A stretch of DNA of 52,795 nucleotides from Lachnospiraceae bacterium (GTDB taxonomy: Bacteria > Bacillota > Clostridia > Lachnospirales > Lachnospiraceae), in assembly GCA_017442585.1 (NCBI GenBank), contig JAFRZM010000023.1, positions 1 through 52,795 of the forward strand, in the 5' to 3' direction. A program made the position numbers and the translations under genes. Within the stretch, counting starts at the first letter, position 1, and every line of letters begins with the position of its first letter. This document shows positions 1 to 52,795 of this stretch, in pieces. Under the pieces are notes generated by a model that had not been told where the DNA came from, did no database searches, and was given only the letters and a program-made list of their open reading frames with translations.

Positions 1-1
1 A

Positions 2-139
2 AACAAGAAAGCTCTAAGCCGTGGCGCGCTTGTTCTTACAGCAGAACCGGGATCGACATATACGATAAAGTATAATGGAAAGTATTACAGGATTTCGCAA
101 CCTGCATGCAGAAGAGTGTATCCGTTGAAATTTAAATAG
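2..139 (+). CDS. C-terminal end of an unidentified protein (partial)
   Basis: The frame is open from the left edge of the window and ends at a TAG at 137-139, giving 45 residues with a G-S-T-Y-T-I-K-Y motif and a lysine-rich end. A rho-independent terminator follows 12 bases later, which supports a real gene end. The short beta-strand-like tail (alternating T, Y, I, K) would suit the last domain of an extracellular or glycoside-hydrolase-type protein, but this is a guess. The 5' part lies outside the window, so no function is given. Confidence 0.6.
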   Translation, partial: NKKALSRGALVLTAEPGSTYTIKYNGKYYRISQPACRRVYPLKFK

Positions 140-150
140 AAAAATAATAA

Positions 151-185
151 AGGGAGAGTCTTTTCAATCGACTCTCCCTTATTTT
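151..185. terminator. Bidirectional intrinsic terminator
   Basis: A GC-rich stem (AGGGAGAGTC at 151-160 with GACTCTCCCT at 170-179, nine-base loop) has a T-rich tail on the plus strand and an A-rich flank that becomes T-rich on the minus strand. It sits between two convergent genes and probably serves both. Confidence 0.85.
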
Positions 186-208
186 AATTGTTCTTATAAT
201 CTTTCAAA

Positions 209-1177
209 TTATATCTTATGATCAGAACCAAGTACGTTTACAATCTTGCGTGCAACCATATCCTTTACAGCCTGACGAGCCGGCTTTAAGTACTGGCGAG
301 GATCGAAGTGATCAGGATGCTCTGCGAAGTACTTTCTGATGTTACCAGTCATTGCAAGACGGATATCTGAGTCGATATTGATCTTACATACGGCAAGCTT
401 AGCAGCTTTACGAAGCTGATCTTCAGGAATACCGATAGCATCAGGCATGTTGCCGCCGTAGGTATTAATCATATCTACGAATTCACGCGGAACTGATGAA
501 GAACCGTGTAATACAATCGGGAATCCAGGTAATCTCTTAATGCATTCTTCAAGTACGTCGAAACGAAGTGACGGAGGAACTAAGATACCGTCCGCATTTC
601 TTGTGCACTGCTCAGGACGGAACTTGTAAGCACCGTGAGAAGTACCGATAGCGATAGCAAGTGAATCGCAACCGGTCTTATCAACGAATTCCTCAACTTC
701 TTCAGGACGAGTATAGCTTGCGCAACCTGCTTCAACCTTAACTTCGTCTTCAACACCCTCTAAGGTACCAAGCTCAGCCTCTACAACGACACCCTTGTCA
801 TGAGCATATTCAACAACCTGACGTGTAAGAGCGATATTCTCTTCGAAAGGCTTTGAAGAAGCGTCAATCATAACTGAGGTAAAACCGCCGTCGATGCAGG
901 ATTTACAAAGTTCAAATGAATCACCGTGATCTAAGTGAAGAGCAATCGGAATATCCGGATGCTCGATAACTGCAGCTTCAACTAATTTTACAAGGTATGT
1001 GTGGTTAGCGTAAGCACGTGCACCCTTACTTACCTGGAGGATAACAGGGCTCTTTAATTCATCAACAGCCTCTGTGATACCCTGGATGATCTCCATGTTG
1101 TTAACGTTAAAAGCACCGATGGCATAACCGCCGTCATATGCCTTCTTAAACATTTCTTTCGTGGTTACTAATGGCAT
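209..1177 (-). CDS. fba: Class II fructose-1,6-bisphosphate aldolase
   Basis: Cytoplasmic zinc enzyme that cleaves fructose 1,6-bisphosphate to dihydroxyacetone phosphate and glyceraldehyde 3-phosphate in glycolysis, and runs in reverse in gluconeogenesis. The 322-residue product has the family landmarks: H-L-D-H-G at residues 81-85 (catalytic Asp83, zinc ligand His84), Glu135 in the E-A-E-L-G segment, G-T-S-H-G around His181, L-H-G-S-S around His224 and the phosphate-binding N-I-D-S-D at 267-271. The start is fixed by a GAAGGAGG ribosome binding site just upstream on the minus strand. It is monocistronic, with its own strong promoter (1217-1245) and a shared terminator downstream. The length and motifs are normal for the clostridial form. 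Confidence 0.96.
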   Translation of the reverse strand: MPLVTTKEMFKKAYDGGYAIGAFNVNNMEIIQGITEAVDELKSPVILQVSKGARAYANHTYLVKLVEAAVIEHPDIPIALHLDHGDSFELCKSCIDGGFTSVMIDASSKPFEENIALTRQVVEYAHDKGVVVEAELGTLEGVEDEVKVEAGCASYTRPEEVEEFVDKTGCDSLAIAIGTSHGAYKFRPEQCTRNADGILVPPSLRFDVLEECIKRLPGFPIVLHGSSSVPREFVDMINTYGGNMPDAIGIPEDQLRKAAKLAVCKINIDSDIRLAMTGNIRKYFAEHPDHFDPRQYLKPARQAVKDMVARKIVNVLGSDHKI

Positions 1178-1216
1178 AAGTAGAAACCTCCTTCATTTAA
1201 TAATGCGCCCAAACAC

Positions 1217-1245
1217 ATTGTACCTTCTTGTATGAGAATAGTCAA
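1217..1245 (-). promoter_or_regulatory. Sigma-A promoter of fba
   Basis: On the minus strand TTGACT and TACAAT are separated by exactly 17 bases, 40 bases upstream of the fba start codon. Confidence 0.8.
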
Positions 1246-1289
1246 CGAGATAGCCTAAACCTTTTTTAAGTTTTTAACAATTTTTCCTG

Positions 1290-1318
1290 TTGAAAAAGAA
1301 ATGAGCCTATAATATAAT
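1290..1318 (+). promoter_or_regulatory. Sigma-A promoter of the GtrA-aminotransferase-aldolase-kinase unit
   Basis: TTGAAA (1290-1295) and a consensus TATAAT (1313-1318) lie 17 bases apart. The predicted start site leaves a leader of about 85 bases before the GtrA-like gene. No further good promoter was seen inside the unit, so this one probably drives all five genes. Confidence 0.75.
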
Positions 1319-1411
1319 CAAATTAAGTGAACCACCGTTCACGAGCGCAAGTAAAAGCGCAAGGAAAAGGTTTATGTTTCTTAGTTGTTTTAAGAAGGGG
1401 TTTATACGGTA

Positions 1412-1882
1412 ATGGGCGATAAAGAAAAGAAAAAAGAGTTTCTTAGAACTATCAAATTTGCATTATTTTCGGTGAGTGCGGGAATTATCCAGGCGGTATC
1501 TTTTACCTTACTAAATGAATTTACGAATTTTAAATACTGGATTTGCTATTTAACTGCACTTGTTCTTTCAGTATTATGGAATTTTACCTTAAACAGGAAG
1601 TTTACATTTAAATCTGCCAATAACGTTCCGATAGCGATGCTTAAGGTTGCTGCATACTATGCGGTATTTACACCGGCAACGACGTTACTTGGAACGTATC
1701 TCGTAGATACGGTCGGGTGGAATGAATATTTGGTTACAGGATTAAATATGCTCCTTAATTTTACAACGGAGTATTTATATGATAGGTTCTTCGTATTCGG
1801 CAAGTCACTTGATACAAACGATCTTGCGAAGAAAGAAGAGGCCAAAGCGCTTGAAAAAGAAAATAACATAAAAAATGAATAG
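1412..1882 (+). CDS. GtrA-like integral membrane protein
   Basis: A 156-residue protein with four hydrophobic segments (roughly residues 13-35, 41-60, 75-95 and 103-120) and the motif W-N-F-T-L-N-R-K-F-T-F at about 56-66, typical of the GtrA/DPMS-associated membrane family. Relatives are thought to help move polyprenyl-linked sugars across the membrane or to assist a glycosyltransferase. No glycosyltransferase is adjacent here, so the substrate is unknown. The C-terminus is a charged, Lys/Glu-rich tail. A leader with AAGGGG precedes the ATG. It is the first gene of a co-directional run with an aminotransferase 50 bases downstream, so its job may be tied to that cluster. Confidence 0.85.
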   Translation: MGDKEKKKEFLRTIKFALFSVSAGIIQAVSFTLLNEFTNFKYWICYLTALVLSVLWNFTLNRKFTFKSANNVPIAMLKVAAYYAVFTPATTLLGTYLVDTVGWNEYLVTGLNMLLNFTTEYLYDRFFVFGKSLDTNDLAKKEEAKALEKENNIKNE

Positions 1883-1932
1883 TATCATTTGAAATTATAG
1901 GAATACAAAATAAGAAACAGGGGGAATTAACT

Positions 1933-3426
1933 ATGGCATACAACGGATTTGCAATTGATGAATATGTAGACGCTGCGAAGGTCACAAGAGAGCTCGATGA
2001 ACTAATTAAAAAGCCGGTTTATACAATAAAGCCGGAGGAACTTAAAAAATACGAAGAGGAGTATTTTGAGAAAAAGTGCAAGACTTCAAAAGAGATGATT
2101 ACGGAAGCTAAAAATGTTATTCCCGGAGGAGTTCAGCATAATCTCGCATTTAACTATCCGTTTCCGTTAGTTATTACAAAGGCGCAGGGTGCAAAGCTTT
2201 ACGATATCGACGGAAACGAATACTATGATCTTTTGCAGGCAGGTGGACCTACCGTACTTGGAAGTAACCCTGAAGTTGTAAGAAATCAGGTAATAGATCT
2301 TCTTAACACATGCGGACCATCAACGGGACTTTTCCATGAATTCGAATACAAGCTTGCAAAGAAGATTTCTGACAGCGTACCGTCTGTAGAGATGTTCAGA
2401 ATGCTTGGATCGGGAACAGAGGCCTGCATGGTTGCGGCAAGAATCGCAAGACTTAAAACAGGTCATAAGAACATCTTAAAGATGGGTGGCGCATATCACG
2501 GATGGTCAGACCAGCTTGCATACGGTATAAGAATCCCGGGAACAAAGGGATTGCAGAGTAAGGGTGTACCGAATTTTGTATTTAAGCATACGGATGAGTT
2601 TTTCCCTAATGATTTACACGATTTAGAGAAGAAATTAAGAAGAAACAAGCTTCGCGGCGGAACGGCAGCAGTATATTTAGAGCCTGTAGGACCGGAGTCC
2701 GGAACACGTCCCGTATCAAAGGAGTTTGTAAGAGGCGCTGCGGAACTTGCGCATAAATATGGAGCGCTTATAATTTTTGACGAGGTAGTTACAGGATTTA
2801 GAATCGGTATGAGCGGTGCACAAGGGTACTTTGGAGTAGATCCTGACCTTACTGTATTCGGTAAGGTTATAGCAGGAGGGTATCCGGGAGCAGGCGGTAT
2901 CGGCGGACATAAGGACTGCATGGCACATATGGGTGCGGGTCTTGATGCTTCAGGTAAGAAGATTTCCAAAGCGCTCTGCGGCGGAACAATGGCAGCAACT
3001 CCAATCTCATGTGTTGCAGGTTATTACACACTTTGTGAGATTGAAAAGCAGAATGCCTGTGAAAAGGCAGGAAGAATGGGCGATCGCTTGACTAAGGGAT
3101 TGCAGGAGATAATAAAGAAATACAATCTTCCGTTTGTCGCATTTAACCAGGGCTCAATATGTCATCTTGATAATGCGGGAACGATGCATTTCTTCATTGA
3201 TTGGCATAAGCTTTGGAAAGTGCCGGAGGTTTTGAAACAGACTGACATCAGAAGAAAAGAAATGGAACATATCGGTGCTGCTTATACTGCTGAAGGTATA
3301 ATCACACTTGCAGGTACAAGACTCTATACGTCTGCAGCGTATGACGAAGCAATGATAGATGATGTGCTTTCGAGATTCGATAAAGTGCTTTCGAAGGTTG
3401 ATGTGATGCCAGTAGAGAGTAAGTAA
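1933..3426 (+). CDS. Class III PLP-dependent aminotransferase (glutamate-1-semialdehyde aminomutase-like)
   Basis: A cytoplasmic fold-type I pyridoxal phosphate enzyme of 497 residues. Visible landmarks are G-S-G-T-E-A (159-164, phosphate contact), A-Y-H-G (187-190), F-D-E-V-V-T-G-F-R (282-290, with Asp283 expected to bind the pyridine nitrogen) and F-G-K at 309-311, where Lys311 should form the Schiff base. The G-S-G-T-E-A and Y-H-G pair and the overall order resemble glutamate-1-semialdehyde aminomutase (HemL). However, the protein is about 65 residues longer, with an N-terminal extension, and its neighbours are sugar enzymes, not tetrapyrrole genes. I infer an aminotransferase or aminomutase on a sugar-derived aldehyde or ketone. 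The true substrate is unknown. A GGGGGA ribosome binding site precedes the ATG. Confidence 0.88.
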   Translation: MAYNGFAIDEYVDAAKVTRELDELIKKPVYTIKPEELKKYEEEYFEKKCKTSKEMITEAKNVIPGGVQHNLAFNYPFPLVITKAQGAKLYDIDGNEYYDLLQAGGPTVLGSNPEVVRNQVIDLLNTCGPSTGLFHEFEYKLAKKISDSVPSVEMFRMLGSGTEACMVAARIARLKTGHKNILKMGGAYHGWSDQLAYGIRIPGTKGLQSKGVPNFVFKHTDEFFPNDLHDLEKKLRRNKLRGGTAAVYLEPVGPESGTRPVSKEFVRGAAELAHKYGALIIFDEVVTGFRIGMSGAQGYFGVDPDLTVFGKVIAGGYPGAGGIGGHKDCMAHMGAGLDASGKKISKALCGGTMAATPISCVAGYYTLCEIEKQNACEKAGRMGDRLTKGLQEIIKKYNLPFVAFNQGSICHLDNAGTMHFFIDWHKLWKVPEVLKQTDIRRKEMEHIGAAYTAEGIITLAGTRLYTSAAYDEAMIDDVLSRFDKVLSKVDVMPVESK

Positions 3427-3452
3427 CAGGTTTTAAATATCGGAGTGGTAAT

Positions 3453-4493
3453 ATGTACGAGGAAAGCGTAGCAAGGAAAATATTGGTAGAAGCGGGACAT
3501 GAGCTTTTAAAGAACGGGCTTGTCGCAAGAACGTGGGGCAATATAAGCGCAAGGATAAGCGACGAGGAGTTTCTTATTACTCCAAGCGGTATATCTTATG
3601 AGCGATTAACGCCTGAAATGTTGGTGAAAGTTAGAATTAGTGATCTTAAATATGACTCAGACCTTAAACCTTCATCGGAAAAGGGTATACATGCCGCTGC
3701 ATACAAATTGCAGAAGGATACAAATTTTATAATACATACACATCAGACTTTCGCGACGGCAGTGAGTATAACAGGGCGCGCGATTAAGGTAAAAGGACCG
3801 TTACAGGAGGTGTTGGGAGAGCTTGTTCCTGTTGCCGAATACGGAATGCCTTCAACCGAAAAACTTAAAGAAAATGTTAAGACGACACTTTTGAGAAATC
3901 CGGGACTTCGCGCGAGTCTTCTTATAAACCATGGTGCGGTATGCTTCGGGCATGATATGGAAAATGCGTTTGACATAGCAAAAAGCCTTGAATATCTTGC
4001 CAAGAACGAATTTGATAATAAGGTTACGCTGTCGGATGAAGCGGGAAGATTTAATGCGAATGTTGAGGCTGTGGTTAAAAGCCTTTTTGAAGGAAAGACA
4101 ATCCGCATGATAACTGACCCTGTAGTTTTGCAGGCTGCAAACAGTGATGCATATAATTACAGGCTATTGGATGATTTTATACAGATTGCGGGCACAAGTA
4201 TTAAGACGATAGATTTTGCACATCTTGAAATCGGAAATAAAGATGACAGAAGACAGGGCATTTCCAGGATAAAGCACGCATTAAGGAAACGTAATGCAGC
4301 GTTTGTAAGAAAAAGCGGAGCTATTGTAGTAGCGCCAAATGAAGACGAGGCAGATGCGATAGAAATGATTTTGAAAAAGTATGCGCTTACAAAGCTTTAT
4401 GCGGAAAAATGTCATGCGGTGCATAAATTGGAATTTATAGACGCGTTTATTCAAAGATTGGTATATCTTAAGAAGTATTCAAAGAAGGCGTGA
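3453..4493 (+). CDS. Class II aldolase/adducin-family protein with an extra C-terminal domain
   Basis: Residues 1-200 form a class II aldolase domain like L-fuculose-1-phosphate aldolase or ribulose-5-phosphate 4-epimerase: T-W-G-N-I-S (27-32), T-P-S-G (43-46), S-S-E at 74-76 (likely catalytic Glu76), zinc ligands His95 and His97 in H-T-H, and the third ligand His160 in N-H-G-A. The family is normally about 210-230 residues; this protein has 346. Residues 215-346 (with I-K-H-A-L, F-V-R-K-S-G-A-I-V-V-A) look like a second, degenerate copy of the fold without the HxH metal site. That reading is from pattern only. The reaction is probably retro-aldol cleavage of a sugar 1-phosphate, which would follow the kinase downstream. 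TetR starts 3 bases after the stop. Confidence 0.85.
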   Translation: MYEESVARKILVEAGHELLKNGLVARTWGNISARISDEEFLITPSGISYERLTPEMLVKVRISDLKYDSDLKPSSEKGIHAAAYKLQKDTNFIIHTHQTFATAVSITGRAIKVKGPLQEVLGELVPVAEYGMPSTEKLKENVKTTLLRNPGLRASLLINHGAVCFGHDMENAFDIAKSLEYLAKNEFDNKVTLSDEAGRFNANVEAVVKSLFEGKTIRMITDPVVLQAANSDAYNYRLLDDFIQIAGTSIKTIDFAHLEIGNKDDRRQGISRIKHALRKRNAAFVRKSGAIVVAPNEDEADAIEMILKKYALTKLYAEKCHAVHKLEFIDAFIQRLVYLKKYSKKA

Positions 4494-4496
4494 TAA

Positions 4497-5123
4497 ATGT
4501 TAAAGAAACTTACCAGCGAGCAACAAGAATGTATAATCGAAGCCGGAATAGAGGAATTCGCAGATCGCGGTTTTGAAAAGGCATCGATAAAGAATATCGC
4601 AAAAAACGCGGGAATAAGTGTCGGAGTTTTATATAAGTATTATAAAAACAAAGACGATTTCTTTAACGCATGTCTTGAAGAAAGCCTTAAAGTTTTGATA
4701 GGCAAGCTTGAGGAATTCTTAGAAGGAGATATGACGCCGAGAGAACGCGTAAAGAAGATTTTTACGGCGGTCATAGAGTTTTCGCATGAGCATCCAAAGG
4801 CAGTTAAGATGTATCATGAGATAACTTCCGGATCTTTTTCGCCAAAGGCCAGAGAACTTGCGAAAAGGATAGAGGAGATTTCATCGGATACATATCGTGC
4901 GTATATGAAGGCACTTAAGGAAGTGGGACTTTTGCGTCCGGGCGTCGATGAGAAGGCCGCGGCCTTTTTCTTTGATAATCTTCTTGTCATAATGCAGTTT
5001 TCATACAGTGTCGATTATTTTGACGAGAGAAGAAAGATATACTTAAGCGACCTTTATGACGATGATGAGGCGCTTATAGAACAGATGGTGACGCTTGTTG
5101 ACGGCGCACTTCTCGGGAGGTAG
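4497..5123 (+). CDS. TetR/AcrR-family transcriptional regulator
   Basis: A 208-residue protein whose first 50 residues match the TetR DNA-binding domain: G-I-E-E-F-A-D-R-G-F, then K-A-S-I-K-N-I-A-K-N-A-G-I-S and G-V-L-Y-K-Y-Y-K-N-K. The rest is helical and variable, as expected for the ligand-binding and dimer part. It lies inside the operon, three bases after the aldolase stop and three before the kinase start. It therefore probably senses a substrate or intermediate of this pathway and represses its own operon. No clear palindromic operator was identified near the 1290 promoter. Confidence 0.9.
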   Translation: MLKKLTSEQQECIIEAGIEEFADRGFEKASIKNIAKNAGISVGVLYKYYKNKDDFFNACLEESLKVLIGKLEEFLEGDMTPRERVKKIFTAVIEFSHEHPKAVKMYHEITSGSFSPKARELAKRIEEISSDTYRAYMKALKEVGLLRPGVDEKAAAFFFDNLLVIMQFSYSVDYFDERRKIYLSDLYDDDEALIEQMVTLVDGALLGR

Positions 5124-5126
5124 ATT

Positions 5127-6666
5127 ATGGCATATGTCATAGCTTATGATATAGGAACAACGGGTGTTAAGACATGCCTTTATGATGTCAGGGATAAGGT
5201 AACTCTTGTTTGTGCAAAAAAAAGCGGAGTATAACCTTTATATACTTGATAACGGTGGCGCGGAGCAGGATCCCGAAGAGTGGTGGGATGCGATGTGCAC
5301 CACTACGAAAGAAGTTTTATCGACTACAAAGATAAATGCCAATGATATAAAAGGTATATCGTTTTGCACGCAGATGCAGGGACTTATTCTCGTAGATAAA
5401 GAAGGCCGTCACCTTCGTCGTGCAATGAGTTACATGGATCAGCGCGCAACGAAAGAGATTAAAGAAGGCATTGATTACGGAATTACAGTTGCAGGAATAA
5501 ATGCGAGAAAGCTTATAACAAGTCTTCGCCTTACGGGTGCCGTTTCATCTTCCGTAAAAGATCCTGTGTGGAAGTACAAGTGGGTTGAGCGTAATGAGAA
5601 AGATGTATTTAAAAGAGTATATAAATGGCTTGATGTTAAGGAATATCTCTTACTTCGTACGACGGGCGAGTTCGTTATGACCGAAGATTCTGCGTATTCG
5701 ACATTTCTTTATGCTTCTAAAGGAGGCAAAAGAGGCTGGAGCGATACGCTATGCTCTCTTTACGGTGTAAATAAAGATCATCTTCCGCGTCTTGTGAAAA
5801 CCACCGATATGGTAGGCGGTCTTACGAAAAAAGCCGCTGAGGAACTTGGACTTGCGGAAGATACCCCTGTTTTCGGTGGCGGCGGAGACGCCACACTTAT
5901 AGGCGTCGGAGCAGGTTGTGTAAAGCCTGGACAGACTCATATTTACTGGGGCACAAGCGGATGGGTAAGTACAATTGTTGAAAAGCAGATAGTTGATATA
6001 AATTCTATGATAGCTGCGATTGTCGGTGCGGAAGACGGCAAGTATAATTACTTTGCAGAGATGGAAACCGCAGGCAAGTCTATGGAATGGGTGAAAAATA
6101 ATGTCGCAACTGTTGAACGGTTTGAAGAAATGATCGATATGGCAACGAAGTCTGCTCCGGGTGCGAACGGTGTGCTTTTTGCACCGTGGTTACACGGTAA
6201 CAGATGCCCGTTTGAAGATCCAAATGCGTATGGTTTATTCTATAACTTAAAGATAGAAACGACAAAGAATGACATGATTCGAGCTGCTATAGAGGGAATT
6301 TGCTTCCATCTTCGCTGGATGCTGGAATGTCAGGACAAAAAGATAAAGACATCGGATGCTGTGCGATTTGTCGGCGGTGGTGCGATTTCGGAAGAGATAT
6401 GTCAGATACTTGCGGATATCTTGGGAAGAAAAGTTGAAACCGTGAAAGACCCAAGAAACGTCGGAGCAGTAGGCGCTGCAATGATAGTGGGTGTAGGATT
6501 AAAGAAGATTGATTCGCTATCTGATGTCGGGCAGTTTCTCCCTATAGAGCGGACTTTCATACCGAATCTTGATAATAAAGATGTTTATGATAAAAACTTT
6601 AGGGCGTTTAAGATGCTCTATCATGAAAATAAAAAGATATTTAAGCGATTTAATTCACATAGGTAA
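5127..6666 (+). CDS. FGGY-family carbohydrate kinase, frame broken at an A8 tract
   Basis: ATP-dependent sugar kinase of the FGGY (xylulokinase/fuculokinase/gluconokinase) family, cytoplasmic. The natural start is the ATG at 5127, behind GGGAGG. It encodes the essential phosphate-binding D-I-G-T-T motif at residues 8-12. That frame stops at 5232-5234. The rest of the kinase (486 codons, with D-P-E-E-W-W, G-G-G-G-D-A and G-A-V-G-A-A motifs) is in the +1 frame and runs to 6666. The two frames meet at eight A residues, 5216-5223; with seven A the protein would be continuous. A TTG at 5206 would open the downstream frame but would lose the D-I-G-T-T motif. Causes could be assembly error, transcriptional slippage or a phase-variable or inactivated gene. 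It pairs with the upstream aldolase as a kinase-aldolase pathway. Confidence 0.85.
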
Positions 6667-6670
6667 TTTA

Positions 6671-6709
6671 AAGAGGCCATTTAGACAGTTAAGGGGCCTC
6701 TTATTTTTG
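6671..6709 (+). terminator. Intrinsic terminator after the kinase
   Basis: AAGAGGCC (6671-6678) pairs with GGCCTCTT (6695-6702), followed by TATTTTTGT. It closes the five-gene unit. Confidence 0.85.
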
Positions 6710-6769
6710 TGCTTTTCTGAATACATTTATTGAATGATGCAAAAAAATAGTGTAAACTAAAATTTGGTG

Positions 6770-6775
6770 TATAAT
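6770..6775 (+). promoter_or_regulatory. Probable -10 element upstream of the large secreted protein
   Basis: A consensus TATAAT lies 53 bases before the start codon in an AT-rich spacer that follows a terminator. No convincing -35 element stands 16-18 bases upstream, so the assignment rests on the hexamer and its position only. Confidence 0.4.
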
Positions 6776-6827
6776 ACATAAAAATATAACATATTATTAT
6801 ATTTTAAGATATTTAGGAGGAACACTG

Positions 6828-9800
6828 ATGGCAAGGAATCTGTCAAGAAAAGTAACCGCAGTATTACTTACTTTAAGTATGATACTTTCACTTTTACTCA
6901 CACCGGGATTTGCAAAAGAAGTATCCGCTGTGGGAAAGGCAATGATCGTAAGATTTGAAACGCAGGTTTCAAATGGAAACACTTTAGTTTGGGTAGATGG
7001 TTTTACACCGAAAGAAGTGTTAAGCGATGTTTCGCGTGTCAGAGTATCAAGTACGACGATAAACGGAACGCAGGTACCGATAATCGAAGGTACCGATGAA
7101 ATCGTATTTTATAACGGTGAGTATTGGATGGATCCGGATGAACCGATTTATCCGCGTACACCGTATATGATAATGTATAGGTTCAAGGTTGCGGATCCGT
7201 CGATTTTTTATGGAGTTACGTCATTTCAGTTTTACCTCGGAGGTACTGCATATAATGAGTCAGGCTATGCATGGGCAGAGGCACGTGTAGAGGGTAATAT
7301 GATAACCCTTACCGCACAGACAATGTCATACAGCCTTGAGATATCCCAGGAAGCAGTATCTGCAATAGATTATGATATTACATATGGAGAAACACTTCCT
7401 ACGAAAGTTAAGCTTCTTAACGGATCACCGTATACTGCAGGTACCGCGAGATGGAGTTATTGTGACTACAATACAATAACGAATGTTACAAAAGCAAATC
7501 GCGGAGCCGACGGTGTCAATACCTATTATATGTTGGAAGTTATATTGCAGTCCAAGAACCAGTTTATATTTAACACGGGACTCAATTTCTATAGCATGGA
7601 CTATCCTGATGGCAGAAGACTTTTTGTTGAAGTTATGGACAAAGGTAAGTCCGCAAAGGTTATAATCGAAGGAATAGTTCCAAGAGAGCCGGAAGTTAAT
7701 ACTATGGCTATAAAGGAAATTACGATGTCTACACAGATGTCGTTTGGAACAAACGAAGCGAATCTTGCGGTAGACGTTATAGCCAAACTTCCTAAGAGCA
7801 TTAAGATAACGCTTGAAGGCAGCGATACACCGATAAATCTTCCGTTAGTGTTTGAAGAGCAACGTGAAATAAAATGGTATGTGTACGAATTGGTGAGCGG
7901 AGCCCTCGTTGAAGAAGGCGATGCATTGGAAAAGGGCGATGATAAAAAGTACGTTGCTTATTATCCGATGGCAGGAATAGAGCAGTCCTTGGAAGAAGCG
8001 GGATATACGGATTCTTATGGACTTTTCGATGTTTATCAATATGACGGTGATTTTGAACATCAGGGTGGATATTCAATTATATTCAGCGTAAGACCGCAGC
8101 ATCCGACGACAAGCCAGCCGCAGAATGCATTTGCAGCAACGGATGCCCCTGTATTTACTTTTACAAATCAAGGTGGATATTGCATGTATTCTGTTTCGGG
8201 ATATGCGCCGTACTCATGTAAGTGCGTGGCAAATCTCGAGGCGTTTATACCGGGACAGACCGATATAACATGTTTCCCGCCTACTCCTTGCTCAATGGGA
8301 CAGTGTGGAGATACAATCGGCGTATTTAAGGCTATGTCAAAAGGCATTGCGAATCAAAGTGTTGATAGCCCAATAGTATATAGAATGTTTGATCCGGATG
8401 AATTCAGAATGAGCAAGATGCAAAACGGTGTAGTATCCGTATCCTTGCAGAAGCCTGAAACAGACGCGATAGCGACAAAAGAAGCATATGTTGCAGCAAC
8501 GGGAGATTATGCTGCAGGATTAAATCTTGATATGGTATCTCTTACATGGAGACCGAGACCTATAGCAATAAACTCTGACAGCGAGACATTTGATGCTGAT
8601 ACGGCATATGTTGCAGAGATAAAGATACCTGTAAGAGCAGGATTTACTATTGAAAAGATTCCACAGGTTCGTCTTAACGGTGTGCTTGTGGATGATGTTG
8701 AAGCTAACGGAAATTATCTTGTTATAACATATACCTTCCCGAAGACAGACCCTGAATATTGGATCAATCGTAATGGTGTATGCAATAAGAAGATGTACTT
8801 TACGACTCCGGTACCGTTCATCGGAGCATATATACCTGATCGTGTAGAGTTCTCTGATGGATCCGGACGTATAATCGGTAACCAGCAGATAACATGGTAC
8901 TCGGACACGACAAAGGTAGAAGGCGGCGTATTTAAGAAGGGCGCACGCTATACAATGGTACTTACTGTTGATATGAATGAAGCGGGTGTAATGCATGACC
9001 TTTCAGGTGTTAATAACCTCGTGGGCACTCAGGATTATGTTACGGGAGCGTACGCAAGCGCATCAACCGGGCTTCTTACAATAAACTTCGATTTCGGCGT
9101 ATGTGAGAAGGGTAATGTCGGAACGGTTAATGATTATTCATTTACTATGCCGAACGGTATCAGCGAAGAAGATTTTGAGGCAAGATTGAAGGGACCGCAC
9201 TTTGCTGAAGTTTCAATGAGTGACGGAAGCGTGTCATTATTTGAAATAGAGCCGGGATTTAATGAGAACGGTGTTCAGTATCAGACGATATTCGATCAGT
9301 ATCAGGCAGAGTACTTCGGCGCGTTCCAATATGATAAGGAAGAGAAGACAGAGCAGGTATTTACACTTACCTGTAATGTGGATCTTTCCGATAATGGCGG
9401 AGACAGGGTAACACCGGTAAATGTTACAATAGTAGTATCGGCAGTTATGTGCCATATTACTTTTGATTTAAACGGTGGCGAAAAGAGTTCATCTTTTAAG
9501 GACCAAATTGTAGTGCCGTATGGTAAGGAATTAGGATTTAAATATAAGAAGAGTGATTGTGTACGAGAGGGTTATCTTTTTGCCGGATGGTATACAGATC
9601 CGGTAAAAGGAATAAGAGTTTATTCATCAACTTCTGCAGAAGGCGATGAAACTTTATATGCCCATTGGACGAAGATTACTTTAAAGAAAAGAGTTATTCT
9701 CGGTGCAACGTGTAAAAAGGGCGTTAAGATTGACATCAAAGTAAAGAAACTCAAAGAATATGCTGATGGTGTGGAAATATACTTTACGGCGGTTAACGGA

Positions 9801-10031
9801 GCAATAACAGAAGTATTTGAAGATGGCGATTATACACATTTATCTGATATCAAGGTATTTGATCTTAAGGTAAGTGCCGGTAAGACGGTTAAAGATAAGA
9901 TAACGGTATCCAGACTAAAATCAAAAACCGTTTATTATATAGCAGCAAGACCGTATAAATATGACAGTACCGGCAAGAAAGTATACGGACCTTTAAGTGG
10001 GATAAAGAAAGTAAAGACAAAGAAAAAATAG
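6828..10031 (+). CDS. Large secreted protein with a Listeria-Bacteroides (InlB-type) repeat
   Basis: A 1067-residue exported protein. An N-terminal signal peptide (basic M-A-R-N-L-S-R-K, a hydrophobic stretch, probable cleavage after P-G-F-A near residue 28) precedes a long, mostly beta-type region that I do not recognise. A cysteine-rich patch (C-K-C, C-F-P-P-T-P-C, C-G-D) lies near residues 450-500. Residues about 875-949 form one InlB B-repeat-like domain (F-D-L-N-G-G, then G-Y-L-F-A-G-W-Y-T-D and L-Y-A-H-W). About 950-1067 look like a fibronectin III-type, very lysine-rich end. There is no LPXTG motif and no C-terminal membrane segment. A role in surface binding or the cell envelope is plausible but unproven. 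AGGAGG precedes the ATG. serS starts 23 bases downstream without a terminator between. Confidence 0.8.
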   Translation: MARNLSRKVTAVLLTLSMILSLLLTPGFAKEVSAVGKAMIVRFETQVSNGNTLVWVDGFTPKEVLSDVSRVRVSSTTINGTQVPIIEGTDEIVFYNGEYWMDPDEPIYPRTPYMIMYRFKVADPSIFYGVTSFQFYLGGTAYNESGYAWAEARVEGNMITLTAQTMSYSLEISQEAVSAIDYDITYGETLPTKVKLLNGSPYTAGTARWSYCDYNTITNVTKANRGADGVNTYYMLEVILQSKNQFIFNTGLNFYSMDYPDGRRLFVEVMDKGKSAKVIIEGIVPREPEVNTMAIKEITMSTQMSFGTNEANLAVDVIAKLPKSIKITLEGSDTPINLPLVFEEQREIKWYVYELVSGALVEEGDALEKGDDKKYVAYYPMAGIEQSLEEAGYTDSYGLFDVYQYDGDFEHQGGYSIIFSVRPQHPTTSQPQNAFAATDAPVFTFTNQGGYCMYSVSGYAPYSCKCVANLEAFIPGQTDITCFPPTPCSMGQCGDTIGVFKAMSKGIANQSVDSPIVYRMFDPDEFRMSKMQNGVVSVSLQKPETDAIATKEAYVAATGDYAAGLNLDMVSLTWRPRPIAINSDSETFDADTAYVAEIKIPVRAGFTIEKIPQVRLNGVLVDDVEANGNYLVITYTFPKTDPEYWINRNGVCNKKMYFTTPVPFIGAYIPDRVEFSDGSGRIIGNQQITWYSDTTKVEGGVFKKGARYTMVLTVDMNEAGVMHDLSGVNNLVGTQDYVTGAYASASTGLLTINFDFGVCEKGNVGTVNDYSFTMPNGISEEDFEARLKGPHFAEVSMSDGSVSLFEIEPGFNENGVQYQTIFDQYQAEYFGAFQYDKEEKTEQVFTLTCNVDLSDNGGDRVTPVNVTIVVSAVMCHITFDLNGGEKSSSFKDQIVVPYGKELGFKYKKSDCVREGYLFAGWYTDPVKGIRVYSSTSAEGDETLYAHWTKITLKKRVILGATCKKGVKIDIKVKKLKEYADGVEIYFTAVNGAITEVFEDGDYTHLSDIKVFDLKVSAGKTVKDKITVSRLKSKTVYYIAARPYKYDSTGKKVYGPLSGIKKVKTKKK

Positions 10032-10054
10032 GTTATATAAGCGAGGCATGAATT

Positions 10055-11326
10055 ATGTTAGATATTAAAAGAATCAGAGAGAATCCTGAAGAAGTAGCGG
10101 CAGCGTTAAGAAAGAGAAATTGCGAAGTGGATTTCACAGAGCTTCTCGGACTTGATAAGGAAAGAAGAGAACTTTTACAGTCTGTAGAGGAAAAGAAGAA
10201 TGACAGAAACGTTACTTCAAAGAAGATTCCTGAGATGAAGAAGAACGGCGAAGACGTTACAGCAGTATTAGAGCGTATGAAGAAAGTCGGCGACGAGATT
10301 GCCGTAGAAAACGATAAGGTACGCGAAGTGGAAGAAAAGATTAAATACATCTTAGACCGTCTTCCTAATATCCCTGCAGACGACGTTGTAGCAGGCGGTA
10401 AAGAGAACAATAAGGTAGTTAAGACTTTCGGTGAGAAGCCTGTATTTAATTTCGAAGCTAAAAACCACGTAGATCTTTGTAAGATGCATAACTTAATTGA
10501 TTATGAGCGTGGAGTTAAGATTGCAGGTGAAGGTTGTTGGCTTTATACAGGTAAAGGTGCAATGCTTGAGTGGGCACTTTTAAACTTCTTTATAAGCGAG
10601 CATATTAAGGACGGATACACATTTATCCTTCCGCCTCACATGCTTGGATATCAGTGCGGATACGTAGCAGGTCAGTTCCCAAAGTACGTTGAAGAGGATT
10701 ACTGGATTGACGGTGGTCCAAACGAGAAGGGTAACTTCCTCCTTCCTACAGCAGAGACAGCGCTTGTAAACGTTCATAGAGATGAGATCTTAAAGGAAGA
10801 AGAACTTCCGAAGAGATATTTTGCCTACACACCATGCTTCCGTCGTGAGGCAGGTTCAAGCCGTATAGAAGAGCGCGGTATGGTGCGCGGTCACCAGTTT
10901 AATAAGGTTGAAATGGTTCAGTATGCGCATCCTGATCATTCGGAAGAAGCTTTTGAAGAACTTTTAAATAAGGCAGAGACACTTGTACAAAAGCTTGGTC
11001 TTCATTATCAGTTATCAAAGCTTGCTGCAGATGATTGTTCTTTCTCAATGGGTAGAACATGCGATATTGAAATTTGGATCCCAAGTATGGGCATCTATAA
11101 AGAGGTAAGTTCCGTATCTAACGGATATGATTATCAGGCTCGCCGTGGTAATGTGCGTTTCAGAGATTCCAACGGACAGATGAGATTCGTACATACACTT
11201 AACGGATCCGGCCTTGCAACAAGCCGTGTACTTCCTGCAATTGTTGAGCAGTATCAGCAGGAAGACGGTTCCATCATAGTACCTGAAGTTTTAAGACCGT
11301 TTATGGGAATGGATGTAATTAAATGA
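10055..11326 (+). CDS. serS: Seryl-tRNA synthetase
   Basis: Charges tRNA-Ser (and tRNA-Sec where present) with serine; cytoplasmic class II synthetase. The 423-residue product starts with the usual tRNA-binding helical arm (about residues 30-100, rich in Glu and Lys, coiled-coil-like). The catalytic domain follows with motif 2 (F-R-R-E-A-G-S, then R-G-M-V-R-G-H-Q-F) and motif 3 (G-S-G-L-A-T-S-R-V-L-P-A-I-V-E). The size is normal. It follows the secreted protein after only 23 bases, with a GCGAGG ribosome binding site, and its last four bases overlap the next gene. Many Firmicutes control serS with a T-box, but there is no room for one here. Confidence 0.97.
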   Translation: MLDIKRIRENPEEVAAALRKRNCEVDFTELLGLDKERRELLQSVEEKKNDRNVTSKKIPEMKKNGEDVTAVLERMKKVGDEIAVENDKVREVEEKIKYILDRLPNIPADDVVAGGKENNKVVKTFGEKPVFNFEAKNHVDLCKMHNLIDYERGVKIAGEGCWLYTGKGAMLEWALLNFFISEHIKDGYTFILPPHMLGYQCGYVAGQFPKYVEEDYWIDGGPNEKGNFLLPTAETALVNVHRDEILKEEELPKRYFAYTPCFRREAGSSRIEERGMVRGHQFNKVEMVQYAHPDHSEEAFEELLNKAETLVQKLGLHYQLSKLAADDCSFSMGRTCDIEIWIPSMGIYKEVSSVSNGYDYQARRGNVRFRDSNGQMRFVHTLNGSGLATSRVLPAIVEQYQQEDGSIIVPEVLRPFMGMDVIK

Positions 11327-12492
11327 AAAGACGCTTAAGCTTATTACTTTTAAGTTTAATATTGATTTTGTCACTCGTTGCTTGCGGTAAGTCAAAGGAT
11401 AAGGATGTGGATTCCGGAAATGCGACAGAAAATGCCGAAGACATAAAAGAATCAGAAGACAACGTTGTAGTCGATAACACCGATTATAACGCTGTCGTAA
11501 ACCGCCTTATTCCTAAGGAAAAGGTTCGCGGAATCTACGTTACGGGAGCCATGGCAGGTAAGGATCAGCTTGATAGTCTTATAGAGCTTATCGATAAGAC
11601 AGATCTTAACTGTATGGTAATAGATGTCAAAGACGATGCCGGCAATATCACATATGATATGGACCTTAATCTTGTTAAAGAAGCGGGTTCTGTACATGCG
11701 TATATCAAAGATATAGATGCTCTTGTAAAAAAGTTAAAAGAGCATAATATATATCTTATTGCACGTATTGTATGCTTTAAGGATCCGGCACTTGCGGCAG
11801 GCAGGCCTGAGCTTTGCTTAAGACTTCCTGACGGCTCACCTATAGTAGACGGACACGGAAATGCCTTTGTAAATCCCTATAGTGAGGAAGTACATAAATA
11901 CATCGTGGAAGTTGCAAAAAAGGCTATAGGAGACGGATTTGATGAGATACAGTTCGATTATGTGCGTTTTCCTATCGGAAACGATGCAAATAACGCCGAA
12001 TACGGTGTGGATACAACAACATATACCAGACAGAAGTGCATATCAAACTTCTTTAGTTTCGCCGAGCGTGAATTCCATAAGGAAGGCATAGTATTCGGAG
12101 CAGACCTTTTCGGAACAATAATCGGAAGCGAGATCGATGAAGATGCAACAGGTCAGAAGTATCGCGATATCGCAATGAAGGCCGATGTTGTATGCCCGAT
12201 GATTTATCCGTCGCATTACGCGAATGGAAACTTTGGACTCGAAGTTCCTGATGCAAAGCCGTATGAAGCAATTCTCGGCGCGCTTAACCGATCGAAGAAA
12301 GCTTTATCACTTTTATCCGAAGAATCATGTGCGATAGTTCGTCCGTGGCTTCAGGCTTTTACGGCACCCTGGGTAGAGGGACATATCGAATACGACGTCG
12401 AAGAGGTTAAAAAGCAAATTCAGGCGGTATACGATGCGGGATATGAAGAGTGGATACTCTGGAATGCATCAAATAAATACACATACGAATAA
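11323..12492 (+). CDS. Lipoprotein with DUF4015-type putative glycoside hydrolase domain
   Basis: A 389-residue exported lipoprotein: signal peptide of about 20 residues and lipobox L-V-A-C with Cys21 as lipidation site, then an acidic linker to about residue 55. From about 67 on, V-R-G-I-Y-V-T-G, M-V-I-D-V-K-D-D-A-G and F-D-E-I-Q-F-D-Y-V-R-F-P follow the pattern of the DUF4015 putative glycosyl hydrolase (TIM-barrel) family. The D-E-I-Q-F-D-Y segment is the likely active-site strand. The substrate is unknown; an envelope polysaccharide is a guess. The ATG overlaps the serS stop by four bases, so translation is probably coupled. A terminator follows. Confidence 0.85.
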   Translation: MKRRLSLLLLSLILILSLVACGKSKDKDVDSGNATENAEDIKESEDNVVVDNTDYNAVVNRLIPKEKVRGIYVTGAMAGKDQLDSLIELIDKTDLNCMVIDVKDDAGNITYDMDLNLVKEAGSVHAYIKDIDALVKKLKEHNIYLIARIVCFKDPALAAGRPELCLRLPDGSPIVDGHGNAFVNPYSEEVHKYIVEVAKKAIGDGFDEIQFDYVRFPIGNDANNAEYGVDTTTYTRQKCISNFFSFAEREFHKEGIVFGADLFGTIIGSEIDEDATGQKYRDIAMKADVVCPMIYPSHYANGNFGLEVPDAKPYEAILGALNRSKKALSLLSEESCAIVRPWLQAFTAPWVEGHIEYDVEEVKKQIQAVYDAGYEEWILWNASNKYTYE

Positions 12493-12495
12493 GTA

Positions 12496-12528
12496 TAAAA
12501 ATGGATGATGTTATCATCCATTTTTATT
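12496..12528 (+). terminator. Intrinsic terminator after the serS operon
   Basis: ATGGATGAT (12501-12509) pairs with ATCATCCAT (12513-12521) around a three-base loop, with a T-rich tail on the plus strand and an A run before it. Confidence 0.85.
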
Positions 12529-12562
12529 ATGCCTTTGTTATTTAGTAAACACGCGTAAATCC

Positions 12563-12590
12563 TTGACTTTACGCCGAAATTTGGTAAACT
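12563..12590 (+). promoter_or_regulatory. Probable promoter of the PTS IIC-like gene
   Basis: TTGACT (12563-12568) and TAAACT (12585-12590) are 16 bases apart, 55 bases before the start codon. Confidence 0.5.
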
Positions 12591-12645
12591 GTTTTTTGGT
12601 GTTAAGCCAAAAATCTTATTATAATGATACTGTGAGGAGATTAAA

Positions 12646-13713
12646 ATGGATAAGATTAAAGCTTTCTTGAGAAAGAAAAACATCGTATTCTCAGCAAAGA
12701 GATACGGAATCGATGCACTTGGTGCTATGGCACAGGGTTTATTTGCATCACTTTTAATCGGTACGATAATTAAGACAATCGGTACCCAGGCTGGGATCGA
12801 ATTTTTAGTAACTATCGGTACCTATGCAATGGCAGCAGCAGGTCCTGCAATGGCAGTTTCAATAGGTTACGCATTACAGTGCCCTACATTGGTTTTGTTT
12901 TCACTTGCCGGAGTCGGTGTTGCCGCAAATGCGAGTGAAATATCAGGTGCAGGCGGACCGCTTGTTGTTTTAATAGTTACAATTTTTGCTTCTGAATTTG
13001 GTAAGTTGGTTTACAAAGAGACCAAGATTGATATAATCGTTACACCGTTTGTAACAATATTCGTCGGTGTAGGCCTTGCTCTTTGGTGGGGACCTGCAAT
13101 CGGATTTGTTGCTACGGAATTTGGTAAGCTTATAATGCTTGCAACAACACTTCATCCATTCTTAATGGGTATCGTTGTTTCTGTTCTTGTAGGTATCGCA
13201 CTTACACTTCCTATAAGCTCTGCAGCTATATGTGCCGCACTTTCATTAACAGGACTTGCGGGTGGTGCTGCCGTAGCAGGATGTTGTGCACAGATGGTAG
13301 GCTTTGCTGTTCTTTCATTTAAGGAGAATAAGTGGGGCGGTCTTTTGGCACAGGGTATCGGAACATCAATGCTTCAGATGGGTAATATCGTAAAGAAACC
13401 TGTTGTATGGCTTCCGGCTATCATCACATCAGCTATTACAGGACCTATCGCAACATGCGTATTTAAGTTACAGATGAACGGCGCAGCTATTTCATCAGGT
13501 ATGGGTACTTGCGGTCTTGTAGGTCAGATTGGTGTATATACAGGTTGGGTAAGCGATATCGCAGAAGGACTTAAGGCTTCCATAACTGCTATGGATGTAA
13601 TCGGACTTATTCTTATAAGCTTCGTGCTTCCGGCAGTGCTTACATGGGTAATCGGACTCGGCTTCCGTAAGGCTGGATTAATTAAAGATGGAGATCTCAA
13701 GCTCGACTTATAA
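12646..13713 (+). CDS. PTS system IIC-like membrane permease (PTS_EIIC_2 type)
   Basis: A 355-residue polytopic membrane protein with about nine to ten hydrophobic segments and many Gly/Ala residues. Its start (K-R-Y-G-I-D-A-L-G-A-M-A-Q-G-L-F-A-S) and the later L-P-I-S-S-A-A-I-C segment match the small IIC-like family often annotated as a putative PTS sugar transporter subunit. No IIA or IIB domain is fused and none is encoded next to it, so it either borrows these subunits or is not a phosphotransferase at all. The gene is monocistronic, with its own promoter and a strong terminator. The TGAGGAG ribosome binding site supports the ATG. Substrate unknown. Confidence 0.78.
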   Translation: MDKIKAFLRKKNIVFSAKRYGIDALGAMAQGLFASLLIGTIIKTIGTQAGIEFLVTIGTYAMAAAGPAMAVSIGYALQCPTLVLFSLAGVGVAANASEISGAGGPLVVLIVTIFASEFGKLVYKETKIDIIVTPFVTIFVGVGLALWWGPAIGFVATEFGKLIMLATTLHPFLMGIVVSVLVGIALTLPISSAAICAALSLTGLAGGAAVAGCCAQMVGFAVLSFKENKWGGLLAQGIGTSMLQMGNIVKKPVVWLPAIITSAITGPIATCVFKLQMNGAAISSGMGTCGLVGQIGVYTGWVSDIAEGLKASITAMDVIGLILISFVLPAVLTWVIGLGFRKAGLIKDGDLKLDL

Positions 13714-13727
13714 CTAGAATAATATAT

Positions 13728-13757
13728 AAGAGCCGGACTATATAGTCCGGCTCTTTA
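13728..13757. terminator. Bidirectional terminator between the IIC-like gene and galK
   Basis: Perfect dyad AAGAGCCGGAC...GTCCGGCTCTT between convergent genes, with TTTAG after it on the plus strand and TTATATATT on the minus strand. Confidence 0.85.
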
Positions 13758-13771
13758 GGTTAGTTTGTGTA

Positions 13772-15052
13772 TTATATAATTTGTATGCCACCATATGGAC
13801 GAATTTGTAAAATATTGCAACTTCCATCTCCGAAGATTTCGTCCATGTACTCGCGGTACGCATTAGCACGCTCAGCTTTTACGAAGGCCTGTATCGTACC
13901 TGCAAATCCACCACCCTGAACTCGTCCGTAGAAATCATCACCAAGGAAAAGCTTTGACGTTGCAAGTCCTATCGTAATTCCCTGTACAGTAGGGCTTGAC
14001 GGAGAGTAAATGTTTTGCAGGCATTTAAATGATGAATCACCTGCTTCGTTTTCTATCTTTAAGAATGAATCAATATCATTGTCGTTTAATGCTTTGATAG
14101 CTTCTCTGACTCTTCTGCATTCTGTTACATAGTGAATCACACGAAGAGCAGCACGGTCATTGACCTTTTTCCTGATAAGTGGAATATTCTTAATTAATTC
14201 GTCTTCGGAAACTTCCGATAATACTTCTTTTCCGAAAAGTGCTGCAGCACCTTCCATCTCATTACGAATAGCCGCATAATCCGGTGTAAGGTTTGCATGA
14301 GAACCTTTTGTATCCGTTATGCAAAGTACGTATCCGTTTTTGTTAAGTGGGAACGAGATCTTTTCTACTATCGGATTTTCTTTGTCTTTAAAATCGATAT
14401 GAATAAGCCCGCCGACTGAGGATGCCATCTGGTCCATAAGACCGCACGGCTTGCCGAAGTATTCGTTTTCAGCGATTTGGCCTACTTTACCAATTGTAAC
14501 GGCCGAGATTTCACCGTCATTATAAAGATAAGAAATAATGGTTCCTATCATTGTCTCGAATGCTGCGGAAGAAGAGAGTCCGGCGCCTGCGATAACATCT
14601 GAAGTAAGATAAGCGGAGAAGCCTCCGATTTTATATCCCATTTCTTTTAAGGTATTAATAACACCCTTGATTAAAGAAACGGTTTTATTTGGCTTGCAAA
14701 AGCTTTTACCTATTTCGTCAAGTGAGAACTCCATAGGAGCGTAGCCTTCAGAAAGAACGGTTACGGAGTTATCGTCTTCTTTGCGGACGATACCGAGGAT
14801 ATCGCGGTTGATGGATGCGGCTAATACTTCTCCACGCTGGTGATCTGTATGGTTACCGCATACTTCCGTACGTCCCGGTGCAGACATTATGTGGCACGGT
14901 CCGTCGCCGAATGTTTCCTCAAATGTATCGAGTGCATTTATAATTCGCTCGCTTTCGTAATTTATAAGATCCTTGTCAACATAGATATCGAGAATCTTCT
15001 CACGAAATGCGTCACTTTCTATTTCTTCTCTTAACATAGATACAGTTTTCAT
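13772..15052 (-). CDS. galK: Galactokinase
   Basis: Phosphorylates D-galactose at C1 with ATP, the first step of the Leloir pathway; cytoplasmic GHMP-family kinase of 426 residues. The galactokinase signature is at residues 58-72 (A-P-G-R-T-E-V-C-G-N-H-T-D-H-Q), a variant of the more common G-E-H-T-D-Y form seen in many clostridia. The GHMP ATP-binding loop G-A-G-L-S-S-S-A-A-F is near residue 155, and a Gly-rich C-terminal motif (G-G-G-F-A-G-T) near 380. It diverges from the mglBAC transporter across a 232-base region with two facing promoters and an inverted repeat, so uptake and phosphorylation are probably co-regulated. Confidence 0.95.
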   Translation of the reverse strand: MKTVSMLREEIESDAFREKILDIYVDKDLINYESERIINALDTFEETFGDGPCHIMSAPGRTEVCGNHTDHQRGEVLAASINRDILGIVRKEDDNSVTVLSEGYAPMEFSLDEIGKSFCKPNKTVSLIKGVINTLKEMGYKIGGFSAYLTSDVIAGAGLSSSAAFETMIGTIISYLYNDGEISAVTIGKVGQIAENEYFGKPCGLMDQMASSVGGLIHIDFKDKENPIVEKISFPLNKNGYVLCITDTKGSHANLTPDYAAIRNEMEGAAALFGKEVLSEVSEDELIKNIPLIRKKVNDRAALRVIHYVTECRRVREAIKALNDNDIDSFLKIENEAGDSSFKCLQNIYSPSSPTVQGITIGLATSKLFLGDDFYGRVQGGGFAGTIQAFVKAERANAYREYMDEIFGDGSCNILQIRPYGGIQII

Positions 15053-15137
15053 ATCAATTGATCCTTTCGTTTATCTAAGGATTAATCATATCATGTTTTC
15101 CCTATATTTATATGATAAATCTTAAGCGTTAAAAATA

Positions 15138-15166
15138 ATCTTACAGTAGGGCAACAATTTTGTCAA
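15138..15166 (-). promoter_or_regulatory. Sigma-A promoter of galK
   Basis: On the minus strand a consensus TTGACA and TAAGAT are 17 bases apart, 86 bases upstream of the galK start. Confidence 0.75.
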
Positions 15167-15170
15167 ATAC

Positions 15171-15190
15171 TTGTGAAAATACGTTCACAA
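15171..15190. promoter_or_regulatory. Candidate operator between galK and mglB
   Basis: A perfect inverted repeat, TTGTGAA (15171-15177) and TTCACAA (15184-15190) with a six-base spacer, sits four bases from the galK -35 element and three bases from the mgl -35 element. A regulator bound there could control both promoters. The regulator is not identified; no LacI or AraC gene is adjacent. Confidence 0.6.
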
Positions 15191-15193
15191 CAG

Positions 15194-15222
15194 TTGCTTT
15201 TTGTTAAAAATTATTGTAATCT
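15194..15222 (+). promoter_or_regulatory. Probable promoter of mglBAC
   Basis: TTGCTT (15194-15199) and TAATCT (15217-15222) are 17 bases apart and about 60 bases before the mglB start. Confidence 0.55.
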
Positions 15223-15284
15223 AGTACTTGTAGTGATATCTTTCTACGTTTTACTTTAAAACTTTACAGGAGGTAGAGAAAAGG

Positions 15285-16316
15285 ATGAAAAAGCGTATTA
15301 TTAGTTTATTAATGGCAACATTGATGGTTGCTACACTCCTTATTGGATGTGGCGAGAATTCATCATCAAACTCAGGTTCAGGCGATTATGCTGACAAGAA
15401 GGTTGGTATTTGTATTTATCAGTTCTCTGATAACTTCATGACTCTTTACAGAACAGAGCTCGAAGCTTATCTTATAAGCCTTGGCTTCAAGAAAGAGAAC
15501 ATCGTTATCCAGGACGGTGCAAATGACCAGGCTACACAGACACAGCAGATTCAGAACTTTATTGCTGACGGTGTTGACGTACTTATCGTTAACCTTGTTA
15601 ACTCTTCATCAGCAGCTACAATTACAGATATCGTAGTTGCAGCTAATATTCCGCTTGTTTACATTAACCGTGAGCCAAGTGAAGACGAAGAGAATCGTTG
15701 GAAAGAGAACAACTGGAACGTATGCTACGTTGGTTGTGACGCTCGTCAGTCAGGTACAATGCAGGGTGAAATCATTGCAGACCTCGGACTTGATAAGGTT
15801 GACTTAAACGGCGATGGAAAGATTCAGTACATCATGGTTGAAGGCGATCCTGAAAACATCGACGCTCAGTATCGTACAGAGTTCTCAGTTAAGGCTTTAG
15901 TTGATGCAGGGTTCGAAGTTGACGAACTTGATGACCAGGTAGGTAACTGGGATCAGGTACAGGGCCAGACAATCGTTGCTAACGCTTTAGCAGCTTACGG
16001 CGAGAAGATAGAAGTTGTATTCTGTAATAATGATGCTATGGCACTCGGAGCAATCCAGGCTATCGAAGCAGCAGGACGTACAGTTGGTACAGATATCTTC
16101 TTAGTAGGTGTTGACGCACTTGTTGAAGCTTGTGAAGACGTTCTTTCAGGCAAGATGACAGGTACAGTATTTAACGATCATATCGCTCAGGCACACGGCG
16201 CAGCTGATTGTGCAGTTAAGTTCATCAAGGGCGAGAAGGTTGACGTTTATGTAGGATGCGATTACAAGAAGGTTACTCCTGATAACGCTCAGGAAATCTT
16301 AGACGCTCTTAAATAG
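15285..16316 (+). CDS. mglB: Galactose/methyl-galactoside-binding lipoprotein of an ABC transporter
   Basis: Extracytoplasmic sugar receptor tethered to the membrane. The 343-residue product has a signal peptide with lipobox L-L-I-G-C (lipidated Cys22), then a periplasmic-binding-protein fold of the ribose/galactose type. A calcium-binding EF-hand-like loop, D-L-N-G-D-G-K-I-Q at 173-181, is characteristic of the glucose/galactose-binding protein MglB. Also seen are V-N-R-E-P near 128-131 in the binding cleft and N-N-D-A-M-A-L-G. An ideal AGGAGG precedes the ATG. It lies first in the operon, opposite galK, and is separated from mglA by a stable hairpin that may let it be made in excess over the membrane parts. 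Confidence 0.93.
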   Translation: MKKRIISLLMATLMVATLLIGCGENSSSNSGSGDYADKKVGICIYQFSDNFMTLYRTELEAYLISLGFKKENIVIQDGANDQATQTQQIQNFIADGVDVLIVNLVNSSSAATITDIVVAANIPLVYINREPSEDEENRWKENNWNVCYVGCDARQSGTMQGEIIADLGLDKVDLNGDGKIQYIMVEGDPENIDAQYRTEFSVKALVDAGFEVDELDDQVGNWDQVQGQTIVANALAAYGEKIEVVFCNNDAMALGAIQAIEAAGRTVGTDIFLVGVDALVEACEDVLSGKMTGTVFNDHIAQAHGAADCAVKFIKGEKVDVYVGCDYKKVTPDNAQEILDALK

Positions 16317-16340
16317 ATAAATATTCTTAAGATATCACAG

Positions 16341-16368
16341 GGGTGCGGGTGCGAAAGCGCCTGCACCC
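16341..16368 (+). promoter_or_regulatory. Intercistronic hairpin between mglB and mglA
   Basis: Twelve base pairs (two of them G-U) closed by a GAAA tetraloop: arms at 16341-16352 and 16357-16368. No T run follows, so it is not a good terminator. It more likely protects the mglB message from 3' decay or partly attenuates the downstream genes. Confidence 0.65.
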
Positions 16369-16440
16369 TATATTACGATAATAAGGGTAGATATAAATGC
16401 ACTCTTATTTTCGGATAATAAACAGTAAGGGGGAAATCAA

Positions 16441-17955
16441 GTGGCAGAATATAAGCTTGAATTAAAAGGCATATGTAAATCATTTCCCGGTGTAAAGGCA
16501 CTTGATAATGTCGAGCTTCACTTACGCCCGGGTAGCGTTCATGCGCTTATGGGTGAAAACGGTGCAGGTAAGTCGACACTTATGAAATGCCTCTTTGGTC
16601 TGTATCACATGGATGCAGGCGAGATATATTTGGATGGAGAAAAAATTGAGATAGAGAATCCGGATCAGGCTATGAAGAAATACGGTATAGCCATGGTGCA
16701 TCAGGAATTACAGCCTGTATTGGCTCGTTCCGTTGCAGAGAATTTCTTTATCGGAAGATATCCTGTTAAAAAGTATGGACCGATTAAAATTATCGATCAC
16801 AAGACCATGAACAGCGAATGTAAGAAGTGGCTTAATGAAATTGGCCTTGACTTTGATCCTAAGGAAATGCTTGGTAATCTTTCCGTAGGACAGATGCAGT
16901 CTGTAGAAATTGCAAAAGCAGTTTCCATGAATGCCAAAGTCGTTATATTCGATGAGCCTACATCTTCTTTATCCGATAACGAGGTAGAAACATTATTTAG
17001 AATGATGAACGACCTTAGAGATAAAGGCGTTTCAATGGTATATATTTCACATAAGATGGATGAAATCAAGCGTATCGCAGACGATATAACGGTCATGCGA
17101 GACGGAACATACATCGGAACTTGGAAAGCGGAAGAATTAACGACTGACGAAATCATCGCGAAGATGGTTGGACGTGAGCTTACAAATATTTATCCTGAAA
17201 GAAGCAACACTCCGGGTGAAGTCGTTATGGAGGTTAAAGATTACACCTCAATTCATAAGAAATCATTTAAGAATGCATCCTTTAACCTTAAAAAGGGTGA
17301 AATTTTAGGATTTGGCGGACTTGTCGGAGCACAGCGTACCGAACTTATGGAAGCTATATTCGGAATAAGAAATATAGTTTCCGGTGAGGTTTACATCAAC
17401 GGAAAGAAAGTAAAGATTAAAAATCCTAAGGAAGCGATGGACGCAGGTATCGGTCTTATAACGGAAGACAGACGTGGAAACGGTATATTCGGATGTCTTT
17501 CTGTAAAGGACAATGTCGGCGTATCCATTTACAACAAGAATCTTAAATATGGTTTTATATTAAACCATAAGAAGATAAACGAGATAGTTACAAGCAGTAT
17601 TGAAAAGCTGTCGATAAAAACACCGAGCATGAAGCAGCATATAGCTAACCTTTCCGGTGGTAACCAGCAGAAGGTAATAGTTAGCCGCTGGCTTGCGACA
17701 GACCCGGAAGTGCTCATAATGGATGAGCCGACCCGTGGTATAGATGTCGGAGCAAAACATGAGATTTATGAAATCATGAATCAGCTGGCAGCAGAAGGCA
17801 AAGCGATCATAATGGTATCTTCCGAAATGCCTGAACTTATCGGTATGAGTGACCGTATCTATGTTATGTGTGACGGTAAGATAACCGGTGAGATCTCGGA
17901 TAAGAATGAGATGACTCAGGAAAATATCATGAAATATGCTACAATGTTTAATTAA
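16441..17955 (+). CDS. mglA: Galactose/methyl-galactoside ABC transporter ATP-binding protein
   Basis: Energises sugar import at the inner face of the membrane. The 504-residue protein has two fused ATPase domains. The first has Walker A G-E-N-G-A-G-K-S-T (38-46), signature L-S-V-G-Q near 147 and Walker B V-I-F-D-E-P-T. The second has a degenerate Walker A region (G-F-G-G-L-V-G-A-Q-R), which is usual in this family, then L-S-G-G-N-Q-Q-K and I-M-D-E-P-T-R-G-I-D-V-G-A. The start is a GTG behind AAGGGGGAA. The next gene begins 12 bases after its stop behind AAAGGAGAG. Confidence 0.94.
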   Translation: MAEYKLELKGICKSFPGVKALDNVELHLRPGSVHALMGENGAGKSTLMKCLFGLYHMDAGEIYLDGEKIEIENPDQAMKKYGIAMVHQELQPVLARSVAENFFIGRYPVKKYGPIKIIDHKTMNSECKKWLNEIGLDFDPKEMLGNLSVGQMQSVEIAKAVSMNAKVVIFDEPTSSLSDNEVETLFRMMNDLRDKGVSMVYISHKMDEIKRIADDITVMRDGTYIGTWKAEELTTDEIIAKMVGRELTNIYPERSNTPGEVVMEVKDYTSIHKKSFKNASFNLKKGEILGFGGLVGAQRTELMEAIFGIRNIVSGEVYINGKKVKIKNPKEAMDAGIGLITEDRRGNGIFGCLSVKDNVGVSIYNKNLKYGFILNHKKINEIVTSSIEKLSIKTPSMKQHIANLSGGNQQKVIVSRWLATDPEVLIMDEPTRGIDVGAKHEIYEIMNQLAAEGKAIIMVSSEMPELIGMSDRIYVMCDGKITGEISDKNEMTQENIMKYATMFN

Positions 17956-17967
17956 AGGAGAGACAAA

Positions 17968-18978
17968 ATGGAGAAGACAAATAAGAAAAAAGTCATAGAC
18001 TTCTTAATTAATAACGGTGTTATCATCGTAATGCTTATCCTTGTTATCTATACCGGATTTACAAGTAAGAACTTCCTTACATGGAATAACTTTTCCAACA
18101 TATTAATGAACATGAGCCCACGTCTTATAATCGCTTTAGGTATTGCGGGATGCGTTATAACCGCAGGATGCGACCTTTCAGCAGGACGTATGATCGGTTT
18201 CGCTGCATGTATCGCAGGTACACTTTTACAGAAGGTGGACTACTCGGGTAAGTTCTATCCGAACCTTAAGCCACTTTTCCCTAATGCACCTGTAGTTGAC
18301 GTATTACTCGTACTTGCACTTGTAATGCTTATCACAGCGGCATTCGGTGCTATAACGGGTTCATTCATAGCGTTCTTAAATGTACCGCCATTTATCGCTA
18401 CGCTTGCTATGATGGAAATTGTATACGGACTTGCACTTATTTACACAAATGCTACACCACTTGGCGGATACCTTGATTCATATACAAAGGTTTCAACAGC
18501 CAGATTTTTAGGTATAAGCCCACTTATCTGGATTGCGATTATAGTTGCGGCAATCACATGGTTTATCTTTAATATGACTCGTCACGGCAAGTACATGTAT
18601 GCTATCGGTGGAAACCCACAGGCTGCAGAAGTTGCCGGTGTACCGGTTAAAAAGACACTCGTATTAATCTACATGAAGGCAGCAGCTATGTATGGTCTTG
18701 CAGGATTCATGCTTGGCGCCAAGGCCGGTGGTGCATCCGTAAACTTAGGACTTGGTTACGAGATGGAAGCAATCGCCGCATGTACAATCGGTGGTGTATC
18801 CGTTACCGGTGGTCGTGGTAAAGTTTCATCGGCCATCATCGGTGTTGCGGTATTCGAGCTTTTGAAGGCTGCATTACAGTTCCTCGGAATGAACGCATAC
18901 AGCCAGTACATCGCAATCGGTATCGTAATCTTCATCGCTATATCACTTGATATAAGAAAGTACGTGGCTAAGAAGTAA
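17968..18978 (+). CDS. mglC: Galactose/methyl-galactoside ABC transporter permease
   Basis: Membrane channel of the Mgl transporter. The 336-residue protein has about eight to ten hydrophobic segments. It carries the permease motif G-A-K-A-G-G-A-S-V-N-L-G-x-G-Y-E-M-E-A-I-A-A, followed by G-G-V-S-V-T-G-G-R-G, which contacts the ATPase in ribose/galactose-type systems. C-D-L-S-A-G-R near residue 70 is also typical. AAAGGAG precedes the ATG, and the order binding protein, ATPase, permease matches mglBAC. Confidence 0.93.
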   Translation: MEKTNKKKVIDFLINNGVIIVMLILVIYTGFTSKNFLTWNNFSNILMNMSPRLIIALGIAGCVITAGCDLSAGRMIGFAACIAGTLLQKVDYSGKFYPNLKPLFPNAPVVDVLLVLALVMLITAAFGAITGSFIAFLNVPPFIATLAMMEIVYGLALIYTNATPLGGYLDSYTKVSTARFLGISPLIWIAIIVAAITWFIFNMTRHGKYMYAIGGNPQAAEVAGVPVKKTLVLIYMKAAAMYGLAGFMLGAKAGGASVNLGLGYEMEAIAACTIGGVSVTGGRGKVSSAIIGVAVFELLKAALQFLGMNAYSQYIAIGIVIFIAISLDIRKYVAKK

Positions 18979-18979
18979 T

Positions 18980-19285
18980 ATGGGTGACAGTTATCTTGAG
19001 ATAATGGGTATACCGCTTCTTATGGCGCTTGTATCCGCTTATTACGGAATAAGGCTTATTCTTAGTAAAGATGTAACCCTTATCCGGGGCAAAAGCGCTC
19101 TTCCGGTAAAGAATCCCGAGAAATATGCGGTTCTTGCCGGGTATATCCTTATAATATTTGCGCTTCTTAGCGCGCTTATGGGATTTTTGCTTTTGGTAAA
19201 TCTCTATGCAGCACTTATCGAAATGGGAGTGTCGCTCATATTTGTATTCGCGGCGTTTTCAATGATCATGAAAAAGTGTAATTAG
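18980..19285 (+). CDS. Small integral membrane protein of unknown function
   Basis: A 101-residue protein with three hydrophobic segments (about residues 8-26, 48-70 and 74-95) and a basic loop between the first two. The ATG is two bases from the mglC stop and there is no separate ribosome binding site of quality, so translation is probably coupled to mglC. It is followed by a terminator, making it the last gene of the mgl operon. I do not recognise a family with certainty; it resembles short membrane proteins of the DUF3784 kind. A role as a transporter accessory is inferred from position only. Confidence 0.75.
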   Translation: MGDSYLEIMGIPLLMALVSAYYGIRLILSKDVTLIRGKSALPVKNPEKYAVLAGYILIIFALLSALMGFLLLVNLYAALIEMGVSLIFVFAAFSMIMKKCN

Positions 19286-19294
19286 TATAAAACG

Positions 19295-19328
19295 AAAAAC
19301 AGAGGCTTTGTAAAGCCTCTGTTTTTCT
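19295..19328. terminator. Bidirectional terminator after the mgl operon
   Basis: ACAGAGGCTTT (19299-19309) pairs with AAAGCCTCTGT (19312-19322); T-run after it on the plus strand, and T-rich on the minus strand, where a convergent gene ends. Confidence 0.88.
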
Positions 19329-19365
19329 TGTTTTGTTTTTATTTATTATGTTGATGGGATATTGC

Positions 19366-20640
19366 TTATTTAATCATTATGCTTATAATCTCTTTGTTTG
19401 TTTCTGTCATACCGTCTTTTGCAAGTGCTCCGATATTCCTAATTGTTTCTTCAACGTTATCACCTACAAGACCGTCACCCGATTCGAAACATTTGTCACT
19501 TTCAGCCATTACAAAACCAAGCAAACCTGAATCTATGGATGCTGCAATCTTAGCGGCACATGATGCTTTTGCACCGTCACATACAGTTCCGGAAATTATT
19601 GATATTGCGTTGGATATTGTCTTTTCTATAATGCACCTTTTTGCACCAAGTAAGAATGCGATGCCTGCGGCAGCACCTGTACCTGCACTTACTGCACCGC
19701 AGTAAGCGGATAATCTTCCGATAGGTGTTTTTTCGTGTATAGTTATAAGATTTGAAAAAACAAGTGCGCGGTAAAGCGTTTCTTCGTCAATATTAAGTTC
19801 TCTTGCGTAGATTATTACAGGAACCGAAGTTGTGATACCCTGGTTTCCTGAGCCTGAGTTTATAACAACAGGAAGTTCGCAACCGTTCATTCTGGCGTCT
19901 GATCCTGCAGCTGCAAATGCACGGGCTTTTGTACGTACGCTTTGAGGATCAATCCTAAGTAAAAGCTTGCCGATATTTGCACCGTAGTCACCGCGAAGAC
20001 CTTCTTCGGCTATAGCCATGTTGTATTCGATCTGACGGCTTATAAGAGCTTGTATATCGTTCAAATCGACGGTTTTGGCAAAATCGTATATATTTTCTAC
20101 GGAAAGAACTGTATGGTCTGATTCGTTCGAAATTGATTCCTCACTTGATGCAATATCGAGAAGTACTTTTGAATCAACTTCTTTGTATACGATATTGGTG
20201 TGAGCATCTTGTATTCTTACGACAGACTTTTTGTCACCATCTTTTAAAGTCATTATCATATCGAATGTGTGACCGCTGTCAAGCGCCTTTATAGTAAAGG
20301 TAGCTTTATTTAAGTATTCAGAGATTTTTTTGATATCGTCTTCGGTAACATCGCGTAAAACTTCAAGCTCAAGTGAAGCGTTACCGGCGATGATGCCTGC
20401 CGCAACAGCCGCAGGGATTCCTTTTAAGTGTCCTGTGTGAGGAACGTAGACGGATTTGACATTTTTAATCAGTGAACCGCTTGCTTCTATTGTGATATCT
20501 GAAGGAATTGTGCCTAAAAGGTCGCGAGCCGTAGCTGCAGCGAATGCAAGTGCAATAGGCTCTGTACAGCCCATTGCAGGCTTGAGCTCTTCTTCGAGGA
20601 TATCGATGTAAGCTTGGTATAACGAATTAGTCTTGTCCAT
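19366..20640 (-). CDS. cyuA: L-cysteine desulfidase family protein (CyuA/YhaM, formerly UPF0597)
   Basis: Expected to break L-cysteine into pyruvate, ammonia and sulfide with a 4Fe-4S cluster; cytoplasmic. The 424-residue product matches the family in its conserved cysteine contexts: M-G-C-T-E-P near residue 25, A-R-M-N-G-C-E-L-P-V-V, S-A-Y-C-G-A-V-S-A-G and G-T-V-C-D-G-A-K-A-S-C-A. N-S-G-S-G-N-Q-G links it to the alpha chain of iron-sulfur serine dehydratases. Serine dehydratase activity is therefore an alternative. It is divergent from a LysR gene, with two similar dyads between them, which suggests that the regulator controls it. CyuA symbol by family resemblance. Confidence 0.85.
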   Translation of the reverse strand: MDKTNSLYQAYIDILEEELKPAMGCTEPIALAFAAATARDLLGTIPSDITIEASGSLIKNVKSVYVPHTGHLKGIPAAVAAGIIAGNASLELEVLRDVTEDDIKKISEYLNKATFTIKALDSGHTFDMIMTLKDGDKKSVVRIQDAHTNIVYKEVDSKVLLDIASSEESISNESDHTVLSVENIYDFAKTVDLNDIQALISRQIEYNMAIAEEGLRGDYGANIGKLLLRIDPQSVRTKARAFAAAGSDARMNGCELPVVINSGSGNQGITTSVPVIIYARELNIDEETLYRALVFSNLITIHEKTPIGRLSAYCGAVSAGTGAAAGIAFLLGAKRCIIEKTISNAISIISGTVCDGAKASCAAKIAASIDSGLLGFVMAESDKCFESGDGLVGDNVEETIRNIGALAKDGMTETNKEIISIMIK

Positions 20641-20695
20641 TGTGATTCTCCTTTTTAAAGGTCAACATACGATTATTTTTTATATTGTTAGTGCC

Positions 20696-20731
20696 ATTTC
20701 ATAAGAAATTCAAAAAGATTTCGCATGAAGT
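20696..20731. promoter_or_regulatory. Two phased dyads, candidate LysR-type binding sites
   Basis: ATTTC-N4-GAAAT (20696-20709) and ATTTC-N4-GAAGT (20718-20731) are repeated at a 22-base period, two turns of the helix, in the region between the desulfidase and LysR genes. LysR regulators commonly bind paired dyads of this sort. Confidence 0.55.
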
Positions 20732-20844
20732 GACTTGATTTATAGATAATATTAATATAACATAATAACTACGAAAAGAAAAATTTATGTTTTTTATTAT
20801 AAGAATAAAAACCCTTTAGAAAAAAAGAAAGAGAGGAAGTCTCA

Positions 20845-21738
20845 ATGGAGATACGAGAACTTATTACTTTTATGCAGGTGGCAGAGGAAGAAAGCTTTTC
20901 GAAAGCTGCTATAAGCCTTGGCTATACACAGGCCGCCGTGACTATCCAGATGAAGCATCTCGAGCAGGAGTTTCAGGTACCGCTCTTTGACCGTATCGGT
21001 AAGAAGACGATCCTCACAGAGGCAGGAAGAGAGTTCCTTCCGAAGGTACAGACAATTCTTCATGATATAAATGAGGCTAAAGAATTCATCACTAGCCAGA
21101 GCGAAGTTTCGGGCGAGCTTAAGGTCGGAATGATAGAATCTGTAGCTGCAGGTGTTTTCCCGGCTCTTATTACGGAATACCACGCAAAGTATCCTAATGT
21201 AAATGTCAAGGTTACGCTTGATTCACCGGAAGTCTTATTCGAACTTATGAATAAGAACTCGCTTGATGTTGTTTATTTCCTTGATAAGAAGATATATAAC
21301 AATAATTTCAGCAAGATTATGGAAGTCCCTGAACATGTTGTTATCGTTGCGTCAAAGAACCATCCGCTTGCAAATGAGAAGACGGTAAGCCTGGACGAGC
21401 TATTAAAACATGAGTTTATTTTAACAGAGAGAAATGCAAGTTACAGATATATTATGGAACAGTATCTTGCATCAATGGGACGTATGATAAAGCCGTTCCT
21501 TGAAATTGGTAATACGGAATTCATCGTTAACTACCTTCTTAATAATACAGGTGTTTCGATACTTCCTTATTTCGTTGTGGAAAAAGAGATTCAGAAGGGC
21601 AAGCTTTGCGGAATCAACGTTCCTGAGCTTATGGGTTCTGATTCACCGCTTATGGTATACAGACAGCTTATCTACCATAAAAACAAATGGGTTACCAGCC
21701 CTATGCAGGCGTTCTTCGACCTTGTAAAAGAAAAATAG
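20845..21738 (+). CDS. LysR-family transcriptional regulator
   Basis: A 297-residue regulator. The first 60 residues form the winged helix (I-R-E-L-I-T-F-M-Q-V-A-E-E, S-F-S-K-A-A, G-Y-T-Q-A-A-V-T-I-Q-M-K-H-L-E, F-D-R-I-G-K). The remainder has the periplasmic-binding-like effector domain (G-E-L-K-V-G-M-I-E, then S-K-N-H-P-L-A). AGAGGAAG precedes the ATG. Divergent from the cysteine desulfidase gene, it is probably its activator, possibly sensing cysteine or a derivative; the effector is inferred. Confidence 0.93.
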   Translation: MEIRELITFMQVAEEESFSKAAISLGYTQAAVTIQMKHLEQEFQVPLFDRIGKKTILTEAGREFLPKVQTILHDINEAKEFITSQSEVSGELKVGMIESVAAGVFPALITEYHAKYPNVNVKVTLDSPEVLFELMNKNSLDVVYFLDKKIYNNNFSKIMEVPEHVVIVASKNHPLANEKTVSLDELLKHEFILTERNASYRYIMEQYLASMGRMIKPFLEIGNTEFIVNYLLNNTGVSILPYFVVEKEIQKGKLCGINVPELMGSDSPLMVYRQLIYHKNKWVTSPMQAFFDLVKEK

Positions 21739-21755
21739 GGAAAAGAGGACAATGC

Positions 21756-22973
21756 ATGAGCATCACAGAGATACTTGAGCAATACAATATAGAGCAATTA
21801 AAAGAATATATCGGTCAGCTCCATCTTATGACTCCTTCGGCAAATACGAAGGAAGCAATAGTTAGGGAACTGGCAGCGTATCTTCTTCGTCCGAATGTCA
21901 TGATGGAGAGATTATCTGTCGTGTCTCAGGAGGATGTGGATTTATTTCTTGCGGTTTTGGAAGATGAAATTGAGATAGACGATGATAACGCAGAAGGTGC
22001 GGTGCGTTTATCTGAGCTTGATTACGTGGCAATAACGGAAGACGGTATGATAATCGCACCGGATGATGTAAAGGAAGCTTTCTTAGAGGTTGACCTTTCG
22101 GATTTCCTTGAAATGAGAGAGAGCAATTATTGGCTTCGCTGTTGTATCGGTGTTTTGTGTACGATATACGGTGCGGCTCCGCGTGAGATACTATATAAGC
22201 TATTTTGTACCCGTCGAGGCAAAAGCCCTTCGTTCGAGGACTTTTGGGCATTATACAGACGGCTTCCGCAGGATCTTAATCCTTGCATAGATGACGGTGA
22301 GACGATATTTGAGAGATTCTTTGCAGTAGACCCTTCCTGTATGGATAAGGTCCGTACGCAGGATCCTGAGATGTTTTATATACCGGAACGCGAGGAGATA
22401 GAAGAATACGCGAAGAACTTTTGCCTGATAAGAGATGAGAATTATCAGGGACTGTTCGATTTCTTTAAGGAAAGAACAGATGAATTTGACGCGCTTCATG
22501 CGGTTGCGGATATTTACAATCGCTTCGCTATGGGCGATGATTTCGCGGATTTCCCGGATTTTATAGCGGACTGGGGAATTAAGCTCAACAATGAAGTGGA
22601 GACGAAGAAGTTATTGGATCTTGTAGTCGGTGCTTATTATAACACCAGGATGCAGGAATATCAGGGATATACAAAGAAAGAATGGATTAAGCTCCACGGC
22701 GGTGATACCGCAGATATCGGTACGGTAATCGTTGCGGAGACGGAAGATATGGCGGATACGCTTTCGCAGTATGAGGATATCCTTACAAAATGCGGATTTG
22801 TTGTGGATTATACGACGTATGCCACAGAGATATCTTCGATGGTCTATCCGGAAGGATTAGACGGAGACGGAGCGGTGCTTAATACCAGAAAGATATATCC
22901 TAAGGACATATGTCCTTGCGGAAGCGGTAAAGAATACAGATTCTGCTGCATGAGAGTAGATCAAAACGACTGA
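21756..22973 (+). CDS. SEC-C motif protein of unknown function
   Basis: A 405-residue, acidic, soluble protein. It ends in a SEC-C zinc-binding motif, C-P-C-G-S-G-K-E-Y-R-F-C-C at about 386-398, the same as the tail of SecA and many stand-alone proteins. The first 50 residues (E-I-L-E-Q-Y-N-I-E-Q-L-K-E-Y) look helical and may bind nucleic acid or protein, but I see no named domain. The ATG at 21756, with AGAGGA upstream, is preferred over longer starts that overlap the LysR gene. It is 17 bases after LysR and is probably co-transcribed with it. A terminator follows. Confidence 0.8.
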   Translation: MSITEILEQYNIEQLKEYIGQLHLMTPSANTKEAIVRELAAYLLRPNVMMERLSVVSQEDVDLFLAVLEDEIEIDDDNAEGAVRLSELDYVAITEDGMIIAPDDVKEAFLEVDLSDFLEMRESNYWLRCCIGVLCTIYGAAPREILYKLFCTRRGKSPSFEDFWALYRRLPQDLNPCIDDGETIFERFFAVDPSCMDKVRTQDPEMFYIPEREEIEEYAKNFCLIRDENYQGLFDFFKERTDEFDALHAVADIYNRFAMGDDFADFPDFIADWGIKLNNEVETKKLLDLVVGAYYNTRMQEYQGYTKKEWIKLHGGDTADIGTVIVAETEDMADTLSQYEDILTKCGFVVDYTTYATEISSMVYPEGLDGDGAVLNTRKIYPKDICPCGSGKEYRFCCMRVDQND

Positions 22974-22976
22974 TTT

Positions 22977-23014
22977 AAAGGGGAGGCTTGAAACGGAGCT
23001 TCCCTTTGTTATTT
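22977..23014 (+). terminator. Intrinsic terminator after the SEC-C gene
   Basis: AAAGGG with CCCTTT, extended inward by a further imperfect helix, followed by TGTTATTTT. Confidence 0.7.
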
Positions 23015-23073
23015 TGATATCGCACATTGAAACAAATCTATACTATGTTAAAAAAAGAATTATCTTTTTTCTA

Positions 23074-23102
23074 TTAACAATTAAATCGAGTTATGTTACA
23101 AT
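23074..23102 (+). promoter_or_regulatory. Probable promoter of the potassium transport operon
   Basis: TTAACA (23074-23079) and TACAAT (23097-23102) are 17 bases apart, leaving a 5' leader of about 90 bases. Confidence 0.6.
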
Positions 23103-23119
23103 AAGTCGGTTTGAAGAGA

Positions 23120-23141
23120 CATGATGGGTTTATCCGTCGTG
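23120..23141 (+). promoter_or_regulatory. Hairpin near the 5' end of the potassium operon message
   Basis: CATGATGG (23120-23127) pairs with CCGTCGTG (23134-23141), two of eight pairs being G-U, starting about 11 bases from the predicted start site. No T run follows. A 5' stabilising stem is the simplest reading. Confidence 0.45.
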
Positions 23142-23200
23142 CAAATATAAAAATATTGAGGTATTTTAAATCGTTTTAAACGCTTTCTAGGAGGGAAAAT

Positions 23201-24478
23201 ATGGCTACAACATTAATAAGCCTTGCAGTTGCGCTCGTAGCGGGACTGCTTATGTCAAGACTTGCAAAGAAGATTAATCTTCCTGCAGTTACTGCATACT
23301 TGGTTGCTGGATTACTTCTCGGACCGTTCTTTATCGGTAAGTTTGCCATTACGGGAATCGGTTTTGCGACACTTGAAGAGGTTGCGGGATTAAAAATCGT
23401 TTCTCAGGTGGCTTTGGGATTCATCGCTTTTGCCATCGGTAATGAGTTTAGATTATCATCGCTTAAGCTTATGGGTAAGCGTGCGGTTATAGTCGGTATT
23501 TTGCAGGCGGTTATAACAACTGTAATAGTTGACTGTGCTTTAATTACATTACATCTTATAAGACCGGATATCATATCACTTCCGGCTGCAATCACACTAG
23601 GTGCTATCGCGGCTGCTACAGCTCCTGCAGCAACACTTATGGTTGTTAAGCAGTACAAGGCAGAAGGTCCTTTAACAAGACTTCTTCTTATGGTAGTTGC
23701 TCTTGATGATGCTGTAGGACTTATGCTTTTCTCTGTATCATACGGTATTGCAGATGCATTGGAAGTAGGTAAGGTAAGCATCATAGGCGTTGTAGTAGAG
23801 CCTGTAATCGAGATTGTATTATCACTTGTACTCGGTGCGATTGCCGGTATGATATTAAATCAGCTTGAGAGATTCTTCCATTCGAATTCAAAGCGTATAT
23901 CACTTTCAATAGCATTCGTTCTTTTGACGGTAGGTATTTCGCTTTTGAAGTTTGAAATCTGCGGAGTTAAGTTTGGTTTCTCACTTTTACTTGTATGTAT
24001 GATGATGGGTACAGTATTCTGCAACATCTGCTATACATCAGTGGAATTAATGGACAGAGTAGACGGTTGGACAGCTCCTGTAAACGTATTATTCTTCGTT
24101 TTATCCGGTGCTGAACTTGACCTTTCAATCTTAGGTAATGTACTTGTACTTTTGGTAGGTGTTATCTACATAATCTTCAGATCGTTAGGTAAGATAAGCG
24201 GTGCTTACATAAGCTGTAAGATGACTCAGTGTAGTGAGCATATTACAAATTACCTTGGTATTACGCTTTTGCCTCAGGCGGGAGTTGCGTTAGGTATGGC
24301 TATTACGGCATCCAACCTTGGTGATGGCGCAATTATCAGAAATGTGGTATTATTCTCTGTGTTAGTATATGAACTTGTGGGTCCGACATTAACTAAGATG
24401 TCACTTATGAAGGCAGGAGAAATCAATCCTGAAGGACGTGCTTCTCGCCGTAAACCTAATAAAGGAATGATTGAATAA
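23201..24478 (+). CDS. Cation:proton antiporter (CPA2 / KefB-type membrane domain)
   Basis: A 425-residue polytopic protein with about twelve hydrophobic segments. Family features include K-I-N-L-P-A-V-T-A-Y-L-V-A-G near residue 30, L-G-F-I-A-F-A-I-G near 75 and a membrane D-D pair (V-A-L-D-D-A-V-G, about 168-175) expected to carry ions. It probably exchanges Na+ or K+ for protons. Unlike KefB/KefC it has no fused RCK domain; the following gene is trkA, which supplies RCK domains. The stop is directly followed by the trkA ATG. AGGAGGG precedes the start. Confidence 0.88.
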   Translation: MATTLISLAVALVAGLLMSRLAKKINLPAVTAYLVAGLLLGPFFIGKFAITGIGFATLEEVAGLKIVSQVALGFIAFAIGNEFRLSSLKLMGKRAVIVGILQAVITTVIVDCALITLHLIRPDIISLPAAITLGAIAAATAPAATLMVVKQYKAEGPLTRLLLMVVALDDAVGLMLFSVSYGIADALEVGKVSIIGVVVEPVIEIVLSLVLGAIAGMILNQLERFFHSNSKRISLSIAFVLLTVGISLLKFEICGVKFGFSLLLVCMMMGTVFCNICYTSVELMDRVDGWTAPVNVLFFVLSGAELDLSILGNVLVLLVGVIYIIFRSLGKISGAYISCKMTQCSEHITNYLGITLLPQAGVALGMAITASNLGDGAIIRNVVLFSVLVYELVGPTLTKMSLMKAGEINPEGRASRRKPNKGMIE

Positions 24479-25864
24479 ATGTTTGGAAAGAAGAAGAGCG
24501 AAGGTTTTAAGATAATAATCGTCGGTTGCGGTAAGGTCGGAACGACCCTGGTCAGCCAGCTTACGCGCGAAGGCCACGACATAACCATAATTGATAAGGA
24601 TCAGTCTATCGTAAACGACGTAACGGGTACTTACGATGTTATGGGAGTTGCCGGCAACGGCGCAAGCTTTACTGTATTACAGGATGCCGGAATATCGGAT
24701 GCGGATCTTCTTATTGCGGTTACAGATTCCGATGAACTTAATCTTTTATGTTGTACATTGGCCAAGCAGTTCGGTAATCTTTCTGCAATCGCGCGTGTAC
24801 GAACACCTGATTACAGTAAGGAGACGAACTATCTTAGGCAAAAGCTCGGTCTTGCGATGATCATTAATCCGGAGCTTGAGGCAGCTCTCGAAGCTTCTGC
24901 TATCCTGGCACTTCCGAATGCTTTGGAAGTTAACTCTTTCGCACACGGACAGGCTACACTCGTTAAATTCCGTTTGCCGGAAGACAATGACCTTGTAGGT
25001 AGAACAATCGCAAGTATTGGCTCTTCATTAAAATCAAATATCACGTTTTGCGCTATAGAGCGTAAAGGTGAAGTTTATATACCGTCAGGCGCTTTTACCT
25101 TGGAGGCTGATGATGTTATTTCATACGTATCCAATCGTCGTAATGCGTCGAATTTCTTGACTGAGATCGGATATAAGTCCAATAAGGTTAAGGACGCGAT
25201 GATTATAGGTGGAGGTAAAGGTGCATATTATTTGGCTGAGCAGCTTATTTCTATGGGCATCAAGGTCAAGATAATAGAGACCGATAAAGCGCGTTGTGAG
25301 GAACTTAGTCTTCTTCTTCCGAAGGCGATTATAATAAATGGCGACGGAATCGATCAGGAGCTCTTAAAGGCTGAGGGGATCCAGAGCGCCGAATCATTTA
25401 TTCCTCTTACGGGAATTGATGAAGTTAATGTACTTTTGACTTTGCATGCGAAGAACGTATCTGATGCAAAGGTTATTACAAAGATAAACAAGATAAACTA
25501 TAATGAGGTGCTTGATAAGCTCGATTTAGGATCTGTTATTTATCCTAAGTTTATAACGTCTGAGGCAATCGTTGCATATGTACGTGCGCGTCAGAACTCC
25601 GGTAAGTCAAGCAACATCGAGACACTTTATCATATGTTTGATTCACGCATCGAAGCTATCGAGTTTAAGGTAGATGCCGCATCGGCGGTTACGGGAGTTC
25701 CGTTAAAGGATCTTAAGCGTAAGGATGACGTATTGGTTGCGTTTATTAACAGAAAAGGTCGTATCATAATCCCTAAAGGTACTGACAGTATCGAAAAGGG
25801 TGATACGGTTATGATAGTTACAAAGAATACCGGTTTTACAGATATTCAGGATATACTTGCATAA
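24479..25864 (+). CDS. trkA: Trk system potassium uptake protein TrkA
   Basis: Cytoplasmic nucleotide-binding gating ring of a Trk K+ channel. The 461-residue protein has two copies of the RCK unit. The first Rossmann motif is I-I-I-V-G-C-G-K-V-G at 12-21 with the acidic D-K-D after strand two; the second is A-M-I-I-G-G-G-K-G-A at 240-249. Each is followed by a TrkA-C region (about 150-220 and 375-461). Full length, with no sign of decay. The ATG abuts the antiporter stop; trkH follows after 16 bases. Confidence 0.94.
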   Translation: MFGKKKSEGFKIIIVGCGKVGTTLVSQLTREGHDITIIDKDQSIVNDVTGTYDVMGVAGNGASFTVLQDAGISDADLLIAVTDSDELNLLCCTLAKQFGNLSAIARVRTPDYSKETNYLRQKLGLAMIINPELEAALEASAILALPNALEVNSFAHGQATLVKFRLPEDNDLVGRTIASIGSSLKSNITFCAIERKGEVYIPSGAFTLEADDVISYVSNRRNASNFLTEIGYKSNKVKDAMIIGGGKGAYYLAEQLISMGIKVKIIETDKARCEELSLLLPKAIIINGDGIDQELLKAEGIQSAESFIPLTGIDEVNVLLTLHAKNVSDAKVITKINKINYNEVLDKLDLGSVIYPKFITSEAIVAYVRARQNSGKSSNIETLYHMFDSRIEAIEFKVDAASAVTGVPLKDLKRKDDVLVAFINRKGRIIIPKGTDSIEKGDTVMIVTKNTGFTDIQDILA

Positions 25865-25880
25865 ATGACGGAGTAAGTTG

Positions 25881-27365
25881 ATGAATAGTAAGATCATAAG
25901 ATATTTATTCGGTAAAGTGCTTATAATACTTGGAATGCTCTTGCTTTTACCTTGTCTTACGGCACTTATCTACAGAGAACAAGAGGGCTATATGTATTTG
26001 ATGGTAGCTGTTGTTACCGTACTTTTAGGGCTCCTTTTCTCGTTAAAAAAACCCGAAGATACCGTATTTTATTTTAAAGACGGATGCTTTATAACGGCGT
26101 TAAGCTGGGTCATAATGTCTGCAATCGGTGCAGTGCCTTTTGTTTTAACAGGCGAGATACCGTTTTATGTAGATGCTTTGTTTGAGACTGTGTCGGGATT
26201 TACGACCACAGGTGCGAGCATTTTATCTAATGTGGAAGCATTATCACATTGCTCACTTTTGTGGAGAAGCTTTACGCATTGGATAGGCGGAATGGGAGTA
26301 CTCGTATTCCTTCTTGCGATTGTTCCGATGAATGGCGGTTCTCATATGAATCTTATGAGAGCAGAGTCTCCTGGACCTTCTGTAGGAAAGCTTGTTCCTA
26401 AGGCAGGCGAGACAGCGAAGATTTTGTATGTAATCTACATGGGACTTACCGTGTTGGAGTTTATATTTTTAGTATGCGGCAAGATGCCTGTATTTGATGC
26501 GATATGTACGAGTTTCGGTACGGCAGGTACCGGTGGTTTCGGTATAAAGTGCGACAGTATGCTTTCTTATTCGCCTTATATACAGTGGGTGGTAACGGTG
26601 TTTATGCTGCTTTTCGGTGTAAACTTTAACGCATATTTCCTCGTATTATTCGGTCAGATTAAGAAGGCTCTTTCGATGGAAGAGGTTAAAACGTACTTTG
26701 CGGTTATCGTCGGTGCGGTTGCAATCATCACATTTGATGTTGTTAAAATCTGTGGAAATTTTAAAGATGCTATTAGACATACATCGTTTACGGTTGCATC
26801 GATTATTACAACTACGGGATTTGGTACGATAGACTTTAACAAGTGGTCTGTAACATCGAGACTTTTGCTTGTGTCGCTTATGTTTATAGGTGCGTGCGCG
26901 GGTTCTACGGGCGGTGGTATTAAGGTTTCACGTTTTATCATTTTGTTTAAGACTGTGAAAAAGGAATTGCTGTCCTACATGCATCCGAAGTCAATTAAGA
27001 AGATTAAGATGGATGACAGGCCTGTCGAACATGAAGTTGTACGTTCTACGGATGTGTACTTTATAACGTTTGTTATTATATTTGTGGTTTCACTTTTTGC
27101 GATATCGATAGACGGCAAGGATCTTGTCACAAGCTTTACGGCTGTAGCGGCGACGATAAACAATATCGGACCGGGACTTGAACTGGTAGGCCCTACTGAA
27201 AACTATGCATTTTTCTCGCCGTTTTCTAAGATCGTGCTTATGATTGATATGCTTGCGGGTCGTCTCGAATTATTCCCGCTTGTACTTTTGTTCTATCCGG
27301 TAATGTGGAGAGATTTATTATTCAGCACGATTCGTGAAAAGAGAAAGAAAAAGAAAATTGATTAA
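25881..27365 (+). CDS. trkH: Trk system potassium uptake membrane protein TrkH
   Basis: The K+-conducting subunit, 494 residues and about ten membrane helices with four pore loops. Loop landmarks are S-G-F-T-T-T-G-A-S (first), G-T-A-G-T-G-G-F-G (second), T-T-T-G-F-G-T-I-D (third) and N-N-I-G-P-G-L-E (fourth). The helix segment H-W-I-G-G-M-G follows the first loop. The ATG at 25881 is preferred to a TTG three bases earlier because it is well placed behind GGAG at 25869-25872. It ends the antiporter-trkA-trkH operon. Confidence 0.95.
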   Translation: MNSKIIRYLFGKVLIILGMLLLLPCLTALIYREQEGYMYLMVAVVTVLLGLLFSLKKPEDTVFYFKDGCFITALSWVIMSAIGAVPFVLTGEIPFYVDALFETVSGFTTTGASILSNVEALSHCSLLWRSFTHWIGGMGVLVFLLAIVPMNGGSHMNLMRAESPGPSVGKLVPKAGETAKILYVIYMGLTVLEFIFLVCGKMPVFDAICTSFGTAGTGGFGIKCDSMLSYSPYIQWVVTVFMLLFGVNFNAYFLVLFGQIKKALSMEEVKTYFAVIVGAVAIITFDVVKICGNFKDAIRHTSFTVASIITTTGFGTIDFNKWSVTSRLLLVSLMFIGACAGSTGGGIKVSRFIILFKTVKKELLSYMHPKSIKKIKMDDRPVEHEVVRSTDVYFITFVIIFVVSLFAISIDGKDLVTSFTAVAATINNIGPGLELVGPTENYAFFSPFSKIVLMIDMLAGRLELFPLVLLFYPVMWRDLLFSTIREKRKKKKID

Positions 27366-27386
27366 TGCGAGAGTGTTAAGATGAAT

Positions 27387-27421
27387 AAGGCGTCGAAGAT
27401 TACCTTCGGCGCCTTTACTTT
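27387..27421 (+). terminator. Probable terminator after trkH
   Basis: AAGGCGTCGAAG (27387-27398) pairs with CTTCGGCGCCTT (27404-27415), one G-U pair. The T tail (TACTTTA) is weak. Confidence 0.65.
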
Positions 27422-27445
27422 ATGCTCGCAATAAGTGCGAAATTG

Positions 27446-27454
27446 TGCTATACT
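27446..27454 (+). promoter_or_regulatory. Extended -10 promoter of the BMP-type transporter operon
   Basis: TGC-TATACT at 27446-27454 fits an extended -10 element; the -35 region is poor. It lies 60 bases before the chosen start of the ATPase gene and argues against any longer start. Confidence 0.5.
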
Positions 27455-27513
27455 TATTGTTAAGTGTTCCCCGAAGAAAGAAACAACCGCGGGGAGAAGG
27501 AGGAAATGCACAT

Positions 27514-29052
27514 ATGGATACTCCTTATGCAATAGAGATGCTTAATATTACTAAGCGTTTCCCGGGCATAATAGCCAACGACAACATAACTTTGAGACTC
27601 AAAAAAGGCGAGATCCACGCACTTCTCGGCGAGAATGGTGCAGGAAAGTCGACTCTTATGAGTGTGCTTTTCGGACTTTATCAGCCGGAAGAAGGAATCA
27701 TCAAAAAGGACGGAAAGGAAGTATCGATTAAGAACCCTAACGATGCAAATGCATTAGGTATCGGAATGGTACATCAGCATTTTAAGCTGGTTGAGTGTTT
27801 TACGGTACTCGATAACATCATCTTAGGTGTCGAAGATACAAAGAACGGCCTTTTACAGAAGAAGGAAGCGAGAAAGAAAGTAGTTGCACTTTCGGAGAAA
27901 TATGGATTGAGCATCGATCCTGATGCTTTAATAGAAGATATAACCGTAGGTATGCAGCAGCGTGTAGAGATTTTAAAGATGCTCTACCGTGATAATGAAA
28001 TACTTATATTCGACGAGCCGACAGCAGTTTTGACACCGCAGGAAATCGACGAACTTATGAAGATTATGAAAAACCTTGCCTCAGAAGGTAAGTCGATTCT
28101 TTTCATATCACATAAGCTTGCCGAGATTATGAAGGTTTCAGACCGTTGCTCTGTTTTAAGAAAGGGCGCATATATTGGCACGTTGGAAACCGCAAAGACA
28201 AGCATCGAAGAATTATCGGCAATGATGGTTGGACGTAACGTTAATTTCCATGTAGAGAAGCAGGAAAAAGCACCGTCAGATGTAGTTTTAGATGTTGAAA
28301 ACCTTTGCGTAAAATCAGAAACACATAACCTTGACGCAGTTAAGAATGTAAGCTTCAAGGTACGTCGCGGCGAGATTGTATGTATCGCAGGTATTGACGG
28401 TAACGGACAGAAAGAGCTTATAGAATCAATTACGGGACTTACCAATGCTCATAGCGGTTCTATAAAGATGCTCGGTAAAGACATCACTCGTGAAAAGATT
28501 AGAAAACGTAACGTCATGGGTATGTCACATATTCCGGAAGACAGACATAAGCATGGTCTTGTACTTGATTATTCTTTGGAAGATAATCTTATCTTGGAAA
28601 GATATTTCGAGCCGGAGTTTACAAATAAGGCAGGATTCTTAAAGAGAAAGAATATCAGAAAGTACGCAGACCGCCTTATTGAAGAATATGATATAAGAAG
28701 CGGACAGGGTGCAATTACAATAGCACGTTCAATGTCCGGCGGTAACCAGCAGAAGGCCATTATCGCAAGAGAAATCGATAAGAATCCTGAACTTCTCGTT
28801 GCGGTACAGCCGACTCGTGGACTTGACGTAGGTGCTATAGAATACATTCATAAGCACCTGGTTGAGCAGCGTGATGCTGACAAAGCGGTTCTTATGGTTT
28901 CATACGAACTCGAAGAGGTTATGGATGTTTCCGACAGAATCCTTGTATTGTTCGAGGGCGAGATAGTCGGTGAGTTCGATCCTAAGAAGACTACAGAAGA
29001 AGAACTTGGCCTTTATATGGCAGGAGCCAAGAGAGATGAGGTGAAAGCATGA
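27514..29052 (+). CDS. Nucleoside-type (BMP family) ABC transporter ATP-binding protein
   Basis: Double-ATPase subunit of an importer for nucleosides or related compounds, 512 residues. The first domain has Walker A G-E-N-G-A-G-K-S-T (39-47), signature-like I-T-V-G-M-Q-Q-R and Walker B I-F-D-E-P-T-A-V-L-T-P. The second has M-S-G-G-N-Q-Q-K and a Walker B that reads A-V-Q-P-T-R-G-L-D-V-G-A, lacking the usual acidic pair, as is common in this YufO/NupO-like family. The ATG at 27514 is ten bases behind AAGGAGG. Its end overlaps the first permease gene by four bases. Confidence 0.9.
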   Translation: MDTPYAIEMLNITKRFPGIIANDNITLRLKKGEIHALLGENGAGKSTLMSVLFGLYQPEEGIIKKDGKEVSIKNPNDANALGIGMVHQHFKLVECFTVLDNIILGVEDTKNGLLQKKEARKKVVALSEKYGLSIDPDALIEDITVGMQQRVEILKMLYRDNEILIFDEPTAVLTPQEIDELMKIMKNLASEGKSILFISHKLAEIMKVSDRCSVLRKGAYIGTLETAKTSIEELSAMMVGRNVNFHVEKQEKAPSDVVLDVENLCVKSETHNLDAVKNVSFKVRRGEIVCIAGIDGNGQKELIESITGLTNAHSGSIKMLGKDITREKIRKRNVMGMSHIPEDRHKHGLVLDYSLEDNLILERYFEPEFTNKAGFLKRKNIRKYADRLIEEYDIRSGQGAITIARSMSGGNQQKAIIAREIDKNPELLVAVQPTRGLDVGAIEYIHKHLVEQRDADKAVLMVSYELEEVMDVSDRILVLFEGEIVGEFDPKKTTEEELGLYMAGAKRDEVKA

Positions 29053-30176
29053 AAAAGTTATTAAAGAACGACGGTGTTCAGACCTTTCTTGCATCCCTTC
29101 TCTGTATAATACTTGGAATGCTTATAGGTTACATAGTTTTGCTTTTTATAAATCCTGCAGGAGCAGGTAAGGCAATAATGGATATTATGAGAAACTTCTT
29201 TAACTTCTCCAATCCGTTAATGCAGTTGAAACGTTTCGGTAATACGGTTGCAAAGACAATGCCGCTTTTACTTTGCTCATTGAGTATACTTTTCTCATAC
29301 AAAGTAGGCTTGTTTAACATCGGTGTTGCGGGACAGTATTGTATCGGCGTTTGCGCATCACTTTATGCTGCACTCGCTTGGCATTGGAATTGGTTTTTCT
29401 GCATGACATTTGCAATTGTTGCAGGTGCGTTTGCAGGAATGCTTGTAGGTTTACTTAAGTCACTCTTTAACGTAAACGAAGTTATTTCCGGTATTATGCT
29501 TAACTGGATAATACTCTACTTTACGAATATGACCTTGAATAAGGTTAAAGAGGTTGCAAGCCCTTACACATTATACATAGACCAGGTTAATCCTGGTGCG
29601 TTTTTACCTAATGCGGGACTTGATAAATTATTCAATAACAACCAGTATATAACAATCGCGGTTCCGATAGCATTGGTCGTAACTATTGCGGTTTATGTAG
29701 TACTTAATAAGACAAAGCTTGGATATGAGCTTAGAGCTACAGGTCTTAATGCGAAGGCAGCTAAGTATTGCGGTATGGCAGAGAAGAAGAACATGATTCT
29801 CTCCCTTGTAATATCCGGTGCTTTGGCAGGACTTGGTGCAAGCTTACTTTACCAGACAGGTTACATGAGATGGGAGTGCACATCGGCATCTGTACCGGCG
29901 ATGGGATTCAACGGTATTGCGACAGCGTTCCTTGGCGGACTTAATCCGATAGGAGCAATTTTCTCATCATACTTTATACAGCATATTACAGACGGTGGTT
30001 CTTATGTAGATAAGTCCATGTATTGCTCACAGATATCAGACCTTATTTCAAGTATCATTATCTACTTATGCGGATTTGTATTCTTTATGAAATATGCGTT
30101 TAATAAGGTTTTAAACAAAAAGAAAGAGCCTGTAAATAACGCAAATGCAAAAACGGACAAAGGAGGCGAAAACTAA
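29049..30176 (+). CDS. BMP-type ABC transporter permease, subunit 1
   Basis: A 375-residue membrane protein of the YufP/NupP type with about ten hydrophobic segments. Typical spots are N-I-G-V-A-G-Q-Y near residue 90, N-E-V-I-S-G-I-M-L-N-W near 143 and L-R-A-T-G-L-N-A-K-A-A-K-Y near 230. M-G-F-N-G-I-A-T-A-F-L-G-G-L-N-P sits near 285. It forms a heterodimer channel with the next gene product. ATGA overlap with the ATPase and one-base overlap with the next gene indicate tight translational coupling. The C-terminal tail is Lys/Asn-rich. Confidence 0.9.
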   Translation: MKKLLKNDGVQTFLASLLCIILGMLIGYIVLLFINPAGAGKAIMDIMRNFFNFSNPLMQLKRFGNTVAKTMPLLLCSLSILFSYKVGLFNIGVAGQYCIGVCASLYAALAWHWNWFFCMTFAIVAGAFAGMLVGLLKSLFNVNEVISGIMLNWIILYFTNMTLNKVKEVASPYTLYIDQVNPGAFLPNAGLDKLFNNNQYITIAVPIALVVTIAVYVVLNKTKLGYELRATGLNAKAAKYCGMAEKKNMILSLVISGALAGLGASLLYQTGYMRWECTSASVPAMGFNGIATAFLGGLNPIGAIFSSYFIQHITDGGSYVDKSMYCSQISDLISSIIIYLCGFVFFMKYAFNKVLNKKKEPVNNANAKTDKGGEN

Positions 30177-31114
30177 TGACATTACTTATTCAGTACACTT
30201 TGATTTTCGCATCCGTACTTATATTGGTTGCACTAGGCGGATGTATATCCGAGCATTCAGGTGTTATAAACTTAGGACTTGAAGGAATCATGGTTATAGG
30301 TGCACTCGGTGGTGCGCTTGTTATGAAGTTTTTTAAAACCGATTCGTCGTTTTTGATGATTTTATTGGTAGTACTTGCTGCAATTGTTATGGGAATGCTT
30401 TTCTCGGCACTTCTTGGTGTTGCATGTATTAACTTTAAAGCAGATCAGACAATTATCGGTACAGCTATGAACATGTTAAGCGTTGCGGGAGCGACGGTAT
30501 TCGTTAAGGCTATAAACACTGCCGCAGATCCTAATGATGTATCTTCGACGATTCAGTACAACGGACCTAAGAAGATGTTTATCGAAAGAATCGGTAACTT
30601 TGAATTTAACTGGTTCATGGTAATAACGCTTGTAGTACTCGGACTTGTATGTCTCTTCCTTTATAAGACAAAATATGGTCTTAGACTTCAGGCGTGCGGT
30701 GAGCATCCTCAGGCAGCAGACAGCGTAGGTATTAACGTATATAAGATGCGCTGGATGGGCGTACTTATGTCAGGTGCTCTCGGCGGACTTGGTGGTATCT
30801 GCTATATACTTGCAGGCGTATCTGAGTGGAAGTTTGAAACAGGTGTTGCGGGATTTGGTTTTCTCGCACTTGCAGTTATGATCTTCGGACAGTGGAAGCC
30901 GTACAGAATAGCTCTTGTTGCCTTGCTTTTCGGTATGTTCAGAGCACTTTCAAATGTATACATCGGATTCGATTTCTTATATAATTTGAAGATTCCGTCA
31001 AGTGTATATAACATGATGCCGTATATCGTATCACTTATAGTACTTGCTCTTTCGTCGAAGCATTCACATGCTCCGAAGGCCGAAGGTATCCCGTACGACA
31101 AGGGTCAAAGATAG
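30176..31114 (+). CDS. BMP-type ABC transporter permease, subunit 2
   Basis: A 312-residue membrane protein of the YufQ/NupQ type. N-L-G-L-E-G-I-M-V-I-G-A near residue 32, L-R-L-Q-A-C-G-E-H-P-Q-A-A-D-S-V-G near 170 and G-V-A-G-F-G-F-L-A-L-A-V-M near 220 are family landmarks. It starts on the stop codon of the previous gene (TAATG). A hairpin separates it from the binding-protein gene. Confidence 0.9.
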   Translation: MTLLIQYTLIFASVLILVALGGCISEHSGVINLGLEGIMVIGALGGALVMKFFKTDSSFLMILLVVLAAIVMGMLFSALLGVACINFKADQTIIGTAMNMLSVAGATVFVKAINTAADPNDVSSTIQYNGPKKMFIERIGNFEFNWFMVITLVVLGLVCLFLYKTKYGLRLQACGEHPQAADSVGINVYKMRWMGVLMSGALGGLGGICYILAGVSEWKFETGVAGFGFLALAVMIFGQWKPYRIALVALLFGMFRALSNVYIGFDFLYNLKIPSSVYNMMPYIVSLIVLALSSKHSHAPKAEGIPYDKGQR

Positions 31115-31182
31115 ACCGGGCAAAAGCGCATCTTCACATACTTATCACAAAGAATGTGTAGTATATTATGGTTGATTTTATT

Positions 31183-31216
31183 TCTCGATTTAGTGCAAAT
31201 ACGCGCTTTTTCGAGA
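31183..31216 (+). promoter_or_regulatory. Intercistronic hairpin upstream of the BMP lipoprotein gene
   Basis: TCTCGA (31183-31188) pairs with TCGAGA (31211-31216), and inside it AGTGC (31192-31196) pairs with GCGCT (31203-31207), with a T-T internal loop. No T run follows. It could be an RNA processing or stabilising element. Confidence 0.5.
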
Positions 31217-31266
31217 GGTGAAATAGATGTAATTTATTTTTATCTAGGAAAGGTGGATTATTAACG

Positions 31267-32430
31267 ATGAAGAAACTTTTATCATTAATCCTCGTTGCTG
31301 TTTTAGCACTTGCTTTAGTAGCATGTGGTGGAGACACAACATCAAACAACAACAGCAACACAAACACAAATAACAGTGGTGACAATACAGACAGTGATGC
31401 AGATTCCGAATTCATGGTAGCTATGGTTACTGACTACGGCGATATCACAGACCAGTCTTTCAACCAGACAACATATGAAGCTTGTAAGGACTTCTGTACA
31501 GCTAACGGTCTTGAGTTCAATTATTACAAGCCTGCATCAGATTCTGATGAAGACAGAATCGCTTCTATCGAGAAGGCAATTGATGAAGGATACAACGTAA
31601 TCGTTATGCCTGGTTTCGCATTTGGTCCGGCAATCAAGGCTACAGCAGGCGAGTATCCTGATGTTACATTTATCGCACTTGACGTAAGCCAGGGTGACCT
31701 TGGTGATGATTATACAGTACCTTCAAACCTTTACTGCGCAGTATACCAGGAAGAGCTTTGCGGATACATGGCAGGTTATGCAGCTGTTAAGCTTGGCTAC
31801 AAGAAGTTAGGCTTTTTAGGCGGTATGGCAGTTCCTGCAGTTGTACGTTACGGTTATGGTTTCGTACAGGGTGTTGACGCAGCAGCAGCTGAACTTGGTC
31901 TTACAGACGTAGAAGTTAAGTATTGCTATGGTAACCAGTTCTCCGGCGATGCTGATATTACAGCAGCTATGGATACATGGTATCAGGCAGGTACAGAAGT
32001 TGTATTCGCTTGCGGTGGTGGTATCTATTCATCAGCAGCAGAAGCAGCAGCTAAGGTAAGTGGTAAGGTTATTGGTGTTGACGTTGACCAGGCAGCTATC
32101 ATTGATGGTCAGTATGGCGCAGGCATGACAGTAACTTCAGCTATGAAGGGTCTTGCAGCAACAGTTAAGTCAACTCTTGCAGCAGTACTTGCAGGAAACT
32201 TTGCAGGTGGTAAGGTTGATACATTAGGTCTTGTATCTGACGTTCCGGAAGAGAATTTCGTTCAGATCGCTCCTACAACACAGTTCAACGATTCATTTAC
32301 AGCAGATGATTACAAGGCGCTCGTTGCAGCTATGCACGCAGGTACAATTACAGTATCCAACGACATTACAAAGGCAGCAGCTGATTTCGCAACAGTAATC
32401 ACTGTAATTGATCAGGGAAACATTAAGTAA
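31267..32430 (+). CDS. bmpA: BMP-family (basic membrane protein) substrate-binding lipoprotein
   Basis: Receptor of the adjoining ABC importer, 387 residues. A signal peptide with lipobox L-V-A-C (Cys20) is followed by a disordered Thr/Asn/Ser/Asp linker (about 23-46). The BMP domain follows with D-Y-G-D-I-T-D-Q-S-F-N, V-I-V-M-P-G-F-A-F, L-G-F-L-G-G-M-A-V-P-A-V and A-C-G-G-G-I-Y. Relatives bind purine or pyrimidine nucleosides (PnrA/YufN); a lipid anchor and the aromatic Y-G-Y-G-F near residue 196 fit this. Here the receptor is last in the operon, while in Bacillus the similar gene comes first. AGGAAAGG lies upstream of the ATG. Confidence 0.92.
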   Translation: MKKLLSLILVAVLALALVACGGDTTSNNNSNTNTNNSGDNTDSDADSEFMVAMVTDYGDITDQSFNQTTYEACKDFCTANGLEFNYYKPASDSDEDRIASIEKAIDEGYNVIVMPGFAFGPAIKATAGEYPDVTFIALDVSQGDLGDDYTVPSNLYCAVYQEELCGYMAGYAAVKLGYKKLGFLGGMAVPAVVRYGYGFVQGVDAAAAELGLTDVEVKYCYGNQFSGDADITAAMDTWYQAGTEVVFACGGGIYSSAAEAAAKVSGKVIGVDVDQAAIIDGQYGAGMTVTSAMKGLAATVKSTLAAVLAGNFAGGKVDTLGLVSDVPEENFVQIAPTTQFNDSFTADDYKALVAAMHAGTITVSNDITKAAADFATVITVIDQGNIK

Positions 32431-32448
32431 TAATTTAAGAATAATTAT

Positions 32449-32488
32449 TAAAAGAGCCGACTGCTATTGCAGGCCGGCTCTTTTTTTG
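32449..32488 (+). terminator. Intrinsic terminator after the BMP operon
   Basis: A long stem AAAGAGCCGACTGC (32451-32464) with GCAGGCCGGCTCTTT (32469-32483), followed by seven T residues. Confidence 0.92.
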
Positions 32489-32513
32489 TTAATCTTATTA
32501 AGATAAATAAGAT
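32486..32513 (+). promoter_or_regulatory. Possible promoter of folD
   Basis: TTGTTA (32486-32491) and TAAGAT (32508-32513) are 16 bases apart. The -35 element overlaps the T tail of the preceding terminator. Confidence 0.4.
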
Positions 32514-32535
32514 ACTAATGAATCGAGGTATGATC

Positions 32536-33387
32536 ATGACAGATATATTAAAAGGCGCACCTGTTGCCAAGAAACTTAATGAAGAAATGAAAAACGACGT
32601 AGAAAGCTTAAAGGCAAAAGGTGTTACACCGACACTTGCAATTTTACGTGTGGGTGAAAGAGAAGACGATTTAAGCTATGAGCGTGGTGCGATGAAGCGC
32701 GCAGCTGAAGTGGGCGTAGAAGTTAAAAATGTGGTTTTGCCTGCTGATGTAGCAGAAGACGAATTCTTCAAGACACTTGAAAGATTAAATAATGATAATA
32801 ACGTACACGGTATCTTAATGTTCCGTCCGCTTCCAAAGCATATTGATGGAGAAAAGGCCAGAAAGATGCTTAAGGCTGAGAAAGATATCGACGGATGTAC
32901 AGACGGATCTTTGGCCGGCGTATTTACAAATACAAATATCGGTTTCCCACCTTGTACAGCAGAAGCTGCAATGAAGATATTAGAGTTTTATGATATAGAT
33001 CCTAAGGGTAAGAATGTTACAGTTATCGGCCGTTCTCTCGTAATCGGACGTCCTGTGGCGATGATGCTTATGCATAAGAATGCTACAGTTACGGTATGCC
33101 ATACAAGAACGATTGACGTGCCGTCTATTACCAGGAAGGCAGAGATTGTCATTGCGGCATCCGGTCAGATGGAATCTGTTAATAAAGATTATCTTTCCGA
33201 AGGCCAGACAGTTATCGACGTAGGTATCGGCTGGAATGAAGCAAAAGGAAAACTTTGCGGAGATGTATTATTTGAAGAGGCTGACGGACTTGTTGATAAA
33301 ATCACGCCTGTTCCCGGCGGTGTAGGTTCTGTTACTACAAGTGTGCTTATTTCTCACGTTGTTGAGGCAGCAAAGAGAGCAAATTAA
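32536..33387 (+). CDS. folD: Bifunctional methylenetetrahydrofolate dehydrogenase/methenyltetrahydrofolate cyclohydrolase
   Basis: Interconverts 5,10-methylene- and 10-formyl-tetrahydrofolate for one-carbon metabolism; cytoplasmic, 283 residues, the normal length. V-G-x-R-x-D-D-L-S-Y at about 40-49 stands where most FolD proteins have S-x-x-Y-V-x-x-K. K-D-I-D-G, P-C-T-A-E-A and the NADP-binding G-R-S-L-V-I-G-R-P are conserved, as is P-V-P-G-G-V-G-S-V-T near the end. The usual catalytic lysine after the tyrosine appears replaced or shifted (S-Y-E-R-G-A-M-K), a variation worth an alignment. The ATG at 32536 is best spaced (8 bases) from GAGG; an in-frame ATG at 32530 is too close. Confidence 0.93.
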   Translation: MTDILKGAPVAKKLNEEMKNDVESLKAKGVTPTLAILRVGEREDDLSYERGAMKRAAEVGVEVKNVVLPADVAEDEFFKTLERLNNDNNVHGILMFRPLPKHIDGEKARKMLKAEKDIDGCTDGSLAGVFTNTNIGFPPCTAEAAMKILEFYDIDPKGKNVTVIGRSLVIGRPVAMMLMHKNATVTVCHTRTIDVPSITRKAEIVIAASGQMESVNKDYLSEGQTVIDVGIGWNEAKGKLCGDVLFEEADGLVDKITPVPGGVGSVTTSVLISHVVEAAKRAN

Positions 33388-33449
33388 TATGAATTTGCGG
33401 GAGACCCCGCTGTATAAATATTGTTTAAAGTATATTTACTCTTATAACC

Positions 33450-33478
33450 TTTACAATTGGCATATAATAATGTAGAAT
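33450..33478 (+). promoter_or_regulatory. Probable promoter of murA
   Basis: TTTACA (33450-33455) and TAGAAT (33473-33478), 17 bases apart, leave a leader of about 100 bases before murA. An additional TATAAT at 33463-33468 lies inside the spacer. Confidence 0.5.
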
Positions 33479-33583
33479 ATAAGGGCTGTGACGGGTTTGG
33501 CAGGATTATAAATTGTTAAACTTTTGCCTAATTAGTCATAGTCGGGGGGAGATTAAGTCCATAATAGGAAGGATAGATTTCCG

Positions 33584-34852
33584 ATGGAAAATGATAACAG
33601 ACACATCTTCGTGAAAGGCGGTAAGCGTTTACAGGGCGAAGTTACAATAGAAGGATCTAAGAACTCAGCTCTTGTTTGTATGGCTGCATCGGCTCTTGCT
33701 GATAAGGATACAACAGTTACGCTTAACAACGTGCCTGACATTTCGGATGTATATGTAATGATAGATTTACTTCGTGCCTTGGGTAAGACAGTTACTTACG
33801 AGAACGAAGTGTTTAAGATAACCGGTGAATTAAAATATACGGAGCTTCCGAGGGAATTATGCGGATCAATCAGAGGATCGACATATTTCCTTGGAGTAAT
33901 GATGGCAGGTTTAAACCATGCGTACCTTGGTCTTCCGGGAGGAGACAGAATCGGTGCACGTCCTATTGATATCCATCTTGATAACCTTGAGATGATGGGT
34001 ATGAAGTACAAGATGGACGGTGGTGTCGTAGAAGGTACAGCGCCTAACGGTTTATCCGGACGCGATTTATTCTTAAGCTTCCCGTCTGTTGGTGCAACAT
34101 GTAATATCATCATGGCGGCATCACGTGCGAAGGGTAAGACTACGATAAGTAACTGCGCGAAGGAGCCTGAAATAGTAGACCTTGCGAACCTTCTTTCACA
34201 GATGGGCGTTAAGATTATCGGTGCAGGTTCCGATAAGATTACGATTTACGGTTCAGCTCCGATAAAAACAGACGTTGAACATGATGTTATATCAGATAGA
34301 ATCGAGACAGGTGTATTTATTACTGCCGTTGCGATAACAGGTGGCGATGCGGTTATTAAGAACTGTACACCTTACCATAACTATCCGCTTATATCGATGC
34401 TTTCAAAGGCCGGCGTATTTATCGAGGCAAATGATAATGAGATACACGTAGTAAGTACAGGCGATGTTAATGCATTAAAGATTACAACGATGCCTTTCCC
34501 GGGCGTTGCAACGGATCTTCAGCCGTTACTTACGGTACTTGCGCTTAAGGCAGACGGTATATCGACTATAACAGACCTTGTATTTCCGGAGAGATTCTCG
34601 TACATCTACGAGCTTGCCAAGATGGGTGCGAAATTGGAGCACAGCGGCAATACGGTTCGTATCACGGGTGTTAAACGTATTGACGGTACTAAGGTCGTAG
34701 GATCCGATATTAGAGCGGCTACAGCGCTTGTGTGTGCGGGACTTATGGCAGACGGTGTAACCGAAGTCGAAGGAATGCATCATATTGAGCGAGGCTATAA
34801 GGATTTCGTCGGAAAGCTTAAAAGTCTCGGTGCAGAAATAATGATTAAGTAG
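33584..34852 (+). CDS. murA: UDP-N-acetylglucosamine 1-carboxyvinyltransferase (MurA) with Asp at the catalytic Cys position
   Basis: Transfers enolpyruvate from phosphoenolpyruvate to UDP-GlcNAc, the first committed step of peptidoglycan synthesis; cytoplasmic, 422 residues. G-S-K-N-S-A-L (24-30), L-P-G-G-D-R-I-G-A-R-P (117-127), D-I-H-L-D-N-L-E and F-P-G-V-A-T-D-L-Q-P match the enolpyruvyl transferase fold. In most MurA proteins the loop reads P-G-G-C and the Cys (Cys115 in E. coli) is alkylated by fosfomycin. Here residue 121 is Asp, as in mycobacterial and chlamydial enzymes. Known biochemistry of such variants predicts an active but fosfomycin-insensitive enzyme. AAGGA precedes the ATG at a normal distance; a terminator follows. 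Confidence 0.93.
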   Translation: MENDNRHIFVKGGKRLQGEVTIEGSKNSALVCMAASALADKDTTVTLNNVPDISDVYVMIDLLRALGKTVTYENEVFKITGELKYTELPRELCGSIRGSTYFLGVMMAGLNHAYLGLPGGDRIGARPIDIHLDNLEMMGMKYKMDGGVVEGTAPNGLSGRDLFLSFPSVGATCNIIMAASRAKGKTTISNCAKEPEIVDLANLLSQMGVKIIGAGSDKITIYGSAPIKTDVEHDVISDRIETGVFITAVAITGGDAVIKNCTPYHNYPLISMLSKAGVFIEANDNEIHVVSTGDVNALKITTMPFPGVATDLQPLLTVLALKADGISTITDLVFPERFSYIYELAKMGAKLEHSGNTVRITGVKRIDGTKVVGSDIRAATALVCAGLMADGVTEVEGMHHIERGYKDFVGKLKSLGAEIMIK

Positions 34853-34856
34853 TATA

Positions 34857-34892
34857 ATAAAGCCATATACATTAAGTATGTGGCTTTTTTAT
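34857..34892 (+). terminator. Intrinsic terminator after murA
   Basis: AAAGCCATATAC (34859-34870) pairs with GTATGTGGCTTT (34876-34887), one G-U pair, followed by a T run. Confidence 0.88.
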
Positions 34893-34925
34893 TTTGCCGA
34901 TTTTACCGAAAAGAAGGAGGACATT

Positions 34926-35477
34926 ATGGAAAGATACGCAATAATCGTCGCAGACGGACTTGAAGAAGTAGAAGCGTTAACGGTAGTGGATTTATTAAGA
35001 AGTGCGAGCATAGAAATCGATATGGTATCGATAATGAGCGATATTAATATAAACGGCGCGCACGGAATCAATTTTAAAGCCGATAAGATGTTAAAGGAAG
35101 TAGCACTTAATTCTTATGCCGGAATCATACTCCCGGGCGGAATGGGCGGAGTTAATAATATAAAGAAGTGTACCGCTGTAATAGAAGCCTTAAAGGAGGA
35201 CAAAGCGTCTAACCGCTTGGTTGCTGCAATTTGTGCAGGACCGACGGTTCTTGGCGTAAATAATATGCTTGAAAGCGTAAAGGCTACGTGCTATCCGGGA
35301 TTAGAGGGTGAATTACTCGGAGCAAAGGTAAGCGAAGGAAAAGTCGTAGCAGATAAGAATATCATTACAAGTAAGGGTCCGGGAACTGCAATGGAATTTT
35401 CAATAGAGCTTGTGCGTTACATTAAAGGTGAAGAAGTGGCAGCATCTTTAACAGCAGGACTTATATATAACGTTTAA
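34926..35477 (+). CDS. DJ-1/PfpI (YajL-type) family protein
   Basis: A 183-residue cytoplasmic protein of the DJ-1 family. It has the N-terminal D-G-L-E-E-V-E-A (10-17) with the conserved Glu, the I-L-P-G-G-M-G-G loop near 68-75 and the nucleophile elbow A-A-I-C-A-G-P with Cys103. YajL/ThiJ relatives have been linked to protection against oxidative or glyoxal damage; some annotations call them 4-methyl-5(b-hydroxyethyl)-thiazole phosphate synthesis proteins, without good support. The ATG at 34926 is behind a strong AAGGAGG. nudC starts nine bases after the stop, so the two form an operon. Confidence 0.92.
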   Translation: MERYAIIVADGLEEVEALTVVDLLRSASIEIDMVSIMSDININGAHGINFKADKMLKEVALNSYAGIILPGGMGGVNNIKKCTAVIEALKEDKASNRLVAAICAGPTVLGVNNMLESVKATCYPGLEGELLGAKVSEGKVVADKNIITSKGPGTAMEFSIELVRYIKGEEVAASLTAGLIYNV

Positions 35478-35486
35478 GGAGATATC

Positions 35487-36329
35487 ATGTTTCAGGATAT
35501 AGAACCTAAGGTATTGCATAATGAATATGTAAATAAGAAGCCTGATAAAGACGATTTCGTGCTTTTTTCTACGGGTGAGAAGATTCTTATAAAACTTGTG
35601 GATGAAAAGCTTACGGTGCCGACAATTGCGGAGTGCGAGGGATTTGGCGAGTTTAGATATCTTTTGGCTGTAGATGATAGGGGATATTACGGAATAGAGC
35701 CTAAAGATGCGGATGAATTTGTTAGACTTATGGGTGAAAAGAGCTTTAACCTCGAAGATAAGTTTATAGTTCGCGGTAAAACTCCTGAGGATGTTGCTTT
35801 TGCCTTGGCTACGTGTTTTCATATTACGTCGTTTTATGAGAAGAATAAGTTCTGCGGTAAGTGTGGTACGAGATATAAGCACAGCGACAAGGAGCGCTCG
35901 CTTATATGTCCTTCTTGCGGACAAACGCTTTATCCTAGGCTTAATCCCGCAATGATAGTTGCGATAACGGATGGTGACAGAATTTTACTTAGCCGCTATG
36001 CGGGTGGATACTATAAGAGATATGCGCTTATTGCGGGATATTCCGAGATTGGCGAGACCATAGAAGGAACCGTGCATAGAGAAGTAATGGAAGAAACAGG
36101 ACTTAAGGTCAAGAATATCCGCTATTTCGCATCGCAGCCGTGGGCATTCACGCAGTCGCTTTTGATAGGATTTTTTGCGGAACTTGACGGAAGCGATAAG
36201 GTTGTGGTCAGCGATGAACTTTCTGAAGCTGTATGGTTTAAGAGAGAAGATATTCCGCGAGACGACTCAACCTTAAGCATGACCAAGACCATGATAGAGT
36301 ACTTTAGAAATCATCCGGAAGAGTTTTAA
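35487..36329 (+). CDS. nudC: NADH pyrophosphatase (Nudix hydrolase NudC)
   Basis: Hydrolyses NAD(H) to AMP and NMN(H), and in some bacteria removes NAD caps from RNA. The 280-residue protein has an N-terminal domain (1-115), a zinc ribbon with Cys123, Cys126, Cys141 and Cys144, then the Nudix box G-Y-S-E-I-G-E (184-190) through R-E-V-M-E-E-T-G-L (198-206). The NudC-specific S-Q-P-W-A-F-T-Q-S lies at 216-224. Length and order are typical. AAGGAG precedes the ATG. It is the last gene before a bidirectional terminator and shares an operon with the DJ-1 gene. Confidence 0.94.
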   Translation: MFQDIEPKVLHNEYVNKKPDKDDFVLFSTGEKILIKLVDEKLTVPTIAECEGFGEFRYLLAVDDRGYYGIEPKDADEFVRLMGEKSFNLEDKFIVRGKTPEDVAFALATCFHITSFYEKNKFCGKCGTRYKHSDKERSLICPSCGQTLYPRLNPAMIVAITDGDRILLSRYAGGYYKRYALIAGYSEIGETIEGTVHREVMEETGLKVKNIRYFASQPWAFTQSLLIGFFAELDGSDKVVVSDELSEAVWFKREDIPRDDSTLSMTKTMIEYFRNHPEEF

Positions 36330-36344
36330 TAATGATTTTCATAG

Positions 36345-36383
36345 AAAAAGAAGCCGGGGGCAAATGCCTTCGGCTTCTTTTAA
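36345..36383. terminator. Bidirectional terminator after nudC
   Basis: AAAGAAGCCG and its complement CGGCTTCTTT, extended by GGC/GCC inside, with a T tail on the plus strand and T-rich sequence on the minus strand. It lies between convergent genes. Confidence 0.85.
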
Positions 36384-36393
36384 AGTAAACAAC

Positions 36394-36747
36394 TTATCCA
36401 ATTTCAAATTTACTCTTCAATGCGCTTTCCGTGAAAGGCACTGCAAGAATCAGCATACTTATCTCGATAAGGAGAAAGACGCCGCATAGGGGTTCAACTT
36501 TATTAAGGAATAGTCTTAGCGGGAATAATCCGAAAATTATCGTAACGATCAAGAGCCTCTTACCCATCCAAAGGTAGAAACCACCGCATATCTTATGCGC
36601 ATAACGGGCTGTTTCAGAATCTCTTAAAGATCTTGCCGTTCTATAATACCGCTCTTTAGTTTTGATATTTGCTGCTGTGAGTTTTCTGCCCAACAGTACC
36701 ATCGTGATTGGCATCATCATCAGTAGCAAGGTTAGAACTATCCACAT
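36394..36747 (-). CDS. Small SdpI-like integral membrane protein
   Basis: A 117-residue membrane protein with three hydrophobic segments (about residues 1-20, 65-85 and 90-107). The middle stretch R-D-S-E-T-A-R-Y-A-H-K-I-C-G-G-F-Y-L-W-M-G resembles the conserved segment of the SdpI/DUF families (normally N-x-x-x-W-x-x-x-H-x-x-x-G). SdpI itself gives immunity to a killing factor in Bacillus; no toxin gene is adjacent, so that function is not claimed. The ATG at 36747 has GGTGG upstream; an in-frame TTG lies 18 bases earlier. Confidence 0.65.
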   Translation of the reverse strand: MWIVLTLLLMMMPITMVLLGRKLTAANIKTKERYYRTARSLRDSETARYAHKICGGFYLWMGKRLLIVTIIFGLFPLRLFLNKVEPLCGVFLLIEISMLILAVPFTESALKSKFEIG

Positions 36748-36953
36748 AATATAACCACCATTCAATATTATGAACCACTACATATTGTATTTCGGTGACT
36801 TTTGTGGATACTTTAGTTAAAATCAAAAAAATATTTTATTTCTTTCGGACTTGCATACACGTTAATATCAGATTATAACGAGCGCATTCATAAAATTCAA
36901 GAAATGTTAATTAATCAATCGGAATTATCTGAATAAATTCATATTGTATTTAT

Positions 36954-36982
36954 TGTATAAATTTCTCTAATCGATTATATTA
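36954..36982 (+). promoter_or_regulatory. Probable promoter of the duplicated lipoprotein gene
   Basis: TTGTAT (36954-36959) and TATATT (36977-36982) are 17 bases apart. A six-base inverted repeat TGTGAG/CTCACA (36989-37008) follows at the predicted start site and could be an operator or a 5' stem. Confidence 0.5.
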
Positions 36983-37034
36983 AAATTTGTGAGGGAGCAT
37001 TCTCACAGTCTATATATCGGGAGGAAACGTAATA

Positions 37035-38543
37035 ATGAAGAACAAGAGAATAATGCTTTTACTTGTAATTACTTTACTTATTGGATTGCTCGGATCTGCT
37101 TGCAGTATGCAAAAAGAAGCCGAGGAAAAAGAGCAGCAAATTTACCTTTTCGGTGAATTTGAGCACTCTAATCCGGACATGCAAGATCAGATTTACGCAT
37201 GGTGGGATTATTTCTATCATGAAAAAGGGATGAGGCACTATTTTTGCGAAGATTCTTATTATGGAGCTGAGCTTTTAAATCTCTGGATGAAAGCTGATAA
37301 CGATGACATACTGAATGAAATGTATGATGATTTAGAAGGCACTCAGGCTCATTCTGAAGTATTTCTTGAATTTTATAAAAAGATAAAAGAAAACTGCCCG
37401 GAAACCATATTCCACGGAACGGACGTCGGCCACCAGTATTACAGCACCGGTGAAAGGTACTTAAAATATCTTGAAGATAACGGGCTTAAAGATTCAAAAC
37501 AATATGAATTAACAATTGAAAGTATTAATCAGGGTAAGGAATTCTATGATATTCGCGATAACAAAAATGAGCATGACGGTTATGAGTATCGTGAAAATAA
37601 AATGGTAGAAAACTTCTTACGTGAACTTGAAACTGTGGGAGAAGGAGAAAGTATATTCGGCTCATACGGTGCATCGCATGTTGAATTGAATGGTTATGGC
37701 TGGTATTGGGACGGAGAGAATCCGATGTTCGATTGTATGTCTGTTCAGTTAAGAAAAGATCTTGGCGAACGTCTTAATATAATAATGTCATATAGCTATC
37801 ATGAAGTTCTTCCGCCAAGTGAGGAAGAGAAAGCGCAAGCTTCTTCAAATCAGAAAATATATATTTTCGGAGAGTACTATCATGGTAATCCGGTAATGCA
37901 AGACCAGATATATGCGTGGTGGGATTATTTTTACCATGAAAAGGGAATGAGACACTATTTCCTTGAGGGATCGTTCTTTGAAGCAGAATATTTAAATCTT
38001 TGGATGAAAGCGGACAATGATGAGATATTAGATCAATTATACGAAGACTTTGAAGGAACCGCGATGCATTCCGAAGTTATGATGGATTTTCTAAAGAAAA
38101 TAAAGGAAAATTGTCCTGAAACCGTATTCCACGGAACAGACGTCGGTCACCAGTTTTGGAATATGGGCAAAAGATATCTTGAGTATCTCGAAGATAATGA
38201 TATGAAAGATACCGAAAAGTATAAAATAGCACTTGAAAACTTTAAACAAGGTGAAGAATACTATAAAGATTTTGAGAATTATGATGACGATGATGACGGA
38301 TATCGTGAGAAAATGATGGTGCAAAATTTCCTTCGCGAGCTTGGAACACTTGATGAAAACGAGAGCGTATTTGGATCGTACGGTGGAGCTCATACCGAGA
38401 TGGACGGATGGGTATATTCGAGTGACGGATCGTGTGATTGTATGACTTTCCAATTAAGAAAGCATCTCCATGAGAGGCTTAACGTAATACAGTTTTATGA
38501 TAAACACAAAATAGTTCCTTTAACTGCTGAGGATGAAAAATAG
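37035..38543 (+). CDS. Lipoprotein with two tandem GExxH-type domains, function unknown
   Basis: A 502-residue exported lipoprotein (lipobox L-G-S-A-C, Cys23). After a short linker it contains two highly similar domains, about residues 36-256 and 275-492, offset by 239 codons. Each begins with I-Y-L/I-F-G-E-x-x-H (His44, His283), then Q-I-Y-A-W-W-D-Y-F-Y-H-E-K-G-M-R-H-Y-F, N-L-W-M-K-A-D-N-D and C-P-E-T-x-F-H-G-T-D-V-G-H-Q. Each has S-Y-G-x-x-H (His215, His453) near its end. The GE-xx-H and late G-xx-H pattern recalls the erythromycin-esterase/ChaN/TIKI superfamily, which suggests a hydrolase or metal-dependent enzyme outside the cell; this is inference. The repeats diverge enough at the DNA level to be old. 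Confidence 0.75.
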   Translation: MKNKRIMLLLVITLLIGLLGSACSMQKEAEEKEQQIYLFGEFEHSNPDMQDQIYAWWDYFYHEKGMRHYFCEDSYYGAELLNLWMKADNDDILNEMYDDLEGTQAHSEVFLEFYKKIKENCPETIFHGTDVGHQYYSTGERYLKYLEDNGLKDSKQYELTIESINQGKEFYDIRDNKNEHDGYEYRENKMVENFLRELETVGEGESIFGSYGASHVELNGYGWYWDGENPMFDCMSVQLRKDLGERLNIIMSYSYHEVLPPSEEEKAQASSNQKIYIFGEYYHGNPVMQDQIYAWWDYFYHEKGMRHYFLEGSFFEAEYLNLWMKADNDEILDQLYEDFEGTAMHSEVMMDFLKKIKENCPETVFHGTDVGHQFWNMGKRYLEYLEDNDMKDTEKYKIALENFKQGEEYYKDFENYDDDDDGYREKMMVQNFLRELGTLDENESVFGSYGGAHTEMDGWVYSSDGSCDCMTFQLRKHLHERLNVIQFYDKHKIVPLTAEDEK

Positions 38544-38578
38544 CGTTAACAGAATAGGTGAGAGTAGGTATATAAGTA

Positions 38579-38615
38579 TAAAACCCTGCGGTGTGCATGC
38601 CGCAGGGTTTTGGGT
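38579..38615. terminator. Bidirectional terminator between the duplicated lipoprotein and galE
   Basis: AAAACCCTGCGG (38580-38591) pairs with CCGCAGGGTTTT (38600-38611) between convergent genes. Confidence 0.85.
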
Positions 38616-38632
38616 TTTAATAAGTCAATTCT

Positions 38633-39637
38633 TTATTTCTGATTCTTCTCAAAGTTCCAGCTGTCGCGGCACATATCGTCTACGGAAAGCTTTGTCTCCC
38701 AGTTAAGAAGCTTCTTGGCTTTTGTAGCATCTGCGTAGAATTCTGCGATATCGCCGTCTCGACGAGGCCCGATTACGTGAGGAACCTTGATGTTATTTAC
38801 GCGCTCGAAAGCATTTATAAGTTCAAGCACAGAAGTTCCGCGGCCGGATCCAAGATTGATGGCTTCTACACCGGCATTATTAAATGCATACTTTAATGCT
38901 GCAGCGTGGCCTTCCGCAAGGTCTACTACGTGGATGTAATCACGTACGCCCGAGCCGTCAACTGTTGGGTAATCATTACCGAATACCGTAACCTTCTCGC
39001 GAATGCCCTTAGCGGTCTGCGTGATGTAAGGCATTAAGTTATTCGGAATACCCTGCGGCTTTTCTCCGATTAATCCCGAAGGATCTGCACCGATTGGGTT
39101 AAAGTATCTTAAAAGTACAACCGACATGTCGGGATTTACCGCAGCGACGTCGGTCAAAATCTTTTCTATCATGAACTTTGTTGTGCCGTATGGATTTGTG
39201 CAATCACCCGTCTTCATTGTCTCTACATAAGGAATCGGGTTTAACGGACCGTATACCGTCGCAGATGAAGAGAAGATGATGCGTTTAACACCGTATTCAG
39301 CCATCGCTTCAAGTACGGTTAAAGTGATATCTATATTGTTTCTGTAATACATGCAAGGCTTTGCGACTGATTCGCCAACTGCCTTATATCCTGCAAAGTG
39401 AATTACAGCATCAAAATTTTCTTTCTTAAACATATCGAAAGTCTTATCGCGGTCGCAAAGGTCGATTTCATAGAATCCAACGCTTTTGCCTGCTATCTTT
39501 TCGATATTTGAAACAGCCTGCTTATCTGAGTTACTTAAGTTATCGGCGATTACAACGTCATAACCTTCTTTTAAAAGTGTTACCGCGGTGTGGCTTCCAA
39601 TGTAGCCTGCGCCACCTGTTAATAGAATTTTACTCAT
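38633..39637 (-). CDS. galE: UDP-glucose 4-epimerase
   Basis: Interconverts UDP-glucose and UDP-galactose with a bound NAD; cytoplasmic short-chain dehydrogenase fold, 334 residues. The NAD motif G-G-A-G-Y-I-G-S-H is at 8-16, A-D-N-L-S-N near 31, S-S-S-A-T-V-Y-G near 122 and the catalytic pair Y-G-T-T-K near 149-153. V-R-D-Y-I-H-V-V-D-L-A is also present. The start is fixed by GGAGGATG upstream. It is separate from galK in this window but would complete UDP-galactose handling for exopolysaccharide or galactose use. Confidence 0.96.
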   Translation of the reverse strand: MSKILLTGGAGYIGSHTAVTLLKEGYDVVIADNLSNSDKQAVSNIEKIAGKSVGFYEIDLCDRDKTFDMFKKENFDAVIHFAGYKAVGESVAKPCMYYRNNIDITLTVLEAMAEYGVKRIIFSSSATVYGPLNPIPYVETMKTGDCTNPYGTTKFMIEKILTDVAAVNPDMSVVLLRYFNPIGADPSGLIGEKPQGIPNNLMPYITQTAKGIREKVTVFGNDYPTVDGSGVRDYIHVVDLAEGHAAALKYAFNNAGVEAINLGSGRGTSVLELINAFERVNNIKVPHVIGPRRDGDIAEFYADATKAKKLLNWETKLSVDDMCRDSWNFEKNQK

Positions 39638-39698
39638 TTACTCATCCTCCATTTCATTGAGCCTATATTATAACACATGGAAAGAAGTAAGTACATAT

Positions 39699-40667
39699 CT
39701 ATATGTATTTGGCTGACTGTGTGGCTGACTGTGACAAGATTCCCTGCGCGAGGTCGATGAAATCCTTCGCTGCCTTTGAAAGATATCTGTCTTTATTAAA
39801 AGCGATTGCCAGGTGCTCTGTCGTAGCCTTTGTACCCAAAGGATAGTAGTCCATTAACGTGCCGCCTTCATCTACTGCGGAAAGCGTTGTCTCGCCTCGA
39901 AGAAACATCTCCGGATATACCGCAATTCCCAAGCCTTTTTTCGCCAGCGCGAATGCGGTCTGGATGTTCGCGGATTCACAGAATATATGCGGCACGATTC
40001 GGTGCTTTTTAAAGTAGGAGTCAATAATAGCCCTGATTCTGTCGCCCTTCTTTAATAATATGAAAGGTTCTTCTTTAAAGGCGGAGATATCTACCGCGGT
40101 TAAGAACTTTTGCCTCATATCTTCTGTGTTATCAGGAAAAAGCTTTTCCATGAAAGGCACCGGCACCGCGAGGAAGATTCTGTCGGATGATAATTCTCTA
40201 ACCTCCACATTCGGCGAAAAGAACGGTGAGAAACCTAATACCAAGTCGACGCTTCCGTGTGCGAGTAAGTCTTCCAAATCCACGGAGTTAGCTTCTTCTA
40301 TACGTATATTTACATTCGGATGTTCTTTCGTATACTGCGGAAGTAAAAGAGGCAAAAGCGCCTGACCTCTGGTGTAAGTGATGCCGATTGTAAGGTCGCC
40401 TTTACTGTCTCCGGAGAGGTCTTTTACCTCGTTTAAAAACTGCGAGTGCATATCCAGTATCTGTGTGCTGGTGTCGACTAAACGAGCCCCCGCGTATGTC
40501 AAAGTAAGAGACGGTGTTCTTTCAAAAAGCGGTGCGCCAATCTCTTCTTCAAGTTTGGTTATATGATTTGACAAAGCCTGCTGAGAAATGTGCAGTTTAT
40601 GCGCCGCGCGAGTGATATTCATCTCTTCTGCCGCCACAAGGAAATAATTTAGGTTGGTAAAATTCAT
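39699..40667 (-). CDS. LysR-family transcriptional regulator
   Basis: A 322-residue LysR protein. The first 60 residues hold the winged helix (N-L-N-Y-F-L-V-A-A-E-E-M-N-I-T-R-A-A, then S-Q-Q-A-L-S-N-H-I and F-E-R-T). The effector domain follows with G-D-L-T-I-G-I-T and G-S-V-D-L-V-L-G. The ATG at 40667 has AAAGGA upstream; an in-frame GTG 51 bases earlier is possible but not needed. It is divergent from the 2-oxoacid oxidoreductase operon and is probably its regulator. A perfect 16-base palindrome lies in its own leader. Confidence 0.9.
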   Translation of the reverse strand: MNFTNLNYFLVAAEEMNITRAAHKLHISQQALSNHITKLEEEIGAPLFERTPSLTLTYAGARLVDTSTQILDMHSQFLNEVKDLSGDSKGDLTIGITYTRGQALLPLLLPQYTKEHPNVNIRIEEANSVDLEDLLAHGSVDLVLGFSPFFSPNVEVRELSSDRIFLAVPVPFMEKLFPDNTEDMRQKFLTAVDISAFKEEPFILLKKGDRIRAIIDSYFKKHRIVPHIFCESANIQTAFALAKKGLGIAVYPEMFLRGETTLSAVDEGGTLMDYYPLGTKATTEHLAIAFNKDRYLSKAAKDFIDLAQGILSQSATQSAKYI

Positions 40668-40732
40668 AACGATGTCCTTTGCGTGTTCAAAAAATAGTGA
40701 CAAATAATTCATAAACACTTGAAATCAGTGAT

Positions 40733-40748
40733 TTAACAAGCTTGTTAA
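40733..40748. promoter_or_regulatory. Perfect 16-base palindrome, candidate operator
   Basis: TTAACAAGCTTGTTAA lies just downstream of the predicted start site of the LysR gene, a suitable place for autoregulation. Confidence 0.5.
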
Positions 40749-40761
40749 GAATCATAATATT

Positions 40762-40790
40762 ATAGTATAACGCTGATATTATAAAATCAA
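40762..40790 (-). promoter_or_regulatory. Promoter of the LysR gene
   Basis: On the minus strand TTGATT and TACTAT are 17 bases apart. Confidence 0.6.
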
Positions 40791-40815
40791 TATGACACAA
40801 CAAAAAAGTTGTTGA

Positions 40816-40839
40816 AAAAACACTTAAAAAAGTGTTTTT
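40816..40839. promoter_or_regulatory. Ten-base inverted repeat upstream of the oxidoreductase operon
   Basis: AAAAACACTT (40816-40825) and AAGTGTTTTT (40830-40839) with a four-base centre. It is AT-rich, lies between the two divergent genes, and could be the LysR target or a transcript hairpin. Confidence 0.5.
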
Positions 40840-40960
40840 AAGATTAATATAACGGTGCTACTATTAAATATAGTGTTTTGCAGTTAAAGAACTGCTAGTT
40901 GCGCCTTCGGATGACGAGTGGGTGCATTCGGGACGCTTAATAAAAAGGAAGGTATAAAAT

Positions 40961-41185
40961 ATGGCACAGAAGAAATTAGTGTTGAACTCAGCTTGGTGCA
41001 AGGGCTGCGGTATATGTGCGGCATTTTGCCCTAAGCAGGTACTTGCAATCTCAGGCGAGAAGGTAGCCATCGTCAATCAGGACGCATGCATCTTCTGCGG
41101 TCAGTGCGAGCAGCGCTGTCCTGACTATGCAATTTATATTGAAGATAACGAGGAGGTAGGTAATCAATGGGTAAGACCGTATTAA
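40961..41185 (+). CDS. korD: 2-oxoacid:ferredoxin oxidoreductase, delta (ferredoxin-like) subunit
   Basis: A 74-residue 8Fe ferredoxin subunit that passes electrons from the thiamine-diphosphate centre to ferredoxin. Two cluster motifs are complete: Cys13-16-19-23 (C-K-G-C-G-I-C-A-A-F-C-P) and Cys43-46-49-53 (C-I-F-C-G-Q-C-E-Q-R-C-P). It overlaps the alpha-subunit gene by 19 bases. AAAAGGAAGG precedes the ATG. The order delta-alpha-beta-gamma is the one common for KorDABC and VorDABC; the kor symbol is by resemblance, since the true 2-oxoacid cannot be read from sequence alone. Confidence 0.9.
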   Translation: MAQKKLVLNSAWCKGCGICAAFCPKQVLAISGEKVAIVNQDACIFCGQCEQRCPDYAIYIEDNEEVGNQWVRPY

Positions 41186-42297
41186 TGCAAGGCAACGAAG
41201 CCGTTGTAGAAGGCGCTATTGCAGCTGGCATGAGATTTTATGCAGGATATCCTATTACTCCTTCTACAGAAATAGCTGAACAGTCAGCAGTTCGTCTCCC
41301 TCAGGTAGGCGGTAAATTTATTCAGATGGAAGATGAAATCTCATCAATGGCAGCAACAATCGGTGCATCTGCAGCAGGTGTTAAAGCCATGACAGCATCT
41401 TCAGGCCCTGGATTCTCATTAAAGCAGGAGAATTTAGGCTATGCATGTATTACAGAAATTCCGTGCGTTGTTGTAGACGTACAGCGTTCAGGACCTTCAA
41501 CAGGTCTTCCTACAAGCCCTTCACAGGCTGATGTAATGCAGGCTAAATGGGGAACTCACGGTGATCATCCGGTTATCGCACTTTCTCCATCATCAGTTAG
41601 AGAAACATATGATTTGATCATCAGAGCATTCAACCTTTCAGAGAAGTATCGTACACCGGTTATCTTCCTTATGGATGAAATCGTTGGACACTTACGTGAA
41701 GGTATCGAAATCCCGGATCCGAAGGATATCGAGATTATAAATAGACCTGTTAAGAAGTTTGCTAAGCAGAACGGTCTTCCATATCACGTAGAGGAAGGCG
41801 AATGGGTACCTACAATGCTTCCGTTTGGTAAGGGTCAGAGATATCACATCACAGGTCTTGCTCACAGCGAGTCAGGCTTCCCTACAAACGATAACGCTAC
41901 AGCAGGTAAGCTCGTTCGTCGTCTTATCGATAAGGTTGAAAAGAACCTTGATGACATCGTTACATACGAAGAAGTTATGTGCGAAGATGCCGATGTTGCA
42001 GTTGTATGCTTCGGTGGTACAGCAAGAGCAGCTCAGTCAGCTATCGAGCAGGCTAGAGAAAAGGGCATCAAGGCAGGTATGTTCCGCCCAATCACTGTTT
42101 GGCCATTCCCTGGCAAGCAGCTTGAAGCATTATCTAAGAAAGTCAAGAGAATCGTTGTTGCAGAGCACAACGACGGACAGATGCTTCTTGAAGTTCAAAG
42201 AGTCGTAAAGAACAATTGTAAGGTTGATTTCGTTGGAAAGATTGATGGTTCAGTTCTTACACCACCTGTAATCCTTTCCAAGATTGAGGAGGAATAA
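41167..42297 (+). CDS. korA: 2-oxoacid:ferredoxin oxidoreductase, alpha subunit
   Basis: A 376-residue subunit with the pyrimidine-binding fold of thiamine-diphosphate enzymes. G-N-E-A-V-V-E-G-A-I-A-A-G near the start, G-Y-P-I-T-P-S-T-E-I near 30 and E-D-E-I near 57 are family hallmarks. The transketolase C-terminal-like domain follows after about residue 250 (C-F-G-G-T-A-R-A-A). It acts in the cytoplasm in a complex with the neighbouring subunits to oxidise a 2-oxoacid to acyl-CoA and CO2. The substrate may be 2-oxoglutarate or a branched-chain 2-oxoacid. Confidence 0.92.
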   Translation: MGKTVLMQGNEAVVEGAIAAGMRFYAGYPITPSTEIAEQSAVRLPQVGGKFIQMEDEISSMAATIGASAAGVKAMTASSGPGFSLKQENLGYACITEIPCVVVDVQRSGPSTGLPTSPSQADVMQAKWGTHGDHPVIALSPSSVRETYDLIIRAFNLSEKYRTPVIFLMDEIVGHLREGIEIPDPKDIEIINRPVKKFAKQNGLPYHVEEGEWVPTMLPFGKGQRYHITGLAHSESGFPTNDNATAGKLVRRLIDKVEKNLDDIVTYEEVMCEDADVAVVCFGGTARAAQSAIEQAREKGIKAGMFRPITVWPFPGKQLEALSKKVKRIVVAEHNDGQMLLEVQRVVKNNCKVDFVGKIDGSVLTPPVILSKIEEE

Positions 42298-42299
42298 TA

Positions 42300-43139
42300 A
42301 TGGCTAGTGAATTAATAGATAAATATATGCGACCTGAACACCTTCCTCATATCTGGTGTCCGGGATGCGGCAACGGTATCATCATGCGTGACGTTGCACA
42401 GGCAATCGAGAACTTAGGACTTGATCATGATAAGGTTGTTATCGTATCAGGTATCGGATGTTCATCACGTGCCGCAGGTTATATGGATTTCAACACTATT
42501 CATACAACACACGGTAGAGCAATCGCTTTTGCTACAGGTATTAAGCTTGCTAACCCTGAACTTAACGTTATCGTTCTTGCAGGTGACGGTGATATCTCCG
42601 CTATCGGTGGTAACCATCTTATCCATGCAGCAAGACGTAACATCGGAATTACAGTAGTTGTATTTAACAACAACATCTACGGTATGACAGGTGGTCAGTA
42701 CTCACCTACAACTCCACGTGGAGAAAAGGGTACTACAGCACCTTACGGAAACATCGACCGTTCATTTGATATCGCAGGTCTTGCATATGGTGCAGGTGCT
42801 TCATTTGCAGCGCGCGGTTCTGTTTATCACGTACAGCAGACAATTTCCTACATCCAGCAGGGTATCTCACACAAGGGATTCTCAATCATCGATGTAGCAG
42901 ATATCTGCCCTACATATTACGGACGTAAGAATAAGAAGGGTTCTGCAGTTGATATGATGAAGTATCAGCGCGACAACGCAGTTATGCAGGACAAGGCAGT
43001 TACAATGACTGCAGAAGAATTAAAAGGTAAGGTAGTAATAGGAGTTTTAGCTCAGGTTAACTACCCTGAATTCACTAAAGAATACCAGAAGATCATTGAT
43101 CGTCTTGGAAGGGAGGCTGAAGAGCGTGAGCGAAGCTAA
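42300..43139 (+). CDS. korB: 2-oxoacid:ferredoxin oxidoreductase, beta (thiamine diphosphate) subunit
   Basis: A 279-residue subunit that binds thiamine diphosphate. W-C-P-G-C-G-N-G (19-26) and I-G-C-S-S-R carry conserved cysteines. The diphosphate-magnesium motif starts at G-D-G-D-I-S-A-I-G-G-N-H and ends with the N-N-x-x-Y-G-M-T-G-G-Q segment. The start codon is two bases after the alpha stop, behind GAGGAGG. Its end overlaps the gamma-subunit gene. Confidence 0.93.
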   Translation: MASELIDKYMRPEHLPHIWCPGCGNGIIMRDVAQAIENLGLDHDKVVIVSGIGCSSRAAGYMDFNTIHTTHGRAIAFATGIKLANPELNVIVLAGDGDISAIGGNHLIHAARRNIGITVVVFNNNIYGMTGGQYSPTTPRGEKGTTAPYGNIDRSFDIAGLAYGAGASFAARGSVYHVQQTISYIQQGISHKGFSIIDVADICPTYYGRKNKKGSAVDMMKYQRDNAVMQDKAVTMTAEELKGKVVIGVLAQVNYPEFTKEYQKIIDRLGREAEERERS

Positions 43140-43740
43140 GAAGACTACCACAAAGAAGGCAGCAGCTACAAAGGCTACAACAGTTAAGGTTGCTGACGCA
43201 AACAAGAAGACTAAGATGGAGATCCGTCTTACAGGTTCAGGCGGACAGGGTGTAATCCTTGCAACAATCATCCTTGCAGAAGCAGGTATTGAAGCAGGTA
43301 AGCACGTTGCCCAGTCACAGGCTTACGGTCCTGAAGCAAGAGGAGGTTCTTGTAAGGCCGAAGTTATTATCGACGAGAAGCCAATCGGATTTACAAAGGT
43401 TGAAAAGCCTACATTCTTCATGGCTTTAACACAGAAGGCTCTCAATCAGTACGCACCGGGACTTTCAAAGAGCTGTATCGTTCTTCTTGATGATACATTG
43501 GAGACACCTGAATGCCTTCTTTCAAACAAGGTATACAAGGCTCCGATCCTTGAGAGCGCAGTTAAGGAAGTTGGTAAGGCAATGACAGCCAACATCGTAG
43601 CAGTTGGTGCAATCAATGCAATCCTTAATCTCGTATCTGATGAAGAGCTTCACAGAGCTGTTATGTCTCATGTTCCGAAGGGAACAGAAGAGCTTAACGA
43701 GAAGGCTTTACAGGTTGGTATGAAGCTTATTAAGAAATAA
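43126..43740 (+). CDS. korC: 2-oxoacid:ferredoxin oxidoreductase, gamma subunit with a basic N-terminal extension
   Basis: A 204-residue subunit. From residue 31 (M-E-I-R-L-T-G-S-G-G-Q-G) it follows the gamma family, with A-Q-S-Q-A-Y-G-P-E-A-R-G-G and L-D-D-T later. Ahead of it is a 30-residue stretch made almost only of Lys, Ala, Thr and Val. The GTG at 43126 is supported by GGGAGG nine bases upstream; the ATG at residue 31 has no ribosome binding site, so the extension is probably translated. It overlaps korB by 14 bases and ends the operon. Confidence 0.87.
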   Translation: MSEAKKTTTKKAAATKATTVKVADANKKTKMEIRLTGSGGQGVILATIILAEAGIEAGKHVAQSQAYGPEARGGSCKAEVIIDEKPIGFTKVEKPTFFMALTQKALNQYAPGLSKSCIVLLDDTLETPECLLSNKVYKAPILESAVKEVGKAMTANIVAVGAINAILNLVSDEELHRAVMSHVPKGTEELNEKALQVGMKLIKK

Positions 43741-43759
43741 TTAGGCAAAAGCAATTAAT

Positions 43760-43804
43760 TAAAAGCACAGGAAGGAAGGAAGATTTCTTTCCTGTGCTTC
43801 TTTA
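43760..43804 (+). terminator. Intrinsic terminator after korC
   Basis: AAGCACAGGAA (43763-43773) pairs with TTCCTGTGCTT (43789-43799), followed by CTTTAAT. Confidence 0.7.
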
Positions 43805-43823
43805 ATAGAAATAGGAGAAAACT

Positions 43824-45305
43824 ATGTACGAAGATCGTATTTTAAATAGTGCGTTAAGAGACAAGATTATGTCTGCCGATGAAGCAGCGGCTCTTATCAA
43901 GGCTGATATGAAGTTGGGTTTTTCTGGTTTTACCTCGGCAGGTTACGCTAAACTTATTCCGACAGCTATAGCAGCTAAGGGAGAAGCTAAGAACCTTACA
44001 TGTATCACAGGCGCTTCAACAGGTGCAGAGCTTGACGGTGAGCTTGCAAAGGCAGGATTAATGGGAAGAAGATATCCTTTCCAGTCTAATAAGGACAGCA
44101 GAAATGCAATTAACGCAGGCGCTGTAAACTATGCAGATATTCATCTTGGAATGCTTCCACGTCAGGTACGTCAGGACGTATTCGGTGACCTTGATTACAC
44201 AATAATCGAGTGTTGCATGATTTTGGAAGATGGTTCACTTGTTCCTACATTAACTGTAGGTGCGACAAATGCCTTGGTTGAAAAGTCAAAGAAGGTATTG
44301 GTTGAACTTAATACATCTGTTCCGACAGGCGTATACGGAATGCATGATATTTTCAATCCGGATGAAGGCCATGCTATTCCGATTGAGCATTCAAATGACA
44401 GAATCGGTACAAAGTCTATCGCATGTGGCGTTGATAAGATTGCAGGTATCGTTATAAATGAGAACCGTGGCGAGTGCCCGAAGTTTAAGCCTGTAGATGA
44501 CGTTTCACAGCGTATCGCAGATCATATCATCGAGTTTTTACGTGCGGAAGTTAAGAAGGGTCATTTACCTGAGAACCTTTATCCGTTACAGTCAGGTGTA
44601 GGTGCCGTAGCAAATGCGGTTCTTGCAGGACTTTCAGGTGCAGGTTTCAAGCACTTATCAATGTATACGGAAGTTGTACAGGATTCCGCCGTAGAGCTTT
44701 TATATGACGGTATCATGGATAACTTATCTACTACAGCCGTTTCATTATCAGAAGAAGGTTTGTCTAAGTTCTATGATAACTTTGATAATGTAAAGGATAA
44801 GATTATAATCCGTCCGCAGGATCTTTCAAACCATCCTGAGGTTATAAGAAGACTTAAGCTTATCTCTATGAACACTGCAATTGAGGCTGATATTTACGGT
44901 AACGTTAACTCAACTCACATTTCAGGTTCAAAGATGATGAACGGTATCGGTGGTTCAGGAGATTTTGCAAGAAACGCAGGTATTTCAATCTTCATGACAC
45001 CATCTGTAGCAAAGGACGGCGCTATTTCATCAATCGTTCCGTTCTGCTCACACGTTGACTCAACAGAGCATGACGTATGCGTCATCGTTACAGAGCAGGG
45101 TCTTGCAGACCTTCGTGGTCTTTCTCCGAAGGAGCGCGCTAAGCTTATAATCGAGAAGTGCGCACATCCGGATTATAAGGATGAACTTATGGAGTACTTC
45201 AATCATGCTTGTAAGACAGCACCTGCAAAGCATACACCGCATGATCTTGCGCATTGCTTCGATATGCATGAAAGATTCATAAAGACAGGTACTATGAAAA
45301 AATAA
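43824..45305 (+). CDS. Acetyl-CoA hydrolase/transferase family (succinyl-CoA or butyryl-CoA:acetate CoA-transferase type)
   Basis: A 493-residue cytoplasmic CoA-transferase of the Cat1/AarC/Ach1 family. The N-terminal half has G-F-T-S-A-G-Y-A-K near 35-43 and T-G-A-S-T-G. The C-terminal half has M-Y-T-E-V-V-Q-D around Glu283, the residue that forms the CoA thioester in this family, and G-G-S-G-D-F-A-R-N-A-G. It moves CoA between carboxylic acids and thus saves the thioester energy. It lies 84 bases after the oxidoreductase operon, past a terminator. A link to that operon's acyl-CoA product is plausible. Donor and acceptor acids are not determined; GGAG precedes the ATG. Confidence 0.92.
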   Translation: MYEDRILNSALRDKIMSADEAAALIKADMKLGFSGFTSAGYAKLIPTAIAAKGEAKNLTCITGASTGAELDGELAKAGLMGRRYPFQSNKDSRNAINAGAVNYADIHLGMLPRQVRQDVFGDLDYTIIECCMILEDGSLVPTLTVGATNALVEKSKKVLVELNTSVPTGVYGMHDIFNPDEGHAIPIEHSNDRIGTKSIACGVDKIAGIVINENRGECPKFKPVDDVSQRIADHIIEFLRAEVKKGHLPENLYPLQSGVGAVANAVLAGLSGAGFKHLSMYTEVVQDSAVELLYDGIMDNLSTTAVSLSEEGLSKFYDNFDNVKDKIIIRPQDLSNHPEVIRRLKLISMNTAIEADIYGNVNSTHISGSKMMNGIGGSGDFARNAGISIFMTPSVAKDGAISSIVPFCSHVDSTEHDVCVIVTEQGLADLRGLSPKERAKLIIEKCAHPDYKDELMEYFNHACKTAPAKHTPHDLAHCFDMHERFIKTGTMKK

Positions 45306-45340
45306 CGTTTTGTCTATGGGGGACAAGCAATATATATAGG

Positions 45341-45375
45341 AAAAAGCGCTCCGAATGCTCGGGGCGCTTTTGATG
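45341..45375. terminator. Bidirectional terminator between the CoA-transferase and bioY
   Basis: AAAAGCGC-CCGA pairs with TCGG-GCGCTTTT, between convergent genes. Confidence 0.85.
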
Positions 45376-45391
45376 TTTTACTAAAATGAAT

Positions 45392-45952
45392 TTATGATTT
45401 TGATTTGATTAGGATTTTTCTGATTCTTGATGCAAGCGTAATCGCAAGAGCAAGTTTTACTATATCAGGAATTATAAACGGGAATACGCACCATGAAAGT
45501 GCGGTCATAATTCCAATAGGTCCTGATGCTCTAGAGTAAACGGTTATAAACCATGCGGTTCCGAAAACATAGCATACTAAAAGGCCTACCATCATCGCAA
45601 TTATGCGAGTGATAAGTTTTGTGTTGATGAACTTCGTTGCAAGTAAGTATATAAGTCCTATGGCAATGAATCCCAATACATATCCGCCTGTAGTACCGAG
45701 CAAAACTCCGATGCCGCCTGCAAAACCTGAAAGCACGGGGATTCCTATAGCAGCCATGAGTATATATATAAGGATGGAAAACGTACCGTTTTTACCGCCA
45801 AGCATTTCCAAAACGAAAAATACCGCGAAAGTTTGCAACGTAAAAGGCACAACCGACGGTATACTTATCCATGAGCATATCGCGATAAGCACCGCGCATA
45901 TTGCAATATTAACGAGATCGTTTATTTTAAAAGAGCTTTTACCTGTATTCAT
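45392..45952 (-). CDS. bioY: Biotin transporter BioY (S component of an ECF transporter)
   Basis: Membrane substrate-capture protein for biotin, 186 residues and about six hydrophobic segments. F-T-L-Q-T-F-A-V-F-F near residue 40, G-I-P-V-L-S-G-F-A-G-G near 78 and T-T-G-G-Y-V-L-G-F near 96 are characteristic of BioY. The ECF ATPase and T subunits are not in the window and are probably encoded elsewhere, as for other group II systems. The ATG at 45952 is behind GGAGG; a longer start 36 bases upstream is less likely. Confidence 0.92.
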   Translation of the reverse strand: MNTGKSSFKINDLVNIAICAVLIAICSWISIPSVVPFTLQTFAVFFVLEMLGGKNGTFSILIYILMAAIGIPVLSGFAGGIGVLLGTTGGYVLGFIAIGLIYLLATKFINTKLITRIIAMMVGLLVCYVFGTAWFITVYSRASGPIGIMTALSWCVFPFIIPDIVKLALAITLASRIRKILIKSKS

Positions 45953-46005
45953 AATATCCTCCGATAATGCATTATTGGTTAGACGCAATTAGCGTACCGA
46001 GAAGT

Positions 46006-46034
46006 ATTATAGTCCTAATGCAGTAAAAAGGCAA
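46006..46034 (-). promoter_or_regulatory. Sigma-A promoter of bioY, flanked by a repeated motif
   Basis: On the minus strand TTGCCT and TATAAT are 17 bases apart. The octamer GCAATTAG occurs at 46031-46038, on the -35 element, and again at 45985-45992, inside a small ACGC/GCGT inverted repeat (45983-45995) downstream of the -10. Confidence 0.7.
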
Positions 46035-46094
46035 TTAGTGTTCGTGGATTATACTACTATGATGCTCAAAAATACTGGACGAGCATCAAGTGCT

Positions 46095-46122
46095 TTGACA
46101 AAATATATTAAAAGACTATACG
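46095..46122 (+). promoter_or_regulatory. Sigma-A promoter upstream of the micro-ORF
   Basis: A consensus TTGACA (46095-46100) and TATACG (46117-46122), 16 bases apart. Confidence 0.6.
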
Positions 46123-46165
46123 AGGTTATTATTATTCAAACAGTAAGTTAGAAGGGAGCAGGTTT

Positions 46166-46207
46166 ATGAAAGCGGGAATAGCGGCGTGCTCGAACGGAAA
46201 GATTTAA
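46166..46207 (+). CDS. 13-codon micro-ORF; leader peptide or relic of a gene start
   Basis: ATG behind GGGAG, then 12 further codons (M-K-A-G-I-A-A-C-S-N-G-K-I) and TAA, placed downstream of a promoter. The G-I-A-A-C-S-N-G pattern recalls the first residues of LD-carboxypeptidase-type proteins. It could be the remnant of such a gene, but no further homologous frame follows. A short leader peptide is equally possible. Very small, so low certainty. Confidence 0.3.
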   Translation: MKAGIAACSNGKI

Positions 46208-46243
46208 AGCATGCTTAAACGGCGAGCAAAAGTGATTTTATAC

Positions 46244-46272
46244 TTGAAAATACGTGAGAGACAATATATTAT
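46244..46272 (+). promoter_or_regulatory. Sigma-A promoter of the Asp-rich lipoprotein
   Basis: TTGAAA (46244-46249) and TATTAT (46267-46272), 17 bases apart, 38 bases before the start codon. Confidence 0.65.
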
Positions 46273-46310
46273 TAACAGGTAAGATTTTTTAATCTTGGGA
46301 GGAGTAAAAA

Positions 46311-46943
46311 ATGAAGAAAAAGCTTTTTAGTGTAGTGCTTATTATGATGCTTGTTGCGTCCTTATTAGTAGGATGTGGCAAGGACAAAGAAGAGGACGTT
46401 AACTATAACGGAACTCACAGCAAGGTTGTAGAAGACGACACTGATGACAATCAGGATGATAATGATTCCGATGATAACGATGACACGGATGACAATGACG
46501 ATAGCGATGATAATGATAACACCGACAACAATGCGCCGGTAACATTTGAACTTAGCTTTGTTGAAGAGCAGGATATGGGAAGATATCCGGGTTATCACGG
46601 AGTTGTGCTTGATGATTTTGAAGGCGCACCTAATATTCTTATCATGCCGTCGGGTGAAATAAAGAATGTCGTTATTTACAGACTCGAGTATGAAGACTAT
46701 GATGCTACTGCAAACGAGGTGATTTATAAACTTGCCGACGTGATGAAACTCGACACGGAAGGCATAGGACCGAATAAGCCGATATTCTTAAAAGGTGCAG
46801 ACCTTGGTGAGACATTCCCTAAGATCGCATTCGGATATACAGATGCAGACGGTCAGAATCACGTAATCTCGATTACGGAAAGCGGCAAGGACGGAAGTCT
46901 TGTGCAGACAGAAATGAACCAGTTATTTATTAAAGGGCTTTAA
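46311..46943 (+). CDS. Lipoprotein with an aspartate-rich linker, function unknown
   Basis: A 210-residue exported lipoprotein (lipobox L-L-V-G-C, Cys22). Residues 41-74 form a low-complexity tract of Asp with Asn, Ser and Thr, more than half acidic. The remaining 135 residues (V-T-F-E-L-S-F-V-E-E-Q-D-M-G-R to the end) form a small mixed alpha/beta domain with P-N-I-L-I-M-P-S-G-E and I-F-L-K-G-A-D-L-G-E. I recognise no family. The acidic linker could bind divalent cations or simply hold the domain away from the membrane. GGGAGGAG precedes the ATG. Confidence 0.75.
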   Translation: MKKKLFSVVLIMMLVASLLVGCGKDKEEDVNYNGTHSKVVEDDTDDNQDDNDSDDNDDTDDNDDSDDNDNTDNNAPVTFELSFVEEQDMGRYPGYHGVVLDDFEGAPNILIMPSGEIKNVVIYRLEYEDYDATANEVIYKLADVMKLDTEGIGPNKPIFLKGADLGETFPKIAFGYTDADGQNHVISITESGKDGSLVQTEMNQLFIKGL

Positions 46944-46948
46944 TTAAT

Positions 46949-46979
46949 GAAAGCACGCGTTTGCATTACGCGTGCTTTC
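46949..46979. promoter_or_regulatory. Perfect 12-base inverted repeat overlapping a promoter
   Basis: GAAAGCACGCGT (46949-46960) and ACGCGTGCTTTC (46968-46979) around seven bases. No T run follows, so it is a weak terminator. It overlaps the -35 and spacer of the promoter for the next gene. Confidence 0.55.
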
Positions 46980-46989
46980 GTGGTAGAAT
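46961..46989 (+). promoter_or_regulatory. Probable promoter of the methyltransferase gene
   Basis: TTGCAT (46961-46966) and TAGAAT (46984-46989) are 17 bases apart, 46 bases before the start codon. Confidence 0.5.
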
Positions 46990-47035
46990 GAGACGTTCAA
47001 AGAAGATTTGTATTATATAGGAAGGAACACTTGTT

Positions 47036-47938
47036 ATGTGGGTTGCCGATAATTGGAAAGATTATGAAGTATTAGATACATCCGCAGGTGAGAAGCTTGA
47101 AAGCTGGGGAGGATATCTCCTTGTGCGCCCTGACCCTCAGGTTATCTGGGATACGCCAAAAGTAAATCGCGGCTGGAAGAAGATGAACGGTCATTATCAC
47201 AGAAGCGCAAAAGGTGGCGGTGAGTGGGAGTTCTTTGACCTTCCTGAGCAGTGGAGTATCAATTATAATATGAAGATAGGCGAAACGCTTACATTTAATC
47301 TTAAGCCGTTTTCGTTTAAACATACCGGACTTTTTCCTGAGCAGGCAGTCAACTGGGATTGGTGTTCTTCTATTATAAAGGAAGCAATAGATAAAAAGAC
47401 CTGTAACAAGGAAGGCGACAATCGCCCACGTGTACTTAATCTCTTCGCATATACGGGCGGCGCTACACTTTCTGCTGCGGCAGCAGGTGCAAGAGTAACA
47501 CACGTAGATGCATCTAAGGGTATGGTTACCTGGGCAAAGGAAAATGCGGTAAGCTCAGGACTTGCCGAAGCGCCGATAAGATGGATTGTAGATGATTGCG
47601 TAAAGTTTGTTGAACGAGAGATTCGCCGTGGCAATAAGTATGACGGAATCATAATGGATCCGCCGTCATATGGAAGAGGACCTAAGGGAGAAATCTGGAA
47701 GATAGAAGAGTCGGTATTCCCGTTTATGAAGCTTTGCAGCCGGCTCCTTTCCGATACACCGCTCTTTTTCCTCATAAATTCATATACGACAGGATTGCAG
47801 TCTGCAGTGCTTACGTATATGCTTTCAACAATATTGAAGTCACGCGGAGGAAGTGTTGAGGCGTCAGAGATCGGACTTCCTGTTAAAGATACCGGACTTG
47901 TGCTCCCATGTGGAGCATCAGGCAGATGGAGCCACTAA
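47036..47938 (+). CDS. Class I SAM-dependent methyltransferase (RlmI/RlmK-like)
   Basis: A 300-residue cytoplasmic methyltransferase. The SAM loop N-L-F-A-Y-T-G-G is at 135-142, the acidic V-D-A-S-K at 157-161 and the catalytic D-P-P-S-Y-G-R-G at 208-215. This set is found in the RlmI/YccW and related rRNA methyltransferases. It is shorter than RlmI (about 396) and lacks its N-terminal PUA domain; residues 1-130 are a small beta-rich domain instead. Target is likely 23S rRNA, but unproven. GAAGGAA precedes the ATG. Confidence 0.85.
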   Translation: MWVADNWKDYEVLDTSAGEKLESWGGYLLVRPDPQVIWDTPKVNRGWKKMNGHYHRSAKGGGEWEFFDLPEQWSINYNMKIGETLTFNLKPFSFKHTGLFPEQAVNWDWCSSIIKEAIDKKTCNKEGDNRPRVLNLFAYTGGATLSAAAAGARVTHVDASKGMVTWAKENAVSSGLAEAPIRWIVDDCVKFVEREIRRGNKYDGIIMDPPSYGRGPKGEIWKIEESVFPFMKLCSRLLSDTPLFFLINSYTTGLQSAVLTYMLSTILKSRGGSVEASEIGLPVKDTGLVLPCGASGRWSH

Positions 47939-48024
47939 AACTAGTAGTAAAAAACGATAAAAACCACAATAGAAAGATAAAGAAATTTTGTACTTAAAAA
48001 AGTACAAAAAATCCTAAAAAATAC

Positions 48025-48053
48025 TTGCAACGCCCGATATATGTGTGTATAAT
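48025..48053 (+). promoter_or_regulatory. Sigma-A promoter of the S10 ribosomal protein operon
   Basis: TTGCAA (48025-48030) and a consensus TATAAT (48048-48053), 17 bases apart, about 240 bases before rpsJ. Confidence 0.85.
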
Positions 48054-48059
48054 CAATTT

Positions 48060-48294
48060 GCTGTGACATGAGAGCTGTGAAACGAAAGGTTGCCGCTACA
48101 TGTTAAGAAGACACATATAGCGGGTTTTTTCGTGGAGCGAGTCATGTAGAAACCTGGCGACAAGTCACTGTACTTCATTAAAAACGTCTACCAAAGAGTA
48201 GAAACGACGTGTGAATCACGAAACACACGGGAGAGTGTACAGTCACCGCTTGTCGTACTGATATTTAAAGTGCGAATAGGAGGCGACTTTTTTT
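48060..48294 (+). ncRNA. Structured 5' leader of the S10 operon
   Basis: About 235 untranslated bases. The first part contains an intrinsic terminator (48093-48130). The second part folds into a closed element: CGACAAG (48158-48164) with CTTGTCG (48249-48255), inside it ACTGTAC (48167-48173) with GTACAGT (48237-48243). Inside that are two partly exclusive stems, ACGTC/GACGT (48184-48188, 48206-48210) and CGTGTG/CACACG (48208-48213, 48224-48229). ACATG at 48066-48070 can pair with CATGT at 48099-48103 and would disturb the terminator. Ribosomal protein autoregulation, for instance by L4, is the natural hypothesis. I do not recognise a named leader family. Confidence 0.6.
48093..48130 (+). terminator. 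Intrinsic terminator (attenuator) within the S10 leader
   Basis: CCGCTA (48093-48098) pairs with TAGCGG (48118-48123), with an inner ATGT/ACAT helix, followed by six T residues at 48125-48130. It lies downstream of the promoter and upstream of rpsJ, so it can only act as an attenuator. Confidence 0.75.
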
Positions 48295-48612
48295 ATGGCA
48301 AGTCAAGTAATGAGAATCACACTCAAGGCGTATGAGCATCAGTTAGTAGATGCATCCGCTAAGAAAATCATCGAAACTGTTAAGAAGACAGGATCAAAGG
48401 TTAGTGGACCGGTACCGCTCCCAACAAAGAGAGAGGTAGTAACAATTCTTCGCTCGGTTCATGTTAACAAGGATTCAAGAGAGCAGTTCGAGCAGAGAAC
48501 TCATAAGAGACTTATCGACATCATCACACCAACACAGAAGACTGTTGATGCATTATCTCGTTTAGAGATGCCTGCAGGTGTGTACGTTGATATCAAAATG
48601 AAGGAAAAATAA
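48295..48612 (+). CDS. rpsJ: 30S ribosomal protein S10
   Basis: A 105-residue ribosomal protein, first of the S10 operon. R-I-T-L-K-A-Y-E-H at the start, [10 protein letters not shown] and [12 protein letters not shown] are the family signature. In many bacteria S10 also joins transcription antitermination as NusE. The ATG follows TAGGAGGCG. It is followed by an unusually long, hairpin-rich spacer before rplC. Confidence 0.97.
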
Positions 48613-48651
48613 GGTAACAATCCTGAAATCGGTTTAGTATAGAAGCAACAC

Positions 48652-48722
48652 CTTACGGCGGAAGGCCGCTGTGAGTAACGTTCCACTTATACGACTGTTC
48701 TAGGATGAGCGGGAAACCGCTC
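48652..48722 (+). promoter_or_regulatory. Two stable hairpins in the rpsJ-rplC spacer
   Basis: CTTACGGCGG (48652-48661) pairs with CCGCTGTGAG (48666-48675) around AAGG, including two G-U pairs. GAGCGG (48707-48712) pairs perfectly with CCGCTC (48717-48722) around GAAA. No T runs follow. They could regulate translation or stability of the rplC message. Confidence 0.55.
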
Positions 48723-48749
48723 CGCTGTAGTTTAACAGGAGGAAAGAAA

Positions 48750-49427
48750 ATGAAGAAAGCAATTTTAGGAACAAAAGTCGGAATGACTCAGATCTTCAAT
48801 GCAGACGGCGTTTTAGTACCGGTTACTGTATTGCAGGCAGGTCCATGCGTTGTTACACAGATTAAGACTGTAGAGAACGATGGATACAGCGCTGTTCAGG
48901 TTGGATTCGCTGATAAGAAAGAAAAGGCGATCACAAAGGACGGTAGCGGAAAGAAAGAAATCAATCACAGAAACGGCGTTAACAAACCACTTGCAGGCCA
49001 CTTTAAGAAGGCCGGCGTTGCATCAAAGAGATTTGTTCGCGAGTTCAAGTTTGAAAATGCTGCTGATTACAAGTTAGCAGATGAGATCAAGGCTGACATC
49101 TTCGAAGTTGGCGACAAGATCGACGCAACAGCAATTTCCAAAGGTAAAGGTTTCCAGGGTGCTATCAAGAGATATGGTCAGCACAGAGGACCTATGGCTC
49201 ACGGTTCAAAATTCCACCGTCACCAGGGTTCAAACGGCGCTTGCTCAAGCCCATCAAGAATCTTCAAAGGTAAGGGAATGCCTGGACATATGGGAAGCGT
49301 TAAGGTAACAGTTCAGAACTTAGAGATCGTTCGCGTAGATGCTGAAAACAATCTCTTATTAGTTAAGGGTTCTGTACCGGGACCAAAGAAATCTTTAGTA
49401 ACGATTAAGGAATCTGTTAAGGCTTAA
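48750..49427 (+). CDS. rplC: 50S ribosomal protein L3
   Basis: A 225-residue large-subunit protein that contacts the peptidyl transferase region. [10 protein letters not shown] at the start, K-G-F-Q-G-A-I-K-R near 130 and F-H-R-H-Q-G-S-N-G are diagnostic. The length is slightly above the usual 206-215. The ATG at 48750 has an ideal AGGAGG; the open frame upstream (from 48705) covers a hairpin and is not used. Confidence 0.97.
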
Positions 49428-49455
49428 TGCCCTAACGGGAAGGAGGAAATTCAAG

Positions 49456-50076
49456 ATGGCAACAGTTACTGTTTATAATATGAAAGGCTCTGAAGTTGGT
49501 TCAATCGAACTTAACGATTCAATCTTTGGAGTAGAAGTAAACGAGCATCTTGTACATATGGCAGTTGTTCAGCAGTTAGCTAATAACCGTCAGGGTACTC
49601 AGAAGGCTAAGACACGTTCCGAAGTAAGCGGTGGTGGTAGAAAGCCTTGGAAGCAGAAGGGTACAGGCCGTGCAAGACAGGGTTCAACAAGATCTCCACA
49701 GTGGACACATGGTGGCGTAGTATTCGCTCCAACACCAAGAGATTATTCCTTCAAGCTTAACAAGAAGGAAAAGAGAGCAGCACTTAAGTCCGCTCTTACA
49801 GCTAAGGTAAGCGATAAGAAGTTCATCGTACTTGATGAGTTAAAGCTTAACAACATTAAGACAAAGGACTTTGCTGATGTACTTACAAACCTTAAGGTTG
49901 AAGGCGCATTAGTAGTATTAAATGAGAACGATAAGAATGTTATCTTGTCAGCAAGAAACATTCCTGAAGTTAAAACAACACAGGTCGGCACATTAAACGT
50001 ATTTGACGTTATGAAGTATAAGAACGTTATTACAACTAAGGATGCCGTAGCTTCTATCGAGGAGGTATATGCATAA
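49456..50076 (+). CDS. rplD: 50S ribosomal protein L4
   Basis: A 206-residue protein of the exit tunnel. The extended loop with [25 protein letters not shown] is intact. In several bacteria L4 represses its own operon by binding the leader, so it is the prime candidate ligand for the 48060-48294 structure. The stop overlaps the rplW start. Confidence 0.97.
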
Positions 50077-50375
50077 TGGCAGCGATTAAATATTATGACG
50101 TTATTCTTAAGCCGGTAGTTACGGAAAAGAGTATGAATGCTATGAGCGAGAAAAAGTACACATTCCTCGTTCATCCGGAAGCTAACAAAACAATGATCAA
50201 GGAAGCAGTTGAGAAGATGTTTGACGGAACAAAGGTTAAGTCAGTAAACACAATCAACCTCGACGGCAAGACAAAGAGACGTGGCATGACATTCGGTAAG
50301 ACAGCTAAGACAAAGAAAGCCATCGTAACTCTTACACAGGACAGCAAGGATATCGAGATCTTCGCAGGTCTTTAA
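50076..50375 (+). CDS. rplW: 50S ribosomal protein L23
   Basis: A 99-residue protein at the tunnel exit that docks trigger factor and [16 protein letters not shown] at 5-17 and [11 protein letters not shown] are typical. The ATG uses the last base of the rplD stop (TAATG), so translation is coupled. Confidence 0.96.
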
Positions 50376-50377
50376 TC

Positions 50378-50444
50378 CCAGGTAAAAGCTGGTCTCGCAG
50401 GTGCGAATAACGCACGATGCAAAATATGTGTCAAGACAAGACAC
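50378..50444 (+). promoter_or_regulatory. Three short hairpins in the rplW-rplB spacer
   Basis: CCAG/CTGG, GTGCG/CGCAC (50401-50415) and GTGTC/GACAC (50428-50444) occur in the 101-base spacer. They are short and lack T runs. The spacer is long for this operon. Confidence 0.4.
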
Positions 50445-50476
50445 GATAGTAAAAACGTTGAAAGGAGAACAAAAAA

Positions 50477-51319
50477 ATGGGAATTAAGACATACAGCCCA
50501 TATACACCTTCAAGAAGAAACATGACAGGTTCTGACTTTTCAGAGATTACAAAGTCAACACCTGAGAAATCACTTGTTACTTCATTAAAGAAGAATTCAG
50601 GTCGTAACAACCAGGGTAAGATTACAGTTAGACACCATGGTGGCGGCAATAGAAGAAAATACAGAATCATCGATTTCAAGAGAACAAAAGACGGAATTCC
50701 GGCAACAGTTGTTTCGATTGAATACGATCCGAACAGAACAGCAAATATCGCACTTATCAACTACGCAGACGGTGTTAAGAGCTATATCTTAGCTCCTGAA
50801 GGTTTAAAGGTTGGCGATAAGCTTATGAACGGACCTGAAGCAGAAGTTAGAGTTGGTAACTGCCTCCCGTTAGATAAGATTCCGGTAGGTGCTCAGATCC
50901 ACAATATCGAGTTATACGCAGGCCGTGGCGGACAGTTAGTTCGTTCAGCAGGTATTGCAGCACAGTTAATGGCTAAAGAAGGAAAGTACGCAACACTTCG
51001 TCTTCCTTCAGGCGAAATGAGAATGGTTCCGCTTAACTGCCGTGCAACAGTCGGTGTTATCGGAAATGGCGAACACAGCCTTGTTAAGATTGGTAAGGCA
51101 GGACGTAAGCGTCACATGGGTATCCGCCCAACAGTTCGTGGTTCTGTTATGAACCCTAATGACCATCCACACGGTGGTGGTGAAGGACGCGCACCTGTAG
51201 GACGTCCTGGTCCATGTACTCCTTGGGGCAAGCCTGCTCTTGGATTAAAGACCAGAAAGAAGAACAAGCAGTCTAATAAGCTCATCGTAAGACGTAGAGA
51301 CGGTAGAGCAGCTAAATAA
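50477..51319 (+). CDS. rplB: 50S ribosomal protein L2
   Basis: A 280-residue protein near the peptidyl transferase centre. The conserved C-terminal part has M-N-P[11 protein letters not shown], including the functionally important histidine, and a Lys/Arg-rich tail. [16 protein letters not shown] near residue 40 is also intact. AAAGGAG precedes the ATG. Confidence 0.97.
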
Positions 51320-51335
51320 TTAAGGAGGAAGAAAC

Positions 51336-51611
51336 ATGGCACGTTCATTAAAAAAAGGACCATTTGCAGATGCAAGCTTACTTAAGAAAGTTGATGCTAT
51401 GAACGCAAAAGGCGACAAGTCAGTAATCAAGACCTGGTCCCGTCGTTCTACAATCTTCCCATCAATGGTTGGACTTACAATCGCTGTACATGACGGAAGA
51501 AAGCATGTACCGGTATATGTAACAGAAGATATGGTTGGACACAAGCTCGGTGAGTTTGTTGCAACAAGAACATTCAAGGGACACGGCAAAGACGAGAAGA
51601 AGTCACGTTAA
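51336..51611 (+). CDS. rpsS: 30S ribosomal protein S19
   Basis: A 91-residue protein of the small-subunit head. R-S-L-K-K-G-P-F near the start and W-S-R-R-S-T-I-F-P, then G-H-K-L-G-E-F and T-R-T-F-K-G-H near the end, are signature segments. AAGGAGG lies before the ATG. Confidence 0.97.
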
Positions 51612-51644
51612 TAGATTTGATTTATTGAAAGGAGGTTTTTACCA

Positions 51645-52031
51645 ATGGCTAAAGGACATAGAGCCCAGATCAAGAGAGAGAGAAATGCGGTAAAGGATAC
51701 ACGCCCATCGGCAAAGTTATCCTACGCAAGAATCCCTACTCAGAAGGCATGCTTCGTATTAGATGCTATCCGTGGTAAAGACGTAGAAACAGCACTTGGT
51801 ATCTTAGCTTACAATCCAAGATATGCTTCAAGTGTTATAGAGAAATTATTAAAGTCAGCAGTTGCAAACGCTGAGAACAATAACGGCTTAAAGGCTGAGA
51901 ATCTTTATGTAGAAGAGTGTTTCGCTAATAAGGCTCCTACAATGAAGAGAATCAGATGCAGAGCTCGTGGAAGCGCAAACAGGATTGAGAAGAAGATGAG
52001 CCACATCACAGTTGTGCTCAACGAAAGATAA
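51645..52031 (+). CDS. rplV: 50S ribosomal protein L22
   Basis: A 128-residue tunnel protein. [12 protein letters not shown] near 24-35, A-N-A-E-N-N-N-G-L near 76 and the beta-hairpin [13 protein letters not shown] are conserved. The N-terminus carries about ten extra basic residues compared with the E. coli protein. AAAGGAGG precedes the ATG. Confidence 0.97.
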
Positions 52032-52042
52032 GGAGGGCCAAT

Positions 52043-52699
52043 ATGGGACAGAAAGTTAATCCACACGGATTAAGAGTCGGAGTAATCAAAGATTGGGACT
52101 CTAAATGGTATGCTGATGCCGAGTTCGCTGATTACCTCGTAGAGGATTATAACATTAGAAAGTTTCTTAAGAAGAAATTATACAATGCAGGCGTATCAAA
52201 GATAGAAATCGAAAGAACAACAGACCGCGTTAAGGTATCTGTATTTACAGCTAAGCCGGGTGTTGTTATCGGTAAGGGCGGAGCAGAGATCGAGAAGATC
52301 AAAGCTGACGTTCAGAAGTTTACACAGAAGAAGTTACTCGTAGATATCAAAGAGATTAAGAAGCCTGATAAGGATGCTCAGTTAGTAGCTGAGAACATCG
52401 CACTTCAGTTAGAGAACCGTGTATCTTTCCGTAGAGCAATGAAGTCTTGCATGGGAAGATCGAGAAAAGCAGGAGCTCTTGGTATAAAGGCAGCTTGTTC
52501 AGGTCGCCTTGGCGGCGCTGATATGGCTCGTACAGAGTTCTACACAGACGGTACTATTCCGCTTCAGACATTAAGAGCTGATATCGACTATGGATTCGCA
52601 GAGGCAGATACCACATACGGCAAGGTTGGCGTAAAGGTATGGATCTACAAGGGCGAAATCCTTCCAAATAAAAAGGTTAAGGAAGGGAGCGATAAATAA
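52043..52699 (+). CDS. rpsC: 30S ribosomal protein S3
   Basis: A 218-residue protein at the mRNA entry channel. [11 protein letters not shown] at the start, a type II KH domain with V-I-G-K-G-G at 75-80 and the C-terminal [12 protein letters not shown] motif are present. AAGGAGG precedes the ATG. The stop codon overlaps the rplP start. Confidence 0.97.
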
Positions 52700-52795
52700 T
52701 GTTAATGCCAAAGAGAGTTAAACGCCGTAAACAGTTCCGTGGCACAATGACAGGAAAGGCGTTAAGAGGAAATAAGATCAGCAATGGTGAATATG
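52699..52795 (+). CDS. rplP: 50S ribosomal protein L16, 5' part (cut by window edge)
   Basis: The frame begins on the last base of the rpsC stop (TAATG), and the first 32 codons read [15 protein letters not shown] then K-A-L-R-G-N-K, the invariant start of L16. The gene continues beyond the right edge. Confidence 0.93.

What the first reader, a model, noticed from the sequence alone, without database searches (positions are those of the whole stretch)
1290..6709. Unrecognised catabolic cluster: GtrA protein, class III aminotransferase, two-domain aldolase, TetR and FGGY kinase
One promoter and one terminator enclose five tightly spaced genes. Kinase plus class II aldolase is the core of fuculose, rhamnulose or pentulose breakdown, but here no isomerase or lactaldehyde reductase is present. 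Instead there is a HemL-like aminotransferase and a GtrA membrane protein. The set could act on an amino-sugar or a nitrogen-containing polyol, or make an unusual amino-sugar. I know of no named pathway with this content.
Basis: inference. Interest (0 to 1): 0.7.

Follow-up and report, generated by a model that had tools for sequence, protein, structure and literature searches.

The report
Probable sphingoid-base breakdown operon
Five neighbouring genes of a gut bacterium form a self-regulated unit that recurs, shuffled, in many other bacteria, and it probably breaks down an amino-alcohol lipid such as phytosphingosine, a main building block of plant and fungal sphingolipids.

Summary
GtrA, a class III aminotransferase (AT3), a two-domain class II aldolase, TetR and an FGGY kinase form one tight operon (1290-6709). 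Correction: the kinase starts at 5128 and its frame is broken in an A-run near 5215-5222; relatives are intact there.

It is a real unit. The gene set recurs in at least four orders. One palindromic operator heads 31 of 42 related operons and occurs once in this genome. AT3 with aldolase and kinase is found in nine phyla, with aldolase-AT3, aldolase-GtrA and aldolase-MFS fusions.

Best reading: breakdown of a 2-amino-1,3,4-triol lipid (phytosphingosine type). AT3 removes the C2 amine, the kinase makes the 1-phosphate, the aldolase releases DHAP and a long aldehyde. Support: a Phycisphaerales operon adds a sphingosine-1-phosphate lyase and a class-3 aldehyde dehydrogenase; 28 of 30 Chloroflexota lyase genes sit beside an FGGY kinase; kinases of both modules interleave in a tree; five relatives carry full-length neutral ceramidases.

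Against: none of 26 Lachnospiraceae cluster genomes has a ceramidase; AT3 and lyase do not co-occur above chance in Chloroflexota; nothing here is biochemical. A polar amino-polyol substrate is not excluded.

The parts
1290..1318 (+). promoter-like site TTGAAA-17-TATAAT
   Evidence: 11 of 12 consensus matches; promoter-like sites in the region are not above chance
1327..1342 (.). palindromic operator GTGAACCACCGTTCAC, probably bound by the operon's TetR
   Evidence: only match of GTGARYNNNNRYTCAC in the window (0.01 expected) and in the genome; at the operon head in 31 of 42 related loci; binding by TetR is inferred
1412..1882 (+). GtrA/DPMS-type membrane protein, probable substrate flippase or membrane anchor
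   Evidence: PF04138 E 6.7e-13; fused to the aldolase in two Treponema loci; never together with the FLVCR-like MFS gene (0 of 86 AT3+aldolase loci)
1933..3426 (+). class III aminotransferase (AT3), proposed C2-aminotransferase of a long-chain base or its 1-phosphate
   Evidence: PF00202; below HemL cut-offs; own subfamily
3453..4493 (+). two-domain class II aldolase: domain 1 (about residues 1-190) metal and phosphate site; domain 2 (about 210-346) degenerate, keeps the Asp loop and the C-terminal Tyr
   Evidence: PF00596; residue comparison with E. coli FucA; 14-sequence alignment
4497..5123 (+). TetR-family regulator
   Evidence: PF00440 E 1.2e-14; member of the set in relatives
5128..6666 (+). 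FGGY kinase, proposed long-chain-base (or deaminated base) 1-kinase; reading frame interrupted near 5215-5222
   Evidence: PF00370/PF02782; frames 5124-5234 and 5203-6666; unbroken in relatives; same-type kinases sit beside S1P lyase
6672..6709 (+). intrinsic terminator-like hairpin and T tract
   Evidence: fold -17.3 kcal/mol, z -2.85

Best explanation
A TetR-controlled operon for breaking down an amphipathic 2-amino-1,3,4-triol, most likely phytosphingosine (the 4-hydroxylated sphingoid base of plants and fungi). SHOWN: the five genes are one conserved unit with its own operator; the aldolase keeps a FucA-type metal and phosphate site in domain 1 while the Asp loop and the C-terminal Tyr lie in domain 2; the kinase belongs to a set of FGGY kinases that also sit beside sphingosine-1-phosphate lyase genes in other bacteria. 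INFERRED: GtrA brings the substrate across or to the membrane. AT3 removes the C2 amine (onto pyruvate or 2-oxoglutarate), before or after the kinase phosphorylates C1. The product is a 1-phospho-2-keto-3,4-diol, in effect a ketose-1-phosphate with an alkyl tail. The aldolase cuts it between C3 and C4 into dihydroxyacetone phosphate and a long aldehyde (C15 from C18 phytosphingosine); where present, a class-3 aldehyde dehydrogenase oxidises the aldehyde to the odd-chain acid. The gain is carbon, and removal of a cationic lipid that kills bacteria. In this genome the kinase frame is interrupted, so the last steps may be off.
For: (1) Unit: the gene set in at least four orders; operator in 31 of 42 loci, 31 of its 32 occurrences in 1.63 Mb; AT3 with aldolase in 86 of 105 loci, with kinase in 71, with both in 69. 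(2) Aldolase-AT3 fusion in 2 Actinomycetota loci, aldolase-GtrA in 2 Treponema loci, MFS-aldolase in 2 loci. (3) Phycisphaerales L125: kinase, S1P lyase (PDB 3mad StSPL, E 1.4e-188), ALDH, AT3, aldolase in a row. (4) In a Chloroflexota class 28 of the 30 best-scoring S1P-lyase loci have an FGGY kinase within about 1.5 kb. (5) Kinase tree: a 40-row clade holds 30 lyase-linked and 10 AT3-linked kinases and is sister (98) to the 38-row clade with the window's kinase; six E. coli FGGY kinases fall outside. Trp at XylB position 258 in 72 of 72 AT3-linked, 30 of 31 lyase-linked and 0 of 6 E. coli kinases. (6) The ALDH of type C operons matches human fatty aldehyde dehydrogenase 4qgk, E 6.6e-104, among class-3 ALDHs. 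(7) Full-length neutral ceramidase in G048, G560, G714, G750, G753 (E 1e-114 or better) and a weaker one in G734, all AT3 genomes. (8) Precedent: the aminotransferase FumI removes the C2 amine of hydrolysed fumonisin B1, a sphingoid analogue (PMC2933618, start of abstract seen).
Against: No enzyme was assayed. The S1P lyase lies in 1 of 105 AT3 neighbourhoods, and across 199 Chloroflexota-class genomes AT3 (9) and lyase (59) coincide in 3, against 2.7 expected. No ceramidase in any of 26 Lachnospiraceae cluster genomes. In the order sample four ceramidase genomes of one genus lack AT3, so the overlap (2 of 392 genomes, p 0.005) is confounded by kinship. ALDH in only 7 of 105 loci and absent from the window. 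FumI is a more distant relative of AT3 (E 7.6e-23) than HemL-type enzymes (9.3e-61). No FGGY kinase is known to me to act on lipids. AT3 also stands with TetR alone, or without a kinase, in several loci. StSPL's natural role is unproven: its authors call it unknown (PMC3148216, passage).
Confidence: 0.42

Rival explanations
1. The same chemistry on a polar, water-soluble substrate: a 2-amino-2-deoxy-alditol or similar amino-polyol is deaminated to a ketose, phosphorylated and cleaved to DHAP and a short hydroxyaldehyde.
For: FGGY kinases and FucA-type aldolases of known function act on sugars; a GPH:cation sugar symporter follows the set in L111; alpha-galactosidase genes lie nearby in L036 and L125; no ceramidase or lyase in the window's relatives.
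Against: S1P lyase and class-3 ALDH in the L125 operon; kinase-lyase pairs; fusion of the aldolase to membrane proteins; no sugar transporter inside the window operon; xylulokinase positions His78 and Asn234 are mostly replaced (His78 in 72 of 72; Asn234 kept in 8 of 72 AT3-linked kinases; the role of these residues is recalled).
Confidence: 0.28
2. A biosynthetic set: the aldolase joins DHAP and an aldehyde, AT3 aminates the product, and GtrA flips a lipid-linked amino-polyol for the cell surface.
For: GtrA proteins are recalled as flippases of polyprenyl-linked sugars; aldol reactions and transaminations are reversible.
Against: Under a TetR-type operator and with a kinase, S1P lyase, ALDH and an importer-like MFS (FLVCR1/2 relatives) in related loci, breakdown fits better; no glycosyltransferase or phosphatase was seen in the set.
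Confidence: 0.12
3. The class II aldolase is a dehydratase like MtnB, and the pathway runs through a 2,3-diketo-1-phosphate, as in methionine salvage, rather than by carbon-carbon cleavage.
For: A RuBisCO-like protein nearest to MtnW lies beside AT3 in L093, L109 and L140, and MtnB is a class II aldolase-family dehydratase acting on a 1-phospho-2-keto-3,4-diol with a thioalkyl tail (recalled).
Against: MtnB model 75.5 bits against a cut-off of 137.05; RuBisCO-like protein in only 3 of 105 loci; FucA-like metal site with an Asp and Tyr pair as recalled for the retro-aldol enzyme AraD.
Confidence: 0.12
4. AT3 is a stray glutamate-1-semialdehyde aminomutase (HemL) and the five genes have no joint role.
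For: Best NCBIfam and PDB matches are HemL enzymes.
Against: Scores far below the HemL cut-offs, replaced substrate-site segments, conserved set, shared operator and fusions.
Confidence: 0.01

Closest known systems
L-fucose / L-rhamnose type ketose-1-phosphate pathways (FucK-FucA, RhaB-RhaD)
   Same: FGGY kinase followed by a class II aldolase with the FucA metal and phosphate residues; DHAP and an aldehyde as expected products
   Different: no isomerase and no lactaldehyde reductase; an aminotransferase in their place; two-domain aldolase with Asp for FucA Tyr113; both enzymes far below the family cut-offs
Sphingosine-1-phosphate lyase route (kinase, S1P lyase, fatty aldehyde dehydrogenase)
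   Same: proposed substrate class, 1-phosphate and long-chain aldehyde; related FGGY kinases beside the lyase; ALDH class 3
   Different: lyase absent from the window cluster; the amine is removed and an aldolase makes the cut, giving DHAP instead of phosphoethanolamine; known sphingosine kinases are not FGGY proteins (recalled)
FumI, aminotransferase of hydrolysed fumonisin B1
   Same: class III aminotransferase acting on the C2 amine of a sphingoid-like chain (PMC2933618, start of abstract)
   Different: only distantly related in sequence (6hbs, E 7.6e-23)
Glutamate-1-semialdehyde aminomutase (HemL)
   Same: closest sequence family and PLP frame
   Different: below both cut-offs; PVR and FEA segments of E. 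coli HemL are replaced
Methionine salvage / 5-deoxyribose disposal (MtnB/MtnW, class II aldolase DHAP shunt)
   Same: 1-phospho-2-keto-3,4-diol with a hydrophobic tail handled by a class II aldolase-family enzyme; a RuBisCO-like protein in 3 relatives
   Different: FGGY kinase instead of MtnK; aminotransferase of another class; MtnB cut-off not reached

Membership tests
Class III aminotransferases | PF00202 domain over its cut-off with PLP lysine | tested here: met
   165.2 bits against 30.5; K311 invariant in 48 sequences
Glutamate-1-semialdehyde aminomutase (HemL) | NCBIfam cut-offs NF000818 (398) and TIGR00713 (527.3) | tested here: not met
   272.9 and 256.2 bits
Glutamate-1-semialdehyde aminomutase (HemL) | substrate-site segments PVR and FEA (their roles are recalled) | tested here: not met
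   replaced in alignment with E. coli HemL
Class II aldolase superfamily | PF00596 domain, Glu and three His of the metal site | tested here: met
   153.6 bits; E76, H95, H97, H160 in domain 1
L-fucose / L-rhamnose catabolism | fuculokinase, rhamnulokinase and FucA family cut-offs | tested here: not met
   kinase (5206-6666) 100.0 of 470.9 and 33.5 of 527.95; aldolase 84.7 of 400.25
L-fucose / L-rhamnose catabolism | isomerase and lactaldehyde reductase in the cluster | tested here: not met
   domains of the cluster genes and of two genes downstream (SerS, DUF4015) and one upstream (FBA)
Xylulokinase | TIGR01312 cut-off | tested here: not met
   299.7 of 380.25 bits, with the ORF lacking the first piece of the gene
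Methylthioribulose-1-phosphate dehydratase (MtnB) | TIGR03328 cut-off | tested here: not met
   75.5 of 137.05 bits
GtrA/DPMS membrane domain | PF04138 over its cut-off | tested here: met
   49.3 of 26.1 bits
Sphingoid-base catabolism | S1P lyase in the same operon | tested here: inconclusive
   not among the window cluster's genes; present in one relative, L125; 1 of 105 neighbourhoods
Sphingoid-base catabolism | source of free base (neutral ceramidase PF04734) in the genome | tested here: not met
   none in G000 or the other 25 Lachnospiraceae cluster genomes; full length in 5 other AT3 genomes of 56 searched
Sphingoid-base catabolism | enzymes act on sphingoid bases | not testable with these tools
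   needs assays
FumI-like sphingoid aminotransferases | removes the C2 amine of a long-chain amino alcohol | not testable with these tools
   sequence relation to 6hbs is weak (E 7.6e-23)

The most novel reading that the evidence does not exclude
Bacteria and perhaps archaea of many phyla hold an undescribed route for sphingoid bases in which FGGY 'sugar' kinases serve as long-chain-base kinases. In one branch the phosphate goes to S1P lyase. In the other a class III aminotransferase and a class II aldolase treat phytosphingosine as if it were a ketose with an alkyl tail, giving DHAP and an odd-chain aldehyde. The aldolase has split its active site between a metal-bearing domain and a degenerate partner domain, and GtrA or an FLVCR-like MFS delivers the lipid.
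Probability: 0.36. Interest if true: 0.86.

Novelty: new variant of a known kind. Interest (0 to 1): 0.7.

Why it matters
Phytosphingosine is the main sphingoid base of plants and kills bacteria at micromolar levels (PMC8776846, abstract). How rumen and gut anaerobes dispose of it is, as far as my searches show, not described. If the reading is right, the cluster gives an aldol-type breakdown route, a first kinase family for long-chain bases in prokaryotes, and a bacterial source of odd-chain C15 fatty acid, a well-known marker of rumen activity (PMC6272531, passages). It would also give a role to bacterial S1P lyases, whose natural function is called unknown (PMC3148216, passage). Even if the substrate is another amino-polyol, a conserved three-enzyme pathway in nine phyla without a name can now be tested with a handful of purified proteins.

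Tried and rejected
HemL housekeeping role: rejected on scores, residues and context.

Fucose, rhamnose or xylulose pathway: rejected; family cut-offs not reached, isomerase absent.

Wider regulon: the operator pattern was sought in 25 whole cluster genomes. 45 forward matches against 26 for the reversed control; 20 of the 45 are the cluster sites, so nothing beyond background was left and I did not follow the rest.

Co-occurrence of AT3 with S1P lyase: tested in 199 genomes of one Chloroflexota class; 3 against 2.7 expected, so no support. Lyase in AT3 genomes: 16 of 50 searched; I did not search the other 30 of the 80 loci, nor the Lachnospiraceae G genomes, for it.

Kinase elsewhere in 27 genomes whose AT3 locus shows no kinase nearby: 20 have an FGGY match at E 1e-70 or better, but only one is close (56%, the genome of L102). 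In G736, G741 and G747 a match is the lyase-linked kinase itself. Some of these loci end at contig ends, so this settles little.

Neutral ceramidase in the order sample: full length in 6 of 392, AT3 in 8 of 392, both in 2 (hypergeometric p 0.005), but 5 of the 6 ceramidase genomes are one genus, so I give it little weight.

First scan of genome contigs with the aldolase found nothing; the second, with an AT3 segment, gave the 80 loci.

Structure models of AT3 and of the aldolase could not be made, so pocket shape and the relative placing of the two aldolase domains are untested.

Dropped before counts: L086 (a distant AT3 paralogue, 43%), L112 (two partial AT3 frames), and L149 (same contig as L035; it was still counted, so 30 of 41 without it). 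In the tree one kinase (L191_7921) bears my label 'SPL' although its contig carries both modules, and 3 of 112 rows were left out for length.


Full report
WHAT IS THERE. The kinase begins at the ATG at 5128, not at the TTG at 5206; its frame is interrupted in an 8-A run near 5215-5222, while the three same-genus relatives compared are open there. I cannot tell assembly error from a real lesion. A -35/-10 site at 1290-1318, a 16-base palindrome at 1327-1342 and a terminator-like hairpin at about 6672-6709 (z -2.85) frame the unit. Promoter-like sites as such are no more frequent than in shuffles.

IT IS A UNIT. Sixty related genomes were searched with the aldolase and the nearest loci read. 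AT3 was then sought in 396 genomes of the family (17 with it) and 392 of the order (8 with it), with a gap in identity between the subfamily (54% or more) and the next protein (43%). The set occurs as GtrA-AT3-aldolase-TetR-kinase (window, G004, G001, and G003 on two contigs), AT3-aldolase-TetR-kinase-GtrA (G296, G367, G244, G339, G193), TetR-kinase-aldolase-GtrA-AT3 (G002, G005, G006, G017, G228, G309, G271, G257, G262, G079, G686) and kinase-aldolase-TetR-AT3 without GtrA (G048). A set kept through such rearrangement is stronger evidence of joint function than fixed order.

OPERATOR. The pattern GTGARYNNNNRYTCAC occurs once in the window (0.01 expected) and once in the genome. Among 42 loci of the window's type, 31 have exactly one, within 184 nt of the start of the nearest cluster gene, whichever gene comes first; these are 31 of all 32 matches in 1,626,249 bases (two of the loci, L035 and L149, are one contig). 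It is most simply the operator of the operon's own TetR (inferred).

SPREAD AND FUSIONS. Their titles name Bacillota, Chloroflexota, Bacteroidota, Hydrogenedentota, Planctomycetota, Verrucomicrobiota, Myxococcota, Actinomycetota, Spirochaetota and a Thorarchaeon. AT3, aldolase and kinase together are seen in nine of these (not in the Thorarchaeon, which has AT3 and a TetR). Of 105 AT3 loci, 86 have an aldolase within 6 kb, 71 an FGGY kinase and 69 both. Single reading frames join aldolase and AT3 (L106, L141, Actinomycetota), aldolase and GtrA (L098, L108, Treponema) and MFS and aldolase (L082, L118). GtrA and the FLVCR-like MFS never occur together: of 86 AT3+aldolase loci 35 have GtrA only, 15 MFS only, 36 neither, 0 both (Fisher p 2.4e-4, not corrected for kinship). 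I read GtrA as doing the work of the transporter. The MFS is closest among solved proteins to FLVCR1 and FLVCR2, choline and ethanolamine carriers (E about 1e-36).

THE ALDOLASE. Against E. coli FucA, domain 1 keeps the phosphate and metal residues (Thr26, Asn29, Ser/Thr43, Gly44, Ser71, Ser72, Glu73, His92, His94, His155 in FucA numbers; roles recalled), but not the residue at Tyr113 nor Tyr209. Domain 2 has lost the three His but keeps an Asp at position 113 (motif LDD(M/F)xQ) and the C-terminal Tyr. Both halves are invariant in 14 two-domain sequences. Nine single-domain relatives keep all the metal residues and the Asp, and seven of nine the Tyr. Several Clostridia carry the two as neighbouring genes, one with the metal site and one without. 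So the enzyme seems to have split one inter-subunit active site over two unlike domains. This is inference until a structure is made; the prediction server stayed busy.

THE SUBSTRATE. Before seeing the wider context I wrote down the chemistry that the three enzymes allow: a 2-amino-1,3,4-triol, deaminated at C2 and phosphorylated at C1, is a ketose-1-phosphate that a FucA-type aldolase can cut into DHAP and an aldehyde; phytosphingosine is the common natural compound of that kind (note). The neighbourhoods then showed, in Phycisphaerales (L125), kinase - S1P lyase (StSPL 3mad, E 1.4e-188) - ALDH - AT3 - aldolase in a row. In four Chloroflexota genomes with an AT3 cluster, an S1P lyase stands elsewhere, next to or one gene from a kinase 57-58% identical to that of L125. 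An Actinomycetota contig (L106 and L191 are parts of it, by genome handle and contig length) has lyase, two FGGY kinases, the MFS, an ALDH-like gene (27% only) and the aldolase-AT3 fusion within about 19 kb. In a sample of 199 genomes of that Chloroflexota class, 28 of the 30 best-scoring lyase loci have an FGGY kinase within about 1.5 kb. In a tree of 109 kinases the two kinds interleave: 40 rows with 30 lyase-linked and 10 AT3-linked form one clade, sister (98) to the 38 rows with the window's kinase, and E. coli XylB, FucK, RhaB, GlpK, LsrK and AraB fall outside. A Trp at XylB position 258 is shared by 72 of 72 and 30 of 31 and by none of the six E. coli kinases. Whether other FGGY families share it was not tested. 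The ALDH found in 7 of 105 loci is of class 3, to which human fatty aldehyde dehydrogenase belongs (4qgk, E 6.6e-104, for the L035 protein). Full-length neutral ceramidases occur in the AT3 genomes G048, G560, G714 (Chengkuizengella), G750 and G753, and a weaker one in G734, of 56 searched.

WHAT SPEAKS AGAINST. No ceramidase was found in any of the 26 Lachnospiraceae cluster genomes; they would have to live on bases freed by others. AT3 and the lyase do not coincide above chance in the Chloroflexota class (3 of 199, 2.7 expected). The ceramidase overlap in the order sample rests on two genomes, one of a genus in which all four other ceramidase carriers lack AT3. Several AT3 loci have no kinase or only a TetR nearby; AT3 alone could serve to defuse a cationic lipid, as FumI does for hydrolysed fumonisin (inferred). 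A RuBisCO-like protein near MtnW beside AT3 in three loci suggests a 1-phospho-2-ketose with a hydrophobic tail, but could also mean dehydratase chemistry.

LITERATURE. Ten searches of an open-licence library gave no paper with this gene set. 'FGGY' and 'sphingosine' share 7 papers, none of which looked relevant by title; I opened none of them. Passages of PMC3148216 say that StSPL cleaves S1P in vitro and that its natural function is unknown. PMC11893366 on Pseudomonas sphBC was searched for aminotransferase, kinase and S1P lyase, with no occurrence. Kondo et al. 2014 on phytosphingosine to odd-numbered fatty acids was seen only as a title in a reference list.

VERDICT. A real, conserved and unnamed catabolic module; substrate proposed, not shown.

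Noticed in passing
window 5128-6666: The kinase's reading frame is interrupted in an 8-A run near 5215-5222; relatives of the same genus are open there. Assembly error, lesion or slippage cannot be told apart here.
   Followed up: partly
window 6828-10031: Large secreted-looking protein (1067 aa, one List_Bact_rpt match) beside the operon in the genus, only 39% identical between species while AT3, SerS and FBA are about 90% or more: a fast-evolving surface protein.
   Followed up: no
window 209-1177: Divergent class II fructose-bisphosphate aldolase directly upstream, kept beside the operon in G004 and G003 (93-94% identical). It shares the intergenic region with the operator.
   Followed up: no
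window 3453-4493 against 1933-3426: Within the genus the aldolase is about 50% identical while its neighbour AT3 is 91-93%: very unequal rates in one operon.
   Followed up: no
L093 1-1062, L109 4057-5400, L140 3-581: RuBisCO-like protein, nearest MtnW but below its cut-off, immediately upstream of AT3.
   Followed up: partly
L107 8275-9579 and eight further loci (L128, L130, L136, L137, L154, L158, L159, L163): A roughly 430-aa membrane protein, divergent and next to AT3 in Clostridia/Christensenellaceae, with no NCBIfam match; looks like a membrane M28-type peptidase (recalled, untested).
   Followed up: no
L088, L089, L094, L100, L101, L115, L119, L126, L145, L151: AT3 without aldolase or kinase in its own strand run, in several beside a TetR, and in L088 followed by a sodium:alanine symporter, which would suit an alanine-forming transaminase.
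   Followed up: partly
L086 (G408:C4): Second, distant AT3 paralogue (43%) beside another FGGY kinase, with no aldolase seen: perhaps a related pathway.
   Followed up: no
L036 11410-12363 (G048): Glycine-betaine-type OpuAC binding protein directly upstream of the kinase-aldolase-TetR-AT3 run.
   Followed up: no
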